Below are positions 1 to 64,000 of a stretch of DNA of 64,000 nucleotides, in pieces. Source of the DNA: Pycnococcus provasolii (taxonomy: Eukaryota; Chlorophyta; Pseudoscourfieldiophyceae; Pseudoscourfieldiales; Pycnococcaceae); NCBI GenBank assembly GCA_938743325.2, contig OW568900.1:124001-188000 (forward strand), given 5' to 3'. The position numbers were made by a program, and so were the translations under genes. How positions within the stretch are numbered: the stretch's first letter is position 1; each line of letters starts with the position of its first letter. The notes below the pieces were generated by a model. That model was given only the letters and a program-made list of their open reading frames with translations, did not search any database and was not told where the DNA came from.

Positions 1-39
1 ACTACAACAGCTGATTGGAGAGTAAAAGTAAAATGTTTG

Positions 40-804
40 TTACTCGTCACTGTCTTTCTTGTTTTGTGCAACTTGTGCGTTGCTGAGCGCGGCAGCACAG
101 GTTGCCGCGGCAGCCGCAGCTTGGATGGCGGCGATGGCACTCGCCTGCGCCTGCGCCGCAGCCGTGAACGCACCGCCGTCACCACCTCCTCCTCCGCCAC
201 CACCTCCTCCTCCGTAGTAACCAAGATAGCTCTGTTTCTCGAGTTGTCGCAAACGTCGCCTCGGTCCTGCACCCCCGACGTAAACACCGAACGCGCCTGC
301 GCACACGGTTGGCGCGAATCGCCGAATGGGAACGGGCAGAGCCAGCCACGCCTCATCAAATTTTTCCTGGATCGGTTTGAGCATGTCCACAGCAACGTCA
401 ACTTTCATCTTGAATTCCTTGTGTTCATCCAACCACTTGTTGGCAGACTTGCGTTGTTCCCTCCCTTTGGCTTTAGCTGCTTCGATCCACTCTTTCAGCG
501 GGTTCGCTTTCGACGACGACGACGAGCCAGCCGCTGTCGTACCACCCTTAGTTGTTGGGGGTGTGGTTGATGTTGGTACTGTAGGTGGTTGACCCGAGGG
601 CGGGGGAGGTCGCCGCCGACCGAACGCACGACACCGAAATGACGAAGAAGGAGATGTGCTGCTGGTATTGGAAAGACGACATGGGAATGAACGAGGAGTG
701 CGCTTCGCCCCGAGGGAACACAGCCTATTACGTAACACACGAACACTGACATCGCGTGTGCGTCGACGCAAACCAGCCGCCAGAGTTATGGCAGGCAGCG
801 ACAT
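40..804 (-). CDS. Plastid-targeted hypothetical protein with Gly/Ala-rich tail
   Basis: I do not recognise the family. The chosen Met at 804 gives 254 residues and begins with a Ser/Arg-rich, acid-poor stretch of about 60 residues that resembles a primary-plastid transit peptide. A Pro/Thr/Ser linker follows, then a charged helical segment (about residues 101-150, starting NPLKEWIEAAKAKG), a short apolar stretch near 160-180 and a long poly-Gly and poly-Ala tail. The frame stays open further upstream, but those codons read less like protein. The soluble helix plus weak apolar stretch suggests a stromal or membrane-associated protein. Targeting is inferred from composition only. Confidence 0.55.
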   Translation of the reverse strand: MSLPAITLAAGLRRRTRDVSVRVLRNRLCSLGAKRTPRSFPCRLSNTSSTSPSSSFRCRAFGRRRPPPPSGQPPTVPTSTTPPTTKGGTTAAGSSSSSKANPLKEWIEAAKAKGREQRKSANKWLDEHKEFKMKVDVAVDMLKPIQEKFDEAWLALPVPIRRFAPTVCAGAFGVYVGGAGPRRRLRQLEKQSYLGYYGGGGGGGGGGGDGGAFTAAAQAQASAIAAIQAAAAAATCAAALSNAQVAQNKKDSDE

Positions 805-918
805 GACGAGGGACTTGGCAATGCACACGTGGATTTTCGTCACGGAATGGGAAATAAAGGTCCGTCGGAGCCCCCTAAAATTTTCTCTGCCCGGGATACG
901 CCATTGGTCTCTTTCCCG

Positions 919-955
919 TGACGTCATTCCCGATGACCCGGGCCCAATTGGGCCC
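919..955. promoter_or_regulatory. CRE-like octamer and 16-bp palindrome upstream of the 804 start
   Basis: TGACGTCA, a perfect CRE/bZIP-type palindrome, lies at 919-926. A second perfect palindrome, GGGCCCAATTGGGCCC, spans 940-955. Both sit about 115-150 bp upstream of the minus-strand gene starting at 804. A promoter role is inferred from position and symmetry. Confidence 0.3.
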
Positions 956-1273
956 ACTCGGGATCCCGCTCGAACTTGTTGTGCAAATAATGGCGTCGTA
1001 GAAGTTTCCGACGTGTTGCCCTACCGATTATGATGATCGATGTCGCGAAGGCGGTGGTGCACACGGCCGCGAAGGCGAGACGCGACGGCCTCATCGTTCA
1101 AGACGGCCACCACACCTTTTTCAGCTCTTGTGGCGTGCACATCTCCGATATGGTGCGGCGTCGACTGGGCGTGGGATTATTTGCCCTTGTTCGCCGGACT
1201 GCTCGAGCAAGACACGGACATGTGGAACGACCCGTGGCGTTTTCCGAAACGCTGCAAGGAGCGTTGGTGTACC

Positions 1274-1494
1274 ATGCTTGGCAAGGGCCTTCTGCTTGTA
1301 CAGAGGAAGGCAAAGGCGAGCAAGTTGGTTGCCGTGGAGCTTGTTCACTTTTTTCGGCAATACGGACCGCCTGCCATCTTGCAGTCGGACAACGGCACGG
1401 AATTTACAGCAAACCAACTCGTCCTCCAAGTCCAGAAACAATTTCCAGGTTTGCGCTTGATAAGAGGCAAGCCACGGCGCCCACAGACGCATAG
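1274..1494 (+). pseudogene. Retroelement integrase-core fragment
   Basis: One reading frame contains VELVHFFRQYGPPAILQSD, then NGTEF, then a RGKPRRPQTH segment. This is the usual order in the retroviral-type integrase core (rve family): the second catalytic Asp in SDNG.EF followed by the G.P.-PQ..G block. The recognisable part covers only the middle of the domain. The N-terminal HHCC region and the first Asp block are not seen, and after PQTH the frame reads HRW and loses similarity. It is a relic, not a working enzyme. No long terminal repeats were recognised nearby. Confidence 0.5.
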
Positions 1495-1945
1495 GTGGCC
1501 GCTACACATAGCGCTGCGGCGTGGCTGAGGACGACGGACTGGGCGCCGTTTCCGTTCGGTATTTCGGAAGGCAATAACTGCTTACCAGCAGATGGCAATG
1601 CCACCTCGTTGCCATTCAGCGCCGTCATCGTCCTGAAGGCGACGAGAATGATCCGCCATGGATTCCGTAAGCGGCCCCGCAGGTAGGTCGTCCCCGCAGG
1701 CTGGCCCTGGCCCAACCCCCAACTGAGACGCGAAGCAGGCGTCCTTTTTGGACATCTTTTTTTCCAGATGTCCCTATGCTTTTTCCGGGCACCCGGGGGG
1801 GGTTGACTCTGACTCCTCCGCGGAGAGGTGGTTGACGCCGGACGTCGAATCATTTATTTCTTTAGCAACTTTTTCCAAACCAAGTTGCTCTCGAGACTTC
1901 GAAATGTCCGGACAACTCTGCTTTAGACTAAAATAAATTGAAGTC
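1495..1945. other. Intergenic DNA before the formin gene
   Basis: About 450 bp with no supported gene. The first 200 bp have open frames on both strands but no recognised domain and may be further retroelement debris. The last 100 bp are more AT-rich, ending in CTAAAATAAATTGAAGTC before the formin ATG, as expected for a promoter or 5' leader. Confidence 0.4.
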
Positions 1946-4900
1946 ATGTCCTCCTCTCTCGGCTCGGGGGCCGTGGACGTCTCGGGGGCCGTGGACGTCT
2001 CGGCCGTGCTTCTCACCCCCTCTGAAGAAGCTTTGGTGAACTCGTCGCCGCTGAAGGGACAGAGACGTAGAGAGGGATTGCCGCACGGCGCGGGAACCAG
2101 CGCGTGGCCTGCGACACCGCGTGACTCTCCTGGGTTAGGCAAACAACCGAACCCAGTCGCCCGTCAAAAAAGTCTCTCGCAGAAGTTCATGAACGTCGTC
2201 TCTGGAAACACAGGCGGAATCCTACCAGGAAGTGGAAGCATGGGAAGCGACTCCGCAGAAACGGCCAGACTTGTCAAGGCGGTGGGAGAAGACGTCGTCA
2301 GCTTCGCGACGCAGGGAGGACTCCTGACGAAGTTCCCGTTCGGAGAAGGGGCCGCGCCAAAGGTGCGATTCTTTCAGGCGTCTGACGACGGAATTTACCT
2401 GCTATGGGGAGACGCGAAGCAGGCTGGTAACCTGCCAAGCAGACTGGCGCTCGCAGAGGTGGAGGCTATCGTGCAAGGCACGCGCACGCATACCTTCAAG
2501 AGGCACGCGGCGCGCGTCAAGCACCCGCAGCTCTGCCTCAGCCTCGTCACGGAGGCGCGCAGCCTTGACCTGCAGGCGGAGACAGAGACGGATTATCGGG
2601 CTTGGCACCGCGCGATGCAGCACCTTGTGAGGCACGCGAGGCAGGGAATCGCGGCGGCGGAACTGTCGGCGACGGATCCGCCGCCGCCGCCGCCATCGAC
2701 AGCGCCTGCACCTGAGTCGACGTCGCCCATCTCGCCGTCGCCAATGGACGCGTCCTTGCCTATGCCCAGTGATAACGAGGCGGCGTCGCCGGAAATGCTC
2801 GAGCCATACCCGCCGTCAACCAAGCAGGAGGTGAGGCACCTGAACGGACGGCCACTCCCAACGCAGCAGCAGCATCGACCTCGACCGCCGGCTGTGCCAC
2901 TCTCCGCCACACCCGCGCAGCGAACGTCGCCTCCCTGGTCCAACAACGCCTCGTTTCGACCACCCGCGCTTGCATTCAGCAACACGCCTCTTGGACAGAC
3001 GGGACACGTGGCCCTCGAGGTGCAGACACCCGCGAACGTGCGCCTGCTCGTGCCATCAGCCCCATCGAGAGAAGAAGATGAGGAGGCTTCCCGTTCCACA
3101 CCCGCCGCCACATCCGCCGCCGCCACATCTGCAGTCACCGGCACTGCGAACGCGAACGCAACTTCGACCACCACCACCACCACCAATACATCCACAGCCG
3201 CCTCCGTAAACGCGGCGGCGGCGGCTGCAGAGCTCTCGGCGCGCCTCGACCAGGAGAGCATGCGAGAGGAGTACGCAGCAGCCGCAAAGGCGCGAGCGGC
3301 TATGGACCATTCGAGGTTGGAGGACGCCGCAAGTGCTGGCGCCATCGTTCCAAGCCAGAATGATCGCGTGCCAGTGTCTGTTCGTGACATCATCCGCGAT
3401 GAGTCCGTGGCACCGTACCAAGCGGCGCGAACGAAGCCTCACCCGATGCACGCCGCAACGCCGTACGCTTGCGTCGACATCTTTCGCAAGGCTAGGCACA
3501 ACCGACACAAGGAGGTGGACGCAATGCTGAAGGAGGGACTCACCCCATATCTCGTCGACGAGAACGGGTCGACGCTGCTTCACATCGCTGCTCAGAACAA
3601 CCATCGGCGCGTTGCGAAGGCCGTGCTCAAGTACAGCGATTTTGCATCCGACCCGCCGTCTCGCGTTTTCATGAATCTCGGCAACTTCCAGGGGCATACT
3701 GCGCTGCACTACTGCTTCGCGTACGGATACATGGAGCTCGGAAATTACCTCATCAGCCTTGGTGCCGAGGAAACGCTCGAAAATCGACACGGCATGACGT
3801 GCTACGATGGCCTCGAGCCAAACGGCGTCGAACCTGCATCGCTGCAGACGCCGGCAATGCGACATAAGCAAATGATCATGAGGCAGCGTCGCATGGCAAA
3901 TGGGCGAGCGGATCCGCCGCGAACCGCAGCAGCAGAGGTGGAACAACCGCTCGCGCTGCCGGCACCTCCGGGAACGAGCTATGGTCGATCCGCGCCCCCT
4001 CCTACCGCACCGCCGCCCACCGCACCGGCATACCACCCGCCATACGCACCACCACCCACCGCACCACCTCCCACCGCGCCGCCGCCAGGTTACGGACACG
4101 ACATGAACGGATACTACCACCAGCAGCAACTCCAGCATTACCCACAACATCACCATCCGCACTATCCTCCCCCGAACCCGTACGCCAATCCGTACGCCAA
4201 TCCATACGGCAACCCGTACGGCGCGCCGCCCGGATGGCATGCGATGCTTGCAGCACCGCCGCCGATGTACGCGCCGCCGCCAGCACAAACGACGTTCGTG
4301 ATGCCTCCGCCGCAAATTGTGTACGCCAATGCACCTGCGGCACCTCCGCAGACGGCGTACATTGACCCGATGACCGGAATGCAAGTTCCGGTGAGCTCGG
4401 CAATGCCGCCACCTCAAACCGCCGCCATGCCACCACCTCAAACCGCCGCGCCGCCGCCGCCGCGCAAGCCACCTGCCACGGCACCCGTGCGCGGTTCGTC
4501 GAATAGCGCGGGATACGATAGCTTGGACAGCAGCTCGAGCGAGGACGACAAGCGCAACGACGAGGCGCGCGCGAAGCGTATATCTAAGCAGGCTGCCGTA
4601 AATCGCCGGAAGCAAGCTTCTCGAGCCCCTCGACCGCAGACGGCAGCCCCCGTCAGCGCGCCATCAAGTGCGCCTTCGAGCCGGGCTGAGATTCTCGTCG
4701 TCTCACGTGACGACCAAGGCGAGCCGGAGTCGTCCGATTGGGATGATGACGACGGTGGCGCGACGTATGCCGCCGCACCGAATGTGCGAGAAGCGCAGCA
4801 TTCGGCGCCGGCTGCAGCATTACCGTCACCACCCGAGCAGTTCGAGCGGACGGCTGCACCACCCTTACCACCGTCACCACCATCACCACAACCGACACAG

Positions 4901-6919
4901 CCACCACAGCCACCACAGCCACCACAGCCACCACAGCCACCAGCAGAGGAGCTTGTGCGGCCAGCTGCGCCATCGCCACCTCCAGAGCCATTGCCACCTC
5001 CAGAGCAGTCGCCGCTGCCACAGCCACAGCCACCGCAGCCACCGCAGCCACATCCGCAAGCGTCTGCGCCACCACCGCCGACACCCAAGCCTCGTGCTTC
5101 CTCCGAACGCACGAATGCACCGCAGGCTCATGCTGCGATGCCACCTGCGTACCATCTGGATGCGACAGACATGTCGGAGAGCGATTTGGAAACACCGGTT
5201 GGTAATCCGTTTGCACTACCCACGGATCGGCTGAAGCCACGCGTGGCAGCTCCTCGCAACGTTCCAGCACTGAATCTTCCAGGCCAAAAGCCACAGGTGG
5301 CCCGTAACCTCAACTCCAAGGATGATGCGACACCATTTTCGTCGCAGGTGCTTCAGCCGCACCCTCCGCCTGCCGTCGACCCTGAGGAGGAGAAGAAGCG
5401 CGCTGCGCGTCTGCTCGTGCAGGCGGCGGCGAAGCGGCAGAAGGAGAAGGAGGTGCTGAAGGAGAAGGAGAAGGAGAAGGAGAAGGAGAAAGAGGCGGAG
5501 GTTGTTCCCGCCTCATCGACAGCTGTGCCGCCGCCTGCCCAACCTCCCGTACCTGGCGGTGCACCACCACCGCCTCCGCCTCCGCCACCACCTCCTCCAC
5601 CGCCTCCGCCACCGCCACCCGGAGGTGGGAAGGGCGCAGCCTCCGACGGACCCGCGCTCAAGCCTCTGCACTGGGCAGCGATGCCTCAACATGCGCTCGA
5701 AAAGACGATTTGGGCCAAGACTTCAGGTGGGGCTGGTGTTCCTGAGCTGGACGTGGGCGAGCTCGAGACGCTCTTCTCCAGCCGCGTGGCCAAGCCAGGA
5801 GGTTCCTCAGCTTCCAATAGAAGTTCTCGTGGCGCGTCGATGTCATCGTCAGCGCCGCCGGCAACGGCACTGCCTCTGCAGCGCGCGAACAACGTGCTCA
5901 TCGTCCTCGGAGGATTGAAATTCGCGAATCCAGACGGAAGTGCGATGCTGCCTACGGCGAAGGTGACGGCGCTTGTGCAGCGGCTGTCGAATGCGGACAC
6001 GTCGAACCTGACTGCCGAGACGCTCGCGAGCGTGCTGAGCGTGCTGCCAACGCGAGAAGACGCAGACTCCGTGCGCGCCTTCCTCGCCGCCGGACGTCCT
6101 CAGGGCCAAGTCGAGGCATTCGTTCTCGCGATGATGGAGGTGCCCCGCGTTCGTGCGAAGACATCTGCGATGCGCTGGCAGGCGGAATTTGCAGAAAAGG
6201 CTCGTGGACTTGAGAGTCGCGTTTCGCCATTCACGGCTTGCTGCGAGGCGCTGACGAGCAGCGACAAGCTCGCACGCATCCTTGAGATTATCCTCGCTCT
6301 GGGCAATATCCTGAATCGCGGAACGAAGAAGCAGGCGAGCGGATTTAAGCTCAGCAGCCTCACCAAACTTTCGGACACCAAGGCGAGCAACAAGAGCACG
6401 ACGCTTCTTCATTACCTCGCAAAGACGGTGGAAGAGAAGAGCAGCGAGCTCCTGGACTTTGCGGACACGCTTCTCAGCTCGCTTGACGCGAACAAGAGTG
6501 TTCGCGTAGCAGACATGCGCGTCGAACTGAAGGAGCTCACCTCCGGCCTCAATCAGCTCGAGCAGGAGCGCGTCGCGTGCGGTGCCGACGACGCCTTCTT
6601 CCAAGGCACGGAGGCATTCTACAGCGGGGCTAGCAAGCGCGTCGCGGATCTCGTTCGTGCTCTCGAGGTGGCGACATCAGCGGGATCGAAGGTGCGCGAG
6701 TACTTTGGCGAGGATAATCCGCAGAAGGGTGAGGCGAGCGAGTGCTTCACGGTTCTTGCGTCGTTCTGCCACGCGTTTGGTAAGGCGGTGAGTGACAACC
6801 GCAATCGCCCCTCCACAAGCGGCGGAAAGAGCGAGCGAGGTGGTGGAAGTGGCGGTGGAAGTGGTGGTAGCGGAAGTAACACCGGCAGATCGTCTGCTCG
6901 CAGTGCCTCGGCACGTTGA
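1946..6919 (+). CDS. Formin with PH domain, ankyrin repeats, FH1 and FH2
   Basis: This 1657-residue protein is a probable actin nucleator and elongator. Domains in order are: a PH-like domain at about 120-232 (VRFFQASDDGIYLLWG to DYRAWHRAMQHL); a Ser/Thr/Ala-rich linker; two or three ankyrin repeats at about 505-630 (NGSTLLHIAAQNNH, GHTALHYCFAYGY); a very Pro-rich stretch with QPPQPP and TAPPP runs at about 660-1100; a Lys/Glu helix near 1148-1187; an FH1 poly-Pro block at about 1207-1227; an FH2 domain at about 1232-1610 starting LKPLHWAAM; and a Gly/Ser tail. FH2 binds actin barbed ends and FH1 recruits profilin-actin. The PH domain could target the protein to phosphoinositides (inference). 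The start is the first ATG after an AT-rich leader. A single uninterrupted exon of this size is notable. Confidence 0.9.
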   Translation: MSSSLGSGAVDVSGAVDVSAVLLTPSEEALVNSSPLKGQRRREGLPHGAGTSAWPATPRDSPGLGKQPNPVARQKSLSQKFMNVVSGNTGGILPGSGSMGSDSAETARLVKAVGEDVVSFATQGGLLTKFPFGEGAAPKVRFFQASDDGIYLLWGDAKQAGNLPSRLALAEVEAIVQGTRTHTFKRHAARVKHPQLCLSLVTEARSLDLQAETETDYRAWHRAMQHLVRHARQGIAAAELSATDPPPPPPSTAPAPESTSPISPSPMDASLPMPSDNEAASPEMLEPYPPSTKQEVRHLNGRPLPTQQQHRPRPPAVPLSATPAQRTSPPWSNNASFRPPALAFSNTPLGQTGHVALEVQTPANVRLLVPSAPSREEDEEASRSTPAATSAAATSAVTGTANANATSTTTTTTNTSTAASVNAAAAAAELSARLDQESMREEYAAAAKARAAMDHSRLEDAASAGAIVPSQNDRVPVSVRDIIRDESVAPYQAARTKPHPMHAATPYACVDIFRKARHNRHKEVDAMLKEGLTPYLVDENGSTLLHIAAQNNHRRVAKAVLKYSDFASDPPSRVFMNLGNFQGHTALHYCFAYGYMELGNYLISLGAEETLENRHGMTCYDGLEPNGVEPASLQTPAMRHKQMIMRQRRMANGRADPPRTAAAEVEQPLALPAPPGTSYGRSAPPPTAPPPTAPAYHPPYAPPPTAPPPTAPPPGYGHDMNGYYHQQQLQHYPQHHHPHYPPPNPYANPYANPYGNPYGAPPGWHAMLAAPPPMYAPPPAQTTFVMPPPQIVYANAPAAPPQTAYIDPMTGMQVPVSSAMPPPQTAAMPPPQTAAPPPPRKPPATAPVRGSSNSAGYDSLDSSSSEDDKRNDEARAKRISKQAAVNRRKQASRAPRPQTAAPVSAPSSAPSSRAEILVVSRDDQGEPESSDWDDDDGGATYAAAPNVREAQHSAPAAALPSPPEQFERTAAPPLPPSPPSPQPTQPPQPPQPPQPPQPPAEELVRPAAPSPPPEPLPPPEQSPLPQPQPPQPPQPHPQASAPPPPTPKPRASSERTNAPQAHAAMPPAYHLDATDMSESDLETPVGNPFALPTDRLKPRVAAPRNVPALNLPGQKPQVARNLNSKDDATPFSSQVLQPHPPPAVDPEEEKKRAARLLVQAAAKRQKEKEVLKEKEKEKEKEKEAEVVPASSTAVPPPAQPPVPGGAPPPPPPPPPPPPPPPPPPPGGGKGAASDGPALKPLHWAAMPQHALEKTIWAKTSGGAGVPELDVGELETLFSSRVAKPGGSSASNRSSRGASMSSSAPPATALPLQRANNVLIVLGGLKFANPDGSAMLPTAKVTALVQRLSNADTSNLTAETLASVLSVLPTREDADSVRAFLAAGRPQGQVEAFVLAMMEVPRVRAKTSAMRWQAEFAEKARGLESRVSPFTACCEALTSSDKLARILEIILALGNILNRGTKKQASGFKLSSLTKLSDTKASNKSTTLLHYLAKTVEEKSSELLDFADTLLSSLDANKSVRVADMRVELKELTSGLNQLEQERVACGADDAFFQGTEAFYSGASKRVADLVRALEVATSAGSKVREYFGEDNPQKGEASECFTVLASFCHAFGKAVSDNRNRPSTSGGKSERGGGSGGGSGGSGSNTGRSSARSASAR

Positions 6920-7007
6920 AGTAACAAACTATCTTAACAAAACTTTATTTTTTATTTTTATTTATTTGATTGTAGGGGATTTAGTTACATATTTTTGGAT
7001 TTTGTTT

Positions 7008-8159
7008 TTAACGGTTCACGACATTTTGAACCACCGTGCGTACGCACGCAGCGGTTCGTTCCGCGAGCGCGCGGCTCTTCGACAACGACGATGCGAGCAG
7101 GTGCGCCGCCTCCGCGGCCGTTCGTTGTGCGAGCACGCGGCTCGTCGACGTTGACGACGCGAACAGGTGCGCCGCCTCCGCGGCGGTTCGTTGTGCGAGC
7201 ACGCGGCTTGTGGACGTTGACGACGCGAGCAGGTGCGCCGCCTCCGCGGCTGTTCGTTCCGCGAGTGCGCGGCTTGTGGATAGCAGGTGCGCCGCCTCCG
7301 CGGCTGTTCGTTCCGCGAGCGCGCGGCTCTTCGACAACGACGATGCGAGCAGGTGCGCCGCCTCCGCGGCGGTTCGTTGTGCAAGCACGCGGCTTGTCGA
7401 CGTTGACGACGCGAGCAGGTGCGCCGCCTCCGCGGCGGTTCGTTGTGCGAGCACGCGGCTCGTCGACGTCGTGGATGCGAGCAGCTGTGCCGCCTCCGTG
7501 GCGGTTCGTTGCGCGACGAGTGCACCAGAGGATGCGAGCAGGTGAAGTGCCTCGACGGCTCTTCGATTTTCTTGCTGCTGCGTGTTGTTTGTGTTTTCGT
7601 CGAGGCTTTGGTTTTCCACACTGTTTTCTTCGCCAACGCCGTGGCTGTCGAATCCCTCGTCGGGTACTCCCGCTCTCATTTCGCAGAAGAATTCCCACGC
7701 GAGCTGTTGCATTTCCTCGGGTGTTGGAAGCGGAATTTCGAGTTCCCACACTCCCATATTTTCCCACGTGTTATTGTTGTGCAGTATGTCGAACTGCGCC
7801 GCCGCCGTCGTCGTTTCCACCATGGTTTCTGCTTCCAGCGAGCTCGGTATGCGCCTGAGCCTCGAGAGCTGACGCACGAGCTGCTGCGAGCCGCCCATCT
7901 CAATGAGAGGAGGAGGCGCCTGAGCTGAATCTAGATGAGGAGAAGCTAAGGAAGCAGGAGAAAACGCCCCCGAGGCCGCCGAGGAAGAAGCACCATTATC
8001 ATCAGCCAGAGAGGAAGAAACAGTCGCAGCCATGGAATCCACCACAGGAGTCAAACCATAGACTTGCGAGTCCATCGTACGACGACGCGAACTACTCCAA
8101 TCCTGCAGGAGAGCGAGGTCATCGTCAAACAAAGGGTCACTGCTTAAAAGGTACGCCAT
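7008..8159 (-). CDS. Hypothetical protein with tandem 22-residue Ala-rich repeats
   Basis: The 383-residue product has a low-complexity Ser/Ala/Leu N-terminal half with an acidic start (LFDDDLALLQDW) and a short block EEMQQLAWEFF. About eight copies follow of a 22-residue unit, roughly LLASSTSTSRVLAQRTAAEAAH; one copy is shortened to 18 residues. The units are predicted to be helical and carry a regular Arg/Gln/Glu stripe. No family was recognised. The gene is convergent with the formin, with 88 bp between the stops, and a TGTAA follows its stop on the minus strand. A long frame stays open on the opposite strand because of the repeat composition, but the minus frame has the ATG, a non-repetitive N-terminus and sensible composition. 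Confidence 0.6.
   Translation of the reverse strand: MAYLLSSDPLFDDDLALLQDWSSSRRRTMDSQVYGLTPVVDSMAATVSSSLADDNGASSSAASGAFSPASLASPHLDSAQAPPPLIEMGGSQQLVRQLSRLRRIPSSLEAETMVETTTAAAQFDILHNNNTWENMGVWELEIPLPTPEEMQQLAWEFFCEMRAGVPDEGFDSHGVGEENSVENQSLDENTNNTQQQENRRAVEALHLLASSGALVAQRTATEAAQLLASTTSTSRVLAQRTAAEAAHLLASSTSTSRVLAQRTAAEAAHLLASSLSKSRALAERTAAEAAHLLSTSRALAERTAAEAAHLLASSTSTSRVLAQRTAAEAAHLFASSTSTSRVLAQRTAAEAAHLLASSLSKSRALAERTAACVRTVVQNVVNR
7045..7560. repeat. 66-bp tandem repeat within coding sequence
   Basis: About eight imperfect 66-bp units encode the Ala-rich repeats of the minus-strand protein. Units alternate between two flavours, LASSTSTSRVLAQ and LASSLSKSRALAE, and one unit has lost 12 bp. 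The whole-codon unit and in-frame deletion are consistent with selection on the protein. Confidence 0.8.
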
Positions 8160-8843
8160 GACGCGAATAATGAGGTTCTCCGGGGGGCAAGGTTGGTTCC
8201 GGGTCCCGAGGTGTTCCGCCCGGGGGGCAGGTTTTGGTTTTTTGGGGGAGGGGAGTGGCCCACCAGAAAGAAACAGTCAGAGGGGAGTGGGTCCCAGGAG
8301 GCATGCAGACGTGGACACCCCACAGGTTGGTTTCTCGCATATTCAGTTCACAGGCATTGCAATGGGTGAGGACTGAGGTTTGGCGGCTGGTTTTCTTGGG
8401 CACCCTCCCCACCCCCTGAGGCTCATCCCCAGGCGTCTTTTTTTGTATAGGCTCGTCGGAGTTGTCGGAGGTTCGTCGCAAAAGGAACCCCTGGCAGTCT
8501 ATGTAAGGCAGTAAGGGTTCGCTTTACTTTACATTTTGGCGTGAAGAATGGCGTTATTGCGGTTGAGGTTTAGTCTACTTAGCATTCGTGCATTCCCTTG
8601 GTCTACCACTCTACCCTACGTGCAAACTCTTCTCGGGCGCGCGTTAGGCGTCGTTTTTTTTCGTTTTTTCTCACCTTGGTTTCTTTTCTCGGTTTTATTA
8701 CACGACTTTTGCCCACGACACCTACATACGTGGGGCAGGTTACGTGCTACCCATAGAGGGGATACACATGTGAACTGGCAAAGTTTTTTTAAGGAACTTA
8801 CTGTACTTTTTTGCCGAACGCTCGTTAGTCACGTAACCTTAAC
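8160..8843. other. Intergenic DNA with no supported gene
   Basis: About 680 bp between the repeat-protein start and the stop of the esterase gene. It contains a GGGGGGCA/CCCGGGG-rich patch at 8180-8290 and T-rich stretches at 8640-8700. Short open frames on both strands lack a recognisable domain or protein-like composition. Confidence 0.4.
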
Positions 8844-10451
8844 CTAATATAGCCGGACCGCTGCGGCAGCCGCCGCCAAGGCGAGCGCCGGTGCGGCTGC
8901 CACGTAAGCGCCAGCCGATGTGGCGTCAGGTGGCGGCGGGCTGGGCGCTGCTGCCGCCGCCGTCGTTGTCGTCGTCGCCGCCGCCGTCGTCGCCTCCGTC
9001 GTCGCCGCCGTCGTCGTCGTCGTGGGACCCTCCACCGGCGGCTTATGCAGAGTACACCGCTCGGGCTTAGCCTTCTCCTCCGCGGTCCGCTGATCGACCC
9101 AGCACAGCGCCTCAGCCGTGGGCAAGACCCCCTCGGCGCACCTGACCCATGGGAAGAGCAGCGCGGGATCCTCTGCAGCCATGGCCGCGGGAAGCGTCGA
9201 CGACGTGAAGGCGCGGATGTACGCGTTCGCGAGCATGCGCCCCTCGAGGATCTTCCCGTCGTATTCGGCGTGCAGATTGCTGGGGTAGTCCTTGAACCAC
9301 CTGAACTTCTTGTCGTTGGCGCCGGAGGGCAACGACTCCGCGGGTATCGCCGGGTCCCATCCGTAGTGGTTGTAGAAGTCGTGGTTGAGGAACGTCACGT
9401 TAGGGCACGGGTTGGTCGGGCCTGGGATGCAGCTGCTCGCGGGGTTGGCAGCCGTGTCGCCGTACTCGACCCACGCCACCTCGCACCTCTCGACCAGCTG
9501 GGCGGCGAGCGCCTTGCCGGTGGACAGCGAGTGGTGAGGTCCGGCGCCCGTGTCCACGACGGGGAGCGCGGGCACGCCGATGACGGACCTCACAGCGTCG
9601 AACAACCTCGCGGTGTTGCGCCCGATGTTCACGTACGTGTCCGCCCTGTCCCCGGAGCCCTGAACCCACAAGAACGCCTTCCACTCGTACGCGACGCCCG
9701 CGCCAGCCAGCGTCTCCGCAGCCATGCGCGCGACGTACATCAGGTTCGGGAACAGCGCGTTCTTGTTCGTCATGTCGACGGCGCCGTTCTTCGCGAGCCA
9801 GGCGGCGGTGCCGTCATCCGCCGCGGTGTCCCAGCTATTCTCCGGTGTCGAGGGATTCCAGTGCGTGGCAACTTTCGACCCGCCCCAGCAGTACTTCACC
9901 ATCATGACACGTTTGCCCACCACCTCGCGCACGCGCTGCCCGAACGAGAGCTCTGGCCCGAACGAGATAGCCGGCGTCTGGCCCGCCTCCATGGGATGGA
10001 TGACGAACTGACTCTGCGCGTTCTTCCCGGCGAACCACACTCCCGGCTGTTTCCCGACGAGCGCGGGGTACTTGGCGGCGTCGTTCCTCTGCATGAGCCC
10101 TGCGCTCGCCTGGCCGACGCAGTTGGACTGTCCAGCGAGAAGGAAGAGCTGGACGGGGTCGCCTCCATCCGCCGCGGGCAGGTCCATGGCACCGGGCGTG
10201 AGTCCGTTTCCGGTCTCGACAGGTTCCGTCACACCCTCGCACGTGACACAGCACAGCCGTCTCACGCCATCCCCCTGCGTACCACTCGCACCGCAGAGCT
10301 CCTTGACGTCAACGCACCCGGAGATCTCAGGCTGGCCTCTTGCGGCCGCCTCAGCAGAGATGCGCGCATCGTTGTCCGAGCACGCTAACGTGGATACAAT
10401 AAGATATAGAAACAAGATTACCACTGAGAGCCGTTGGGACAACAGCTCCAT
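8844..10451 (-). CDS. Secreted or GPI-anchored sialate O-acetylesterase-like (SGNH) protein
   Basis: From the Met at 10451 the product is 535 residues. It starts with a signal peptide (MELLSQRLSVVILFLYLIVSTLAC). A Cys-rich module follows: C, then GCVDVKELC, then RRLCCVTC. The catalytic-type domain begins LFLLAGQSNCVGQ, the GQSN block I of the SASA/DUF303 carbohydrate esterases; the Ser is the likely nucleophile, and WVQGSGDRAD matches the next conserved block. The C-terminus has a Thr/Ala stalk, then a Pro-rich spacer and an Ala/Leu hydrophobic tail ending VRLY, which fits a GPI-attachment signal. It probably deacetylates cell-surface or extracellular glycans (family inference). A longer upstream frame exists but would bury the signal peptide, so the 10451 start is preferred. 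Confidence 0.8.
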   Translation of the reverse strand: MELLSQRLSVVILFLYLIVSTLACSDNDARISAEAAARGQPEISGCVDVKELCGASGTQGDGVRRLCCVTCEGVTEPVETGNGLTPGAMDLPAADGGDPVQLFLLAGQSNCVGQASAGLMQRNDAAKYPALVGKQPGVWFAGKNAQSQFVIHPMEAGQTPAISFGPELSFGQRVREVVGKRVMMVKYCWGGSKVATHWNPSTPENSWDTAADDGTAAWLAKNGAVDMTNKNALFPNLMYVARMAAETLAGAGVAYEWKAFLWVQGSGDRADTYVNIGRNTARLFDAVRSVIGVPALPVVDTGAGPHHSLSTGKALAAQLVERCEVAWVEYGDTAANPASSCIPGPTNPCPNVTFLNHDFYNHYGWDPAIPAESLPSGANDKKFRWFKDYPSNLHAEYDGKILEGRMLANAYIRAFTSSTLPAAMAAEDPALLFPWVRCAEGVLPTAEALCWVDQRTAEEKAKPERCTLHKPPVEGPTTTTTAATTEATTAAATTTTTAAAAAPSPPPPDATSAGAYVAAAPALALAAAAAAVRLY

Positions 10452-10820
10452 GATACGTTTGTTTGATGACGGAGAGGTGTGGTTGTGATGGGGCGTGATG
10501 GCGCAGGGTCGGAATCTCACTAAAACACACCCCGGCCGCAAATTCAAGGAAGGGAGGACAGGTGGCACACTTCTAGGTGCAAGGCGAGGGATCCACCTGT
10601 GGTCGGACCTTGCAGGTGCGGTGACAAAGCGAGAGCAGACTGGCAGAGCAGACTTGCCTGAACTTGTACCTCGAACCCCACTGGTCACACAGCTTCATCA
10701 TTCTCCACCCCCGGGCACGGTCCCTCGCATCGGCATCGCAACGCAACGCAAGTACGCAACGCATCATTCTGCACTCTTGCACTGGTCCATCGCATCACAA
10801 CGGCGCAAGTACGCAACGCC

Positions 10821-11327
10821 ATGGCCAACGCGCACGCACCACCGACTTCGACGACGGCCGTGCAGTACCCAGTTCATTCTAGGAGACATACGCGATGGGA
10901 TCCTGAAACAGGAACGGATGTAGAAGTGCTCCGCGTAAATTGCCTACGCCCGGGTGAACTGCTCGCGCTCGCGGAGACCCTCAAGAGCGAGAAGTGCACC
11001 TTGCACACGCTGGACCTTACCAAGAACAATTTGGGTGATGACGGCGCACGCGCGCTCGCGGAGGCGCTTAGGAGCGACAAGTGCACCTTGCACACGCTAT
11101 ATTTCGGCAATAATTTCGGCAGAATGAATGATGACTGCTTTCGAGCTCTTAAGGACGCACAAGCTCTTTCCCGTACACGTCGTCGTCGTCGTCGCTTTCG
11201 TCATCATGGTTTGTTGCGCGCTATCGTGAGGCTCCTCATTTTGCGTCAGCGTGCCAGTGAGGTTGTGTTCCACCCCAAGCGCCTGCGTCGTGAGGGCGTG
11301 TTCGACGCGTGGGCGCACGACGGTTGA
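10821..11327 (+). CDS. Short leucine-rich-repeat protein (RNase-inhibitor type)
   Basis: The 168-residue product has two clear LRRs, LHTLDLTKNNLGDDGARALA and LHTLYFGNNFGRMNDDCFRA. They match the ribonuclease-inhibitor/NLRC3-like LRR class, with the unit boundary EALRSDKCTLHTL. The rest is an Arg-rich basic tail. Two repeats are few for a functional solenoid, so this may be a truncated member of an LRR family or a fragment. The ATG at 10821 follows a run of in-frame codons without similarity. Confidence 0.55.
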   Translation: MANAHAPPTSTTAVQYPVHSRRHTRWDPETGTDVEVLRVNCLRPGELLALAETLKSEKCTLHTLDLTKNNLGDDGARALAEALRSDKCTLHTLYFGNNFGRMNDDCFRALKDAQALSRTRRRRRRFRHHGLLRAIVRLLILRQRASEVVFHPKRLRREGVFDAWAHDG

Positions 11328-11437
11328 GTTGGCGCACAACATCTCGATTCTCGTGCAGTTGCACGGACAGTCACCGTGGAGGGGAGAGTGAATGAGTGAA
11401 TGGTGTGAATGGACGACCGTTGGACAAAGTAAAAAGG

Positions 11438-11458
11438 TGCATTCCATTACTGAATGAG
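11438..11458 (-). promoter_or_regulatory. Shared 3'-flank motif, copy 1
   Basis: On the minus strand this reads CTCATTCAGTAATGGAATG, starting about 5 nt after the stop codon of the FAD oxidoreductase gene. The same 19 bases occur after the stop of the GT27-like gene at 51.9 kb, and a two-mismatch version after the NVL-like gene at 40.9 kb. It may be a 3'-UTR or transcript-end signal (inference). Confidence 0.5.
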
Positions 11459-11463
11459 GGATC

Positions 11464-13074
11464 TCAGCTTAAAATCAGCGAATCAGCCGCTCGGTGCGCG
11501 CTTCTCAAGACACCCTCGAGCGTGCTGCTCGTTGTCCAGTCGCCGCACGCGTACACGCCGTCGGGAAGCTTCATCTGCTCGAGGCGGTTCAGATTCGTTG
11601 GAGGACTCTGGGGAGGCTGCGCATACGGAATGCGGTACACGCGCAGAAGGCGCCACTTGCCCACCTCGTCGGCGCCAAACCACCGCGACAGGTCGCCGCG
11701 AACCAGCGCGTCGAGCGCGTCGTCGCTCACGTCCGAACATGCCGTCAGCGTGGACGCGGAAAGAAGGCTGTGGCCCGAAGGCGCGTAGCTCGGGGCCACC
11801 TCGCTCAAGAACGTTGCGTTATTCACGACGGCGTTGCTCCCCTCCCCGTCCAGGTACAGCATCGGCGAGCGAAAGCCGTCTGGCGTGCCACCGGGAACGT
11901 CGTAGTAGAGGCAGCACGTTCCACGCGCTTCCCCATCCTTCGCGTCAAACGTCTCCGTTCCAAGCAGACGCATCGCTTGAGGTGCCTCCGTGGCCACGAC
12001 AACACCGCGACTTGCGGTGAGCACCTCGCCGTCGGACAGGCGAATGCTCTTGCCGTCGACAAGCTCGTCGACGCGAGCATTCAGGCGAATCTGAACGCCC
12101 GCCGCCTCAGCGCGCGCGCGAAGCTGCTCTGACACGGCGCCAATTCCCTTGGACGGAAGGCAGTTCTGACCCGTGGCGAGCATGCGAAGCACGAAGTACA
12201 GGAGGCGACTTGTCACCTGCAGGCTTCGGTCGAAGTAGATGCCGCCGATGAATGGCCGGAAGAAGCGGTCAATCATCTCGTCGGAGAAGCCGTAGTTGCG
12301 CAGTGCCTGCTCCGTGGTGGTTTCGCTCGCGCTGAAGATGTCGTCGTTGCTGCTCAGGAGAGTCTGGAATCGCAGCAGTCCCACCTTGATTTTATCCGCG
12401 ATGCTTCCGATGGGGTGCAGCGGCGTGAGCGTCGCGACGCCGTCGGCGAGGTGCCTGATGGGATCAGCGACGCGGTGGAATTCGCCGTCGTAGAAGACGT
12501 CGGCGCCCGCGTAGAATGGCTGGAGGTCAAGCGCGTCGTAGTCGAGCAGTTCTCTGCACGCGGGGTAGCTGGTGAGGAAGATGTGAAAACCGCGATCGAG
12601 TAAAAACCCGTCGTCGGTGACGTCCGTGCGCACGCGCCCACCCACGCCGTCTGATGCCTCTACAACGGTAACTTGTAGTTTTTTCCCCCCAGGGCCAGAG
12701 GAGGAAGACTCGGCAAGACGAAGCGCGCACGCGAGTCCTGCGAGGCCCGCACCTATGATGATCACAGAATCATCACAGTCACCCGCTGAAGACGATGACG
12801 CTGAAGACGATGCTGAAGACGCTGACGATGCTGACGCTGACGATGAGATGGGAGCACGACCACGACGACCACGAGGATGACGACGACGAGCACTCACGGG
12901 AGAACCTATAGAAACAAGGGAAGACCGAGGACGAGACACCACAGGCGGAGGACGAGACACCACAGGCGGAGGACGAGACACCACACGCGGGTGACACAGC
13001 CTCGAAGAAGACACCACAGGCATAGAAGGAGACACACGCATCATGGAAGAAGGCATATGAAGCATGGCGGGCAT
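11464..13074 (-). CDS. Plastid FAD-dependent oxidoreductase, carotenoid isomerase/desaturase-like
   Basis: The 536-residue product starts at the Met at 13074 with a Met/Ser/Pro/Arg-rich presequence containing a VVSRPPP repeat, then an Ala/Ser-rich linker. The dinucleotide-binding fold begins at about residue 100: SVIIIGAGLAGLACALRLAE, with the acidic residue at VVEASDGVGGRV. It ends with the family block YACGDWTTSSTLEGVLRS. The overall pattern (LLDRGFHIFLTSYP, RFFRPFIGGIYFD, GIGAVSEQL) matches the plant and cyanobacterial amine-oxidase superfamily group that includes prolycopene isomerase and uncharacterised phytoene-desaturase-like plastid enzymes. The substrate cannot be assigned from sequence. 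The next ORF on the minus strand starts about 1.6 kb away, and no operon is implied. Confidence 0.85.
   Translation of the reverse strand: MPAMLHMPSSMMRVSPSMPVVSSSRLCHPRVVSRPPPVVSRPPPVVSRPRSSLVSIGSPVSARRRHPRGRRGRAPISSSASASSASSASSSASSSSAGDCDDSVIIIGAGLAGLACALRLAESSSSGPGGKKLQVTVVEASDGVGGRVRTDVTDDGFLLDRGFHIFLTSYPACRELLDYDALDLQPFYAGADVFYDGEFHRVADPIRHLADGVATLTPLHPIGSIADKIKVGLLRFQTLLSSNDDIFSASETTTEQALRNYGFSDEMIDRFFRPFIGGIYFDRSLQVTSRLLYFVLRMLATGQNCLPSKGIGAVSEQLRARAEAAGVQIRLNARVDELVDGKSIRLSDGEVLTASRGVVVATEAPQAMRLLGTETFDAKDGEARGTCCLYYDVPGGTPDGFRSPMLYLDGEGSNAVVNNATFLSEVAPSYAPSGHSLLSASTLTACSDVSDDALDALVRGDLSRWFGADEVGKWRLLRVYRIPYAQPPQSPPTNLNRLEQMKLPDGVYACGDWTTSSTLEGVLRSAHRAADSLILS
12925..12990. repeat. 24-bp tandem repeat in the presequence of the FAD oxidoreductase
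   Basis: About two and a half copies of a 24-bp unit encode repeated VVSRPPP in the predicted transit peptide. In-frame repeat expansion within a targeting sequence would be tolerated. Confidence 0.6.
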
Positions 13075-13339
13075 TTTGAGCAGTTTGTTTGTGGTGAGGA
13101 ACAGAGGAGGAAAATCAAGATATCTCATCGGGAAAAATCTTAACCTAGTGGGCCCCCCCAAAGAGTATAACCCTAGCTAGGGTAGCCCTTTTTTAAATAC
13201 CCTAATCGGTTTCCTATCGTAGTTTTAGTGGTATCCTTTACACACGCACGCACACGCACGTGACACGTGTGTGCTTGTTGACCTTGGGACAAGCCTACTG
13301 GTGCTTGTCTCATAATACTGTACATGTCTCACAACGCAC

Positions 13340-14269
13340 TCACTTCTTGCTCTTTTGTGAACCTGTCCTTGCGCGTTTCTTCGCAGGCTCATCTTCTTCT
13401 TGTTGAGCGCCCGCACCTGCGCCGGCGGCTTCTGGGGCTTTCGCCTTCTTGTTCCCTTTGTTCTTGGGAACGGTGGCGCCGCGCTCGAACGATAATATGC
13501 GCTGAATGCGCTGCGAACCCTTCGATAGCGGCTCCTCACGCTCACCTGTAAACTTCCACTCGCCCTCGTCGCCAGTGAAGCCGCGAAGCCCGTCGATGGT
13601 CTCGACTTGTTCCGTCACGCAGAAACGGCAGATGCCGCCACGAGCCTGCTTAGCGTAAACGCTCGCGTTCGTTTTGAATTCGCACGTCACAACCTCGACG
13701 TCTGAGCTCAGTGCGTCAAAGTCGACGGCGGCGGCGTACTCCTGGCTCGCGGCGTTCACGAGGATTTTCTGCGCGCCTTTCGGCGCGGCGCGAAACTCGT
13801 CGTTCAGTGCCTGCACGACGTGGGGTCGCCAGTAGTCTGCGAGTGTCTTGTTCGTTCCGTTCACGTCGAGTTTCGTTCCCATCTCAAGCCTGTATGGTTT
13901 GATTTCGTCGTACGGCTTGAGCACGCCGTAGAGGCCCGATAGGACTCGAACTCGCTCTTGCGCCGCTTCGATGTGCTTTTTGTCCATGTCCTTGAGGTTC
14001 ATCGCCTTGAACGCCGGTCCGTCGAACGCGCCCCCGCACGCCATGGTTTGCGCCTTGTCCCACGCCGCGTACCTTTGGTGGTTTAAGGAAGCGAGGTCGT
14101 CGGATATGCTCATGAGCGACTTGATTTGCGCTTTTGTGAGAGCACGTGCATTGCGAAGCACCGCCGCGTGTTGCGCGGGCAGGACGGGCGACGTGAGTCG
14201 CGCAGGTACAGATTTGAGTCCAGACGAGGACAGCGCCTTCGCGGGACTCAGCAGTAAAAGCAGCACCAT
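13340..14269 (-). CDS. yaaA: YaaA/UPF0246 family protein (peroxide stress type)
   Basis: From the Met at 14269 the 309-residue product starts MVLLLLLSPAKALSSSG, matching the SPAK block that opens YaaA proteins. Further family blocks are HQRYAAWD, CGGAFDGPAFKAM, VRVLSGLYGVLKPYD, PYRLEMGTKL, LVNAASQEYAAAVD and GGICRFCVTEQV. In bacteria YaaA lowers intracellular iron and limits oxidative damage; the eukaryotic role is inferred. The C-terminus has a Lys-rich low-complexity extension (KKAKAPEAAG, KKRARTGSQKSKK) not typical of bacterial members, which could be a nuclear localisation signal. An in-frame upstream extension to 14371 adds a hydrophobic stretch that could be a targeting sequence, so the start is not certain. 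Confidence 0.85.
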   Translation of the reverse strand: MVLLLLLSPAKALSSSGLKSVPARLTSPVLPAQHAAVLRNARALTKAQIKSLMSISDDLASLNHQRYAAWDKAQTMACGGAFDGPAFKAMNLKDMDKKHIEAAQERVRVLSGLYGVLKPYDEIKPYRLEMGTKLDVNGTNKTLADYWRPHVVQALNDEFRAAPKGAQKILVNAASQEYAAAVDFDALSSDVEVVTCEFKTNASVYAKQARGGICRFCVTEQVETIDGLRGFTGDEGEWKFTGEREEPLSKGSQRIQRILSFERGATVPKNKGNKKAKAPEAAGAGAGAQQEEDEPAKKRARTGSQKSKK

Positions 14270-14423
14270 AGATTGAGCGAGAGTCTGAAAGTGAACGAGG
14301 AGAATCCAAGAGCAAGCAGTAACCCGAGCAGTGACGACGACGACGACGACGACGCAGAAAGATGCAGACAAAAAGATTCGAGGGAGGTCCGGAATGGCGG
14401 GCGAACAAATGGGAGGGCGAGCA

Positions 14424-14498
14424 CCTAACCCTAACCCTAACCCTAACCCTATCCGTAAACCTAACCCTAACCCTAACCCTAACCCAAAACCCTAACCC
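14424..14498. repeat. Interstitial telomere-like CCCTAA array
   Basis: About ten CCCTAA units with point changes (CCCTATCC, AAACCTAA, CCCAAAACCC). It lies in the intergenic region upstream of the YaaA gene. Confidence 0.85.
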
Positions 14499-15502
14499 GA
14501 AGGAGGGTCTCCCCCGCGGACCACCTACGGTAGATGGACCTCCCTCTTCCAAGACCTCTGCAGATGCAGGCATCAGGGGTCGGCCTTGCATCCTCTGGGA
14601 GGCATCAAAGCTCCTCTGGGAGCTCTTGGCCTACTGTAGGGAATTCCCCCCCCTGGCGCCGTGGAGGAGCTCCCCACCCACCTAGGCTGCCAGGGGAAGA
14701 GGGGGTTGCGAGGATGCCACCCACCCACATGCATGCATGTGGTTGTTAACTTTTTTTGCAAGCTTTCTCCTCCCAATATTGCCTCGCCCAGTCGACCAGA
14801 CCATCAAGAGTGGAGATGTCCGAGATGTGCAGACTCCTCTGGCCAAGACGAACCAGATTGAGAATGGGAGCCTGAGGTCCTTCCATAGACTATTGGGAGT
14901 GTGCCTTGCCAATATTGCATGGAGGAGATGGATGGGGCCCACCCACCTTATCACGCTGTTAATTCCCATAAGCAGGAAAAAGCTTCTGCCACCACCTGTG
15001 ATTGATCACAAAAAGACCATGCAATGCAAGTGGCCCAGGCCCCCTGGGGGAATACCGTAATATACATTGTAAGAGCTTCGAAGGATGGCGTGAGAAGGCG
15101 TATTGTTTTTTGCGCAACCCCTGGTTCAACGTCTGTTTGCCCGTAGTGAAAGCAGGTTCTAATGGGCAACTTGTTCTCTCTTGGTCCCCAACCAACCAGA
15201 GGCCGCCTGTTCTTCTTTCTCGACGACCACGACCGTCGCGAGCTCATTCTCCCCCTGGTACCAGCACCATCACATTACGCCATTATTAAGCGTCTCTCAC
15301 CCACCCGCACATTGTCATCATTGTCATTTGTGGTCAACGCTGTTCTGTTATTTCTTCGCTCGATACAACAGGTGCCTCACAACTTAAGTTGCTTAAGCAA
15401 CGTAACTTAACTCCAGAGAGCTCCTTATTTAAGGGAGGCTATTTCATACACCTTAACGGCTGTTTCTTCTACCTGTTTCTTAAGGAGTAACATTATAAGC
15501 TT
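14499..15502. other. 1-kb intergenic region between divergent genes
   Basis: No gene is supported. The middle part (about 14700-15250) has open frames on both strands, with conflicting and unrecognisable translations, and may be an old transposon remnant. The last 120 bp form the likely promoter of the copine-like gene and include two overlapping palindromes at 15380-15401. Confidence 0.4.
15380..15401. promoter_or_regulatory. Overlapping palindromes upstream of the copine-like gene
   Basis: CAACTTAAGTTG (15380-15391) and GTTGCTTAAGCAAC (15388-15401) are both perfect palindromes overlapping by four bases, about 100 bp before the ATG at 15503. Such elements often bind dimeric factors; function is inferred. 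Confidence 0.3.
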
Positions 15503-18016
15503 ATGTCAGCTCAGCCGGACTTTAATGAGTCGGGCCAGCGGGCTGCTGGGTCCCAACCGGTCTCGGGCCTGTCTCTGGACTTGGAGAAAGTGAATACGAA
15601 TAACGCGACTGCTCCTGAGCTCAAAGCATCCGCTGCATCAGGGAAACATACAGCAGGGGCCGCCGATACGAACGACGACGAGTTTCGACGCTCGAAGCAG
15701 CGTACGGACAACGCGGGTTCAGCGGGTGGTGGTGGTGGTGGTGGTGGTTCGACAACGACGCGCGAATGGCAACCGCCTCTGAGAGCGAAGCAAATGCTGC
15801 ACAACGACACGCAGGAAAAAAGAGAAACCTTCCTGAGCGAACTCAAGTACCTCGACATTGGCGTGTCCATCAAAGGTCTGCAGAGCACGGACATCATGAG
15901 CTTCATCGACCCGTGCGTCGTCGCGTGGGTGCCCGACGAAAAGGGAACCGGATGGAGAGAGTACATGCGAACCGAAGTCATGTTCGACTCGCCGGAGCCC
16001 AGGTTCGCGACGTGGATCACAATCAAGCTCGACCCATACCGCGAACAGCTCGTCAAGCTCGTCCTCTACGACTGGGAGGACAGCCGCAAGACAACCGTGC
16101 TCGACCAGGAACCCATCGCGCAGGTCATCATAGACGCCGCGGACGTCGCGCTCGCGGGAACTACCATGAGGTTCCGCAAGCCGCTACAGCCTCCGAACAA
16201 AATACGACCCATCGACTTCAAAAGGTCGCCGTTCATCGACCACGGGCTCGGCGTCATCACGCTCGTTGGCGTGCCCAGCGAGATGGACTCGCACAAAAGC
16301 CGGTGGGTCCGGCTGCACCTCGGAACGAAGCGGCTCCTTCGCGAGAATGTACACGGCCGCGACAAGTTCTGGATCGAAGTGAGCAGGTGGAGCGAGGGCG
16401 AGTTTGACATCGTCTACCGCTCCGAGGAGGCGGGCAACATGGACAACATGTACCGGTCGTTCGCGCTGAGCCTGCCGCGCGTGTGCTACAACCAGCTCGA
16501 GGCGGACATACGCTTCGACGTCATGCACCGCACAGCCGTGGGAGTCATCTCGAAGCCGAGGCTCATCGGGCAGACGGTCATCAGCCTCAAGGACTTGCTC
16601 GAGAAGTTTGACGGAAACGCCGAAGTCGAGGAGTCGCTCGCAAGGAGCCAGAGCGACGGACGCATCGTGTTCAAGATGGCGCGCATCTACGCGCCCAGCC
16701 ACAAGGCTGAGGTTGCCAACGCGGAGCAGGCGCTCAAGGAGCTCAAGGCGCGCCAGCTCGTGCATCCGACGACAGGCGCTACGATGCCACCCACGCCGCA
16801 GATGTGCGCACTGGCCAGCTCCACGTTGCGCGAGCGCGAGACGGTCGTGCCCCCACTTCTCCTGAACATGATGACCAAGGCGAAGAAGTCGCCATCTCGA
16901 CCCTTCTCCTCGTCGGGCGCGATGACGGCACGAGGCAGGCTGGAGGCTGCGAGCCAGGCGAAGCCGAGCTCGGCACCTGGCGGGCCTCGCCCCGCGGCTG
17001 CCGCGAAGGGGGCGGCTGCGGCAATGCAAGGCAGCGTGTCGGGACTCATCCAAAACTACCAGAGTCAAACTGGCCGTCCGTCGACGTCGTCGTCGTCGTC
17101 GAGGGGGCATGCGCTGTACAGCAGCTCCCGACCTGGCTCGGTGACATCTCGCTCAGGCATGGCAAGCCCCAGAGTGCCGATGAGTGCACGCGATCGCTCG
17201 ATGCGGTCGCCGCGGCCGCACACGCCTCGCATATCAGACCTCGCCAAGGGAAGCCTGCCGGAGAACAACCCGATGTCAAAAGATTGCGCATACCTTCAGG
17301 ACTTTCTGCAAACGCGCGATGGTGTGCAGACGCCGCACCTCGTGAACGTCGTGAGCGAGTGCCTGTGGTTCATTCAAGAGTCGCGCGTCGCGAGCATGGA
17401 GGACTGGAACTCCCTGAAGAAAGACGAGAGGATGCGCAGGAAGAACAACAATAGCCAGAGCTTGGAGCTGCGCGGCGAATTTACCAACTTTCACAAGCAG
17501 CTGAAGCTAACGCTGAAGGAGACGTCGCGCGATGCTCGGAAGCTTGGGACGACGTGGACGAATTGGACTCGGCCGGAGCCGGTGTGCAAGCCGCCGCCGC
17601 CACCGTCAAAGCAACTGTCGAAGAAGACGCCAAAGAGGGACGTGCTGCGTGAGGGGTACAACTTCAAGAAGCCCGAAACGGATCTGCAGAATGCGGGTAG
17701 CGCATCCAAAACCGAACCAATGCCCCGTACGGAGATGGTATCGTCAGCCTTATCCCAGGCACTTCACCCGAAACTTAACGAGAAGGCTGCGAGGGAGTAC
17801 GAAAGGACTCATGGTGGAATTTCGGGGAGAAATTCGGGGAAGCTTTGGGCGTATGCGCTGAACAAGACTAAGCCGAAACGTCCATGCGACCAGTCGTGGA
17901 TTGGCATTGCGAAATCTCTGATGGGCTCAGGAAGCGGGCCCCCTGGAGCGCGTCCGAAGGCTGAGAATCGGAAACGTGTACACAAGGCGCTCGTTGACGA
18001 GGTGGAGTTGGACTGA
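15503..18016 (+). CDS. Copine-like tandem C2-domain protein lacking vWA
   Basis: The 837-residue protein has an Ala/Ser/Gly-rich N-terminus and two C2-like domains at about residues 110-220 and 265-370. The second has DKFWIEVSRWSEGEFDIVYR and PRLIGQTVISLKDLLE, which match the copine C2B pattern (FWEISR..-VYRTE, LIGE..-TTL.ELL). The first has GWREYMRTEVMFDSPEPRF, matching copine C2A. Copines normally have a C-terminal von Willebrand A domain, which I do not see. Instead there is a Ser/Arg-rich linker (about 430-560), a helical domain at about 566-692 and a Lys/Pro-rich basic tail. Some canonical Ca2+-binding Asp positions in the C2 loops appear replaced, so Ca2+ dependence is uncertain. It is probably a peripheral membrane or phospholipid-binding protein. 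Confidence 0.6.
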   Translation: MSAQPDFNESGQRAAGSQPVSGLSLDLEKVNTNNATAPELKASAASGKHTAGAADTNDDEFRRSKQRTDNAGSAGGGGGGGGSTTTREWQPPLRAKQMLHNDTQEKRETFLSELKYLDIGVSIKGLQSTDIMSFIDPCVVAWVPDEKGTGWREYMRTEVMFDSPEPRFATWITIKLDPYREQLVKLVLYDWEDSRKTTVLDQEPIAQVIIDAADVALAGTTMRFRKPLQPPNKIRPIDFKRSPFIDHGLGVITLVGVPSEMDSHKSRWVRLHLGTKRLLRENVHGRDKFWIEVSRWSEGEFDIVYRSEEAGNMDNMYRSFALSLPRVCYNQLEADIRFDVMHRTAVGVISKPRLIGQTVISLKDLLEKFDGNAEVEESLARSQSDGRIVFKMARIYAPSHKAEVANAEQALKELKARQLVHPTTGATMPPTPQMCALASSTLRERETVVPPLLLNMMTKAKKSPSRPFSSSGAMTARGRLEAASQAKPSSAPGGPRPAAAAKGAAAAMQGSVSGLIQNYQSQTGRPSTSSSSSRGHALYSSSRPGSVTSRSGMASPRVPMSARDRSMRSPRPHTPRISDLAKGSLPENNPMSKDCAYLQDFLQTRDGVQTPHLVNVVSECLWFIQESRVASMEDWNSLKKDERMRRKNNNSQSLELRGEFTNFHKQLKLTLKETSRDARKLGTTWTNWTRPEPVCKPPPPPSKQLSKKTPKRDVLREGYNFKKPETDLQNAGSASKTEPMPRTEMVSSALSQALHPKLNEKAAREYERTHGGISGRNSGKLWAYALNKTKPKRPCDQSWIGIAKSLMGSGSGPPGARPKAENRKRVHKALVDEVELD

Positions 18017-19256
18017 GAAGCATTGATTTCATTCATGAGGTGGAATTGGATACGTACCGGTAATAAGATACGGTAAACCCCAAAAACGTTTTTTTTTGAA
18101 AAGAAATAAAATCACAAGTCGAACCTAATCATGCATGCATGGTACAGTACCCCCGACTGTGTCGTACATGTACATGTTTGTTAATCCTTACGTAGACTAT
18201 GTATATTTTCCCGACGCACGCATTACGATACGCACGCAGCACGGCGCAGCACGCCGTCTTGTCCCCAAGCACTTTTAAAAGGTGGCCTCTAGAACCAACG
18301 AACCTCGCCATCTGGCCTTCGATGGAATCTTCTGGTGACGTGGAATCAGCTGATCATCCGGTGATGGGATCCCCTGATGGCTCTCTCCTTTCTCCTGCTG
18401 CGCCTCTGCTCTGCTCGTTGCAACGCCTGGGCATGTGGAATGAGGAATGAGGAGACAAGTTCTCACGACACTGTGTCTGTGGACTGTGGTTTCACCAGGC
18501 GTTTCTTTCCGTCTAAGGCAACTTGCTGTTTCTTCTTTCTAAAGAAAGGCGTTTCCCATTAATGACTCTTGGACAACAGCAACAACATTACCGGGTAGGG
18601 TAAGTAGCCTTCGCAAAGAAACAACTGGATCAAACAACGCTGTTTCTTTGGATCCTTGGGAGGCGAGAATTCTGCCAGAGCGGTGGTTGTTTGTGCCTGT
18701 TCGCCGACTTGCCGACACTGGTCACCTGTTGCCTGTTGGGATCCCATCCAACTTGGCGAGAGCTCTCAGGGGCTGTGAGGCCGAGGGGGGACGAAGCAGG
18801 CCACCTCAGGGCGACTGTACCCGTGTCAGATAAAAAAAACTCAAAGGGACTTGTATTTCCGATGAGAAAGAAAAAAACGTCTGCTTTGTGTCAAGCCTAC
18901 CTAATCAGTGCTTAAGACTCCTGTGACGCTTGGCCTCACTGGCGTCATCCCGGCAACACTCAGCGTTTGTCAATCAGCATTTATTTGTCGCCACCTCGGC
19001 CGTGCTCCACTCGTCTCAACACTCGTCAACACTCGCCATCCCACTCACACTGTGTTGTGTCAAGCAACACTCGTCCTCCACAGTTGCGATTCATTGCGCG
19101 TTAAGTTAAGTGCATTTCAGCTTTAGAAAAGAGACATTGTGCTTATAGGTGTTGAGCTGGCAGGGCAACTCGATCATACAGCAAGCAAGCAGCATCTGAC
19201 GGAGCGAGCAGGAGGCCGCTCTGCTGTACTGGGAGGGAGGCCATCCAGTCGTGTGA
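18017..19256. other. 1.2-kb intergenic region
   Basis: No gene, RNA or repeat array was recognised. It holds T- and A-rich patches after the copine-like stop, a CATGCATGCATG run near 18131, and a long leader rich in CACTCGTC words before the cyclase ATG. Short open frames lack similarity. Confidence 0.4.
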
Positions 19257-22200
19257 ATGGCTATCCGTGTGTTGTGGACAGGCTCGGACAACTCCGTCAA
19301 CAACAACAAACACACCGTCGCGCTGCCTAACGCGCTCATTGAAGAAGGCGACGACGCGGCGACGTGGTCACCCGGACCCGTATCGGAAGAGAAGAAGAAA
19401 CCACACCAACTCGTCATGGGTGACGTCAGTGCACCAGAGAGCAACAGCGTCGCAGTCAGCGAGCAGCAGCAGCCGGAGTTCCTTCGGAAAAGGTCGTTCG
19501 TCGACGAAAACGGCATGGAGCTGCCAACGCGCACCAACAACCACGACATGGTGTCGAGAGTAAGCATAGACAGCACAGCCTCGGTGGAGTCGTCGCACCC
19601 AGGCAAAAAGCCAAAACGCCAAAGTGGCCTCGTGGGCGCGGCAAGGCGGCGCACGTCCATCAAGGATGGCTCCGACACGGAGAGCTTGAAGAAGATCAAG
19701 GCGAACCTCATGCAACAGCGCAAGAAGCGCAACAGCGTCGCAACGCTCTTCGAGGTGTCGGCGATCGACCGGCCCGAGTGGAAAAAACAGCTGCACGAGG
19801 CCATCGAAGGCGCTTACATCTCGACTTTCATGACCATGATCACCATCTGGGCGCTGTTCGGCGACGACATTCGCCTACTGGGCACGGAGAAGGAGGCCGA
19901 CACGGGCTTCGAGGCGGTGACGATCCTCTGCCTCATCTGCTTCAGTCTCGAGCTCATCGCGCTGTGCCTGTCGAAGCCCGGGTACAGCCTTGGCTTTTAC
20001 TTCTGGCTCGACTTCGTCGCAACCTTGTCGCTCATCCTCGACATCAAGGCTGTCTACGACTCGTTCTTCGGCGGAGAGGGCGACGACGGCGGCGAGGGTG
20101 ACGACGTGGCACTCGCCAAGACGGGGCGAACCGGACGCGCGGGCTCGAAGGCTGGGCGCATCGTGCGCCTCGTCCGCCTCGTGCGCATCGTCAAGCTGTA
20201 CAAGCAGTACCAGCAGCGTCGCGAGGCGCAGAGCCGGGGCGAGGATCACGTGATCGAGCTCGACGACGAGGAGGAGGAGCTCGGCGAGGAGAGCCGCGTG
20301 GGGCAGAAGCTCTCGGACATGATCACGCGCAAGGTGATCATCCTCGTGCTCGCGATGATCTTCCTCCTGCCCATATTCGACCTCGAGGGCGGGTACCTCA
20401 GCAGCTCGCCAGCCATCACGACGACGGAGTTCGGCGCGGGCTCCATTGACATCTTGCACAGCCAGTACCTTTCGAACGTCGAGCAGGACCTGTACAACGC
20501 GAGCGCGGCGAAGGTGTACGAAGACGACGCGTACGTCACGACGGCTCTCTCGTCTGCGACGGACAAGTTCGTGGATTTGACGAGAGACGGCATGAGCCAC
20601 CGGGACCTGTACTACCTGAAGATTGGCGGCTGGGCGCGCATGAGCAAGATCAAGGAGCTGCGAAGGGACGAAAAGCAGTCGGTGTCTGCGAGATCACCCG
20701 CGCCGTCGGTCAAGTACTGCTCGGAAAGCTGCCTCGGCTTCCCGGAAATGCGCGATGCAACTCCTGCCAACGCCAACTGCGCCAAGGCGTGCGGATGGTG
20801 TTTCGAAGGTACTAAGGAGGCGGACCAGAGCACGTGCCAGACGAAATGCTTGGCGGATGCCGGCGTACCCAATGCTGACTGCGACAGGTATTGTAGCCAC
20901 TGCACGATTGTCACGCTTGCACGCTTCGACATGCAGGACGAGAGCCGCCTGCAGGCACTTCTCAACATCTTCCGGACGATCTTCATTTGCATAGTCCTTG
21001 GCGCTGGTGCGATGGCATTCTCGAAAGATGCGAACGAGCTAGTGCTCGCGCCCATCGAAAAGATGGTCAAGTACGTGAAGGACATGAGTGAAAACCCTCT
21101 CGGGGCTGGCAAGAGTGGCAAGGTCTCGCGCCCCTCTACGGAGAACTTAGAGCATAGCAATCTTGAGACACGCGTCCTCGAGACGTCCATCGCCAAGATC
21201 TGCAGCCTGCTTGCGCTCGGCTTTGGCGATGCTGGCGCGGAGATTATCAGTGAGAACATGAAAAATGGCGGCGATCTCGACCCGATGGTTCCGGGTAAAA
21301 AGATGGTTGCCATTTTCGGATTCTGCGACATTCGCCAGTTCACGGACACCACGGAAGTGCTGCAGGAGGGCATCATGGAGTACGTGAACACGATTGGAAA
21401 GATCGTTCACCAGGAGGTGGCTTTGCACGCTGGATCGGCGAACAAAAATATTGGCGACGCATTCTTGCTCGTTTGGAAATTCGACAAGATGATCACAGTT
21501 GAGGATCTCGAGAACCCGCAAAATCTCAAGGGTGAGAAGCGTCTCGAGGTGGAGCGCGTCGCCGACAAGGCACTTGCGAGCTTCATTACGATCGTCTCGT
21601 GCCTAAAGAAGAGCGCGAAGCTGAAGGATTACCGCGGCAACGCCAAGCTGAATGAGCGCATGCCAAACTTCCGCACGAAGATGGGCTTTGGACTTCACGT
21701 CGGCTGGGCGATTGAGGGTGCAATTGGGTCGGAGTACAAGGTGGATGCGTCCTACCTATCCCCGAACGTGAACATGGCGTCCCGCCTCGAGGCGGCGACG
21801 AAGCAGTTCCGCTCGACCATTCTCATCTCGGAAGACTTTGCCTCCATCCTTAGCCCGGATGTGAAGCGCAAGTGCCGCCAGATTGACTGCGTGACCGTCA
21901 AGGGTTCCATTAAGCCCATGGGACTGTTCACATTTGACGTCGACGATCAGAAGATCCCCGAGGCTGACATTTCAGGAGGGTTCTACACGACGGCTGACGA
22001 GGAGACGTGCAGCTTCGATTTGGACGAGAAGTATCGCGCGGAGTTCGAGGATCATCCTGATATTACACGTGTTTGGGCCGTGAATGACACATACTTGCGA
22101 AGATTCGAGGAAGGGTACAAGGCATACTCGGACGGAAATTGGGCATTGGCAAAGCAGATTGTCACCGAGTGCCAAAAACGCAAGGATGTGCTCGGCAATG

Positions 22201-22304
22201 ACACGGAGGACGGACCTTCAACAACGTTGCTTGAGGTGATGGAATCTTACAACTTCCAGGCACCCGACGGTTGGAATGGTTTCCGTGAATTGACAGAGAA
22301 GTAA
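19257..22304 (+). CDS. Adenylyl cyclase fused to a voltage-sensor-like membrane region
   Basis: The 1015-residue protein probably makes cAMP at the membrane. After a charged N-terminus, residues about 174-320 hold four hydrophobic helices. The last is an S4-like segment, GRIVRLVRLVRIVKLYKQ, with an Arg/Lys every third residue. A further membrane helix (about 360-380), a Cys-rich lumenal or extracellular part (CSESCLG to CSHC, about 485-555) and another helix (about 575-595) lead to a class III cyclase domain at about 680-880. Catalytic features seen are FCDIRQFTD (first metal Asp), NIGDAFLLVW (second metal Asp) and the transition-state Asn and Arg in SPNVNMASRLE. The YKVDASYLSPNVN block with Asp favours ATP over GTP and closely resembles alveolate channel-cyclases. 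The C-terminus is helical. Confidence 0.85.
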   Translation: MAIRVLWTGSDNSVNNNKHTVALPNALIEEGDDAATWSPGPVSEEKKKPHQLVMGDVSAPESNSVAVSEQQQPEFLRKRSFVDENGMELPTRTNNHDMVSRVSIDSTASVESSHPGKKPKRQSGLVGAARRRTSIKDGSDTESLKKIKANLMQQRKKRNSVATLFEVSAIDRPEWKKQLHEAIEGAYISTFMTMITIWALFGDDIRLLGTEKEADTGFEAVTILCLICFSLELIALCLSKPGYSLGFYFWLDFVATLSLILDIKAVYDSFFGGEGDDGGEGDDVALAKTGRTGRAGSKAGRIVRLVRLVRIVKLYKQYQQRREAQSRGEDHVIELDDEEEELGEESRVGQKLSDMITRKVIILVLAMIFLLPIFDLEGGYLSSSPAITTTEFGAGSIDILHSQYLSNVEQDLYNASAAKVYEDDAYVTTALSSATDKFVDLTRDGMSHRDLYYLKIGGWARMSKIKELRRDEKQSVSARSPAPSVKYCSESCLGFPEMRDATPANANCAKACGWCFEGTKEADQSTCQTKCLADAGVPNADCDRYCSHCTIVTLARFDMQDESRLQALLNIFRTIFICIVLGAGAMAFSKDANELVLAPIEKMVKYVKDMSENPLGAGKSGKVSRPSTENLEHSNLETRVLETSIAKICSLLALGFGDAGAEIISENMKNGGDLDPMVPGKKMVAIFGFCDIRQFTDTTEVLQEGIMEYVNTIGKIVHQEVALHAGSANKNIGDAFLLVWKFDKMITVEDLENPQNLKGEKRLEVERVADKALASFITIVSCLKKSAKLKDYRGNAKLNERMPNFRTKMGFGLHVGWAIEGAIGSEYKVDASYLSPNVNMASRLEAATKQFRSTILISEDFASILSPDVKRKCRQIDCVTVKGSIKPMGLFTFDVDDQKIPEADISGGFYTTADEETCSFDLDEKYRAEFEDHPDITRVWAVNDTYLRRFEEGYKAYSDGNWALAKQIVTECQKRKDVLGNDTEDGPSTTLLEVMESYNFQAPDGWNGFRELTEK

Positions 22305-22419
22305 AGATCATTACGAGAACAGAAAGTGAAAAATAAGGCGAAAACAAAGTTGTGGGTTTAGGATGGTAAGTGTGGAGTGTAAGTAAGTTTCTGAAAAATT
22401 AACGCACGATTTCATCAAG

Positions 22420-22550
22420 GCACACGCACACGCACGCAAGTAAGCAAGTACACGCACACGCGCGCGCACACGCACACGAGACCTAGAAACATTGTGCACA
22501 CAGTAGTTTGCGTGGACGTGGACGTGGACATGGACGTGGACATGTCAAAA
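22420..22550. repeat. CACGCA-type and GTGGAC simple repeats between convergent genes
   Basis: A CA/CG-rich alternating stretch (about 22420-22480) is followed by five GTGGAC-like hexamers (about 22510-22543). They fill the gap between the cyclase stop and the transporter stop. No gene is present in the 310-bp gap. Confidence 0.6.
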
Positions 22551-22614
22551 TGAAGGTTGCAATGTGACAACATATAAACATGCGCCTTTCGCCGCACACC
22601 ATTTCCGTCTTCCT

Positions 22615-23733
22615 TCAACCTCGGTCCTTGCGCGCTACGGCTGCGGCCTGCTTGAGCCTCTGCAGCTTCGTGTACTGATACACGCAGACTGCGCAGAACG
22701 CGACGAAATAGCCGGCGAGATTAAGCGCGGTGATAGGGCTCTGGAACAGGTATCCCGACGCGGCGATCAGGATCCAGTCCTTGATCACGCCCGCGATGTT
22801 CATCGTCAGCGCGGACGTCTTGCCGATGAGCAGGAAGACCGCGAGGTTGAGCAAGAAGGCGGTGGCAGCGTTGGCGATAAGAATTTTCGGGTCAACGCTC
22901 GTCAGTAGTGTGCTGTACTTTGCGGAAACCTCGTCGTACTCCATGAAGTAGAACGGCACGAGCAGGCAGACGCCACAGGCTGGCGAGATGTAGTAAAGGC
23001 TCTGGAAGCTGTTCATCTTCATGCCCTTGGCGTCGATGAGCACCTGCACGAGCATGAGTCGCGCAGCCTCGAAGACGAGAGCTCCGAGCTGCATGAGTAC
23101 GCCCTTGAGTACGAAGTTGAGCTCCCCGTATGCAGCGACGGCGACTCCGACGGCTATGATTGTCATGTTGATGGCTGTGCTGTGGCTGTACGTTTCGCGG
23201 CCAGCCATCATGCCGACCAAGAAGGTCAAGCCTGGCATGAGGCTTTTGGTCATCTGTATGAAAGAAACGCTCAGGTAGAGGTATGCGGAGTTGGAGAGCC
23301 ACAGGCTGAGCGCGTAGAGAGCGCCGATGGGAACGACACGCTTTCCGTAGTCGGTCCAGCTCATGTTAACGGACGGCGTCACTTTGAGCACGCGCACGAC
23401 GATGAAGCCGCACGTGCTGCAGAACGCCATGTGCCATAGCGTGAGTGTGATTGGGTAGTGGAACGGCGTGTATGCGAGCAGCCACTTGTTGAATAGGATG
23501 ACACTGCACGAGACTGTCATCCAGATGATCACGTACATGTACGCGGAGACGACGGTAAGCCAGACGGAGTCTGAATCTGCGCCACTGCCTAAGGGAGCAT
23601 CAGCCGCCGAGGATCCCACCTTGGATGATGACCCTGAGGCCGCCATGGCCGCCTCCGCATCACTCTTCAGCTGTGAAGCCTGGAGCGATGCCGACGGACG
23701 ACTTCGCTCTTTGCTTGTTGACGTATCCGCCAT
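22615..23733 (-). CDS. Triose-phosphate/nucleotide-sugar translocator family transporter
   Basis: The 372-residue protein has a soluble, Ser/Ala-rich N-terminus (about 60 residues) and then ten predicted membrane helices. It matches the TPT/NST drug-metabolite transporter group: ILFNKWLLAYTPFHYPITLTLWHM, the central block SVSFIQMTKSLMPGLTFLVG, GELNFVLKGVLMQLGALVFEAARL, and the last pair of helices, ALTMNIAGVIKDWILIAASG then INLAGYFVAFCAVCVYQYTKL-like residues. The Lys in KGV/VIKDW belongs to the KD/KT-type plant Golgi/ER sugar-nucleotide or uncharacterised transporters. The substrate is not predictable. Topology and length (usually 300-400) fit. No cleavable transit peptide is obvious, which favours an endomembrane location. 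Confidence 0.85.
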   Translation of the reverse strand: MADTSTSKERSRPSASLQASQLKSDAEAAMAASGSSSKVGSSAADAPLGSGADSDSVWLTVVSAYMYVIIWMTVSCSVILFNKWLLAYTPFHYPITLTLWHMAFCSTCGFIVVRVLKVTPSVNMSWTDYGKRVVPIGALYALSLWLSNSAYLYLSVSFIQMTKSLMPGLTFLVGMMAGRETYSHSTAINMTIIAVGVAVAAYGELNFVLKGVLMQLGALVFEAARLMLVQVLIDAKGMKMNSFQSLYYISPACGVCLLVPFYFMEYDEVSAKYSTLLTSVDPKILIANAATAFLLNLAVFLLIGKTSALTMNIAGVIKDWILIAASGYLFQSPITALNLAGYFVAFCAVCVYQYTKLQRLKQAAAVARKDRG

Positions 23734-23820
23734 CGCCTAATGAGCACGAGCCTCTTTGAAAGAGCACTTGTCTCAAGAATGAAAATGCTCAAGGAGGATC
23801 GCAACATACGCGCATACATA

Positions 23821-23831
23821 CCCTAGACTAA
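23821..23831 (-). promoter_or_regulatory. TTAGTCTAGGG element upstream of the transporter gene
   Basis: On the minus strand the 11-mer TTAGTCTAGGG lies about 90 bp before the ATG at 23733. The identical 11-mer is at 28157-28167, about 260 bp before the start at 28429, in the same sense as that gene. The nine-base core recurs at 47897. Its role is unknown. Confidence 0.3.
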
Positions 23832-23950
23832 GATAGGAAAGGGTTAGACGGACTGGCATGGGGGACCCGTTGTAACACTTGTCAAGAGGAATATTCGAGC
23901 AGGGACTGGCATGCCCATTGTAACACATGGTCAAGGTCATCGACGGACTT

Positions 23951-24255
23951 GCATGGACTTGCATGCCCGTTGTAAGCTTGTAACACGTGAGCATGGACTT
24001 GCATGCCCGTTGTAAGGTTGGAACGCGTGAGCATGGACTTGCATGCCCGTTGTAAGGTTGTAACACGTGAGCATGGACTTGCATGCCCGTTGTAAGGTTG
24101 TAACACGTGAGCATGGACTTGCATGCCCGTTGTAAGGTTGGAACGCGTGAGCATGGACTTGCATGCCCGTTGTAAGGTTGGAACGCGTGAGCATGGACTT
24201 GCATGCCCGTTGTAAGGTTGTAACACGTGAGCATGGACTTGCATGCCCGTTGTAA
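23951..24255. repeat. 40-bp minisatellite, seven full copies plus a partial
   Basis: Seven exact-length 40-bp units plus a 25-bp partial start at 23951. Two types differ at a few bases (GGTTGTAACACG and GGTTGGAACGCG) and are interspersed. Each unit contains TTGCATGC and the CATGGACTTGCATG core. Degenerate single copies precede the array at about 23850-23935. The unit length is not a multiple of three, so translated frames rotate; the open frames seen across it on the minus strand are not coding. Confidence 0.9.
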
Positions 24256-24354
24256 GAACATGAATTGTCAAGATGATCAGAACGAACTGCCATGGTATAT
24301 ATGGAACCCACCACAGTACGATAGACGTAAAGGAAGGGGTTTTAAAACCTTTCG

Positions 24355-24427
24355 CCCTAACCCTAACCCTAACCCTAACCCTAACCCTAACCCGGTAACC
24401 CTAACCCTAACTGCTAAACCCTAACCC
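24355..24427. repeat. Interstitial telomere-like CCCTAA array
   Basis: Six perfect CCCTAA units followed by diverged ones (CCCGGTAA, CTGCTAAACCCTAA). It lies between the minisatellite and the TRM10 gene. Confidence 0.85.
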
Positions 24428-24536
24428 ACTCACCGCTCAACCCTACCCTAACCTCCCCGTCCGCCTTCCTGCCCGCCTTTTTGGCTTTTTCCGTTTTGCC
24501 TTTTGGGTCCCCTTTCGATTTTTGTTTTCGGCGATC

Positions 24537-25424
24537 ATGCCGGACGACGTTGGTGGTGACGGCGACGGTGGTGGTGACAATGGTGGTGATTTCGGTGAGG
24601 GTGGTGGTCATGGTCATGGGGTTAACGGGCTCCTCAGTTCTCATGAGGCTCGCCATCAGTGCTCCGCTCGCAAAACAAAAAGGTTGGCCCACAAAGCGTC
24701 GTCTTTGTGCTCCGATGATTCTGAAAAATACGCAGCAACCACAGCACGCCACCTCCGCGAAAAACAAAGAAAAGATGCCAAGTCAGCCATGAGTGTGCCC
24801 TGGAACGACGACGGACACGCGGGACTGCGCGTCGCAATTCACCTCGGATACGACGAATTCATGACTGACCGGGAACGCACCTCACTAGCGACGCAAGTGT
24901 GCCACGCCTACGCCATCGCTCTGAGAAGAAGGGCGCACGAAGGCTTCACGACAATGCGAATCGCGTTAACGGGATGCGCATCAGCCACGCAAACACTCAA
25001 GCACATCGACAAGGACGGAGGCGCACAGCGCTGGCCCGTCGAACGGCTCGAACGCCACTTTGCCGAGGCGCTGCCTGCGCTGTGCGGGATGGCAACACGC
25101 GTCGTCGTCCTCTCGCCAGATGCCGACGAAGTGCTGGAAACGGTGGAGGCGGATACGGTGTACGTCGTCGGCGGTCTCTGTGACTACTCACGATGCGTGA
25201 AGCACACCCTCGAAAGTGCAAGAGCTAGCGGCGTGCAGGCGCGACGACTTCCCCTACGCGAGACGTTCGATCACCGCCTTTCGGTCGAAATACTCACCGT
25301 CGAGCAAGCTGTCGCAGCGCTTCATTCGGCATTTAGCAACGGCGGCAACTGGGGCGAGGCGCTCGCCGAATCTGTACCTGCACGCAAACTCAAGGAAGTT
25401 GCTGTAAACAAGACTGTAACGTGA
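24537..25424 (+). CDS. TRM10: tRNA (guanine-9-N1)-methyltransferase TRM10 family
   Basis: From the Met at 24537 the 295-residue product has a Gly/Asp-rich, then Lys/Arg-rich N-terminus and a SPOUT-type methyltransferase domain at about residues 95-285. Matches to the TRM10 family are GLRVAIHLGYDEFMTDRERT, VVVLSPDADEVLETV, the cofactor-loop block TVYVVGGLCDYSR, a HTLESARASGVQARRLPL segment and EILTVEQAVAALHSAF. The Asp-containing VGG.CD block is the usual knot region, and the protein ends WGEALAESVPARKLKEV as in TRM10 (W..AL....P.RK). It would methylate N1 of purine 9 in tRNA. TGTAA signals follow the stop. An apparent start further upstream uses a non-ATG codon. Confidence 0.85.
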   Translation: MPDDVGGDGDGGGDNGGDFGEGGGHGHGVNGLLSSHEARHQCSARKTKRLAHKASSLCSDDSEKYAATTARHLREKQRKDAKSAMSVPWNDDGHAGLRVAIHLGYDEFMTDRERTSLATQVCHAYAIALRRRAHEGFTTMRIALTGCASATQTLKHIDKDGGAQRWPVERLERHFAEALPALCGMATRVVVLSPDADEVLETVEADTVYVVGGLCDYSRCVKHTLESARASGVQARRLPLRETFDHRLSVEILTVEQAVAALHSAFSNGGNWGEALAESVPARKLKEVAVNKTVT

Positions 25425-25543
25425 ATCTATGACTGTAAAGTATGATCTTACTATGACTGTTGATTATGGTATATATCACATGGCACGAGTACTATCTATG
25501 TACTGGTATTATTGATCGCAGCGCGACCCAAAACTACGTCGTA

Positions 25544-27406
25544 TCACGATCCTCGCGTTCTTCTCCGCGGGCCTTTCTGCTGCGGCGCCTGCTTCCCTCC
25601 AGAGCCTCGGCTCGGCCTGAACGCCTTCTGCATGCTGATGGACGCGCGTCGGAAGCTATTGCCTGCTCTCTGAAGCATGTTTGACCGTCCGCCGCCGCCG
25701 CCTCCTCCGCCTGTAGGCGCTTGCTTTTCCGGACTGCCGCGCGCAAAGGCTTCCATGCTGAACCCATTCGCGATGTTCTTCATCGCCTCCATGATGCTGC
25801 CTCGCCGCGAACTCGTCTTACGCAACGGCCCCTTTTGCATCACAGTACGCGCCTGTGAAATCGAGGAGGCGTCGAGCAAGCGGCCAGAAGTTGTGACGAA
25901 TAGACTGTCTTTGGCAGCCATTCGCGACTCGTACTCATGGTTTGAGCGCACGCCGTCGCCATGCTGACGATCCATAGCACCATAGTTGGAGTACTCCGGA
26001 TTCGCATATCCTTCGTGGTACCCTCCTCCGTTAGCGTGGTTGCCGTTATAGCCGGAATACTCCGGGTTTGCGCCATTTCCGTAATATCCACCGACGCGAT
26101 TGTTGGAAAATCTGTCGTCGCCGCGACTTGCGGCTCGAGAGTACGGGTTACCCAACTGCGTGTCACCGTCATCGTTGTATTCCGAGCAGTTGTAGCCGCC
26201 GCCGTCGTTGTAAGGACGCGCTGGCGACGAGTAGTAGCCTTGCTGCATATGCCCATAGCCATTGCGTTCTCGATCGCGGTGCGAGCCGTACTCGTCGTAA
26301 CGCGACCCGTCGTGAGTGTATATTGTGTTGCCTCGGTTCGGACTGAACGCCTTCTGCATGCTGATGGACGCGCGTCGGAAGCTATTGCCTGCTCTCTGAA
26401 GCATGTTTGGCCCGCCGCCGCCGCCGCCTCCTCCTCCTCCTCCTCGCCCCGCGCGCGCGCCATCCTTCGGACTGAACGCCTTCTGCAGGCTGATGGACGC
26501 GCGTCGGAAGCTATTGCTTGCTCTCTGCAGCATGTTTGACCGTCCGCCGCCGCCGCCGCCGCCGCCGTCCATGCCAGGATATGGCGCGACTCGTCGCGGC
26601 TCGTTTGACCTCCCTCGGCCCTTTGAATTCGCATTCGTCGTGGCGTGCGCATACATGGGATCCTCGTCGTGTCTCATGTGTCGTCCGGCGACGTCTCGCA
26701 GGAACGAGTCGACGGTTCCCTGCCTCTCGAGCTCGCGCACGACGATTCCAGCCGCCTTGGAGTACTCCGCCATGACGTTCCACATCGTGAAGGGGTACGC
26801 GAAAGCGGCTGGGTGCTTGGCGACAAGCACGCGGAACGCGTGCATGTTCACCTCCCTGTTTTTCCCTCCCACCTCCTCGACGAGCGTCGTAAACCTCGTT
26901 CGTGCGGCGTCTCCGATGACGGCGCCGCTCTGCTCTCCCCAAGCCTGGGCTCGGTACCCTTGTTTGAACGCGGCGACGAATTCGTCGACGGAGATGGTTC
27001 CACTTCCGTCGACGTCGAAGAGGTGGAATGCGAACGTCACCTTGTCGTGCACGCCCTTGGAGCTGAACCTGCTGAGTCCGTAGAGGAACTCTCGGAACGA
27101 GATGTCCCCCGAGTTGTCGAGGTCGAAGAGTCTCCACAGTCTCTGCGTGAAGATGTTGAACTCGAGCGCGAACGCGCGGCAGAACTCCTTGCAGTCGACG
27201 TTCCCGCTGTTGTCCGTATCGACGGAGACGAATTTCGCGTACGCCGCCTCGAGTGCTCGTTCGTACGTTTCGTTCTTTCCCGACGCCGACTTGGGTCCGA
27301 GCAGTTCCTGCACTTTCATTAACGAAACGCGCCGGCGTTGCTTGCCACCCTTCAAGTCCGCGGGATTCTGCGCGATTTCGTTCGCGGCAGACGGCGCGCA
27401 ACCCAT
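25544..27406 (-). CDS. N-acylated EF-hand protein with repeated RRASIS cassettes
   Basis: The 620-residue protein begins MGCAPS, which fits N-myristoylation at Gly2 and palmitoylation at Cys3, so membrane anchoring is likely. Three canonical EF-hand loops with Asp at position 1 and Glu at 12 lie at about residues 63-74, 95-106 and 131-142 (DTDNSGNVDCKE, DLDNSGDISFRE, DVDGSGTISVDE), in a calcineurin-B-like arrangement. After residue 280 the protein is Gly-rich and carries three copies of NMLQRA.NSFRRASIS.QKAF, each after a poly-Gly run, plus RRGSIMEAMKN. The basic-amphipathic repeats have PKA-type RRxS sites; RRRVSL near residue 25 is another. A Tyr/Asn/Gly-rich stretch separates repeats 2 and 3. 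Probably a Ca2+-regulated membrane-bound scaffold or switch; the effector is unknown. Confidence 0.75.
   Translation of the reverse strand: MGCAPSAANEIAQNPADLKGGKQRRRVSLMKVQELLGPKSASGKNETYERALEAAYAKFVSVDTDNSGNVDCKEFCRAFALEFNIFTQRLWRLFDLDNSGDISFREFLYGLSRFSSKGVHDKVTFAFHLFDVDGSGTISVDEFVAAFKQGYRAQAWGEQSGAVIGDAARTRFTTLVEEVGGKNREVNMHAFRVLVAKHPAAFAYPFTMWNVMAEYSKAAGIVVRELERQGTVDSFLRDVAGRHMRHDEDPMYAHATTNANSKGRGRSNEPRRVAPYPGMDGGGGGGGGRSNMLQRASNSFRRASISLQKAFSPKDGARAGRGGGGGGGGGGGPNMLQRAGNSFRRASISMQKAFSPNRGNTIYTHDGSRYDEYGSHRDRERNGYGHMQQGYYSSPARPYNDGGGYNCSEYNDDGDTQLGNPYSRAASRGDDRFSNNRVGGYYGNGANPEYSGYNGNHANGGGYHEGYANPEYSNYGAMDRQHGDGVRSNHEYESRMAAKDSLFVTTSGRLLDASSISQARTVMQKGPLRKTSSRRGSIMEAMKNIANGFSMEAFARGSPEKQAPTGGGGGGGGRSNMLQRAGNSFRRASISMQKAFRPSRGSGGKQAPQQKGPRRRTRGS
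25610..26540. repeat. Three dispersed coding repeats (about 85 bp each)
   Basis: Three near-identical segments at about 25610-25690, 26340-26415 and 26465-26545 encode the NMLQRA-NSFRRASIS-QKAF cassette. Two are adjacent and one is 650 bp away at the C-terminus, so the intervening Tyr/Gly-rich part separates them. Confidence 0.85.
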
Positions 27407-28428
27407 GATGGCTGGCTACCTTATTTAAGAAGAGCTTCAGAAGAGAGGACAATATGATGAAATCTGAAAAAAAAAAAAAAAAAATCGAAATTCCAAATCA
27501 ACAAGGCCGGCCGCAAAAAATAAACTTGCAATGGCGTTATTTTTAAATGAGGTCTCCCGTAACCTGCTTATTATACACACACACAACAAGCTGTTAACAC
27601 AACACAACACTGTTAACAGCGGTCAAACTTAAAAATGATTCCTCGGGAAGCATGAAATTGATTCCGGTTTTCTTCAAGAGGAGTTAAGTCAAGATAGATG
27701 TCCGGACGGACACGTTAGAAGTCGAGTCACAGGAGGTCAAAATCACTGGTCACTGGCACAGGCGTGGCCAATGAAAAAATGAAATATCAAATATCACTCC
27801 AAGAGGACAACAACCATCCATCCATGCAGATCGAAGGACGAAGACTTGACGAAGATTTGACGAAGGGGCAGAATTCTAAGGTTACCTGTGTGTGCTTCCT
27901 AAGGTTAGTGTGCGAGACCTGTGCCTGTAAAATAAAAATACCGGTTCGGGAAAGCGAAGTCGAAAAGAAATATGTACCGGAAGTGGTAAAAATACCCTTA
28001 AGGTACATGTACAGTCAGTCGACATTCGACATTTCTGTCGCCATGCATAGCGACACGTTACCCACCTTAGCTTAGGGTACCACAGGGGTTCCCGGTGCCG
28101 GGTTGGGGCCCATTCCGTCGCTAGTGCTGTCGTTCGTTGCCATAGAATTCGTAAGGTTAGTCTAGGGTACCCACTGACCAGTGGAAATGCTGAAAAAAAG
28201 TAGTTGGGGATTCGTCGTTGTCGTTACAGGCAAAAAACTCTACTTCCTACTCGGTCGGGGAAAACCCGGTGAACCGGCCCCTGCACTCCTCGGACATTTT
28301 ATTATTATTGGTGGCGTCACTGCTGCGCACTTCCCTTGCTCTCAGATAACAACCGCGTCGTCGTCGTCGTCGTCGTCGCCTAATCAACATCAAAGAATAC
28401 GTTTGGATTCACCTTAGGTGTCAGCTTG
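27407..28428. other. 1-kb intergenic region between divergent genes
   Basis: Contains an A-rich run (about 27464-27484), AT-rich stretches, ACAC-type simple sequence near 27575 and TAAGGTTA-type words at 27887, 27901 and 28152. The frame at 27764-28075 has no ATG start or recognised domain. A (CGT)n tract lies at about 28360-28380. No gene is supported. Confidence 0.4.
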
Positions 28429-29931
28429 ATGGGTGCCCTTCAATCTAAAGGCAATAATGTGCAGTACGTCGTGCTTGTACCTCCACGGATTGCCGCTGAA
28501 GATATCCTGTGTAGTCCACTCGGGGTACCTCCCCCCTCTGCATCAGCTTCAGCTTCATCATCCTCGTCGTCATCCTCGTCCTCATCAGCTTCCTCGTCAT
28601 CCTCATCAGCTTCCTCATCATCCCTCCACGCGGAGCTGTTCACGCACCACATGCCGTTCGCCGCGGGAAGCTTGATGTCAGCGGCGGCTCTACTCAGACC
28701 GAAAGAACAGCAGCAGCAGCATACGACAACAGGGAGTGCAGCCCTAACAGTCACCGCACGAGGACCACGCGCGTCGAACCAACACGAAGGGGTCGCGGAC
28801 GTCGCAGCGGCTGTCAGACTGCAAAGAGGCAGCGCCGCTTTCGCAGACGTCGCCGTAGACACGGCGTACGGAGGACGCGTCGCAATGAGAGCGAGGTTGG
28901 ACGCCGCTCTGCCTTTTGGAACGGCGGCAACGGCGTACGCCGCGGCGGCGCCGGGACAGAGCGCCACTTCAAGAAACAAAGACGCGCAGCACCTCGCGAG
29001 CCCACCTACGCTTGGAGCGGAGGGGTTCCAGAATGCAAGGTGGCCTTGGGGTCCGACGTCGCAAGGAAGCGCCGCCACCGTTGGACTGGAGCTGAGGAAC
29101 GACGACTTGGGAGCAGCCTGCGGCGTACGCGCGGCACTGCCCTCCGCCTCCGCATCGGCGTCCTCCCCCGCGCGCCGCAACGCCGACGAGCTTCCCGTCA
29201 ACGCGTACGCGACTGCCGCCGCCGGCGCGTGGTCTGCCGGTGTGGACATGCCAACGTCTGGAGGTGGCGATGCACCATCAACCGTCGCGGTGACCTTTCG
29301 CGCCGCGGACGACGCGCGACGGGGCGATGCGCACACCGCGGGACCGCCCGCCGCCTTCCAAGCATTTCTCGCTTGGCGCGACGGGTCGCACGGGTCGCAC
29401 GAGTCACTGACGGTGGGCGTGTACCAGCGTGGGAATGTCAGAAGGAGGTGCTACAACCCTCTCGAGGATTACCGCGTCGTCGGCATTGCCAACGAGGCTC
29501 TGTGGGGTGCTTGCGTGAGCGTGCCCGTGGGAATCGTCGGTGGAAAGTCCCCCGACGCTAAGCCGGAGGCGCGCGTGGGTGTGAGCTGGCAGCTCAACAA
29601 AGGTGCTCTCGTCAAGGCTGGTGTGGACGCGAGTGGTGGGATGCACGCGTGCTTAGTTCTGCGCAGCTGGGGATACCCGAAGCTGACTGCGAGCATTGGG
29701 CACACCGGGCCACTGTTTGGCGCGGGACGATGGGCACTGCACGTGTCTCTCGGTGACTTTGTGCCCCAGCGTCGTCGTCATCTCGGCGACAGCAGTGCTG
29801 CTCAGTACATCTTACCCGACGCGGATCAGAGTGCTGCGGCGAGCACGAGGCGTCGGAGGGCAACTTCGGCGGATGTCGCTGACGAGTATGTGGCAAGAGG
29901 TGGACAGCAGAATCGAGTTTGGCAGGACTAA
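28429..29931 (+). CDS. Hypothetical protein, possible VDAC/OM47-like beta-barrel
   Basis: The 500-residue product starts MGALQSKGNNVQYVVLVPPR and contains a Ser-rich run (about residues 40-65). The rest is an alternating pattern of Ala/Val/Thr strand-like segments with polar residues every second position, such as FADVAVDTAYGGRVAMRARL and ARVGVSWQLNKGALVKAGVD, ending in a run of Gly-bounded amphipathic strands. This fits a mitochondrial or plastid outer-membrane barrel of the VDAC-related kind. I recognise no diagnostic motif, so the family is uncertain. The starting ATG is the first in frame. Confidence 0.4.
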   Translation: MGALQSKGNNVQYVVLVPPRIAAEDILCSPLGVPPPSASASASSSSSSSSSSSASSSSSSASSSSLHAELFTHHMPFAAGSLMSAAALLRPKEQQQQHTTTGSAALTVTARGPRASNQHEGVADVAAAVRLQRGSAAFADVAVDTAYGGRVAMRARLDAALPFGTAATAYAAAAPGQSATSRNKDAQHLASPPTLGAEGFQNARWPWGPTSQGSAATVGLELRNDDLGAACGVRAALPSASASASSPARRNADELPVNAYATAAAGAWSAGVDMPTSGGGDAPSTVAVTFRAADDARRGDAHTAGPPAAFQAFLAWRDGSHGSHESLTVGVYQRGNVRRRCYNPLEDYRVVGIANEALWGACVSVPVGIVGGKSPDAKPEARVGVSWQLNKGALVKAGVDASGGMHACLVLRSWGYPKLTASIGHTGPLFGAGRWALHVSLGDFVPQRRRHLGDSSAAQYILPDADQSAAASTRRRRATSADVADEYVARGGQQNRVWQD

Positions 29932-30115
29932 AAGTGGAGAGGAATAGAAAACGTGCTGTGTACAATACGACAGACACATGTGTTTTTGTGTGCGTATTTC
30001 GCTTGTTGTTGTTATTTTTGTGTGTGTAAAATCCTACTTGAGATGAAGAAGAGATTGTTTTTTTTCCTTTTCTATTAAAAAAAAGAAGAAGAGAATTTCT
30101 TTTCAAAGGTTCTGC

Positions 30116-30883
30116 TTACGCCGACAGGTTGCGTTCGTCCAAGTCCTTCTCGTTGAGCTTTGTGATATCGTCGTCGTAGTTCTCCTTGGCGATGGACTTT
30201 GCAATGGTCTCTGTGACATTCTGGTCCTTGAGTTCATCCTCCGACTGCATACCAGCCTTGTCCTCCGCGTCAACCTTCTTGCCGACGAGCTTCGCCTCGG
30301 CGGCGCACTCGGCGTTGATCTTCTCGCGTTCCGCCTTCTGCTCTGGCGATTCCTTCGCGCGTTCCGCCTTCACCTTGGCAAAGTCAGCGAGCTGCATGCC
30401 GAGCGCGGACTTGCTGTCCGTCTTGTTTTTGAGCATCTCGATGTTCTCGGTAGCCGTCGATCCCTGTCCCTTGAGCTGCCTGAGGACGGAGTCGGTGGAG
30501 AAGTCCCCTACGGCAGCAATCTCCTTCAGCACGGGCACGAGCGATCCAGCTCCAAGCGGGAGAATGAGGAACGAGAGTCCTTCGACGGTACCGAAAAGTG
30601 GTCCTGGGAGTCCTGATCCTGTGATAGCCTTGCATAGGAGTGAGACTGCGATAATCGGCACAGTCGTGGCTGTGACGAGCGGTGGGATTTGGTTGGAGAT
30701 TTTCATGTACCCATTCAAGCCGTCAGAGCCACTGGAGTCATCCGAAGCCATCGCACGAGCCGGAGGAACCCTCGAGGCTGAAGGAAGACGACGCAGAACG
30801 ACCCCACGAGGGGCAGACGCACGTGCACGGCACACAGGGCGAGCACCAGCTTTCATGGTGGACATGGGACGTGAGGCGAGCAT
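30116..30883 (-). CDS. Plastid membrane protein, hypothetical
   Basis: From the Met at 30883 (MLASRPMSTMKAG) the 255-residue product has a transit-like Ala/Arg/Ser presequence to about residue 45 (SRVPPARAMA), then two hydrophobic segments (PPLVTATTVPIIAVSLLC and FLILPLGAGSLVPVL) joined by TGSGLPGPLFGTVEG. The rest is a charged, helical Lys/Glu-rich tail. It appears to be a thylakoid or envelope protein with a stromal helical domain. No family was recognised. A non-ATG upstream codon adds nine residues but is not preferred. Confidence 0.6.
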   Translation of the reverse strand: MLASRPMSTMKAGARPVCRARASAPRGVVLRRLPSASRVPPARAMASDDSSGSDGLNGYMKISNQIPPLVTATTVPIIAVSLLCKAITGSGLPGPLFGTVEGLSFLILPLGAGSLVPVLKEIAAVGDFSTDSVLRQLKGQGSTATENIEMLKNKTDSKSALGMQLADFAKVKAERAKESPEQKAEREKINAECAAEAKLVGKKVDAEDKAGMQSEDELKDQNVTETIAKSIAKENYDDDITKLNEKDLDERNLSA

Positions 30884-31112
30884 GGTAGTGTAGTGTATTA
30901 TGGAGTCCAAAGAAGGGACTCGTCGCCGCCTGGGTTGGTTTGCTTGTCAACGTGAAAACCTGTTCTGCAGAGTGTTTCGGATAAAAAAAATCCAGAGAGA
31001 GGGGCACGTGAACACCTGAAAACCCCTTGGGAAGATCTTACAAGATCGAACGACGATTATCCATATGCAAAGGAAATTCCAGGGGGGATACCGCATCAGG
31101 GGATGCCTTATT

Positions 31113-31170
31113 AACCCTAACGCACTAACCCTAACAGACCCTAACCCACTCTCCCTAACCCTAACCCACT
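31113..31170. repeat. Degenerate CCCTAA array
   Basis: About six imperfect CCCTAA units interrupted by CGCA, AGA and CCACTCT. It precedes an opposite-orientation TTAGGG array about 80 bp away. Confidence 0.7.
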
Positions 31171-31252
31171 AGTGAACCCACTAGCTAGGGTTTCGGGTAG
31201 GCCGGTTCGGGGTTTTCGGGGTTCCATGGCGAGGGGGATTCTTCCAGGGGTG

Positions 31253-31299
31253 TTAGGGTTAGGGTTAGGGTTAGGGTTAGGGTTAGGGTTAGGGTTAGG
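31253..31299. repeat. TTAGGG array, inverted relative to the other arrays
   Basis: Nearly eight perfect TTAGGG units. It is the only array in the window reading TTAGGG on the plus strand. It lies about 165 bp upstream of the NSE2 ATG. Confidence 0.9.
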
Positions 31300-31463
31300 A
31301 GTGTTTGAAATTATGTTTTCCCTCCCTGGGAGCACCTGGGAGCCTGCTTCGAGCCTGCTCTCCTCTCCTCTGTGGAATCTGCTTCCCTCCTCTTCATTCT
31401 GTCCTCGAAGCTGTGTCTGTACAGGTGTGTCTCGAAGGTAAACTTTAAGGTTACGCGAATCAT

Positions 31464-32438
31464 ATGCCGCGTCGCAACAACAATACCGTCCTGGACGATG
31501 ACGACCTTGAAGATGCTCAAGCTGTGGTTCATGGATCTGCTTCTCATAATGTCATTTCAGCTCATCAGGTGTCGTCCAGTGTGTTAGCGCACAAGGTCTC
31601 CGTGAAAACGTTAAGTTTGAAGGAGAATGTTGACGGACTCAAACATAAACTGCGGGAAGTGTTTGCGTCCATCGATGACGTCTTGATTTCGTCTCTTGTA
31701 CAGGAGGAGGAGGTGGAGAATGTGGAAAACGCAAAGGCTTCTGCGGGAGCGTCCGTGGAGCAGTCTCCCATGGTTCTTGAACTGCGACTCGCGCTCGCAC
31801 AGGCACTCGACGCTGAAGCTGACGTCAAGCGTATGTCCAGTGCGCTCACGCAGGTGCGCGAGGCGGCTCGCGCGAAACATACGCCGGACAATAACAACTG
31901 GACGAAATACTACGTGGACAAAACGCAATCGAAGGCTGCCGTCGACGGAAACGATAGCACAAAGGAAGACGCGCTCATCGCTTTCGACCGTCAAGTGTGG
32001 AAAATCAACCACCCGGGAGAGCCCTTCCCCGCCGACGCCAAGAAGAGCAAGAAACGAAAAGCAGCCGACGACGACTCGGACGACGAGGTGGTGGACATCA
32101 ACCCAAGCACGCAGAAAGACGGAAGCAACCTCGGCGCGTTCCCGAACGCGAAGTGTCCCATCACCGGGAAGAGCCTGCTCGACCTCGAAGATCCGGTGGA
32201 GGACCACAAGGGATACGTGTACGAAAAGTCGGCGATGGAGCAGTTCATCAACAAGTCGTCGAGCGGGTCGAAGAAGTGTCCCGCCGCTGGCACGAGCCAC
32301 CAAGTGACGCTCGCTGACCTGCGCCCGTGCATCACATTGACTGTCATGAAGCGAAGGCGAGTACTGAGCCAAACGCAGCCGAGCACACATGTGGACTTGA
32401 AGGGGAAGAGGAAGCAGGCGATCGACCTCGCCGCTTAA
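31464..32438 (+). CDS. NSE2: NSE2/MMS21-like SUMO E3 ligase of the SMC5/6 complex
   Basis: The 324-residue product has a helical N-terminal part (about 1-150), where NSE2 binds SMC5, an acidic/basic linker and a C-terminal SP-RING-like domain at about residues 230-290. The domain reads AKCPITGKSLLDLEDPVEDH, then KGYVYEKSAMEQFI, then KKCPAAGTSHQVTLADL, matching the NSE2 family order. The Cys-x-His ligand pair normally before VYEK is not present (it reads K-G-Y), and the second CPxxGC has Thr in place of Cys. The zinc-binding site is therefore probably lost, while the E2-facing CPITG surface is retained. NSE2 helps DNA repair and replication. TGTAA follows the stop. Confidence 0.75.
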   Translation: MPRRNNNTVLDDDDLEDAQAVVHGSASHNVISAHQVSSSVLAHKVSVKTLSLKENVDGLKHKLREVFASIDDVLISSLVQEEEVENVENAKASAGASVEQSPMVLELRLALAQALDAEADVKRMSSALTQVREAARAKHTPDNNNWTKYYVDKTQSKAAVDGNDSTKEDALIAFDRQVWKINHPGEPFPADAKKSKKRKAADDDSDDEVVDINPSTQKDGSNLGAFPNAKCPITGKSLLDLEDPVEDHKGYVYEKSAMEQFINKSSSGSKKCPAAGTSHQVTLADLRPCITLTVMKRRRVLSQTQPSTHVDLKGKRKQAIDLAA

Positions 32439-32528
32439 CTCCGTGTAACTTCGATCGAATGATTGTCTATGCTCTCTCCAAAAACATGCACATTACACAG
32501 TCTTACATACAGTCAACTCGTACAAACC

Positions 32529-33026
32529 TTAGGTGTGTGCGTAGTACACGACACGACGCTTCGCAAGGTGGTGGTGGTGAGTTGCTTGCACAGTCCCGGA
32601 CGATTTCGCCGACGACTTGCCCCGCCGACGTTTCTTCGACGACGGCGCTACGACGGAATTCTGCAAGCTTGTGGGTACGTCGTCAATGTCAATGTCATTG
32701 TCAATGTCGTCCACACATTCCATCGACAAGACGCGCCTTCTTCTTCTTGCGTTGTATCGTTGTTCCCTGGGACGTTGAGGCATCGCCATGGACGCAGCTC
32801 TATGTACGACTTCTTCAAGAAGCTGGCAGTCACGTACCTTCACCTTCACGTCATGGTCATGGAGCGAGACGTGTGTTTTCTTCTCTTCATCATCGACAAG
32901 ATCATGGGCCCCTGAAAACTGTGACAACACACAAGCAGACGCAGACGCAGACGCAGACGCAGAAGCTGGTGGTGGACGACACGGACACCTTGGAAGGGAT
33001 GAAGCAGACCACTGGACGAACCCCAT
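32529..33026 (-). CDS. Hypothetical basic/acidic small protein
   Basis: A 165-residue frame with a proper ATG, convergent to NSE2 (about 90 bp between the stops). It has a Ser/Ala-rich start, an acidic and Lys-rich middle (HDLVDDEEKKTHVSLHDHDV), Arg runs, a DIDNDIDIDD stretch and a SSKKRRRGKSSAKSSG nuclear-localisation-like block. No family was recognised. The composition is more protein-like than the opposite-strand frames, but a chance frame is possible. Confidence 0.35.
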   Translation of the reverse strand: MGFVQWSASSLPRCPCRPPPASASASASASACVLSQFSGAHDLVDDEEKKTHVSLHDHDVKVKVRDCQLLEEVVHRAASMAMPQRPREQRYNARRRRRVLSMECVDDIDNDIDIDDVPTSLQNSVVAPSSKKRRRGKSSAKSSGTVQATHHHHLAKRRVVYYAHT

Positions 33027-33131
33027 GCATGTTATGATGAAGGCAAAAAGAGGGCAGGGCGGAAAAGTGTTTCCGGGGGAAGAAAAGGGTCCCCCTTATT
33101 GAATCTGCAACAACAAACAAACTCAAACTCA

Positions 33132-33263
33132 AACTTGGTAACCCTAACCCTAATCCTAGCCCTAACAACAAACTTGGTAACCCTAACAACAAACTTGGTC
33201 ACCCTAACCCTAATCCTAACAACAAACTTGGTCACCCTAACCCTAATCCTAACCCTAACCCTA
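33132..33263. repeat. Composite repeat of CCCTAA words and AACAACAAACTTGGT
   Basis: Four units of an AACTTGGT(A/C)ACCCTAA... element. Each starts with the non-telomeric word AACAACAAACTTGGT and continues with CCCTAACCCTAATCCTA. The last unit runs into four plain CCTAA words before TCCTCC. Confidence 0.75.
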
Positions 33264-33365
33264 CTCCTCCTCCTCTTTCAAGGCCGCCCCGCCGCTTTTC
33301 CGTCGCCATTACATTAAGCCATTCGCACTCGCCCTCTCGCCCTCGCAAACGTCTCGTCTCGCTTC

Positions 33366-33995
33366 ATGATGGCGTCTCCTGTAGCCCCTTCTTTGAGCTT
33401 GAAGGGGTATGTGGAAGATACGCGACCACTCCTCCTCTCAGGGGGAGTCTCCTCAGGAGAAACTCCTGATGAGAACGATCATAACCTTGCCGATTGGTCG
33501 CTTTTAGACGACCCGTCCTCAAGCGTGCTGGTAATGCAGCTCCCGCCATCCATGACGACGACGGCGCTGCAAGGTGCCTCGTGGGACGCCTCCTCATCCT
33601 CAATCACACTCGCGAACGGAGAAGTGCTGCGCATTCTACCAACCGCGAAACCAACAACACTCATGACAGTTGAGACACCCGCGTGTCCCGTTGGTGGATC
33701 CCGCAAAGTCGACGAGTTTGTCACGCTGACACGCGACGCCTCTGGTAAACAGCAGACGTTGCTGCCGACGACACCAACGCCTCTGGTTACGAGCGCGAAT
33801 GTCAGTCATGGTGTTGACGCCGACAACGACGCGAGGAAAACGCCCAAGTCCATCAAGTCCGACAAGAAGGAGAAGAAAGAGAAGAAGGAGAAGAAGGAGA
33901 AGAAGGAGAAGAAGGAGAAAGAGAAGCGCAAGAAAGACGACGACGACGACGACGACGACGACAAGAAGAGCAAAAAGAAGAGCAGAAAAGAGTGA
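33366..33995 (+). CDS. Small Lys-rich nuclear protein, possibly RNA polymerase I RPA34-like
   Basis: The 209-residue product has an N-terminal globular part (about 1-140) with beta-like strands (SSSVLVMQLPPSMTTTALQG, TLANGEVLRILPT, GSRKVDEFVTLTRD) and a long Lys/Glu tail, KKEKKEKKEK repeated, then poly-Asp and KKSKKKSRKE. This composition and order resemble RPA34.5/CAST-like subunits of RNA polymerase I, which also end in Lys-rich tails, but I see no signature residue, so this is a weak suggestion. Ribosome-biogenesis neighbours on the same strand (the DEAD-box helicase, NVL/RIX7) fit but do not prove it. TGTAA occurs about 20 nt after the stop. Confidence 0.4.
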   Translation: MMASPVAPSLSLKGYVEDTRPLLLSGGVSSGETPDENDHNLADWSLLDDPSSSVLVMQLPPSMTTTALQGASWDASSSSITLANGEVLRILPTAKPTTLMTVETPACPVGGSRKVDEFVTLTRDASGKQQTLLPTTPTPLVTSANVSHGVDADNDARKTPKSIKSDKKEKKEKKEKKEKKEKKEKEKRKKDDDDDDDDDKKSKKKSRKE

Positions 33996-34170
33996 ACAAC
34001 CAGTACCAATATGACTTGTAACAAAACATAACATAACATAACATACACAGAGAAAAGTACACTACTAGCTATTTGGTAGAGTGACGCCGCCGCCGCCGCC
34101 GCCGCCGCCGCATCCGCCGCCGTCATTCTCCCCCCTGGGCCTTGGGGGAAAGGTTCTCGTTCTCTCCCCC

Positions 34171-34187
34171 CCCCCCCCCCCCCCCTC
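34171..34187. repeat. Homopolymer C tract upstream of the helicase start
   Basis: A run of about 18 C at 34171-34187 follows a (CCG)n stretch from 34087. It lies about 25 bp before the helicase ATG at 34212, so the start region is prone to length variation and sequencing error. Confidence 0.7.
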
Positions 34188-34211
34188 CTCCATAGCACTT
34201 TGCTGCTCCCC

Positions 34212-35588
34212 ATGTCGGACTTCCTCCTGCCGGACCATGCCGCCGTCCCTCTGCCGCCGCGCGCACCTTCGCTCGCGTGGATGCGTGCGCCTATCGTCGT
34301 ATCTTCGTCGTCGGGATCTGTGCCCTCGCCTCCCGTTCCCTCTCACCTTTCCTCTCGCCTCTCATCCTCCCTTGGTGTGACATCGCTCTTCCCCATTCAA
34401 GTCGCCTTGTGGAACCTGCTCGCTGGCGGCGAGGACATCGCGCGCAACGACGTCGCCATATCCGCACCCACGGGATCAGGAAAGACAATCGCGTTCGCCC
34501 TCCCGCTCGTCGCACGGTGCCTTCGACGACGCATACGACGCACGAGACTTCTCGTCGTCACGCCCACGCGTGAGCTCGCAAGCCAGATTCACAGGGCAAT
34601 ACAGGCGCTAGGCGCGAACGTCGTGCTCGTCGCGGGAAGCGCAGATGTCGCCACAGAAGCAAGAGAGCTGGCACAGTTTCCAGACGCCGCCGTCGCAACG
34701 CCAGGAAGACTCGTCGAGCACATCAGGTCGAAGCACATGCACATGGACGCCCTTGAGGCGGTTGTCGTCGACGAGGTGGACCGACTCCTCAAGCAGCACT
34801 ATCACGGGTGGGCGGGCGTACTCAATGCCGCAATCGACGCGACTGGTAAGCAAGTCTTGCGCGTCGCGGCGTCAGCGACGGTGACGAAGAACCCGGCGAG
34901 GCTGCTCACGCTTGGCCTACGGTCACCCGTGTTGCTTGCGGCCCGAGAAGGAGGCGGCGGGGATGATGAGACGGCACAGCAGCTTGACGGCGAGCAGCAC
35001 GACAACGCCGCGGAGCCGGATTATCGCCACCAGCTACCGGCAAGACTTGTGCAGGCTCGTGTCGTCGTGCCAAATGCTGAGCAAAAGAGCGACGCGCTCG
35101 TCAATCTGCTGCGCCAGCTTCGTGGTGGCGCACTCAAGGACAAATTGCCTCCTGCGATGCCAGATTCGGGCGTGCTCGTATTCTGCGCAAGTAACGCTGG
35201 TGCTACGGCACTTGCCACAAAGCTTCGTGCGGATGCAAGTCTGGACGTGACGGAGTACTCCACCCGCGGGAATCGAAAGTCTCGCGCCGAGGCGCTTGCA
35301 CACGTCGCAGGTGCAGGCGACGGCGACGGCGACGGCAACGGCGAAAGACGCACGCGTGTGCTCGTATGCACGGATGCGCTGACGCGAGGTATTGACATAC
35401 CGGTGAACCTTGTCGTATCATACGATGCACCACTCAATGCGCGCGCGCACGTGCACCGTGTTGGGCGCACGGCGCGTGGAGGAAACGCTGGTGCGGCGGT
35501 GACGCTGTTGTATCGTAAACAGGTACGTCACTTCAAGGCGAAGATTGCCGCGAAGCTTGGTGGCGCAATTTCAAAAATCAGGCTGTAA
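34212..35588 (+). CDS. DEAD-box RNA helicase, DDX51/Dbp6-like
   Basis: From the ATG at 34212 the 458-residue product has the helicase core in order: Q-like region (LFPIQVALW), motif I SAPTGSGKT (about residues 85-93), TPTRELA, a TPGR block, motif II written DEVD (VVVDEVDRLL, about 186), motif III SAT (RVAASAT), VLVFCAS, TRGIDIP and HRVGRTAR. DEVD instead of DEAD and the DRLL/QHYHGW context, with PIQ..LW and APTGSGKT, resemble DDX51/Dbp6, needed for 60S ribosome assembly. The specific subfamily is less sure than the helicase class. Short flanking domains suggest a compact family member. TGTAA overlaps the stop region. Confidence 0.8.
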   Translation: MSDFLLPDHAAVPLPPRAPSLAWMRAPIVVSSSSGSVPSPPVPSHLSSRLSSSLGVTSLFPIQVALWNLLAGGEDIARNDVAISAPTGSGKTIAFALPLVARCLRRRIRRTRLLVVTPTRELASQIHRAIQALGANVVLVAGSADVATEARELAQFPDAAVATPGRLVEHIRSKHMHMDALEAVVVDEVDRLLKQHYHGWAGVLNAAIDATGKQVLRVAASATVTKNPARLLTLGLRSPVLLAAREGGGGDDETAQQLDGEQHDNAAEPDYRHQLPARLVQARVVVPNAEQKSDALVNLLRQLRGGALKDKLPPAMPDSGVLVFCASNAGATALATKLRADASLDVTEYSTRGNRKSRAEALAHVAGAGDGDGDGNGERRTRVLVCTDALTRGIDIPVNLVVSYDAPLNARAHVHRVGRTARGGNAGAAVTLLYRKQVRHFKAKIAAKLGGAISKIRL

Positions 35589-35632
35589 GATGAATCGATT
35601 GTACTGTTCTTATCACATGAATTTACACGAAG

Positions 35633-36649
35633 TCACAACCACCGCGCCTGCGCAGAGGCTTCCGTTTGACCACCACGCATGGACGCCCAGAAATTTTCGA
35701 CTTGATCCACGCCACCATCTTCCTTGCTGATGTGGCGTGGCCGCTTCGTCGCTGGCTGTTCGCAGTCGCCATCGGCGTTGTCGAGAAATGCCGCCCACGG
35801 CGAGGCTTCCCTCGGTGCATTGGTGGCTCGTGGTTGCAGCGATGTCGTCGTCGTTGTCGCTGTCGTCGTCGTCGGCGGCATTTCGTCGCCACCGGCGTTG
35901 TCGACAAATGCCGCCCACGGCGAGGATGCCTTCGTCGCGTTGCTGGCTCGTGGTTGCAGCGTCGTCGTTTTCATTTCGTCGCCATTGGCGTTGTCCACAA
36001 GTGCCGCCCACGACGAGTCTGCCTTCGGCGCGTTCGTGGGTCGTGGTTGCAGCGTTGCCCCAACCCGACCGCCGCCGCGCAGGTACGTCGCCCCTCTTCC
36101 GCGTCCCGTGTTGTAGTACTGCTGCCTTGGTTGTGGTTTAGGCACCGCAGGTGCCCGCCATCGCGCCACTACGCTTGCGTTTGTCCCTGTCTTTGGTGTC
36201 GGCATTGCGGCTGTCGTTGCAGGTTCTTCTTCCTCGTCTCCTCGCGTCTCCTCATCACCGTTCTTATGTGCTAGAAACCTCTCCCAGTCACCAGGCACGA
36301 TGTGCGTCGCCGCTGCGATCGCTTCATTCTCACTCTCATTTTCATCTGGCATCAAACCCTCATCGCCAACACCACACTGTCCCTGTTCCCTAAGGTTAAT
36401 CCTGGCCAGCTCATCTTCACCCCGCGCAGCGTTCAGGGACTGCGCGACGGTACGGCAGTCGGACGCACGTTGTGAGGTAGCAAAGATGCGCGAGATATGC
36501 TGACGTCGTCCACGGTCCCCACACGAGTGGCATGTGAAGAAGGCACCTGATTTTTTGCGACTAGAGACTAAAAACAAAAAACACGAATGACACTGCACAA
36601 CCAGGAAACCACCACCACCGCCACCACTGCCACGGCCACTGCCGGACAT
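35633..36649 (-). CDS. MRNIP: MRN complex-interacting protein (MRNIP)
   Basis: The 338-residue product starts with a Gly-rich stretch, then FLVVQCHSCFLFLVSSRKK, then FFTCHSCGDRG, then a CRTVAQSLN block. That is the Cys2-Cys2 zinc-binding-like N-terminal domain of MRNIP, whose family stabilises the MRE11-RAD50-NBS1 repair complex. The motif W..FL (DWERFL) near residue 122 fits the family. The C-terminal half holds three tandem copies of LQPR.TNA...SPWAAFVDNA.GDE, each with a W..FV motif like the family one, and an Arg/Gly-rich stretch with Gln/Pro before them. The end has Lys/Arg patches (KRPRHIS) suitable for nuclear import. Confidence 0.75.
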   Translation of the reverse strand: MSGSGRGSGGGGGGFLVVQCHSCFLFLVSSRKKSGAFFTCHSCGDRGRRQHISRIFATSQRASDCRTVAQSLNAARGEDELARINLREQGQCGVGDEGLMPDENESENEAIAAATHIVPGDWERFLAHKNGDEETRGDEEEEPATTAAMPTPKTGTNASVVARWRAPAVPKPQPRQQYYNTGRGRGATYLRGGGRVGATLQPRPTNAPKADSSWAALVDNANGDEMKTTTLQPRASNATKASSPWAAFVDNAGGDEMPPTTTTATTTTTSLQPRATNAPREASPWAAFLDNADGDCEQPATKRPRHISKEDGGVDQVENFWASMRGGQTEASAQARWL

Positions 36650-36892
36650 GGCGCGTACAGTACCCGTATTGTTTTTGAAAAAATATTTAAAAAATAAAAC
36701 GAGCTGTCAATTATTCCATTCTTCCAATCATTCGGGGTTTCCTTCATTCCACCCCAAATTCAGCCCATCCCAGCCGCCACCTGCCACCTCATCATTCTGA
36801 ATTCGTCGCATGAAAGGTTAGTTTTTTTATAAAAGCGTTACGTAAGCGCAGACTTCATTCTTTCTTTCTATCTCTCTCTCTTGTAATCAGCC

Positions 36893-37675
36893 ATGCTCGT
36901 TTCGGTCTTCGGTCTGACTCGAATTATCATCACAAGCATACTTGTCGCGTGCACGCACAACATCATCACAGTCATACACAAGAAAAGAAAAGTCCGTTCA
37001 AAAAGACACATTCCTTCCGCCGACGAATACGCAAACACGACAGAGCACGAAATCAAGGCGTGGAGTCTCTCCAAGTTCATAACGGCGTATCAGGCGGCCA
37101 ACGCCACCACAGCAGAACTGCAAGAACTTCAAGGACGCGAATTCGAGGCGATCGGACTGCTCAACGGCGCGCACAGGTACGTGCCCCTCGCGCCCTTGTT
37201 CGCGGACTACATGTTCGGGCCAGGCGTGTGGCTCGGCAAAGGATTCGACGACAGCGGGCTCGGATACAACGTGTTCAAGGGCCAGTCCGAGGACGGCAAG
37301 CTTCGGAGTCGGAGGTTCCGGTACAAGCTGCAGCCTTCGTTCTTCGGGCCGGGAGACGCCGTCGGGCTCAACTACTCGGACTTCAACGGCGACTTGCTGA
37401 CGAACGGCATGCGCGACGAGGTGCGCAAACTCAACGCAAAGGTGTACTTGGGCCTCGGCTCTTACCAGCTGTTCGGCGGCATGTGGAATCCCGCGCCGTT
37501 CCTGGTTCGCGTCAGCGACCTACCGAAGAAGTCGTTCCGCGTGCGTCCCTTGGAGCAAGCTGGCAGGGAGGGGTGGTACATCGCGCATTTAAGGATAGGC
37601 GGGTACGGCGGAGACACCACCGAGAGTGAGAGTGCGACACAAACGCACGTGGACGGGACGAGCTGTAACACTTAA
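36893..37675 (+). CDS. Conserved hypothetical protein, GXWXG/DUF4334-like
   Basis: The 260-residue product begins with a hydrophobic segment (SVFGLTRIIITSILVACTH) that may be a signal anchor, followed by a basic patch. The rest is a beta-rich domain: FGPGVWLGKGFDD, then RSRRFRYKLQPSFFGPGDAV, then LNYSDFNGDLLTNGMRDEV, then KVYLGLGSYQLFGG. The order WxGKxF...LxYSxxN...xRDExR...YLGxG weakly resembles the GXWXG/DUF4334 fold, a lipocalin-like ligand-binding group; I would not assign a ligand. A TGTAA lies within the last codons before the stop. Confidence 0.5.
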   Translation: MLVSVFGLTRIIITSILVACTHNIITVIHKKRKVRSKRHIPSADEYANTTEHEIKAWSLSKFITAYQAANATTAELQELQGREFEAIGLLNGAHRYVPLAPLFADYMFGPGVWLGKGFDDSGLGYNVFKGQSEDGKLRSRRFRYKLQPSFFGPGDAVGLNYSDFNGDLLTNGMRDEVRKLNAKVYLGLGSYQLFGGMWNPAPFLVRVSDLPKKSFRVRPLEQAGREGWYIAHLRIGGYGGDTTESESATQTHVDGTSCNT

Positions 37676-38754
37676 ATTGTCTTTCTTGACTTCTTCTTGC
37701 CACTCCGCGAATGGTTTCGCACAGTCCCGCAACGCAATCACACGATCAATAATCCCTTTCAGTTTGTCGTTGCAACAATCGACGAGATCGTTCACCTTCC
37801 CCCCGGCTCCTCTTGCCAATCCCGACCGTAGCTCGATTAGCGAGAGCGCGGCTCTTGGCTTCGCCAAGATGTGCTGTCAAGATGCACGAGACGAATTCAG
37901 CCCGTGCCAGCAAGTGCGAAGTCACGGACACGTCAGAGAAATATGTTTATCATGTTCGCGATACGACGAAACACCACTCTACAGCTCGTCGAGTCGACCT
38001 GCGAGAGCGCGCGGGCCTAGACACGGCTGGTTGGTCCATTTTGCTGTGCTGACGAGAGGATTGTGCGTAGGTCTGTCAGTGTCGCGAAGGAAGAAGGTAG
38101 GATTCTCGATGTCTTCGAGCATCGCGTCGAGCGAGGTGATCCATTCTAACCCGAGCACGCCTCGTTCAGGAAGCCAGAATGGGCGTTTTGTGCGTGAAAC
38201 CTTGTCGCGACTGGCGTCGTAGCACCGAACGGCTATGGGATTTGCCGGTACGCAGTTTGGACGTCATCCAACGCCAAAGCCGGCTGGCCAAATTGAGCCA
38301 GAGCGAACGCAACGTCCACTACGCTCGCAGCTGGCGGCATGTACGGCGTTTCATGTAGAGTAGTACTGTAGCGTCGTTTGCACCGCTGCGCGTACCATTG
38401 TGTTGGTCGAACACCGACCGGGATCCCGAACGAAAGCAACCCCTGAAAGCCCCCCCTCAGTTCCCACATCGGACTTCACCGCTACGAGGGATCCCCACCC
38501 CCCCTCCCCCTGGGACCAAAACCTTTCGCGAAAGTTTATTTTTCGAAATCCCTTTTTTCTGAATCCGTGGCGGCGTCGGCGTCGAGTCCCACATCGGCAT
38601 CGGCATCGGCGGCGCTGGATCCAGGTGGTGGGTGACCAATATTAGTGTTGTCCAATATTGTCATTCCCATACGTGGCGTTTTACTTTTCCTTTTACTTTT
38701 CTCTTTTACTTTTCTCTCGCTCGCTCGCTCTCGCTCTGAGGCTTATCACGATAT
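37676..38754. other. 1.1-kb intergenic region with a possible decayed retroelement on the minus strand
   Basis: No intact gene. On the minus strand short frames read ALDDVQTAYRQIP near 38235, resembling a reverse-transcriptase block, and ERGVLGLEWITSLDAMLED near 38150, resembling aspartic protease surroundings, with further fragments such as KLKGIIDRVIALRDCAKPF near 37740. They are in different frames with stops, so a relic is the best reading. GC-rich stretches follow at 38480-38520, and a CTTTTACTTTTC-type pyrimidine tract lies just before the NVL start. Confidence 0.3.
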
Positions 38755-40854
38755 ATGGCGAACCGCCTGAACGAGCTTCTGCGTTCGTCGTATAATCCCT
38801 CCTCGTATAATCATTCTTCTCCTGGGGTGCCTTCTTCTCCTGGTGGTGGTGGTGGTGGTGGTGGTGGTGTTGGTGGCGAGAAAGCAGGAGTTGGGAATGG
38901 CGAGAGAGCAGTTGGGGGGCATTCTCATTCCAATCAGAAACGAAAACGGGAATCTGGTGATGAGCCTTCTCCTGCTGCTCCGCAGCGTCCGCCTGGTCAG
39001 TCGGTCTCGAAAACGCGTGAACCGCGTATGCCACAAGCACTGAGAGAACTTGGGGGCACGTTCGTGCGTGACGCAGGGGCTACCACACTCGCGCAACTTG
39101 GAGGACTCGACCTCGAAGCGTCTGTACTGCGCCAAACGGTCGCAAGGCCGCTCAGACACCCGGAGATCTACGCGCACCTCGGAGTTGCGCCTGTGCGAGG
39201 CGTGCTGCTCCACGGACCGCCGGGATGCGGGAAGACGCAACTCGCAAGAGCACTCGCCGCGGAGTGCCAGGTGCCCTTCCTGCCCATCGCCGGACCTGAA
39301 CTTGTCAGCGGTGTGTCGGGTGAATCGGAGGCGGCGGTACGCGCTCTCTTCGCCGAGGCGGCGAAAGTTGCGCCGTGCATCGTCTTCCTCGACGAAGTGG
39401 ATGCCGTCGCGCCAAAACGCGAGTCAGCTGGACGAGAAATGGAGCGCAGAATCGTCGCACAACTGCTCACGAGCCTTGACGAACTCGGGCGCGTGCCGGC
39501 GCCCGCGCCACACGTCGCAGTCATCGCCGCAACGAACCGACCTGACGCCATCGACGGTGCACTGCGTCGCGCAGGGAGGTTTGAGAGGGAGGTGGCAATC
39601 GGCGTGCCGAACGCACGTGCGAGGCAGGATATCCTGCGAAGCATCTGCGAGCCGATGCGAATCTCTGAAGATGGCGTGGACTTTGCAGCCATCGCTGCTA
39701 AAACGCCGGGTTTCGTCGGAGCGGATCTGGTCGCGCTGTCGCGCGAGGCGGCAGGATTGGCCGTGCAGCGTGCATTTGCCGACGTCGAGGGCAACGAGGA
39801 GGAAGACACAAGGTCAGCAGTGCCACTGTCGAAAGATGAGCTGGAAGCGATGCCCGGTGTGAGCGAGCAAGATTTCCTCGAGGCGGTCAAACTAGTGCAG
39901 CCTGCAGTGAAGCGCGAAGGCTTCGCCACGGTTCCAGGAGTCAAGTGGGAGGACGTTGGTGCTCTTGAGGAGGTGAAGGAGGCCATGCGACTCGCCGTGA
40001 CGATGCCACTACAGAATCCTAGACGATTCAAAGCGCTCGGTCTTGAAATGGCGGGAGGAGTGCTTCTGTTCGGGCCACCGGGGTGCGGCAAGACACTCGT
40101 GGCAAAGGCAGTGGCCAACGAGTCGGGTGCCAACTTCCTCTCCATCAAGGGTCCCGAGCTTCTGAACAAGTACGTGGGCGAGTCTGAACGAGCGGTCCGG
40201 CAGGTGTTTGAACGTGCTCGCGCCGCGGCGCCTTGCGTTCTCTTCTTCGACGAGATGGATGCCATGGCGCCACGCCGAGGAGGTGATGGTGGCGGCTCGT
40301 CAGCGCCGGAGCGAGTCGTGAACCAGCTGCTCGTGGAGATGGACGGCGTGGGCGGACGCAACGGCGTACACGTTCTCGCCGCCACGAATCGACCAGATAT
40401 GATCGACCCTGCGTTACTGCGCCCAGGTCGTCTCGACCGCCTGCTGTACGTGCCGCTACCTTCCCCGGATGGGCGAGCGGCCATCGCGGAGGCAACGTGC
40501 CGCACACTTCCGCTTGGGGAGGACGCGAACGTGCAGGAGGTTGTGCGAGGCTCTGCGTGCGAAGGCTTCAGTGGCGCGGACGTCGCTGCGATGGTTAAGG
40601 AGGCGTGTTTGTGCGCACTTCGCGAGCAGATGAACAACGAAGCCCATGAAAACAAAGAGTCCGACGACGCCGAGCCAGTGCCGCCGTTGGTGTGCCGCAG
40701 TCACTTCGTCGCCGCGGCAGCGTGCATTGCTCCATCTGTGAGCGCCGCCGACAAGCGTCGCTACGATGCTCTGGCGAGAAGACTCAGACAGTCTCGAGGT
40801 GCCGTGGCGGCAGCACCGGAGGATGGCGGCGTCGAGGGTGTGTCAGCACCTTGA
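38755..40854 (+). CDS. NVL: Two-domain AAA ATPase, NVL/RIX7 family
   Basis: The 699-residue product has a Pro/Ser/Gly-rich, Lys/Arg-rich N-terminus and two AAA domains. Domain D1 (about 110-350) has the Walker A GPPGCGKT near residue 154 and Walker B FLDEVDA; domain D2 (about 400-640) has GPPGCGKT near 440, FFDEMDA and the arginine-finger and sensor block AATNRPDMIDPALLRPGRLD. ERRIVAQLLTSLDEL in D1 and NKYVGESERAVRQVF in D2 are characteristic of NVL/RIX7, which remodels pre-60S ribosomes in the nucleolus. A Gly run in the N-terminus is low-complexity. The start is the first ATG after a pyrimidine-rich leader. Confidence 0.85.
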   Translation: MANRLNELLRSSYNPSSYNHSSPGVPSSPGGGGGGGGGVGGEKAGVGNGERAVGGHSHSNQKRKRESGDEPSPAAPQRPPGQSVSKTREPRMPQALRELGGTFVRDAGATTLAQLGGLDLEASVLRQTVARPLRHPEIYAHLGVAPVRGVLLHGPPGCGKTQLARALAAECQVPFLPIAGPELVSGVSGESEAAVRALFAEAAKVAPCIVFLDEVDAVAPKRESAGREMERRIVAQLLTSLDELGRVPAPAPHVAVIAATNRPDAIDGALRRAGRFEREVAIGVPNARARQDILRSICEPMRISEDGVDFAAIAAKTPGFVGADLVALSREAAGLAVQRAFADVEGNEEEDTRSAVPLSKDELEAMPGVSEQDFLEAVKLVQPAVKREGFATVPGVKWEDVGALEEVKEAMRLAVTMPLQNPRRFKALGLEMAGGVLLFGPPGCGKTLVAKAVANESGANFLSIKGPELLNKYVGESERAVRQVFERARAAAPCVLFFDEMDAMAPRRGGDGGGSSAPERVVNQLLVEMDGVGGRNGVHVLAATNRPDMIDPALLRPGRLDRLLYVPLPSPDGRAAIAEATCRTLPLGEDANVQEVVRGSACEGFSGADVAAMVKEACLCALREQMNNEAHENKESDDAEPVPPLVCRSHFVAAAACIAPSVSAADKRRYDALARRLRQSRGAVAAAPEDGGVEGVSAP

Positions 40855-40873
40855 ATTGTATGACTAAAAGTTC

Positions 40874-40898
40874 GCTAATTCAGTAATGAAATGTACTT
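40874..40898 (+). promoter_or_regulatory. Shared 3'-flank motif, copy 2
   Basis: GCTAATTCAGTAATGAAATGTACTT lies about 20 nt after the NVL-like stop, in the gene's sense. It differs at only two positions from the copy after the GT27-like gene at 51932-51956, and shares the core with the copy at 11438-11458. Confidence 0.5.
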
Positions 40899-40956
40899 TA
40901 CAGCATTTGATACACAAAAATACACAAAAAGAAGTCCGCAACTCTCTCGTGTCTGA

Positions 40957-43900
40957 TTAGTTTCGGTTCTCCTTTTCCTCCTCCATGTCAGCCTTCGCAA
41001 TCTCGCGCATCTTCATCGTGTGTTCGCGCAGCCACTTGGGATCCGCCGATCGAATGGATTTCGGGAAGGGGCCCTGAAGAGGACGAGGGCGGCTGCGTAG
41101 CTCCTCAGCCTTACGAAGCAGCTCAACTTCGCGGCGCTTCTTCTCCGCGATGCGCTTTTCCAAGCTTGCTCGCGATTCCCGTGCCATCGTGCCGCTTGCA
41201 GCCATCTTCATCTTTTGCTCAAATTTGCTGAGGAGGAATCGCTTACGCACCATCGCAAAGAATGTGTCAACCTCGAGCAAGTTCTCCTCCTTCGCCCTGT
41301 TGAGAAATTTTTCCAGTAGCACGGCGACGATCAGGTTGAGCAGAACGTAGCGTGCAAGGATCAGAAAGCTCGAAAAGTAGGCCATTGACAGAATGTCGTC
41401 AAAGGGACTTGGACACGGTCGGCCCACCTTGCATTTTGCCGCGCTGCGCATCATCATGCTCCACTCGTCGCCAGTGAAGACGCGCCATAGCACAATGAGC
41501 GAGTTCCCAAAACCTTCGAACTTGAACCGATCACTCAAGCGAGGGTGCTCGTGCTCCTCGAGACGGCCAGTACCAAAGAGATTCATGCCAAGAATGGCAT
41601 ACATGAAGATGAGCAAGAATAGCAGACTGCTAACGTTTCCAATCGATGGAAGTGCGGTGATTGCCGTCTCGAAGAGAGCCCGAAGGCCTTTCGCACGCTT
41701 GAGAAGGCGGAATAGCCTACCGATGCGGAATATCCGGAAGACTGTCAGCCCCGCACCCACCGTGATGAAGAATTCGGGTAAATTCACCACAATAAGGAAT
41801 AGGTCGAAGCGATTCCACGAGCTCCTCTGGTACTGTTCCCATCCTAGCCCGATGAGCTTGAGTACCGCCTCCAGCATGAAGACACCGTTGAAGGCGAAGT
41901 TGGTAATTCCCAGGACCATTTCAAGCTCGCGATCCATACCCTTAAACGTTACCGCCATGCACGCGGTGTTAACCAAAATGCAAACGACGATGAAGTAGTC
42001 GAAGGGCGTCGACGTGACGAGCTTAAAAAAAGTACGTCGGAGCGCCATCCTCGGCGCGATCAGCTTCGGCTCAACTTGTAGACGGTAGTACTGCGCCATT
42101 TTTTCCACGATCTGCTCCTTACGCCGCCGCTCCATCGCTTCAGCCTGCATCGACGTCTCAAGGGCACTCGAACCACCCTTGGAGGCTACCTTGAGGTAGT
42201 GGTCGACGAGTGTTCCGATGAACATGCACGGCCAGAATATGCTACCAAGGATGACGAAGCTAATGACGCTGAAACTACCAAGAACCGCGTTGGTGTTTCG
42301 CTGAGGAATCATGTCAACTCCCTTCGCATCCATCGCAGCGTGCGCTACGTCAACCCAATTGTCGAGAGTCGTGAGCACGAAAAGGCTCTTTAGGCTCTCC
42401 CCAATGTGATCAAAGTTCAGGTATGGGCTAAACCAGTGACGCTCGACCAGCGTGCCGTGCTCCTCGAGCTCGCAGACGTCGCCCTCGTCCAGGTTGCAGA
42501 CGAACTTCACACCTGTGGGCACACAAGCGTCCTTGGCGAGAACCTGCACGCCATCAATGACACTATCGTTGCACCGTCCGAGGCGTCCATTGAACATCTG
42601 CGTCATCATGATGGCGAATACAATGGTCTGAAAAATGCCGAACATGACAATGTTGATGATTGACGGGAATGCATGGATGACCGTGTTCACGACTATCTGC
42701 ATGCCTTCGATGCGCGAAATCATCCGGAGTGGACGAAGAACGCGTAAGAGCCTGAAAACACGCACGATGCTGAGCTCATCGCTTCCCGTGATGCTAGCTA
42801 GACTCGTGCAGACGATGATTCCGTCAAGCTGGTTCCAACCATTTTGCCAGTAGGAACCTTCGTGCATGCAAAAGCCGTTTGCCACCATCTTCAAAAGCAT
42901 CTCTACCGTGTAAATGCACGTGAATACCATGTCGCAGTACACGAGCACTTGCTTAAGCGCGCTCTTCTTGTCAAGTCGTGGATCGTCGATAGCAAGGAAT
43001 ACGCCGCCGATGCAAATGAGCGTTAGGATTAGGCCTTCAAACGATTTGTGAGAAACGACAGCCTTGCACATGCGTCGAAAACGATTGCCCTCGCTGAAAA
43101 GCATAAAGCTGTTCTTTCGATACCTCAGTGTCTTATACGTATTGCCGATGAAACTGTCCCTGGCCATCGACTTTACCGCGGCAAACCTCTGTGCGAGATA
43201 ACCTGAATCAGTTTTGAAGAGCGAGTTCCGCGCCTTGTACATGGAGCTGCGTCGGCGACTAAAGCTGCGACGAATTTGGCTTGGAGACGGACTCGATTTC
43301 GAGGAGTCGGCGCCTGAGAAGCTTCCCATATTTCTCATGGAAAAGCTTGACATCGACGAAGCCATTTGTTGCAGCGAAACTGAAAGCGAAGATCTTCTTT
43401 GCCGACGCTGATCTTCCTCCTCAGTGGTCATGCCGTCATTGAGCGTAAACCTCCCTATTCCACCGCTGTTAGATTGATCTCTGCTCTCTTTGACTGGCGA
43501 GCCGGATTGCCAAGGCGTGTTCCGCGCTTTTTCCGCCAGGCGACGTTCGACGTCTTCCTTGGTCGCTCGCGATCGAACGCGATTTGCCTGACCTAGCAAC
43601 ATGCTATCCGTCGCTTCGTCATCAGCGTCAGGGTAAATGGTCGACTCGGTCACCGGCCCGGGTGGTCGGTTGCCGACCATCCAGCTCTTTCGCACGTCAA
43701 GCACCTCGATATCAAATACGAGGTGTTTCCCAATGACGACATTGCCGTCGGCGTCCTTTAAGCCGGCAGCGTATTCCGCGTGGCAGAAAAGATTTGCCTT
43801 GCAGCCCATGGGCAGCGACGGAAGAGCAACCTCCATGCCCTCGACAATATGGTCGCCAGCCGATGCTCCGCCGAAAGTGAATTTGAACGGGTTCTCAACG

Positions 43901-46900
43901 CCGCGGCGAAGGAGCACTGGCCCTTCTCCCCCCGTGCCATCGTCGATGTTATCGTCCCCGCCCGTGTACTCTCGAACCACCATTGCCATCGTGATGTCGT
44001 CACCAAACTCAGGCATGGGTGCATTTGGACCCTGCGGGCCGTATTGGTAAATGCTGAGCTGCACACAGTCATCCTCCGTTAGACTAATGGGCTCTTCCGC
44101 TAACGAAGGGCCACTTACGTCGCTTCCCATGCTCCGTGCAGAAAACCCCCCTTTGGAAGTCCGAGCTCGTGCTGAACCGGGCGATCGACGAGGTGTTGGA
44201 ATTCCACCTCGCCCAGGCGTCAAATTTGGGAAGGCCTGACGCGGTGTCGGGCGTTTAGGCGTATATCGTCCTGCTTCATCGTCTCGACGCGTGGATACTC
44301 CGCCACCGCCAGCTCCATAACTGGGCTGCTGCTGTTGAACGAATGCCTCGACTGCATTCATGGTCGTCGCCGATGTCGCAGGTGATGATGCGATTGCCGC
44401 AGGCGCACCCCAAGCATCCGCTGGCTGGGCTGGCGGTGGGTACATTGCATCCACCATTCCCATCAGACCACCACCACCCGTATCAGTACGACCACCACCG
44501 CTGTCCGCGGGAACCAGTGACGTGCGCCGCGCCATTGCTTGCGTCGGGAAAAAGGCGTCTCTACTGGCTTCGTCTTGAGCCAAGCTGCGGCGCCGTTCTT
44601 CCTCCTCGTGGATCGAAGTCATCGACGGAACGAACTTCAGCCCGCCTTTGCGGCTCGAGTAGCTGCCCCCATACTCACCTTTTGGGCTCGCGGAAGCTTG
44701 TCTCAAGAATTGCGTTTTCGGTTGCTCCGGAGATTCTCGAACTCGCTCTCGTGCAGGGGTAGGCGCGTCATGCGCCTCGTCGATGTGTTCCTTCAGAGAA
44801 TCGGAACTATCGCTATGCGAGCTGGATATCACAGTCCGCCCCGAACTTCTGCCTGACTTCGCCGCTCTTCCTGACCCCCTTCCCGATGCACCCTGCGGCG
44901 GGCTACCACCCTGAGACCCGAATGACGCATGCTTGGCACCACCTTGCAGTGACATACGTCGCTTGCTCTTGCGCGGGCTTATTTCGATCTTAGCTTTGCC
45001 GTATCCAAACGCCTCCATTGGATAGAGGCTCATGGGTTTCAGAAATGACCCGTAGTCAGCGTCATCTGCAGCTTCGTCTGCGTTCGTAAGCGCAGTCAGT
45101 CCTTCAGGAACGGGCGGAATATCCAGCTCCTCTTCCTCGCTCTCCTCTGCCTTCTTCGCCGCTTCTTCAGGGTCCGTCAGATCTTCCTCGTCCACATCGC
45201 CAACGCCATACTTTTCGTCGATGCTTACGAGAAATATTTTCATCTTGGCTACGTCTCGGAGGGCATCGGGCATCAGCTTCATTTTGACTGGCTTGACGCG
45301 CGAATCGCGAACTGTCTTTCTTTGCGATTTCTCCTCCTCCGGCAATTTTAGGGTAGTCCTGCTGCGCTCATCACTACTCTTTGGCTGAAGAGCTTTGCGA
45401 GGCGAGCCTTTCGGCGACTTGTTTTCCTCGACCTGAGGCTTCTCTTCATCAGGTGATTGCGTCTGCGTGATGACAATCGCAAGAAACAGCGTCAGGAGAG
45501 TGAGGTGACCAAGGAAGATCCAGCTTAGAAAATAAAGACTCGCGGCATCCCCTGCCGCCTGCATACCGCGGTGCATGACGTAGATCCAGTTGTTCGCTGT
45601 AAGCATCTCCAGGACCGTCATCGCCGCCTCCGGAAGGCTATTGAAGTTGCGGCGCCCATCTGGATCAAATGTTCCGACATTCGCGGGCACTCTCGGAACA
45701 GGGTCACCGGCTGTATAATTTGAATGTGGCAGGGCATCAAAAGCCGGCTGACCTCCGAACACCTGCATTCCCAGAAGGCAGAAGATGAAGATGAACACCA
45801 TGGTAAGCGCGACAAAGTCCGAGAGCGCTGTTGCTCCGCGAATCACCATGAGCATCGTTTTGCGTAGGCTGTCAATCTTCTGCAGGGCACGCAGACTTCG
45901 AAGGATGCGAAGGAGACGAAAACTGCGCAGTGCACTGAGTCCTGAGTTTGGAACATTCGCGTACAGCTCAGCCACAGAGACGAGCACGCAGATGCCGTCG
46001 AGGTTATTTGAGGCGGATGACCAGTAGTCGTACACACCCTCGCCGGCGAGCTTCATCAGGAACTCTATGCTGAAGCAAACCGTGAACATCAGGTTGATGA
46101 GACCGAACCAGTGTTTCATGTCATCGCTCATACCGTAGTGCTCCATCGCCATTGTCACGGTATTGGCGATGATGAGCGAGGTGATCACTCTCTCGACGGG
46201 TGGACTGGCGACGAAGGTTTTGAAGTAGAGCGCGAATACGTGCCGATCCTGATCCGAGCGCGGTATCACCGTCATTCCCATCGCGAGCTTCATGCGTGTC
46301 CACATCGACACGCTTCTCGCCTCCGCAAGCTCCTGCTCGAGGATGGCGCTGACCTGAGCGAACTTCCCAACAAGCACGACTACTAGCAGCTTGACGGCGA
46401 AGTACGAGCCGGTGAGCACGAGCAGGAGGTAAAATGGAATGGCGATGTCCCCGGACGCGGCCATGGTGACCACGTAGAGCTTTGACCACGACTTCAGCAC
46501 GACGACGCGCATGATGGAGAGGCTTGCCCACAGGAAGTTGTCGAACGACGTGAATCCGTTGTCAGGATTCATGCCCACGTCGCGGCACTCGCTACCGGTT
46601 GGGCACGTGCCGTACCCGGTTACGCTCGACGCGCACACCGACTCGCGCATGCCAGGCACGATGCTTCCGATGACCTCGTCTTGGAACTGCGGCTCAACAA
46701 CGACGCACCTGCTCGTCAGCTTTCCCATGAACATTTGCACGCCAACGATTCCAAACACGAGCAGAAGCCACACGAGCATGAGCGCGACGTCTCTTAGCAG
46801 TGGCAGCGACTCCATGAGTGTGGCGACGAGAACACGCAGGCCGGGTAGAGCTTTGACGGCGCGCAGTGGCCGCATCGCACGGAAGGCGCGCAGGCCGGAC

Positions 46901-47646
46901 ACGTTTCCTCCTGCGCCGACGTACTGCAGGTACGCAGTCACGACGCACAGCATGTCGAGGCAGTTCCACGCGGAGTTGATGTACGCCTTTGGCCCGAAGA
47001 ACAGGCAGTGCGAGACTGTTTTGAGTATGAACTCGGCGGTGAACACGAAGGTGAATACGAACTCTGCGCCGTCTACCGCCGTCCGACACGTGTCTTTGCA
47101 TCCGGCGTCGTCCATGGCAAGGAATGCGCAGTTGGCGAGGATGCATACGAGGATAACTTTGTCGAACCACGCGCTGATGACGACTTTCACGCAGAACTGT
47201 CTCAGCGGGTTTTCCGGCGAGATGAACAAGTACGCGTTATTTCCCGTGCTAATGAGCTCGAGACGGTGCTTAAGCGTCATCGCCTGGAACGATTTATCAT
47301 CACCTTCACCGGAGTCACCAGGGTCACCACCGGAGTCACCACCACCATCATCAAAGGACGAATCATCCAAGGCCTCTGAAGAAACACCACCACCGTCCAC
47401 AGCAAGACCTCTCCGCGTATCGTCACGGTATCCTCTGACACCCCCTGAACCGTCACCCCCTGAAACACCCCCACCTGAAAGACTTAAATCATCCGCACGC
47501 GCTAACAGCATGTTCAACGATGAGTCACCACCACCATAGGAATAATCTTCATCAGGATGGTAAGGGTGAACCGCCGATGACGACATGGACGACGGATGCG
47601 GCCGTGACCCATTTCTCATATTTGCCATGGACGCCATGGACGCCAT
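40957..47646 (-). CDS. Four-domain voltage-gated cation channel with FKBP-like domain in the II-III linker
   Basis: From the Met at 47646 the 2229-residue product has four six-helix repeats (24 membrane helices), an Nav/Cav-like plan. S4 segments carry regular Arg: I AFRAMRPLRAVKALPGLR (about 247-275), II SFRLLRILRSLRALQ (about 567), III VFRLLRVLRPLRMISR (about 1625), IV FRIFRIGRLFRLLKR (about 1970). Pore loops read VVLKSW (I), LTANNW (II), TTLDNW (III) and FTGDEW (IV). The filter position is therefore K/N/D/D, unlike EEEE, DEKA or EEKE. In the long II-III linker, residues about 1191-1322 match the FKBP fold (FGDDITMAMVVREYTGG, NPFKFTFG, HIVEGMEVALP, AEYAAG, FDIEVLDV). The linkers are Ser/Lys-rich. 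A poly-MASM N-terminus starts the protein. Confidence 0.85.
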   Translation of the reverse strand: MASMASMANMRNGSRPHPSSMSSSAVHPYHPDEDYSYGGGDSSLNMLLARADDLSLSGGGVSGGDGSGGVRGYRDDTRRGLAVDGGGVSSEALDDSSFDDGGGDSGGDPGDSGEGDDKSFQAMTLKHRLELISTGNNAYLFISPENPLRQFCVKVVISAWFDKVILVCILANCAFLAMDDAGCKDTCRTAVDGAEFVFTFVFTAEFILKTVSHCLFFGPKAYINSAWNCLDMLCVVTAYLQYVGAGGNVSGLRAFRAMRPLRAVKALPGLRVLVATLMESLPLLRDVALMLVWLLLVFGIVGVQMFMGKLTSRCVVVEPQFQDEVIGSIVPGMRESVCASSVTGYGTCPTGSECRDVGMNPDNGFTSFDNFLWASLSIMRVVVLKSWSKLYVVTMAASGDIAIPFYLLLVLTGSYFAVKLLVVVLVGKFAQVSAILEQELAEARSVSMWTRMKLAMGMTVIPRSDQDRHVFALYFKTFVASPPVERVITSLIIANTVTMAMEHYGMSDDMKHWFGLINLMFTVCFSIEFLMKLAGEGVYDYWSSASNNLDGICVLVSVAELYANVPNSGLSALRSFRLLRILRSLRALQKIDSLRKTMLMVIRGATALSDFVALTMVFIFIFCLLGMQVFGGQPAFDALPHSNYTAGDPVPRVPANVGTFDPDGRRNFNSLPEAAMTVLEMLTANNWIYVMHRGMQAAGDAASLYFLSWIFLGHLTLLTLFLAIVITQTQSPDEEKPQVEENKSPKGSPRKALQPKSSDERSRTTLKLPEEEKSQRKTVRDSRVKPVKMKLMPDALRDVAKMKIFLVSIDEKYGVGDVDEEDLTDPEEAAKKAEESEEEELDIPPVPEGLTALTNADEAADDADYGSFLKPMSLYPMEAFGYGKAKIEISPRKSKRRMSLQGGAKHASFGSQGGSPPQGASGRGSGRAAKSGRSSGRTVISSSHSDSSDSLKEHIDEAHDAPTPARERVRESPEQPKTQFLRQASASPKGEYGGSYSSRKGGLKFVPSMTSIHEEEERRRSLAQDEASRDAFFPTQAMARRTSLVPADSGGGRTDTGGGGLMGMVDAMYPPPAQPADAWGAPAAIASSPATSATTMNAVEAFVQQQQPSYGAGGGGVSTRRDDEAGRYTPKRPTPRQAFPNLTPGRGGIPTPRRSPGSARARTSKGGFSARSMGSDVSGPSLAEEPISLTEDDCVQLSIYQYGPQGPNAPMPEFGDDITMAMVVREYTGGDDNIDDGTGGEGPVLLRRGVENPFKFTFGGASAGDHIVEGMEVALPSLPMGCKANLFCHAEYAAGLKDADGNVVIGKHLVFDIEVLDVRKSWMVGNRPPGPVTESTIYPDADDEATDSMLLGQANRVRSRATKEDVERRLAEKARNTPWQSGSPVKESRDQSNSGGIGRFTLNDGMTTEEEDQRRQRRSSLSVSLQQMASSMSSFSMRNMGSFSGADSSKSSPSPSQIRRSFSRRRSSMYKARNSLFKTDSGYLAQRFAAVKSMARDSFIGNTYKTLRYRKNSFMLFSEGNRFRRMCKAVVSHKSFEGLILTLICIGGVFLAIDDPRLDKKSALKQVLVYCDMVFTCIYTVEMLLKMVANGFCMHEGSYWQNGWNQLDGIIVCTSLASITGSDELSIVRVFRLLRVLRPLRMISRIEGMQIVVNTVIHAFPSIINIVMFGIFQTIVFAIMMTQMFNGRLGRCNDSVIDGVQVLAKDACVPTGVKFVCNLDEGDVCELEEHGTLVERHWFSPYLNFDHIGESLKSLFVLTTLDNWVDVAHAAMDAKGVDMIPQRNTNAVLGSFSVISFVILGSIFWPCMFIGTLVDHYLKVASKGGSSALETSMQAEAMERRRKEQIVEKMAQYYRLQVEPKLIAPRMALRRTFFKLVTSTPFDYFIVVCILVNTACMAVTFKGMDRELEMVLGITNFAFNGVFMLEAVLKLIGLGWEQYQRSSWNRFDLFLIVVNLPEFFITVGAGLTVFRIFRIGRLFRLLKRAKGLRALFETAITALPSIGNVSSLLFLLIFMYAILGMNLFGTGRLEEHEHPRLSDRFKFEGFGNSLIVLWRVFTGDEWSMMMRSAAKCKVGRPCPSPFDDILSMAYFSSFLILARYVLLNLIVAVLLEKFLNRAKEENLLEVDTFFAMVRKRFLLSKFEQKMKMAASGTMARESRASLEKRIAEKKRREVELLRKAEELRSRPRPLQGPFPKSIRSADPKWLREHTMKMREIAKADMEEEKENRN

Positions 47647-47821
47647 GGCCGCGGGGGAGTGGGAATGAAAAAAAAAAGTTGAGGAAAGTTTTTTTTGAAC
47701 TTCCGGCCGGCCCCCCCGGTCCCGGGTCCCTGGAGAGCAAGCAACCCCCCTAAAGGTAGGTGAGCCCTGGCTGGAGTCTTGACCCGCTTTGACTGGACGA
47801 GCTTTGCTTGCACGAGTGGTT

Positions 47822-47880
47822 CTTGCAAGTTGCAAGGGTGTTTGTTTCTTGCAAGAGTGGTTTCTTGCAAGTGCGCAGTA
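47822..47880. repeat. Repeats of the CTTGCAAG palindrome upstream of the channel gene
   Basis: CTTGCAAG occurs three times in about 55 bp (near 47822, 47847 and 47866), with flanking TTTCTTGCAAG/GTGG words. It lies about 180-230 bp upstream of the channel start at 47646. Regulatory meaning is unknown. Confidence 0.35.
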
Positions 47881-47896
47881 CCTTTAGGAAGTAACC

Positions 47897-47905
47897 TTAG
47901 TCTAG
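47897..47905 (+). promoter_or_regulatory. TTAGTCTAG core, third copy
   Basis: The nine-base core of the element seen at 23821-23831 and 28157-28167, preceded by AACC. Here it lies upstream of the channel gene in the opposite sense. Confidence 0.2.
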
Positions 47906-48081
47906 TGAGCCCATGGGCCGGGCTCTGGAGTCTCTTGAGTCTTGACCACCTTAATCAACGTACAAAAACAACGGCCGGCCGCGAGCTTGCAACTGGCAAC
48001 TCGGTCGCGAAATTCCCTTTCACTCAAGTTCCCCCAGCAGGCTTTCGCCTGGAGCAGCTCGCTTATACATGGGCGCAACAC

Positions 48082-48341
48082 GTGACGCCGTCACGTTTAC
48101 TTGACGCGTGACGCGTCACGTGACGCGTCGCGACGCCCCCCCCTTCCGACGTGACGGCGTCACGAACAACCCTAACCCCCCATACTAAACCCTAAAGTAG
48201 CCTAAGCTGGGAATTTGGTCGTGGATTGGTTTAGGGGTTTGTCGGCGCCAAAATCCGTCACCGTGACGGCGTCACGCGTTACTTGACGCGTGACGCGTCA
48301 CGTGACGCGTCGCGACGCCCCCCCTTCCGGCGTGACGGCGT
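48082..48341. repeat. Two 80-bp copies of a nested TGACGCGTCA palindrome array
   Basis: Copy 1 (about 48082-48164) and copy 2 (about 48262-48341) share CGTGACGNCGTCACG, a spacer TTACTTGACGCGTGACGCGT, a perfect 20-bp palindrome GACGCGTCACGTGACGCGTC (48111-48130 and 48292-48311), and CGACGCCCCCCC with TTCCG. A stretch of about 95 bp between them includes CCCTAACCC and ACCCTAAAG. The palindrome includes the E-box CACGTG. Such a structure could bind bZIP or bHLH dimers or seed replication; no function is shown. Confidence 0.7.
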
Positions 48342-48556
48342 AAATGCCCACCTATAAGCTCGCTCCCGAAGGATGTTGGTGACAGCGCGCGGAGCGCGCC
48401 TCTTCGTCACTCCGCCTACCATCTCACTTCGGTCATCCGGCATTCCGGCATAGCGACTCGGGCTTCGAGCTCCGTGAGCAGTCCCCGTGCGTGGTCTGCC
48501 GGCGGTTGCTCGGGGGGAACGCAAACAAAGAAAACTCAAACATGAAATCTATCCAC
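48342..48556. other. Intergenic DNA between the palindrome repeats and the overlapping ORF pair
   Basis: No gene recognised; GC-rich. The minus-strand frame here lacks similarity. Confidence 0.3.
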
Positions 48557-48754
48557 TTACGATAGCTTCAACCAACTTATAACCTTGTCCATGTATGTCT
48601 CAGTCGTTGACCTTACCTTCTCTAGCTCTGCCTCGCCATATGGCTTATCCACCAATCGCCTGCTCTTCTGCATGCACAAATAAGCAATACACACTTCAAG
48701 GAACACCTTGGCTTCGTGTCGAATTTTGTCCTTCTTCGTCTTCGTACTAGTCAT
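48557..48754 (-). CDS. Hypothetical small protein overlapping its neighbour by ATGA
   Basis: The 65-residue frame starts with an ATG at 48754 that overlaps the TGA stop of the upstream 221-residue gene by four bases (ATGA). It contains charged helices (KIRHEAKVFLEVCIAYLC, AELEKVRSTTETYMD). No family was recognised. ATGA overlap is typical of termination-reinitiation or of a frameshifted single gene; together the two products would form one continuous helical protein. It could belong to a mobile element. Confidence 0.4.
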   Translation of the reverse strand: MTSTKTKKDKIRHEAKVFLEVCIAYLCMQKSRRLVDKPYGEAELEKVRSTTETYMDKVISWLKLS

Positions 48755-49416
48755 TTCGCAATTTGCTCGGCCTTGTCCTGTCGAAATTCTTCGACGATAC
48801 GCGCGAAGTCTTTGTCTTCGCTGATTTGTGAGAGCGCCGTGCCGTTAAAGAAATGCGTCACGAAACACGCAATGATCTCGGCAATCTCGGACTCTTCCAG
48901 ATATGAGAACTTCCCGCGATGCGCAAGTTCACTCCCGCCGGGCTGGTGAGAGCCGCCAGGCTCACTAACGCGTTGAGTAATCCCTTCCGATGCTGAGCTC
49001 AACCCTTGTGCTTTCACGGATTCTTCGAGTACTTGGATCTTTGTAGATATGGCTGCGAACTGTTCGTTGAATCTTCCTTCGAAAGTGTGCAACAAGGACT
49101 TCACAACGTCCACAAAGGATTCACTAGATTCTCCAGTTCTTTCGTTTCCTTGACCCGCCTTGTTGTCTATGCCCTTTCGCCTTTTATGCTGTGGGGATTC
49201 CGACGAAGCTGGTAAGGGAGAACCCCGTTTCTTCCCTGAGATGACCTTGGCGGCGGCGTTGGCGGCGGCGTTTGTGATTTTTCCGTTGGCCTTGGCGGCA
49301 GCAGCAGCACGATCGCCCGATTCTTGAGCGGCGTTCTTGTCAATAACGTACGACATCGCCACATTGTCAGCAATTGGGTTCGCATAACCTTCGAAGAATT
49401 TCTGAATTGCCGGCAT
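48751..49416 (-). CDS. Hypothetical coiled-coil protein, ATGA-coupled
   Basis: The 221-residue product starts MPAIQKFFEGYANPIADNVA and has an Ala/Lys-rich basic middle (KANGKITNAAANAAAKV, KRRKG), then a helical segment likely to form a coiled coil (FVDVVKSLLHTFEGRFNEQ to QVLEESVKAQ), then GKFSYLEESEIAEIIACFVTHFF. It ends by overlapping the 65-residue frame. No domain was recognised. It reads like a phage-like or transposon accessory protein, or a nucleic-acid-binding structural protein, but none of this is proven. Confidence 0.45.
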   Translation of the reverse strand: MPAIQKFFEGYANPIADNVAMSYVIDKNAAQESGDRAAAAAKANGKITNAAANAAAKVISGKKRGSPLPASSESPQHKRRKGIDNKAGQGNERTGESSESFVDVVKSLLHTFEGRFNEQFAAISTKIQVLEESVKAQGLSSASEGITQRVSEPGGSHQPGGSELAHRGKFSYLEESEIAEIIACFVTHFFNGTALSQISEDKDFARIVEEFRQDKAEQIAK

Positions 49417-49852
49417 GCTCTCCGAATTCAGAGCCGTGAAACCGAAGCGTGTGTAAAAGCCGATTGGCTTGGCCCGGCCGGCGGCGCTCCATCCCGCCGC
49501 GCGTCGCGCGTTGAATCAGTGCTCGCATGTCGCGTTCCGCGCGTGTGCCGAAGACCACACCGGGATGCGCGTCGGCGAACACACCGACCGCGACTTGGCA
49601 TGGCGCCATCGATCAATCGTATGCGGGCCCTAATAATAAGGGCCTTTCATAAGTGAAAAGGGCCCGGGTGTTTTCCCCTAGAGACCGGTTCATAACTACA
49701 AGTTCAAAGGTGCATCCCCCAACTCCGCCCTTTGGTGCATCAAAGTTCCCCGGGGGCCGGGGGGGGGAGTCCGTTTTTGGCCTGCCCCATTTTCCCGGGG
49801 GGGGGGCGTTTCGGATCGCGCTCGGAATCGGAATCGTTCGTCAAAAGTCGTC
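49417..49852. other. Intergenic region before the GT27-like gene
   Basis: About 435 bp with GC-rich patches and G/C runs of eight or more bases (about 49760-49810) that could form G-quadruplex-like structures. No gene is supported. Confidence 0.35.
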
Positions 49853-51913
49853 ATGGCGCCGCATCAGAAGAGCTCGAGCCGCAGTGACTCGTCGTATGCT
49901 GTGAGTAGTAGCCTTGATCCCTTAGATGATTTAGCAGACTCCCAAGATGCGAAGATCCACCATGCTCGTTATGGGGTGTTTTGTCGCTCTCTCTGGATAC
50001 GCCTCCTTGTGATCCCTTTTCGGCTGATGGTGGTTTTGGTGTTGATTATGATAATCGGGTTTCTTATCGCCGTTTCGCGATCGTTTGGTGAGTTTACTGC
50101 GAATCACAGTGACTTACCTGGTGCGAGTGATTTACCCATACCCACGAAAGTCATGCAAGCGACGCGTGAAACTGCCGTGCGATGGCGGGAAGAAGCGCAG
50201 GCGTGGAAGTCGTTCGCGCAAAAAAGAGCGTACAGACAGAAAGTTATGAGAGAAGAAGATCATGACTTGGCAATAGCAGCAGCCTCACTGAAACCGAAAG
50301 ATGCAGCAGCAGCACAGCCGGTTCAGGCGCTCGCTTCAAATCCCAAAGAAGCACTCCTAAGAGGACACCAACAGCAGACGGCCACGCAGTCGTCAGCGTC
50401 GTCCCTCGGGGACGATCCCATGCCCGCGCCTGGGTCAATCAAGACGATGAGCGTCGTGCTCCCGTGCGCCGGCGAAGACGAACTCATGGTCATGACCGCG
50501 AAGAGCTTCGTCGACTTCACGCCGGAGGATGTGCTCGAGGAGGTGGTCATCGTCGACGACGGCAGCAACCCGCCGCTTGAGACGTTCTGGCCAAAGGGCG
50601 ACTTCAGAGGGACGGACGCACAGACGTGGGCCAAGGTGCGCGAGAAAGTGCGCTTCCTGAGACATGACAGAACGATTGGACTCATGAATGCAAGAACGAC
50701 GGGCGCAAATGCTGCCAAGGGAGATAGCATCGCCGTGTTCGACTGCCACGTGAAGCCCGATCCTGCGTGGAGCAAACACCTGCTCAACGAGCTCAACGTG
50801 AACCCGAAACGCGTCACCATCCCCACCATCACCAGCCTGGATGTCGTTACCTGGCAAGAAATGATGCACATGCGGCCGAGACCAGGACAGGGCATGGCAA
50901 GCTGCTACTTCGCTTGGGACTCCGAGTTCAAGTGGTTCAACAACCGATTCCACGATGCCACGACGCCGAGATGGGTGCCCATGATGTCCGGAGGACTCTT
51001 CGCGATGACGAAGTGGTGGTGGAAGCAGCTTGGCGGCTACGACTCGGAGATGACCGGATGGGGTGGCGAGAACATTGACCAGAGCCTGCGCATTTGGCTT
51101 TGCGGCGGCGAGATCACGCATGCCGAGCCGGCGTACATTGCGCACATGTGGCGAACGAATGATCCAAAGACAAAGGCACATTACCACATCAATGGCGATG
51201 TGCACCGCAATCGCTGGAGGGCGGTTCATGGATGGCTTGGCGCCTTTGAGAATGTCACGCTGCAGTACCCGGACTTTGCGAGGTTCCAGGGTCCCACCGG
51301 ACAAAACGAGGATATGCACGAGTACAACGAAGTGAGACAGCGACTGAAGTGCAAAACATTTGACTACTACCTAGACTTTTTCCACGACATCTACGAGAAA
51401 GCACGCGTTCTGCCGGACGAGATCTTTCGCCTCGAGAGCGTGGTGGCACCAGGGAAATGTTTGGATCGAAGCGACAGTCGACCAGTACAATGGATGATGG
51501 GCCATGCGAAAATGGCCGACGGCCCTGCGGAATTGAAGTCGTGCAATACTGACACGCTGTCGACGCAATGGTGGCACATGGCTAATCGAGACGACGATGG
51601 AAACTGCTGCAAGGGTCTGAAAGGCTATCTTAGTGACCAATGCTTGGGCACAAAAGGCTCCTCCGATTTCCGAACGTCGGTCTGTGCTATCGATGGCAGC
51701 GACTTTAGTCAGAAGGCGAAGATAAAGAAAGTGGAAGGGTCGGTGCTTGGGGAGGTGGAGGTTACCCTGCAAAATTCCAACCAATGCTTGACTGTACAGG
51801 GCGACAAGATCAAGGTTGGATCCTGCGGCACGCCCGAGTCGAGATGGCGTCAAACCGGCACCCATCTTGCGATGGAACGCGAAGTGTATAATGCTCTCAA
51901 GGCTAAGCAATAA
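49853..51913 (+). CDS. GT27-like polypeptide GalNAc-transferase with C-terminal ricin-like domain
   Basis: The 686-residue product is a type II Golgi enzyme: cytosolic tail, membrane anchor (LLVIPFRLMVVLVLIMIIGFLI, about 43-68), stem, then catalytic domain. Seen are SVVLPCAGEDELMVMTAKS (fold start), EVVIVDDGS, FDCHVKPDP (the DxH metal motif, near residue 297), SGGLFAMTKWWW and GWGGENIDQSLRIWLCGG, the Gal/GalNAc-transferase motif of ppGalNAcTs. After about residue 520 a ricin-B-like lectin region has the repeating CLxx and QWW patterns (KCLDRSD, QCLTVQGDKI). It should add GalNAc or a related sugar to Ser/Thr. Plants lack clear GT27 members, so this gene is notable in a green-type genome. Confidence 0.8.
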   Translation: MAPHQKSSSRSDSSYAVSSSLDPLDDLADSQDAKIHHARYGVFCRSLWIRLLVIPFRLMVVLVLIMIIGFLIAVSRSFGEFTANHSDLPGASDLPIPTKVMQATRETAVRWREEAQAWKSFAQKRAYRQKVMREEDHDLAIAAASLKPKDAAAAQPVQALASNPKEALLRGHQQQTATQSSASSLGDDPMPAPGSIKTMSVVLPCAGEDELMVMTAKSFVDFTPEDVLEEVVIVDDGSNPPLETFWPKGDFRGTDAQTWAKVREKVRFLRHDRTIGLMNARTTGANAAKGDSIAVFDCHVKPDPAWSKHLLNELNVNPKRVTIPTITSLDVVTWQEMMHMRPRPGQGMASCYFAWDSEFKWFNNRFHDATTPRWVPMMSGGLFAMTKWWWKQLGGYDSEMTGWGGENIDQSLRIWLCGGEITHAEPAYIAHMWRTNDPKTKAHYHINGDVHRNRWRAVHGWLGAFENVTLQYPDFARFQGPTGQNEDMHEYNEVRQRLKCKTFDYYLDFFHDIYEKARVLPDEIFRLESVVAPGKCLDRSDSRPVQWMMGHAKMADGPAELKSCNTDTLSTQWWHMANRDDDGNCCKGLKGYLSDQCLGTKGSSDFRTSVCAIDGSDFSQKAKIKKVEGSVLGEVEVTLQNSNQCLTVQGDKIKVGSCGTPESRWRQTGTHLAMEREVYNALKAKQ

Positions 51914-51931
51914 TTCAAAAAGCTAAGATTT

Positions 51932-51956
51932 GCTCATTCAGTAATGGAATGTACTT
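51932..51956 (+). promoter_or_regulatory. Shared 3'-flank motif, copy 3
   Basis: GCTCATTCAGTAATGGAATGTACTT lies about 20 nt downstream of the GT27-like stop at 51913, in the gene's sense. Nineteen bases match the copy at 11438-11458 exactly. Confidence 0.55.
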
Positions 51957-52220
51957 CAGTTTTTTTTTTCAAGAATTCCACCCTCGCCTGCTGGATAAGC
52001 GGTCGCACCATAACGTAAACGCGACGACGTGCTGCGCTGCAGCGGATGATTGTGACAAATGCTGGCCCAAACTGCTCCTGACGTGATAGGACGGTTTCCC
52101 AGTGGGTGAGTGGAATCATTCAAAAAGTAATATGCTAAAACTACAAAGGCAATCAGAGCCAAAACAAAACAAAACAACAAAATCAACGTGAAACGCTGAT
52201 AGAACTGAACATTTATTCCA
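51957..52220. other. Gap between convergent genes
   Basis: No gene is supported. A minus-strand frame with a hydrophobic stretch (FTLILLFCFVLALIAFVVLAYY) extends from here into the GRAM-VASt gene but has no other support. Confidence 0.3.
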
Positions 52221-54755
52221 CTATTCTCCGCCACCGCACGTGCCCTCTTGCGAAAACCTCGCCTCGATCTGTCCGAGATTCGCCTCAAGCGACGTAGCGA
52301 GACGTTTCACAAGAGCAAGCTCCTCGCGCAACATCGTGAGCTGCGCATGCGGCGAGACATGCTGACGCCTTGAGCTGCCCGATGTCATTAGAACGTGAAC
52401 CATCAAAATCACATTTAGAACAGCAAGCAGCACCAGAACCGGATTGGCTATCGCGTACTCCATCGCAGACGTAAGCACACCAGTCCAAACACCTTCGGCA
52501 CGCTTTTGAATGTGTGGGGGCGATGCGGGAGCGGGAGCCGCCGCCGTCGGCGATGGATGCGAGTTGGGATGCTGCGCCTCCTCCGGCCCGTGCGTGCTGG
52601 GCGTGCTCGTCGGCTGGAGCATCGCTGCGACGGTGTCCCGCCATTCCGGGGGCGCGTTTGCGATCACTCGAGACGTTTCGGCACGAGGGGTTGATGGCGG
52701 GTCGTCGTTGGCATTCTGCATTTCGGCAGCCGACCTTTGTTCTGCATCAAGGCGTGCCCTTTCCTGCACTTGCATCTGAGAAATTGACTCGCGTGCCATC
52801 TTCAGCATCAGCACGTGCCCAGCCCGGCTCTCGTCGAAGGCACCGCGGACAATCTGGCTGCGCAGCATCGTGGACTTGCTAAACGGCACAGAGCAGTACA
52901 CCTTCACATGGCATCCTCCACCGTGGATTGCCTTGACCTCCCACCGTGTTTCCACGGTGAAGTAATCGCCATAGGGTATGTCCGCCATCGTCTGGCTCGT
53001 CTCAAATAGCAGCGTGCTCCCACCGTGGAAGACGCGATAGCGCTGTGTCTGTGTGCATCCTGCCTTCAAGCTTGCTCCAATGCTCCATTTCGAGACCACG
53101 CTCCGGAAGCTTAAGTCGCGCAAGATACCGATTGGCAGCGATGCGCGCCATGGCGAGCATCTCACCTGTTGATCGCCACGCCGCGTGTGGTATCGCGCGA
53201 AGAATGTGAGCCCGTCCGACCCTGGCACGTCCGAAAAAATGCACCGGAAAAAGCGCTCGGGTGTCAGAGGGAATTGCTCGTCGGCGATGCACTGTGCATC
53301 TGCCGCGATGGCAGGCGGCGCGTCTTCCTCGACCGACGCACCTGCAAAGGGCAGGTCCGCGCGAGGGACCGTGCGACCCGGCAAGCCGTCCGCGCCTTCC
53401 TCCGCGTCCTCGTCTGGGCTCACCGCGCCGTCCTCGGTGCGCTGGCCTCCCAGTGTACGATTCAGAGGTGGGCTCATTGAGCCCAGACGGTTCCTGCCGT
53501 CTCCCGAGTTCGCCGTGTGTATGCTCGCGTCGTCCGACGACGGCCGAGGAACCATCTCGCTTCTTGCGCGCTGACGCGGCGCCGCCACGGGTTCTGACTC
53601 GCCTCGAGGGAGCGATGGCGGCTCCGAACGCTGGCTGCCTTCGGTCGTGCCGGCGTCACTGCTCCACACGATCGAATCGCCAGTTTCGCTCCGCGGCATC
53701 TCTTCAAAGAGAGGCTTCGGCGTCGACGACGAGTCCTCCCTATTGTGCGGGTTAAGCTCAGGCGTGCTGTGCCTGTGGTGCCTGTGCGCGACACCAAGCG
53801 CATCGCTGAAGTGCGCGCCGAAGTACATGCGCGCGTAGTTAGAGCAGGCGGACCACGCCGAGACGACGAGCCAGTACGCGTCATCACGGCTCAGGAAGCT
53901 GGTGAAGAATTCGCGGCGGCCGCGGAAGTAGAATTCGATCGAGTTTGGGAAGCCGACGTGCTTGCAGCGCCGCACGCTCGTCACCTCGTTGAGCGGCATC
54001 ACCTTCGTCTTCACGTAGCCGAATATGTTGGCGTGGAAGCACACGTACTCCTCGAAGACGAACATGCGTCCCTGCAGCAGGATTTTCTTCTGCAACGCGC
54101 AGTTGTAGTCCTCGAGCAGCTGGCTTCCCTGCTTGGGCAAGTCGAACATCTCGCGTAGCTCGTCGTTGCGGGCCTGCACGCGCGCAATCTGGCTCGCGCT
54201 GACGACACTTCGTCGAAGCAGCTTGGCGTGTCTCACACCGTCCAGCGAGTCGAGCGTTCGGTTCGCGTCGTCGATAAACCGCGGTGCGTTCTGGTTCGCG
54301 CCTGCGAGCGGGTGCACGCCCATGGTGAACGAGGCGTGGTGCACGGCGTGCCTCTGCGGCGCGGGCAGCGGTAGTTCGTCATCTGCGTCGAGGTGTGCGC
54401 CGCTGGCGGATGACGTCTCCTCGAACGCGCCACTTCCGTCGCGATGCGCATATGCCTCAGCTGCCGTTGGACTTCTTTGTTCCGAGCTGTCCGCGCTCGC
54501 GACAGACCCGCTCGTCGGTCTTGAGTTCGTGCGCGCCGCCTGCTCGAGTCCTCCCCACGTGTCGTTCTCAGCGGCGAGCGCCGCTGCAAGCGCGCTTCCC
54601 CCCTCCGCTTGCAAGCTTGCGAGCTCGCTTGGCGGCGATGCCGAGCTGCTGTTCCGGCTGTGATGAGGAGGCCGACTTGTGATGTTGTTGTTGTCGAGGC
54701 TGCCCGTCGACGTCCTCGGCGTCGTTATAGTGCCTGACCCACCTGGCGGCATCAT
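52221..54755 (-). CDS. GRAM-VASt membrane protein, LAM/Aster or VAD1-like
   Basis: The 844-residue product is a candidate lipid-transfer protein at membrane contact sites. It has a Ser/Thr-rich N-terminus, a GRAM domain at about residues 195-310 (RNDELREMFDLP to VVSAWSACSNYARMYFG, including RMFVFEEYVCFHANIFGYV), a long disordered acidic linker, a VASt/START-like domain at about 494-655 (FPLTPERFFRCIFSDVPGSD to MARESISQMQ), a C-terminal membrane anchor (PVLVLLAVLNVILMVHVLM, about 772-790) and a short coiled coil. The arrangement equals the yeast LAM, animal GRAMD1 and plant VAD1 families, which bind sterols in the VASt domain and anchor in the ER. The start has two adjacent Met; the first is used. 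Confidence 0.85.
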   Translation of the reverse strand: MMPPGGSGTITTPRTSTGSLDNNNITSRPPHHSRNSSSASPPSELASLQAEGGSALAAALAAENDTWGGLEQAARTNSRPTSGSVASADSSEQRSPTAAEAYAHRDGSGAFEETSSASGAHLDADDELPLPAPQRHAVHHASFTMGVHPLAGANQNAPRFIDDANRTLDSLDGVRHAKLLRRSVVSASQIARVQARNDELREMFDLPKQGSQLLEDYNCALQKKILLQGRMFVFEEYVCFHANIFGYVKTKVMPLNEVTSVRRCKHVGFPNSIEFYFRGRREFFTSFLSRDDAYWLVVSAWSACSNYARMYFGAHFSDALGVAHRHHRHSTPELNPHNREDSSSTPKPLFEEMPRSETGDSIVWSSDAGTTEGSQRSEPPSLPRGESEPVAAPRQRARSEMVPRPSSDDASIHTANSGDGRNRLGSMSPPLNRTLGGQRTEDGAVSPDEDAEEGADGLPGRTVPRADLPFAGASVEEDAPPAIAADAQCIADEQFPLTPERFFRCIFSDVPGSDGLTFFARYHTRRGDQQVRCSPWRASLPIGILRDLSFRSVVSKWSIGASLKAGCTQTQRYRVFHGGSTLLFETSQTMADIPYGDYFTVETRWEVKAIHGGGCHVKVYCSVPFSKSTMLRSQIVRGAFDESRAGHVLMLKMARESISQMQVQERARLDAEQRSAAEMQNANDDPPSTPRAETSRVIANAPPEWRDTVAAMLQPTSTPSTHGPEEAQHPNSHPSPTAAAPAPASPPHIQKRAEGVWTGVLTSAMEYAIANPVLVLLAVLNVILMVHVLMTSGSSRRQHVSPHAQLTMLREELALVKRLATSLEANLGQIEARFSQEGTCGGGE

Positions 54756-56716
54756 GCCATGTGCTGCCTGCTGCTCCTACTGAACCTGAACGTCCGCGGA
54801 CGCGCTTGCTTTCCAGCAAGCAGTTCAACAGAAAGCTACCACCAGAGTAGTAGTCTACTGTATGGCGCGATAGTAGTCCCTTGAGTCCCACGCAAAGTCT
54901 TAGAGAAACAAACAAGCACTTTTCAGCCAGCGTTTTGTTGGCGCGCTTCGCTTGGCCTTGTTTTCTGTACACGCACGCTTACTTCAAACGCTTACTACAC
55001 ACGCTTTTTACACGCTCACACGCTGCCTTACAAGCCTTACAAGCCTTACTTGTAAGCGCGCACACAAGAAACACGCCTTACAAGCGTGGCTTCTTACAGG
55101 CGCTTCGGCTTCTTCTTCTTCCAGGAAGCGCTTGGAGCCGAGAACTCCGGAGGGGCGCGCCGAGGAGGAGGAAGGGGCTTAAGCCGCGGGAGGCAAAACC
55201 AAACGCCAAATGGGTTAGGGTTTTAACAGTATTCGGACAGGAGGTGGCCCAGGCCATTTGAGAAAACGAGCAGAGACGTCGACATGGGGATGCACTGTTG
55301 GACAACGTTCCAGGGCAGATCAGAATCCCCAGAAGAGTTGACGCGGCCTCCGGGAAGGTTGACACCGTGTCACCGTCTACCTCCCTCAGGAGGGTTTCCT
55401 CTCCCTCATCCTCCTCAGAGTGGCGACGGACGGCTCTGGAGAACGTGAGGCATCAACCGTCGATGGTGCTGCGGCGTCGCATGCGCGCCACGCTCTTGCC
55501 CGCGTAATCTTCGGACAAACGCGCCCAAGCATCGTAAGCTGTCGGCTGCGCTTGCCGAATGATCGTTCTTCCTAAGGCATTGAATCGATTTCGCGATTTT
55601 TCCGATGCAGACATTGGTTTGGGCAAGTTTCAGATGAAAACCCTTGACAATGGCAAGGGCGCGGGTGGAAGTAAGTTGCACTTGTGCACGTCAGGAGGTG
55701 GTGCACACCCGGGAAAGAAGTGGAAGCCGTTTTTGTCCGTAGGGCTACGGACAAATCCATGTCTTCGGACAACTCGTGGAATTGCCCATACGGTACTGCT
55801 AATTGCCCTATCAAAAAGGATACAAATCCGAAGGACACTGCAGGCGGCGGCGTCAAGAAGAACGGCGGAGGCGGAGGCGGAGACAGCTACTGCTCTAAAT
55901 GCGGCACGAAAGCGCCAAGCCACCGCGGATGGTGCACTAACAACAAAAAGAATAAGGAAGAAACACAGCGCACATCGACGGGCATCGTACCGTGCTTAAT
56001 GCTTTGCCACCTAAGCCTTTTATGTAACGCCACTATTCGGACAATCTTAAGTGTGTGTGTGTAGTGTGTGTGTGTGTGGGTGTGTGACGACCCCACAAGG
56101 GCCCAACCTTCTTACGTCGTCACAGCGTGTGCGTGCGTGTGTGCGCTCATAGACTATGAGCGCTCCGTTTTTCCTGCCTTCCCCGAACGAGCTCGTTGGA
56201 TTCTTTAGACTAGGGAGGGAGGCATCGGCGAACCGGCACTTTGGTGGCTTAAGCTTAAGCTGAAAGATGGAGATCAGGCGGGTCATGCTTAAAGGTTCCA
56301 CAGAAGGCGTGTTTCTTTTCTATCAACGAACTTCACCGCTGCTGTGTTTGTGCGTTGCGACGCTGCACTGCTGTGCGTTGCGACGCTGCACTGCTGTGTT
56401 TGGTTTGTGCGCGCACCACCTGTATTTGCGCGCTCTTGTATTTGTGCGCTCGTGTATTGTGTGCGCTCTTGTGTGCTTACCCGGGTACCATAGCGTCGTG
56501 TATCTTGCCTAAGTAAGCTAAGGCGCTTAACTTACCATATATCCTATTGGCTTACATATTGGCAAGTTGTGTATAGTGATATTGCCATATTGTCATCTTG
56601 ACAGTCTATTGTCAAAGTTGACATAGCACGTCGCGTCGAAGCACATCACATCACATCACAGCTCAGCTCAGCACGTCTCCAGGCAGGCAGGAGGATACAT
56701 CGTCGGTCGGATCATA
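54756..56716. other. 2-kb intergenic region with simple repeats and a gag-like fragment
   Basis: Contains a single TTAGGG word near 55205; an open frame at about 55740-56064 whose translation has MSSDNSWNCPYGTANCP and SYCSKCGTKAPSHRGWC, which look like zinc-knuckle Cys pairs of a retroelement gag but are not aligned as a full domain; a (TG)n microsatellite at about 56050-56090; and a CGCT/TTGTGCG-rich stretch near 56340-56480. No gene is supported. Confidence 0.35.
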
Positions 56717-56767
56717 ATGTCTGCGCGGCGTGCTAGCATCATGAACAACGTCGCGATGGCGATGATG
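56717..56767 (+). other. Candidate first exon of the K+ channel gene
   Basis: A 51-bp ATG frame (MSARRASIMNNVAMAMM) is followed by a GTGCGT donor-like sequence at 56768 and ends in phase with the main frame after an AG at 56889 (56768-56889, 122 bp, pyrimidine-rich with a TCAATGCAG end). Splicing would give MSARRASIMNNVAMAMM joined to PAVGDAEA. The alternative is an unspliced start at 56884. Confidence 0.35.
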
Positions 56768-56883
56768 GTGCGTGTCGCACTTGCCTTGCCTTTCCTTTCC
56801 TTTTGGAAGAGAGCCTTTTTGGTTTGCAAGCAACACACACTGACCAAACACACACACACACACATTTACACACATACCAATCA

Positions 56884-59445
56884 ATGCAGCCCGCCGTTGG
56901 TGACGCGGAGGCTGCGCAGAACATCAAGGCGCGCAACATGCGACGCAGCCTCATCCAGGTGGTGGAAAATGGCGAGTACGGTGAAGACGAGTACAGAAGA
57001 AAGTCTTCTTCGTCGGACGACGCGACGACAACGACAAACAGCGGACTGGACGCGAACAACCACGACCTTGCCGACGCCAAAGCTTCCGATACCGCGCTTC
57101 CGATACCGAGCTCGCGCGGCCTCGAGCTCGCGGACGAGGAGCTGTCGTTCAACGTCACACTGCCGTGGTACATCATATGCGCGGAGAGCGTCTTCAAAAG
57201 CCGCTGGGACTGGTTTATCATCGGACTCGTCGTGTACAACAGCGCCTTAATCCCGTGGTCGATGGCGTTCACCACGAGCGACCTGCCAGGCTTGAGGGTG
57301 CTCGACTACATCATCGACAGCGTGTTCTTCGTGGACATCATTTTGAACTTCTGCCACGCGTACATCGACAAGCACGGCGTCGAGGTGGTGGACCCGTTGT
57401 TGGTGCGCAAGAACTATTTGAACACGTGGTTCACCGTCGACTTTTTGGGCTTCTTCCCGTTCGAGGTGATTTTGATCACGTTCAGCGTCGAGATGCAGGT
57501 GGGGCTGTTCAACCTCTTCAAGCTCCCGCGCCTGCTGCGACTCGGGCGGCTGATGAAGAAGCTCGACCAGCTCTCCGGCGCCAACGTCCTGCGCATCCTC
57601 AAGCTCATGTTCTTCTTCGCGCTCTTCGCGCACTGGATCGCGTGCATCTGGTTCTATCTAGGCCGCTTCCAGGGCGAGGGCAACCGCTGGACGGGCGCGG
57701 TGTGGCTCGTCAAAGACAACCTGTGCCAGACCATCAAGGGGCCAGGCGCGGGCGAGAACGACGCCGGCACGCTGTACTCGCGCTACGGGCACCCCGCGTG
57801 CATCTACGAGGTGGACTCCTTCTCCACCGACACCAAGGAGTGGTACGTCGACTCCTTCACGTCCGTCACCACGCCCACCGGAGAGACGGTCGTCATCACG
57901 CCGGAGGCGGACGCGGGCACGGTCTACGTCGCGTCCTTCTACTTCGCGCTCACGACGCTCACCACCGTCGGGTACGGCGACATCACGCCAGGCACCAACA
58001 CGGAGCGCATGTTCGCCATCTTCGTCATGCTCGTTGGCGCCATCGTGTACGCGTCCATATTCGGTAACGTCATGGCGCTCATCCAGAGCTTCGATCAGAT
58101 GAACGCGCTGCACACGGAGAAGGTGGACCGCCTCAAGGCGTTCGCGCAGTTCTACGACATCAAGCCGTTGACGTACGAGAAGATGGTCGTGTACATGGAC
58201 AAGACGTACTTCCAGACGCAGGGATTCGACTCAACCGAGATTCTCCGCGAATTCCCGCACGCGTTCCGCGGGGAAATCCTGATGGAGATGCACGCCGAAT
58301 TCATCAAAATGCTGCGCAGCGCGACCCCGTACCTCGCGCGGTCGGAGATGAAGCTCTTCGTCGGTGCTCTAATAAGTAATTTGCATCCGCAGGTGGTGCT
58401 CGAGGGCGACGACATCGTGCGCGTGGGTGAGGTAGGCCACGAGATGTACTTCATTCGCCGTGGGATTGTGGAGATAAAAAGCGAGCCACGCAAAGACGTA
58501 GACCGAAACAAGTTTCTCGCTCGCATCAAAAAGGGAATAAGCAACTGGGCAAAGGCGTCCAACAAGCGCGCGGCAAAATCGCCAGAGTCGCGGAAATCTG
58601 GAGAGAACGAGCGTGCCGGCGACGAGAATAATAATGACGAGGTGGTTGAGTGCTTTGACTCGCATATCATGGGCCTTGTCGAGGGCGCAAATCCCGACAC
58701 CAAGGCGGAGGATATCGCCGAAAAGCTCGACAAGTCGGTCACGATGCTAATGGGCCCCGGCGAGCACTTCGGCGAAGTTACGCTTTTCACGGAGGGGCGA
58801 CGGCAGAGCAGCGTGAGCGCCAAGACATTCTGTGAACTCTTCTCCTTGGACCAGAACTCCTTCAGAGCACTTGAGCGAGACTACTCTGAGGAAGTTGACA
58901 CGATGAAGAAGTTCGCCGTCGCGCGTATGGAGGCTAAGGCACGCCGCTATGCCGTCTCAAGCAACCCTGAATTTGCGGAGCCAACGGAAGCGGATGTCGA
59001 GAGGGAGGTGACGAGCATGTCAAAGTCTTGGAAGACACGAAAGCGCGGCAGCATCTTTGATCCAGATCGCGGGCTAGCACCCGAATCTTCATCCACCGCA
59101 GTACCACCACAAATCACATCTATCGCAGATGCAGCCTCAATGCTGCTGGAACGTGCAAAGTCTGCAGACGACGCCGAACCTTCCGCAGATGCACCCCAGG
59201 TGGCCCATTCGCCACTGGACGATTCCGCGATGGAACGTGCGCTCGCGCCAGTACGCGAACGTGTGGCAATATTGGAAAACCAGCTCGCTTCCGTCTCAAA
59301 AGCTCTCGCGGATGTGTCGAAGTCGGTTGGCGAGACGAAAGAAGCTCAGCAGGCGGGTCAAGAGCGCATCGCGTACAAGCTCGACACGCTGCTTTCCTTC
59401 TACGAGCCGGGTAGACTAAGCCCCGTGACATTAGAGGGGTTGTAA
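56884..59445 (+). CDS. EAG/AKT-like voltage-gated K+ channel with cyclic nucleotide-binding domain
   Basis: From the ATG at 56884 the product is 853 residues. It has S1-S6 with an S4 FKLPRLLRLGRLMKKL, the filter TTVGYGD, and a C-linker plus cyclic-nucleotide-binding domain. The binding cassette reads FGEVTLF, then GRRQSSV: the Glu and Arg needed for cNMP phosphate and ribose contacts are present, unlike EAG-type channels where they are lost. The domain is split by an insertion of about 75 residues between two of its strands (RKDVDRNKFLARIKK to TMLMGPGEH), rich in Lys/Glu/Asn. After the domain come an acidic tail and a coiled-coil-like end (ERVAILENQLASVSKALADVSKS). It should be a cAMP/cGMP-modulated K+ channel. 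An upstream candidate exon is noted separately. Confidence 0.85.
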   Translation: MQPAVGDAEAAQNIKARNMRRSLIQVVENGEYGEDEYRRKSSSSDDATTTTNSGLDANNHDLADAKASDTALPIPSSRGLELADEELSFNVTLPWYIICAESVFKSRWDWFIIGLVVYNSALIPWSMAFTTSDLPGLRVLDYIIDSVFFVDIILNFCHAYIDKHGVEVVDPLLVRKNYLNTWFTVDFLGFFPFEVILITFSVEMQVGLFNLFKLPRLLRLGRLMKKLDQLSGANVLRILKLMFFFALFAHWIACIWFYLGRFQGEGNRWTGAVWLVKDNLCQTIKGPGAGENDAGTLYSRYGHPACIYEVDSFSTDTKEWYVDSFTSVTTPTGETVVITPEADAGTVYVASFYFALTTLTTVGYGDITPGTNTERMFAIFVMLVGAIVYASIFGNVMALIQSFDQMNALHTEKVDRLKAFAQFYDIKPLTYEKMVVYMDKTYFQTQGFDSTEILREFPHAFRGEILMEMHAEFIKMLRSATPYLARSEMKLFVGALISNLHPQVVLEGDDIVRVGEVGHEMYFIRRGIVEIKSEPRKDVDRNKFLARIKKGISNWAKASNKRAAKSPESRKSGENERAGDENNNDEVVECFDSHIMGLVEGANPDTKAEDIAEKLDKSVTMLMGPGEHFGEVTLFTEGRRQSSVSAKTFCELFSLDQNSFRALERDYSEEVDTMKKFAVARMEAKARRYAVSSNPEFAEPTEADVEREVTSMSKSWKTRKRGSIFDPDRGLAPESSSTAVPPQITSIADAASMLLERAKSADDAEPSADAPQVAHSPLDDSAMERALAPVRERVAILENQLASVSKALADVSKSVGETKEAQQAGQERIAYKLDTLLSFYEPGRLSPVTLEGL

Positions 59446-59504
59446 GGCGAATAAATATTTAACATTAAACAGAATATGAAATAGTCGTTTTATAATCCTC
59501 TAGC

Positions 59505-61175
59505 CTATCCCATGGAAGTCACGGAAGCGCGCTGAAAGAATCGATACGGCGAATTGCGAAAAAAGCGCACGCGAACTTTCAATTCTCGTAGCAGCATCGC
59601 GAACGCATCTCCTTCCACGTACACCTCGTCTCGGTGATACGTGAGCGCGGCACGCCCCATGGCGATTGCCGCCTGCTTAGTTTTGAGCTTCGCTCGGCCT
59701 GATGTACGCAGCGTGTCTGCAACATCCGCCGCGTTAATTGTGTGAACCTTTCGCGAAAACTCGCTCCAGTCGAGGAAGCGTTCGAATGGCAGCTCGGCGC
59801 CGTCGGCGATTATCACCGGCACGCATCCGCGTCCCAGGCTCTCGTAAAGACGAAGCGTCCATCCTTCTACGCCGTCAGGTACGAGACAGTACTCCGCTTC
59901 GCCAAGCTCGCGCACCGCACATGTGCGATTGCAGGACCGCGCCGCGTTCCCATCGCCCGGCTCGTAACCGACGAAGTGCACGCCTTCCTCGTCTCTCAGA
60001 TTTCTCCACAGCACGTAGCGTGGTCCCAGCGACATGCTCGCTCCTGACACGGCGGCAGCGCCCGCGGTGCCCGGCGCAACTGTTGGCACATTCGAGTCCA
60101 CGCCAGGCACAGGTCCTCGGAATGACAGCAGCACGTTCCGTGCCACCGCGCCGGAACTGGGATCGAAGTCCGCCTTCGTCTTCTCATCTGCGCCGTGGTG
60201 CCCGTGCTGCAGTGTCGCCGGCGGAATGGCGATCATGCTGAGTCCGTGCGCTTGATCGACGACGGTTCGATCGCGGTAGCCAGATCCGACGAGAAGTACG
60301 CTTTTCCGTAGACGGCTGAGCACGTCAGCGCGCAGCCTGTTCGGCCCACGCTCGGCGGGGAAGACGAACACGTGGTCGCGGCCCTCGGAGCGGCTCCAGT
60401 AGGGATATTTGCTCTGCACGTGGTCGAGCACTGCGCGGAAGTGCCTGTTGAGCGCCGCGATGGACTGCTGGTACCCGAGTCCCTTCTCGAGTGCGTGCGC
60501 GACGAAGCACTCGGTGAGAGCTGGCACGAGGTAGAAGTCGGCGAGCTCGGCGTGCGGCGTGTATACGTCGCTTTTCGCGACAAGTTCTGGTATCAGCCAC
60601 TCGGCGTCGGCGTACCCGCTCGCGGAGACTCCTCTCCGTCCTCCGCAGTTTGCGTTTGTGCGCAGGTCGGCGCCGAGCGCGTGTGGCAGGTCGTCGTACA
60701 CGAAGACTCTCAGCGCTTGGTTTGCGCCGTACGGCGTGACGACTGGCGGCTTCGCGTGAGGGTTCGCGGTGGTGGTTGCGCTGGCGTGCCTCCTGAGATC
60801 TGCGCCGCTACCTGAGCTCTTTTCAGAATGAGAAGGATGAGGCACGGCTGGCGAAGGTTTCTTTTCCCTGACGTGATCGAGTGTGACGACGTGGTCAGAC
60901 GTCGACGCGAGCCTTGAATGCGACGCCGACCCTTCACCAGACCCACCCAAGGACCCACCTAACCCGGATTCAGACTCAAGATCGTCGCCATCACCAGGCA
61001 CGTCGACAAGAAAGACGGATAATACCAGTAACAGTAAGCACACAGTGACGCCAAGGAGGGCAAGACGCGCCACGGTGACTGAGCCTGAGCGTTTTCTCGG
61101 CGGAGGCAACACCAACGCCGCCGACGCTGACGATCGCACATGGTTGGAGTGCACATGGGTGGGGAGCACGCCCAT
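59505..61175 (-). CDS. Exostosin-like glycosyltransferase (GT47)
   Basis: From the Met at 61175 (MGVLPTHVHSNHVRSS) the 556-residue product has a cytosolic Arg-rich start, a signal anchor (RLALLGVTVCLLLLVLSVFLVDV) and a Ser/Gly/His-rich stem, then the exostosin domain: LRVFVYDDLPHALGADL, ADFYLVPALTECF, DHVQSKYPYWSRSEGRDHVFVFPAE, LLSFRGPVPG, and a final CLVPDGVEGWTLRLYESLGRGCVPV block. Glu before SLGRGCVPV is the acid conserved in GT47. It should act in the Golgi on cell-wall or glycan polymers. The upstream in-frame codon lacks ATG. Confidence 0.8.
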   Translation of the reverse strand: MGVLPTHVHSNHVRSSASAALVLPPPRKRSGSVTVARLALLGVTVCLLLLVLSVFLVDVPGDGDDLESESGLGGSLGGSGEGSASHSRLASTSDHVVTLDHVREKKPSPAVPHPSHSEKSSGSGADLRRHASATTTANPHAKPPVVTPYGANQALRVFVYDDLPHALGADLRTNANCGGRRGVSASGYADAEWLIPELVAKSDVYTPHAELADFYLVPALTECFVAHALEKGLGYQQSIAALNRHFRAVLDHVQSKYPYWSRSEGRDHVFVFPAERGPNRLRADVLSRLRKSVLLVGSGYRDRTVVDQAHGLSMIAIPPATLQHGHHGADEKTKADFDPSSGAVARNVLLSFRGPVPGVDSNVPTVAPGTAGAAAVSGASMSLGPRYVLWRNLRDEEGVHFVGYEPGDGNAARSCNRTCAVRELGEAEYCLVPDGVEGWTLRLYESLGRGCVPVIIADGAELPFERFLDWSEFSRKVHTINAADVADTLRTSGRAKLKTKQAAIAMGRAALTYHRDEVYVEGDAFAMLLRELKVRVRFFRNSPYRFFQRASVTSMG

Positions 61176-61300
61176 GGAGGATGAAGTTGAAATGGAATGG
61201 AGCGCAACTAAGATGGTTCGCGAAAAACGAATGGGAACGAACACGAATGCGCGAGGCCGCGAGCAGAGAGCTTGCCCGCCCTTTCATACCACTTGATATA

Positions 61301-61478
61301 GTGGAGAGGCAAGTCCACGCACGCGAGATACGCCGGCCTTAACCTTCCCAATGGAGAGGCAAGTCCACGCGAGGCCGGCCTTGACCTCCTTCCCAGTGGA
61401 GAGGCAAGTCCACGCGAGGCCGGCCTTGACCACCTTCGCAGTGGAGAGGCAAGTCCACGCTTTGGTGAGGCCGGCCTG
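61301..61478. repeat. 45-bp tandem repeat with hairpin units
   Basis: Four units start at 61301, 61351, 61396 and 61441 (spacings 50, 45 and 45). Each begins GTGGAGAGGCAAGTCCACGC, in which GTGGA and TCCAC pair around a GAGGCAAG loop, and has GGCCGGCC, a second palindrome. The array fills the gap between the divergent GT47 and Costars genes. Confidence 0.85.
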
Positions 61479-61601
61479 TGGTGGTTTCTTCGGCGTTACA
61501 CAGTTACACACTTCACCGCTTCACTTTCACGGCAGCTTGTTTCAGTTTGTTTCAGTTTGCCGCGCGTTCCTGAATCCTGATCCAATCCTCACAACTCAAC
61601 T

Positions 61602-61874
61602 ATGGACGTCGACGGCGAGGTGAAGTTACTCGTCGCTGAAATCATACGACTCGGGACTCCTTCACCCTCCAATAATAATCAACCAGTGACAACGTTTGGA
61701 ACGCTCTTTCACGATGACAAATGTGCCAACATATTCGAGGCGCTCGTTGGCACGCTCCGTGCGGCGAAAAAAAGGAAAATCATCACGTACGACGGGGAGA
61801 TGCTCCTGCAAGGTGTACACGACGCTGTGGAAATCAAACTGCTCGTTGACCCTTCTGCGTCCGCGGAGGCTTAA
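61602..61874 (+). CDS. ABRACL: Costars family protein (ABRACL-like)
   Basis: The 90-residue product is a full-length Costars protein: VKLLVAEIIRLG, then VTTFGTLFHDDKCANIFEAL, then VGTLRAAKKRKIITYDGEML, then LQGVHDAVEIKLLVD. This matches the 80-90-residue winged-helix-like family seen in Dictyostelium, animals and plants, implicated in actin regulation. Short intronless gene, first ATG. A short Ser/Ala C-terminus is added. Confidence 0.9.
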   Translation: MDVDGEVKLLVAEIIRLGTPSPSNNNQPVTTFGTLFHDDKCANIFEALVGTLRAAKKRKIITYDGEMLLQGVHDAVEIKLLVDPSASAEA

Positions 61875-62111
61875 GGAGTGATTCAGCTCACTTTGACTTG
61901 GCGGCGCCGCACGGTACTTATACTCGACGCATGGTTAGGTTGCGTCATCATCTGTTTGCGCGGACGAACAGTGTTCCTTCTCCTCTCGGAAGTCGGAGAG
62001 AAACTGACTGACCCGCGTGAAGTTGTGTGTTGTAACTCCAGTGCCTGTTTCTAGAATACATGATCCCCAGATGCAAGATTACAAAAGTGTGATACAAATG
62101 CGAAGTTCTAA

Positions 62112-63368
62112 TTAGTTCGCGCGCGCGCCAGCGGCCGCTTGGTTGCGCCGCTCCTCGCGCTCCATGAGCGCGGTCGTCCAACGGAGCAGGCGCACCTCAG
62201 ACACACTCACGGACGCGAGGAAGTCAAGCACGCCGTACTGCTTGCTCGCGTCAGCGTCAGCGGCGCTGTCCACTCGACGGCGCTTCGACGCGGGCGCTCC
62301 CGCCTCCTCGGCGGCGCCCTCGTCTGTCGACGGCGTGCTGTGACCGTCGGGCATCGCGGACGCCTGCAAGATCTCCGAGTTGTGGTGTACGTAAAGCGCG
62401 ACGACCTTCTTGCTCACCGCGGTTGAGAGACGCACGAGGCTCTGCACGTCGCGCCAATTCCACGGTGCGCGCGTCGTGCGTTCTCCCGTTTTCGCGTCCA
62501 CCACCACGGGTATGACAAGAACGGAGAACTCGCTGTGTGCAACCTGTGGGTGTGCTGCGTACAGGATCCAGTCGCTTCCGAACGTGAGTCCGCTCCTTGG
62601 AATGTACCCCTTCGCTCGGTAGTGCCGGTATGCCGCGTAGTGGCACGCGAACGACTCGCGATCGTTCGTCGAGCACAGCACACGCCAGAGCGCCTCCGTG
62701 TCGAAATACGTCGCGCTTGCGCTTGGCGGCGCTCCAGGAAAGTCCGTTGGCCACGGCGTATCCGATCGTATGCGTAGTACCTGCGCATCGTGCACGAGAA
62801 AAAACGCCTCCTCGTGGCTGAGCTTGATGTGCCTTCTTCGACGAGGTCGCGCGTTCGCGTGAGTGTGATTGCGCGCATTTCGTGCGCCACCTGGATTGTG
62901 CGCGGGCCAAACGGCGTCAGGGTCTCCAACCACCTGTGAAATCCCGGGTGCAGAAGACAACCCACCGCCATCCCTTTCTTCAGAAGAGGCGGGAAACGTG
63001 TACAGTTCCCCAAAGCACGCACCACGCAGAAGAGTAAGCGCCAAACGGTCCAAAGCCTCAAACGAAGACGATGACGACGACGACGACGATGATGAGCCAC
63101 CACCAAGACCACTGAGCCAGACGGCTGATCCATCCCCGAGGAACCCGTCAAGAAGACCAGGAGGACCAACACCACCCGAACCAACACCCGCACCCGCACC
63201 CGCACCAACCGCACCACCACCAATCAGCTCATTTGACGCGAACGGACCGACAAGACGCTGAAGCTTGGATAAAGTCACCAGGGGAAACTCATAGCCACGA
63301 CGATAACCACCACCACCATGATGACCATGACGACCACCACCACCACCGGGCTTCCACGGAACGGGCAT
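62112..63368 (-). CDS. SEN2: tRNA-splicing endonuclease subunit SEN2
   Basis: From the Met at 63368 (MPVPWKPGGGGGRHGHH) the 418-residue product has a Gly/Ser-rich N-terminus and a helical region, then the catalytic domain at about residues 210-370: KLSHEEAFFLVHDAQVLRI, ACHYAAYRHYRAKGYIPRSG, LTFGSDWILYAAHPQVAHSEF. The Tyr (WILY), the His (AHSEF) and the Lys in TAVSKKVVALYV are in the positions of the catalytic triad Y/H/K. It should cut at the 5' splice site of intron-containing pre-tRNAs with SEN34, SEN15 and SEN54. The C-terminus has a KRRRVD basic patch. An upstream in-frame non-ATG codon is not used. TGTAA lies downstream of the stop on the minus strand. Confidence 0.8.
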   Translation of the reverse strand: MPVPWKPGGGGGRHGHHGGGGYRRGYEFPLVTLSKLQRLVGPFASNELIGGGAVGAGAGAGVGSGGVGPPGLLDGFLGDGSAVWLSGLGGGSSSSSSSSSSSFEALDRLALTLLRGACFGELYTFPASSEERDGGGLSSAPGISQVVGDPDAVWPAHNPGGARNARNHTHANARPRRRRHIKLSHEEAFFLVHDAQVLRIRSDTPWPTDFPGAPPSASATYFDTEALWRVLCSTNDRESFACHYAAYRHYRAKGYIPRSGLTFGSDWILYAAHPQVAHSEFSVLVIPVVVDAKTGERTTRAPWNWRDVQSLVRLSTAVSKKVVALYVHHNSEILQASAMPDGHSTPSTDEGAAEEAGAPASKRRRVDSAADADASKQYGVLDFLASVSVSEVRLLRWTTALMEREERRNQAAAGARAN

Positions 63369-63610
63369 GTTGTGGTGCTGATGGAGCGAGGATGGATTCG
63401 ATGGGATGGCGGCGGCGGCGGAATTCTTTCTCCCTCCCCCCGGGGTCCCGGGCCCCCGCCCCGGGGGAGGAAGGGGGAAGGTTTGGGCGTTGGGATGAAT
63501 GGGGGTTGGTGGTGGGACCCGGGGCCCGGGCCCTCCTGAGAGGCACGGCGCTGAGCTGCTCCACAATTTTTTCTTCAGCTACTTGAGGTAGCTGATGTAC
63601 TTTTCCATGT
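63369..63610. other. GC-rich intergenic DNA
   Basis: CCCCGGGG and GGGGCCC-type runs (about 63420-63545), with no gene. It contains C/G blocks that could form secondary structure. Confidence 0.35.
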
Positions 63611-64000
63611 TCAGCTAGCGCGCCGGAACAGGGTGTCCCGAACACCCTGCAGCATATTCGCCGGGCATGGGCGGTCAACGTCCAGCTGTGACAGCAGCAA
63701 CGCCAGTTGTGCACCCCGCTCCGTGTCAAAACCGGACTTGCCAGAAGCGCGCGCGAGCGCGTAGGCCCACCCAGGCCCCTCGCGGGATCCCAGCAAACCG
63801 GTGGTGGCGGAGGCCAGCACTGGGAAGTCGTCGGCGCCGTCGATGGTGAACTCCGCCTTGTTGTCAGGATTGTCGTCAGCGTCGTTGTCCTGCCGCCCTG
63901 TGCGGAGCTTCTTCGACGCTGCGGCGCGGCCCTCGTGTGCCGCGAGCTTGCGTTTCAGGTCCTCGACGTCCGCCGCCAATTGTGCTGCGTCCGGCGCGAG
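63611..64000 (-). CDS. Partial hypothetical protein open at the window edge
   Basis: The frame runs from the right edge of the window (no ATG visible within it) to a stop at 63611. The visible part has a helical coiled-coil-like start (LAADVEDLKRKLAAHEG), an acidic Asp/Asn stretch, and QLALLLSQLDVDRPCPANM at the end. No family was recognised; the gene may belong to a mobile element (inference from the coiled-coil, low-complexity character). Confidence 0.35.
   Translation of the reverse strand, partial: LAPDAAQLAADVEDLKRKLAAHEGRAAASKKLRTGRQDNDADDNPDNKAEFTIDGADDFPVLASATTGLLGSREGPGWAYALARASGKSGFDTERGAQLALLLSQLDVDRPCPANMLQGVRDTLFRRAS

What the first reader, a model, noticed from the sequence alone, without database searches (positions are those of the whole stretch)
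43680..44075. FKBP-like domain inserted in the II-III linker of a four-domain voltage-gated channel
Residues about 1191-1322 of the channel read through the FKBP fold in order: REYTGG, NPFKFTFG, IVEGMEVALP, AEYAAG, and an HLVFDIEVLDV end. FKBP12-type proteins bind ryanodine and IP3 receptors in trans; an FKBP fold built into a Cav/Nav-type channel is an architecture I do not know to be described. Several residues needed for prolyl isomerase catalysis (the FD pair, the Trp at the pocket base, the second Tyr of DYAYG) appear changed, so it may be a structural or ligand-sensing module rather than an enzyme.
Basis: partly seen in the sequence, partly recalled or inferred. Interest (0 to 1): 0.85.

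Follow-up and report, generated by a model that had tools for sequence, protein, structure and literature searches.

The report
FKBP-like domain inside algal ion channel
A marine green alga carries a voltage-gated ion channel with a protein-binding domain of the FKBP (immunophilin) fold built into one of its internal loops; animals attach such proteins to other channels as separate parts, so a built-in, probably non-catalytic copy would be an unusual way to regulate a channel, but what it does is untested.

Summary
Window 40957-47646(-) is one uninterrupted 2229-codon frame for a four-domain voltage-gated cation channel of Pycnococcus provasolii. Residues about 1191-1318 of its 801-residue II-III linker are a divergent FKBP fold: Pfam FKBP_C E=7e-5 on the isolated piece (below cut-off on the whole protein), FKBP profile 24.0 bits against at most 7.7 in 2000 shuffles, hhalign probability 93.7. 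An AlphaFold model on an FKBP alignment is FKBP-like (partly circular); the single-sequence model is uninformative. A second allele has the same architecture. Pocket positions Trp59 and Tyr82 are Met and Ala and no Phe-Asp pair is left, so a non-catalytic recognition module is likelier than an enzyme. Of 129 channel sequences examined only this channel and its second allele have it. The channel belongs to a clade whose named members are green algae, not to Cav or Nav proper; its filter reads K/N/D/D. Eleven residues after the FKBP domain comes GPVTE, a linker motif of 12 of 15 clade members. I found no description of the architecture in the paper listings seen. Best mechanism (inferred): a tethered, catalytically dead FKBP docking a partner or the channel's own linker. 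Transcript evidence is indirect; optional splicing-out is not excluded.

The parts
40957..47646 (-). coding sequence of the four-domain voltage-gated channel, 2229 codons plus stop, no intron needed
   Evidence: four PF00520 stretches, 640 bits
46351..47172 (-). transmembrane domain I (Ion_trans); S4 RAFRAMRPLRAVK; filter residue Lys385
45454..46200 (-). transmembrane domain II; filter residue Asn685
43054..45456 (-). II-III linker, 801 residues, mostly poor in hydrophobic residues (disordered-looking) apart from the FKBP island
45205..45240 (-). KIFLVSIDEKYG segment, recognisable early in the linker of several relatives (P0003, P0004, P0005, P0008 by the same pattern)
44179..44262 (-). cluster of five Ser/Thr-Pro sites (residues 1129-1156) just before the FKBP domain
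43693..44076 (-). FKBP-like domain, residues 1191-1318
43699..43896 (-). stretch matched by Pfam FKBP_C (profile 32-94)
43645..43659 (-). GPVTE linker motif (residues 1330-1334); GPV[TM]E is shared by 12 of 15 clade channels
43588..44118 (-). possible in-frame optional intron (531 nt, GTAAGT ... CAG) that would remove the FKBP domain and the GPVTE motif; unproven
42187..43050 (-). transmembrane domain III; filter residue Asp1762
41290..42009 (-). transmembrane domain IV; filter residue Asp2060

Best explanation
A green-algal four-domain voltage-gated cation channel has gained an FKBP domain in its cytosolic II-III linker. The domain keeps the fold but has lost key residues of the prolyl-isomerase pocket, so it most likely works as a tethered recognition module: it docks a partner protein, or a Ser/Thr-Pro-rich stretch of the channel's own linker, next to the conserved GPVTE motif, and so positions or tunes the channel. 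Shown: the single open frame, the FKBP homology, the position between domains II and III, the changes at Trp59 and Tyr82, presence in two alleles, absence from the other channels examined. Inferred: lack of enzyme activity, binding role, effect on gating or placement.
Against: No functional data. Missing pocket residues do not prove lack of activity: position 59 varies among FKBPs (recalled). The two alleles say little about selection, because outside the N-terminal 130 residues the whole protein has only 6 differences. The window's channel sits on a long branch (1.04), so relaxed constraint is possible. The first half of the domain is poorly matched, and the good structure model used an FKBP alignment, so it is not independent.
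Confidence: 0.5

Rival explanations
1. The domain is still a working prolyl isomerase that flips prolines in the channel's own linker, changing gating slowly.
For: Several hydrophobic pocket positions are kept or conservatively changed (Phe46, Phe48 and Phe99 kept, Val55 to Ile, Ile56 to Val); five of the linker's Ser/Thr-Pro sites cluster at 1129-1156; prolyl isomerisation controls activation kinetics of the SthK channel (PMC7744796, listing with title and start of abstract only).
Against: Trp59 to Met, Tyr82 to Ala, FD pair absent.
Confidence: 0.15
2. The domain is a neutral or decaying insertion in a permissive disordered linker, with no important role.
For: Found in one species only among the sequences examined; 22-32% identity to the 41 bacterial FKBPs aligned; long channel branch; linker length in the clade ranges from 320 to 2275 residues.
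Against: The fold signature is still recognisable, the frame is open and present in two alleles.
Confidence: 0.2
3. The domain senses a small ligand (FK506-like or a metabolite) and couples it to the channel.
For: FKBP pockets bind macrolides (recalled); several hydrophobic pocket residues remain.
Against: Residues that contact FK506 and rapamycin in FKBP12 (Asp37, Trp59, Tyr82; recalled) are changed, though the residue standing at 37 depends on the alignment; no ligand known.
Confidence: 0.07
4. The segment is an intron, or an optional exitron, so that the mature channel lacks the FKBP domain in all or some transcripts.
For: A GTAAGT donor-like site at 44118 and an in-frame CAG at 43588 flank it, 531 nt. 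GTAAGT is rare in the open frames counted (2 in 73,398 bases).
Against: The segment codes for a recognisable fold in frame, with coding-like base composition (GC by codon position 0.68/0.38/0.65). The public P. provasolii protein P0002 includes it; P0002 is probably from NIES-2893 (inferred), whose gene models used RNA-seq, 98.4% of predicted coding sequences being mapped by at least five reads (PMC8209157, section read); reads for this gene were not seen. No strong pyrimidine tract before the CAG (read by eye).
Confidence: 0.08

Closest known systems
FKBP12-type domains (PF00254)
   Same: order of motifs, profile-profile match over 97 columns, modelled fold
   Different: 22-32% identity to 41 bacterial FKBPs; Trp59, Tyr82 and the FD pair not kept; embedded in a channel
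FKBP38 (FKBP8)
   Different: a separate membrane-anchored protein (recalled), not part of a channel; 14% identity over the superposition
Ryanodine receptor with FKBP12 or FKBP12.6
   Same: an FKBP fold on a cation channel
   Different: bound in trans to a different channel family; here covalently in cis in a four-domain channel
Prasinophyte four-domain channels with a positive filter residue (WSC XXIX of the 2018 survey PMC5824947; passages and one section read)
   Same: four-domain green-algal channels with a positive charge in the filter; the Arg-bearing members of the clade seen here may be these (inferred)
   Different: they carry Arg or His, this one Lys; the word FKBP does not occur in that paper's main text
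Dualchrome DUC1 of P. provasolii (PMC8209157; start of abstract, passages and one section)
   Same: an unusual domain fusion in the same species
   Different: a photoreceptor, not a channel

Membership tests
FKBP_C domain family (PF00254), fold membership | profile match above the curated cut-off | tested here: met
   23.5 bits against 21.1 on the 170-aa piece, but 18.4 on the full protein, below the cut-off; 24.3, over the cut-off, in the genome search
FKBP_C domain family (PF00254), fold membership | full-length FKBP fold | tested here: inconclusive
   hhalign 97 columns, probability 93.7; AlphaFold with FKBP alignment pLDDT 67.9, pTM 0.63, FKBP-type matches in the 50 rows shown, partly circular; single-sequence model pLDDT 34.6, no FKBP in the 50 rows shown of 77
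Canonical FKBP prolyl isomerase | pocket Trp59 and Tyr82 (FKBP12 numbering, recalled) | tested here: not met
   Met1271 and Ala1294
Canonical FKBP prolyl isomerase | Phe36-Asp37 pair | tested here: not met
   no FD; the aligned residues are Gly-Pro or Gly-Glu, so a Glu at 37 is possible
Canonical FKBP prolyl isomerase | isomerase activity or macrolide binding | not testable with these tools
   needs purified protein
[quoted passage not shown]
   four PF00520 stretches
[quoted passage not shown]
   all four domains
Cav calcium channel proper | E/E/E/E or E/E/D/D filter | tested here: not met
   K385/N685/D1762/D2060 (the domain II column printed is one residue after the filter position)
Nav sodium channel proper | D/E/K/A filter | tested here: not met
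   K/N/D/D
Cav or Nav proper | groups with animal Cav or Nav in a tree | tested here: not met
   in a 16-row clade, SH-aLRT 100, whose named members are green algae (9 rows unnamed), apart from the five comparison rows P0033, P0052, P0060, P0072 and P0073 (quick tree of 41 rows, no bootstrap)

The most novel reading that the evidence does not exclude
A four-domain voltage-gated channel with a built-in, catalytically dead FKBP as a cis-acting regulator, possibly switched in or out by in-frame splicing of a 531-nt exitron, and working beside a green-algal channel motif (PGPVTE) that also occurs in a polycystin-like protein and in a ChAPs-family (exomer-type) trafficking adaptor of the same alga, which hints at a shared sorting or docking partner.
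Probability: 0.3. Interest if true: 0.72.

Novelty: new variant of a known kind. Interest (0 to 1): 0.52.

Why it matters
FKBPs are known as separable partners of ryanodine receptors. A four-domain channel that carries the fold covalently would show that the same module has been attached to a channel in cis in another lineage, and gives a single gene in which FKBP-channel coupling can be tested by deleting one domain. It also points to the long, little-studied II-III linkers of green-algal channels as places where a regulatory module and a conserved short motif sit.

Tried and rejected
Tried without result: the isolated domain as a protein query (12 candidates, none at E up to 10); the linker region within full-length proteins (1 hit of 185 candidates, the same species); AlphaFold without an alignment; NCBIfam (nothing for the whole protein, E=0.13 for the piece); base composition and codon bias as a splice test (the FKBP stretch scores +0.09 bits per codon, between the transmembrane domains at 0.16-0.31, on which the score was trained, and the other linker parts at -0.06 to -0.12; weak support only). 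GTAAGT counts as a splice test were inconclusive (2 on the coding strand, 4 on the reverse, in 73,398 bases of open frames). One search compared the window piece with an alignment containing itself and is circular; I do not use it. One search covered the window for the GPVME spelling of the motif (0 matches), not for its own GPVTE, and tells nothing.

Rejected: assembly artefact (two alleles, 37 differing alignment positions, 20 of them gaps, same architecture); chance similarity; a family-wide feature of algal channels (127 of 129 channel sequences lack a match at E up to 1). The 129 are the window's protein, the 120 rows listed of 1828 hits, and 8 channel loci of the same genome, two of which (L024, L028) repeat listed proteins.

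Rows left out: the tree used 41 rows and left out P0002, P0014, P0023, L031 and the rows P0034-P0121 other than P0052, P0060, P0072 and P0073. The alignment A1 used 41 of 80 fetched bacterial FKBP loci. The motif count of 12 of 15 leaves out L024, which repeats P0006, and P0002, the second allele.
Full report
What was checked. The finding names residues about 1191-1322 of a channel on the minus strand at 43680-44075. The frame is open from Met at 47646 to the stop at 40957, 2229 codons. Pfam gives four Ion_trans stretches, at window 46351-47172, 45454-46200, 42187-43050 and 41290-42009, so the segment lies in the II-III linker, 801 residues long by alignment.

Is it an FKBP fold? Pfam FKBP_C matches the isolated piece at 23.5 bits, E=7.3e-5, cut-off 21.1, but the whole protein only at 18.4 bits, below the cut-off. 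In the PDB the best sequence match is an FKBP-type isomerase at E=2.1e-4, and the 60 rows shown of 91 are named as FKBPs, peptidyl-prolyl isomerases or fusions with FKBP. A profile from 88 FKBPs (8 of the same genome, 80 bacterial; window not included) gives 24.0 bits; the best of 2000 shuffles gave 7.7. Profile-profile alignment to the same set covers 97 columns, probability 93.7, score 45.2; the best of 60 shuffles gave 19.3; segments that do not overlap the domain gave at most 14.5, and two that overlap only its first part gave 11.8 and 15.9. Of 53 positions at least 90% conserved in 41 bacterial FKBPs the window keeps 17 (shuffled mean 4.3, max 11 of 301); this last comparison uses alignment A1, which was made with the window's sequence in it and so favours it a little.

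Active site. Aligned to the alga's own FKBP12-like protein and others, Trp59 is Met1271 and Tyr82 is Ala1294 in both alignments; Phe46, Phe48 and Phe99 are kept, Val55 and Ile56 are Ile and Val. Tyr26 matches Tyr1227, but the strand before it is about five residues too long, so this is less sure. The Phe36-Asp37 pair is absent; the residues in its place are Gly-Pro or Gly-Glu. FKBP12 numbering and the role of these residues are recalled, apart from passages of PMC3940039 on Trp59 at the base of the cleft.

Organism and second allele. The closest protein is named as a voltage-gated cation channel of Pycnococcus provasolii. The window's genome (32.3 Mb, 46 contigs) fits the published CCAP190/2 assembly (32.2 Mb, 44 chromosomal pseudomolecules and two organelle genomes; PMC11130579, start of abstract in listing); that identity is inferred. 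The two alleles differ at 37 alignment positions (20 gaps), 31 of them in the N-terminal 130 residues and one in the FKBP domain. P0002 is probably from NIES-2893 (inferred), whose gene models were built with RNA-seq (PMC8209157, section read); I did not see reads for this gene.

The channel. In a quick 41-row tree it falls in a 16-row clade (SH-aLRT 100) whose seven named rows are green algae (Volvox, Myrmecia and P. provasolii, including paralogues L024/P0006 and L029) and whose other nine rows are unnamed; the animal rows P0033, P0052, P0060 and P0072, the unplaced eukaryote row P0073 and a second clade with Pedinophyceae and Cymbomonas lie outside. Its own branch is long (1.04). The filter reads K/N/D/D; clade relatives have Q, R, E, D or S in domain I, mostly A or S in domain II, and Asp in domains III and IV where covered (the domain II column printed there is one residue past the filter position). 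Positive filter residues (Arg or His) are known from Micromonas and Ostreococcus channels (PMC5824947, section read). All four S4 segments carry regular Arg/Lys.

How widespread? Of 129 channel sequences examined with the FKBP profile, only the window's protein and its second allele match at E up to 1; 127 do not (next best E 2.6). The 129 hold the 120 rows listed of 1828 database hits, so more distant channels were not examined. A region-specific search against 5.8 billion proteins found only the same species, but needs shared five-residue words.

The linker. It is low in hydrophobic residues (0.14-0.23 in the 65-residue windows, except 0.31 beside domain III) with an island of 0.31-0.40 at the FKBP domain. 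Eleven residues after the domain comes GPVTE. GPV[TM]E occurs in the II-III linker of 12 of 15 clade members (shuffles: mean 0.026, max 1 in 500), missing in the Volvox and two Myrmecia rows, and in no sequence outside the clade among the 129. As a DNA pattern for PGPV(T/M/I)E it occurs 6 times in the genome, against 3 for the reversed control pattern, so the number alone is only weakly above chance. What is telling is where the six lie: three clade channels; one large frame with a Polycystin domain (E=4.1e-6); one large frame of the ChAPs family (Chs5p-Arf1p-binding proteins, E=2e-21), which in yeast are cargo adaptors of the exomer (recalled); and one 40-codon frame that is probably chance. 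A shared sorting or docking partner is a guess worth testing.

Splicing. A GTAAGT donor-like site at 44118 and an in-frame CAG ending at 43588 would remove 177 codons with the FKBP domain and the motif. The genome looks intron-poor (14 of 28 Arf-family matches span at least 150 of 174 positions in one frame), but one Arf-like gene shows an intron with GTACGT and CACAG (read by eye). Optional removal is not excluded; constant removal is unlikely because the segment codes for a recognisable fold in frame.

Mechanism. I think it most likely that the domain is a tethered, non-catalytic recognition module. Shown: position, fold signature, loss of pocket residues. Inferred: binding role, partner, effect on gating or placement. 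The enzyme, neutral-insertion, ligand-sensor and intron readings are given as rivals.

Novelty. Searches of open-licence papers listed 15 of 17,407, 15 of 291, 15 of 180 and 8 of 34 papers; none of the listed titles and abstract starts describes an FKBP domain inside a voltage-gated channel. Subscription papers are not held. I score it as a new variant of a known kind: a known channel superfamily with a known fold inserted where, to my knowledge, it has not been described.

Re-reading the calls corrected the non-overlap score (14.5, not 15.9), the wording of the paper searches and of the Arf count, and added on the other motif-bearing proteins.

Noticed in passing
43645-43662 (-), and II-III linkers of 12 of 15 clade channels: A short motif, (P)GPV[TM]E followed mostly by A or S, is shared by the II-III linkers of this channel clade. 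In the genome its DNA pattern has 6 sites (control 3): three clade channels, a polycystin-domain protein, a ChAPs-family adaptor and one short frame. A possible docking or sorting motif.
   Followed up: partly
46492-46494 (-) and the other P-loops: The selectivity filter reads K/N/D/D, with lysine in domain I; relatives in the clade have Q, R, E, D or S there. Calcium selectivity is doubtful.
   Followed up: partly
19257-22301 (+): A frame of 1015 codons joins a half Ion_trans match (E=2.9e-6, profile 6-114 of 241, voltage-sensor-like) to a nucleotide cyclase catalytic domain (Guanylate_cyc E=2.4e-8): a second channel-type fusion in the same window.
   Followed up: no
56884-59442 (+): An ion channel with a cyclic-nucleotide-binding domain (Ion_trans plus cNMP_binding), so the window holds three channel-related genes.
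   Followed up: no
43588-44118 (-): GTAAGT and an in-frame CAG bracket the FKBP domain and the GPVTE motif (531 nt): a candidate exitron.
   Followed up: partly
L131 (around G000:C9:546667) and L132 (around G000:C19:36156): PGPVTEA in a polycystin-domain protein and in a ChAPs-family (Chs5p-Arf1p-binding) protein with TPR matches, that is in a membrane protein and in a putative trafficking adaptor.
   Followed up: partly
1946-6916 (+): A large frame combines an ankyrin repeat region with a formin FH2 domain.
   Followed up: no
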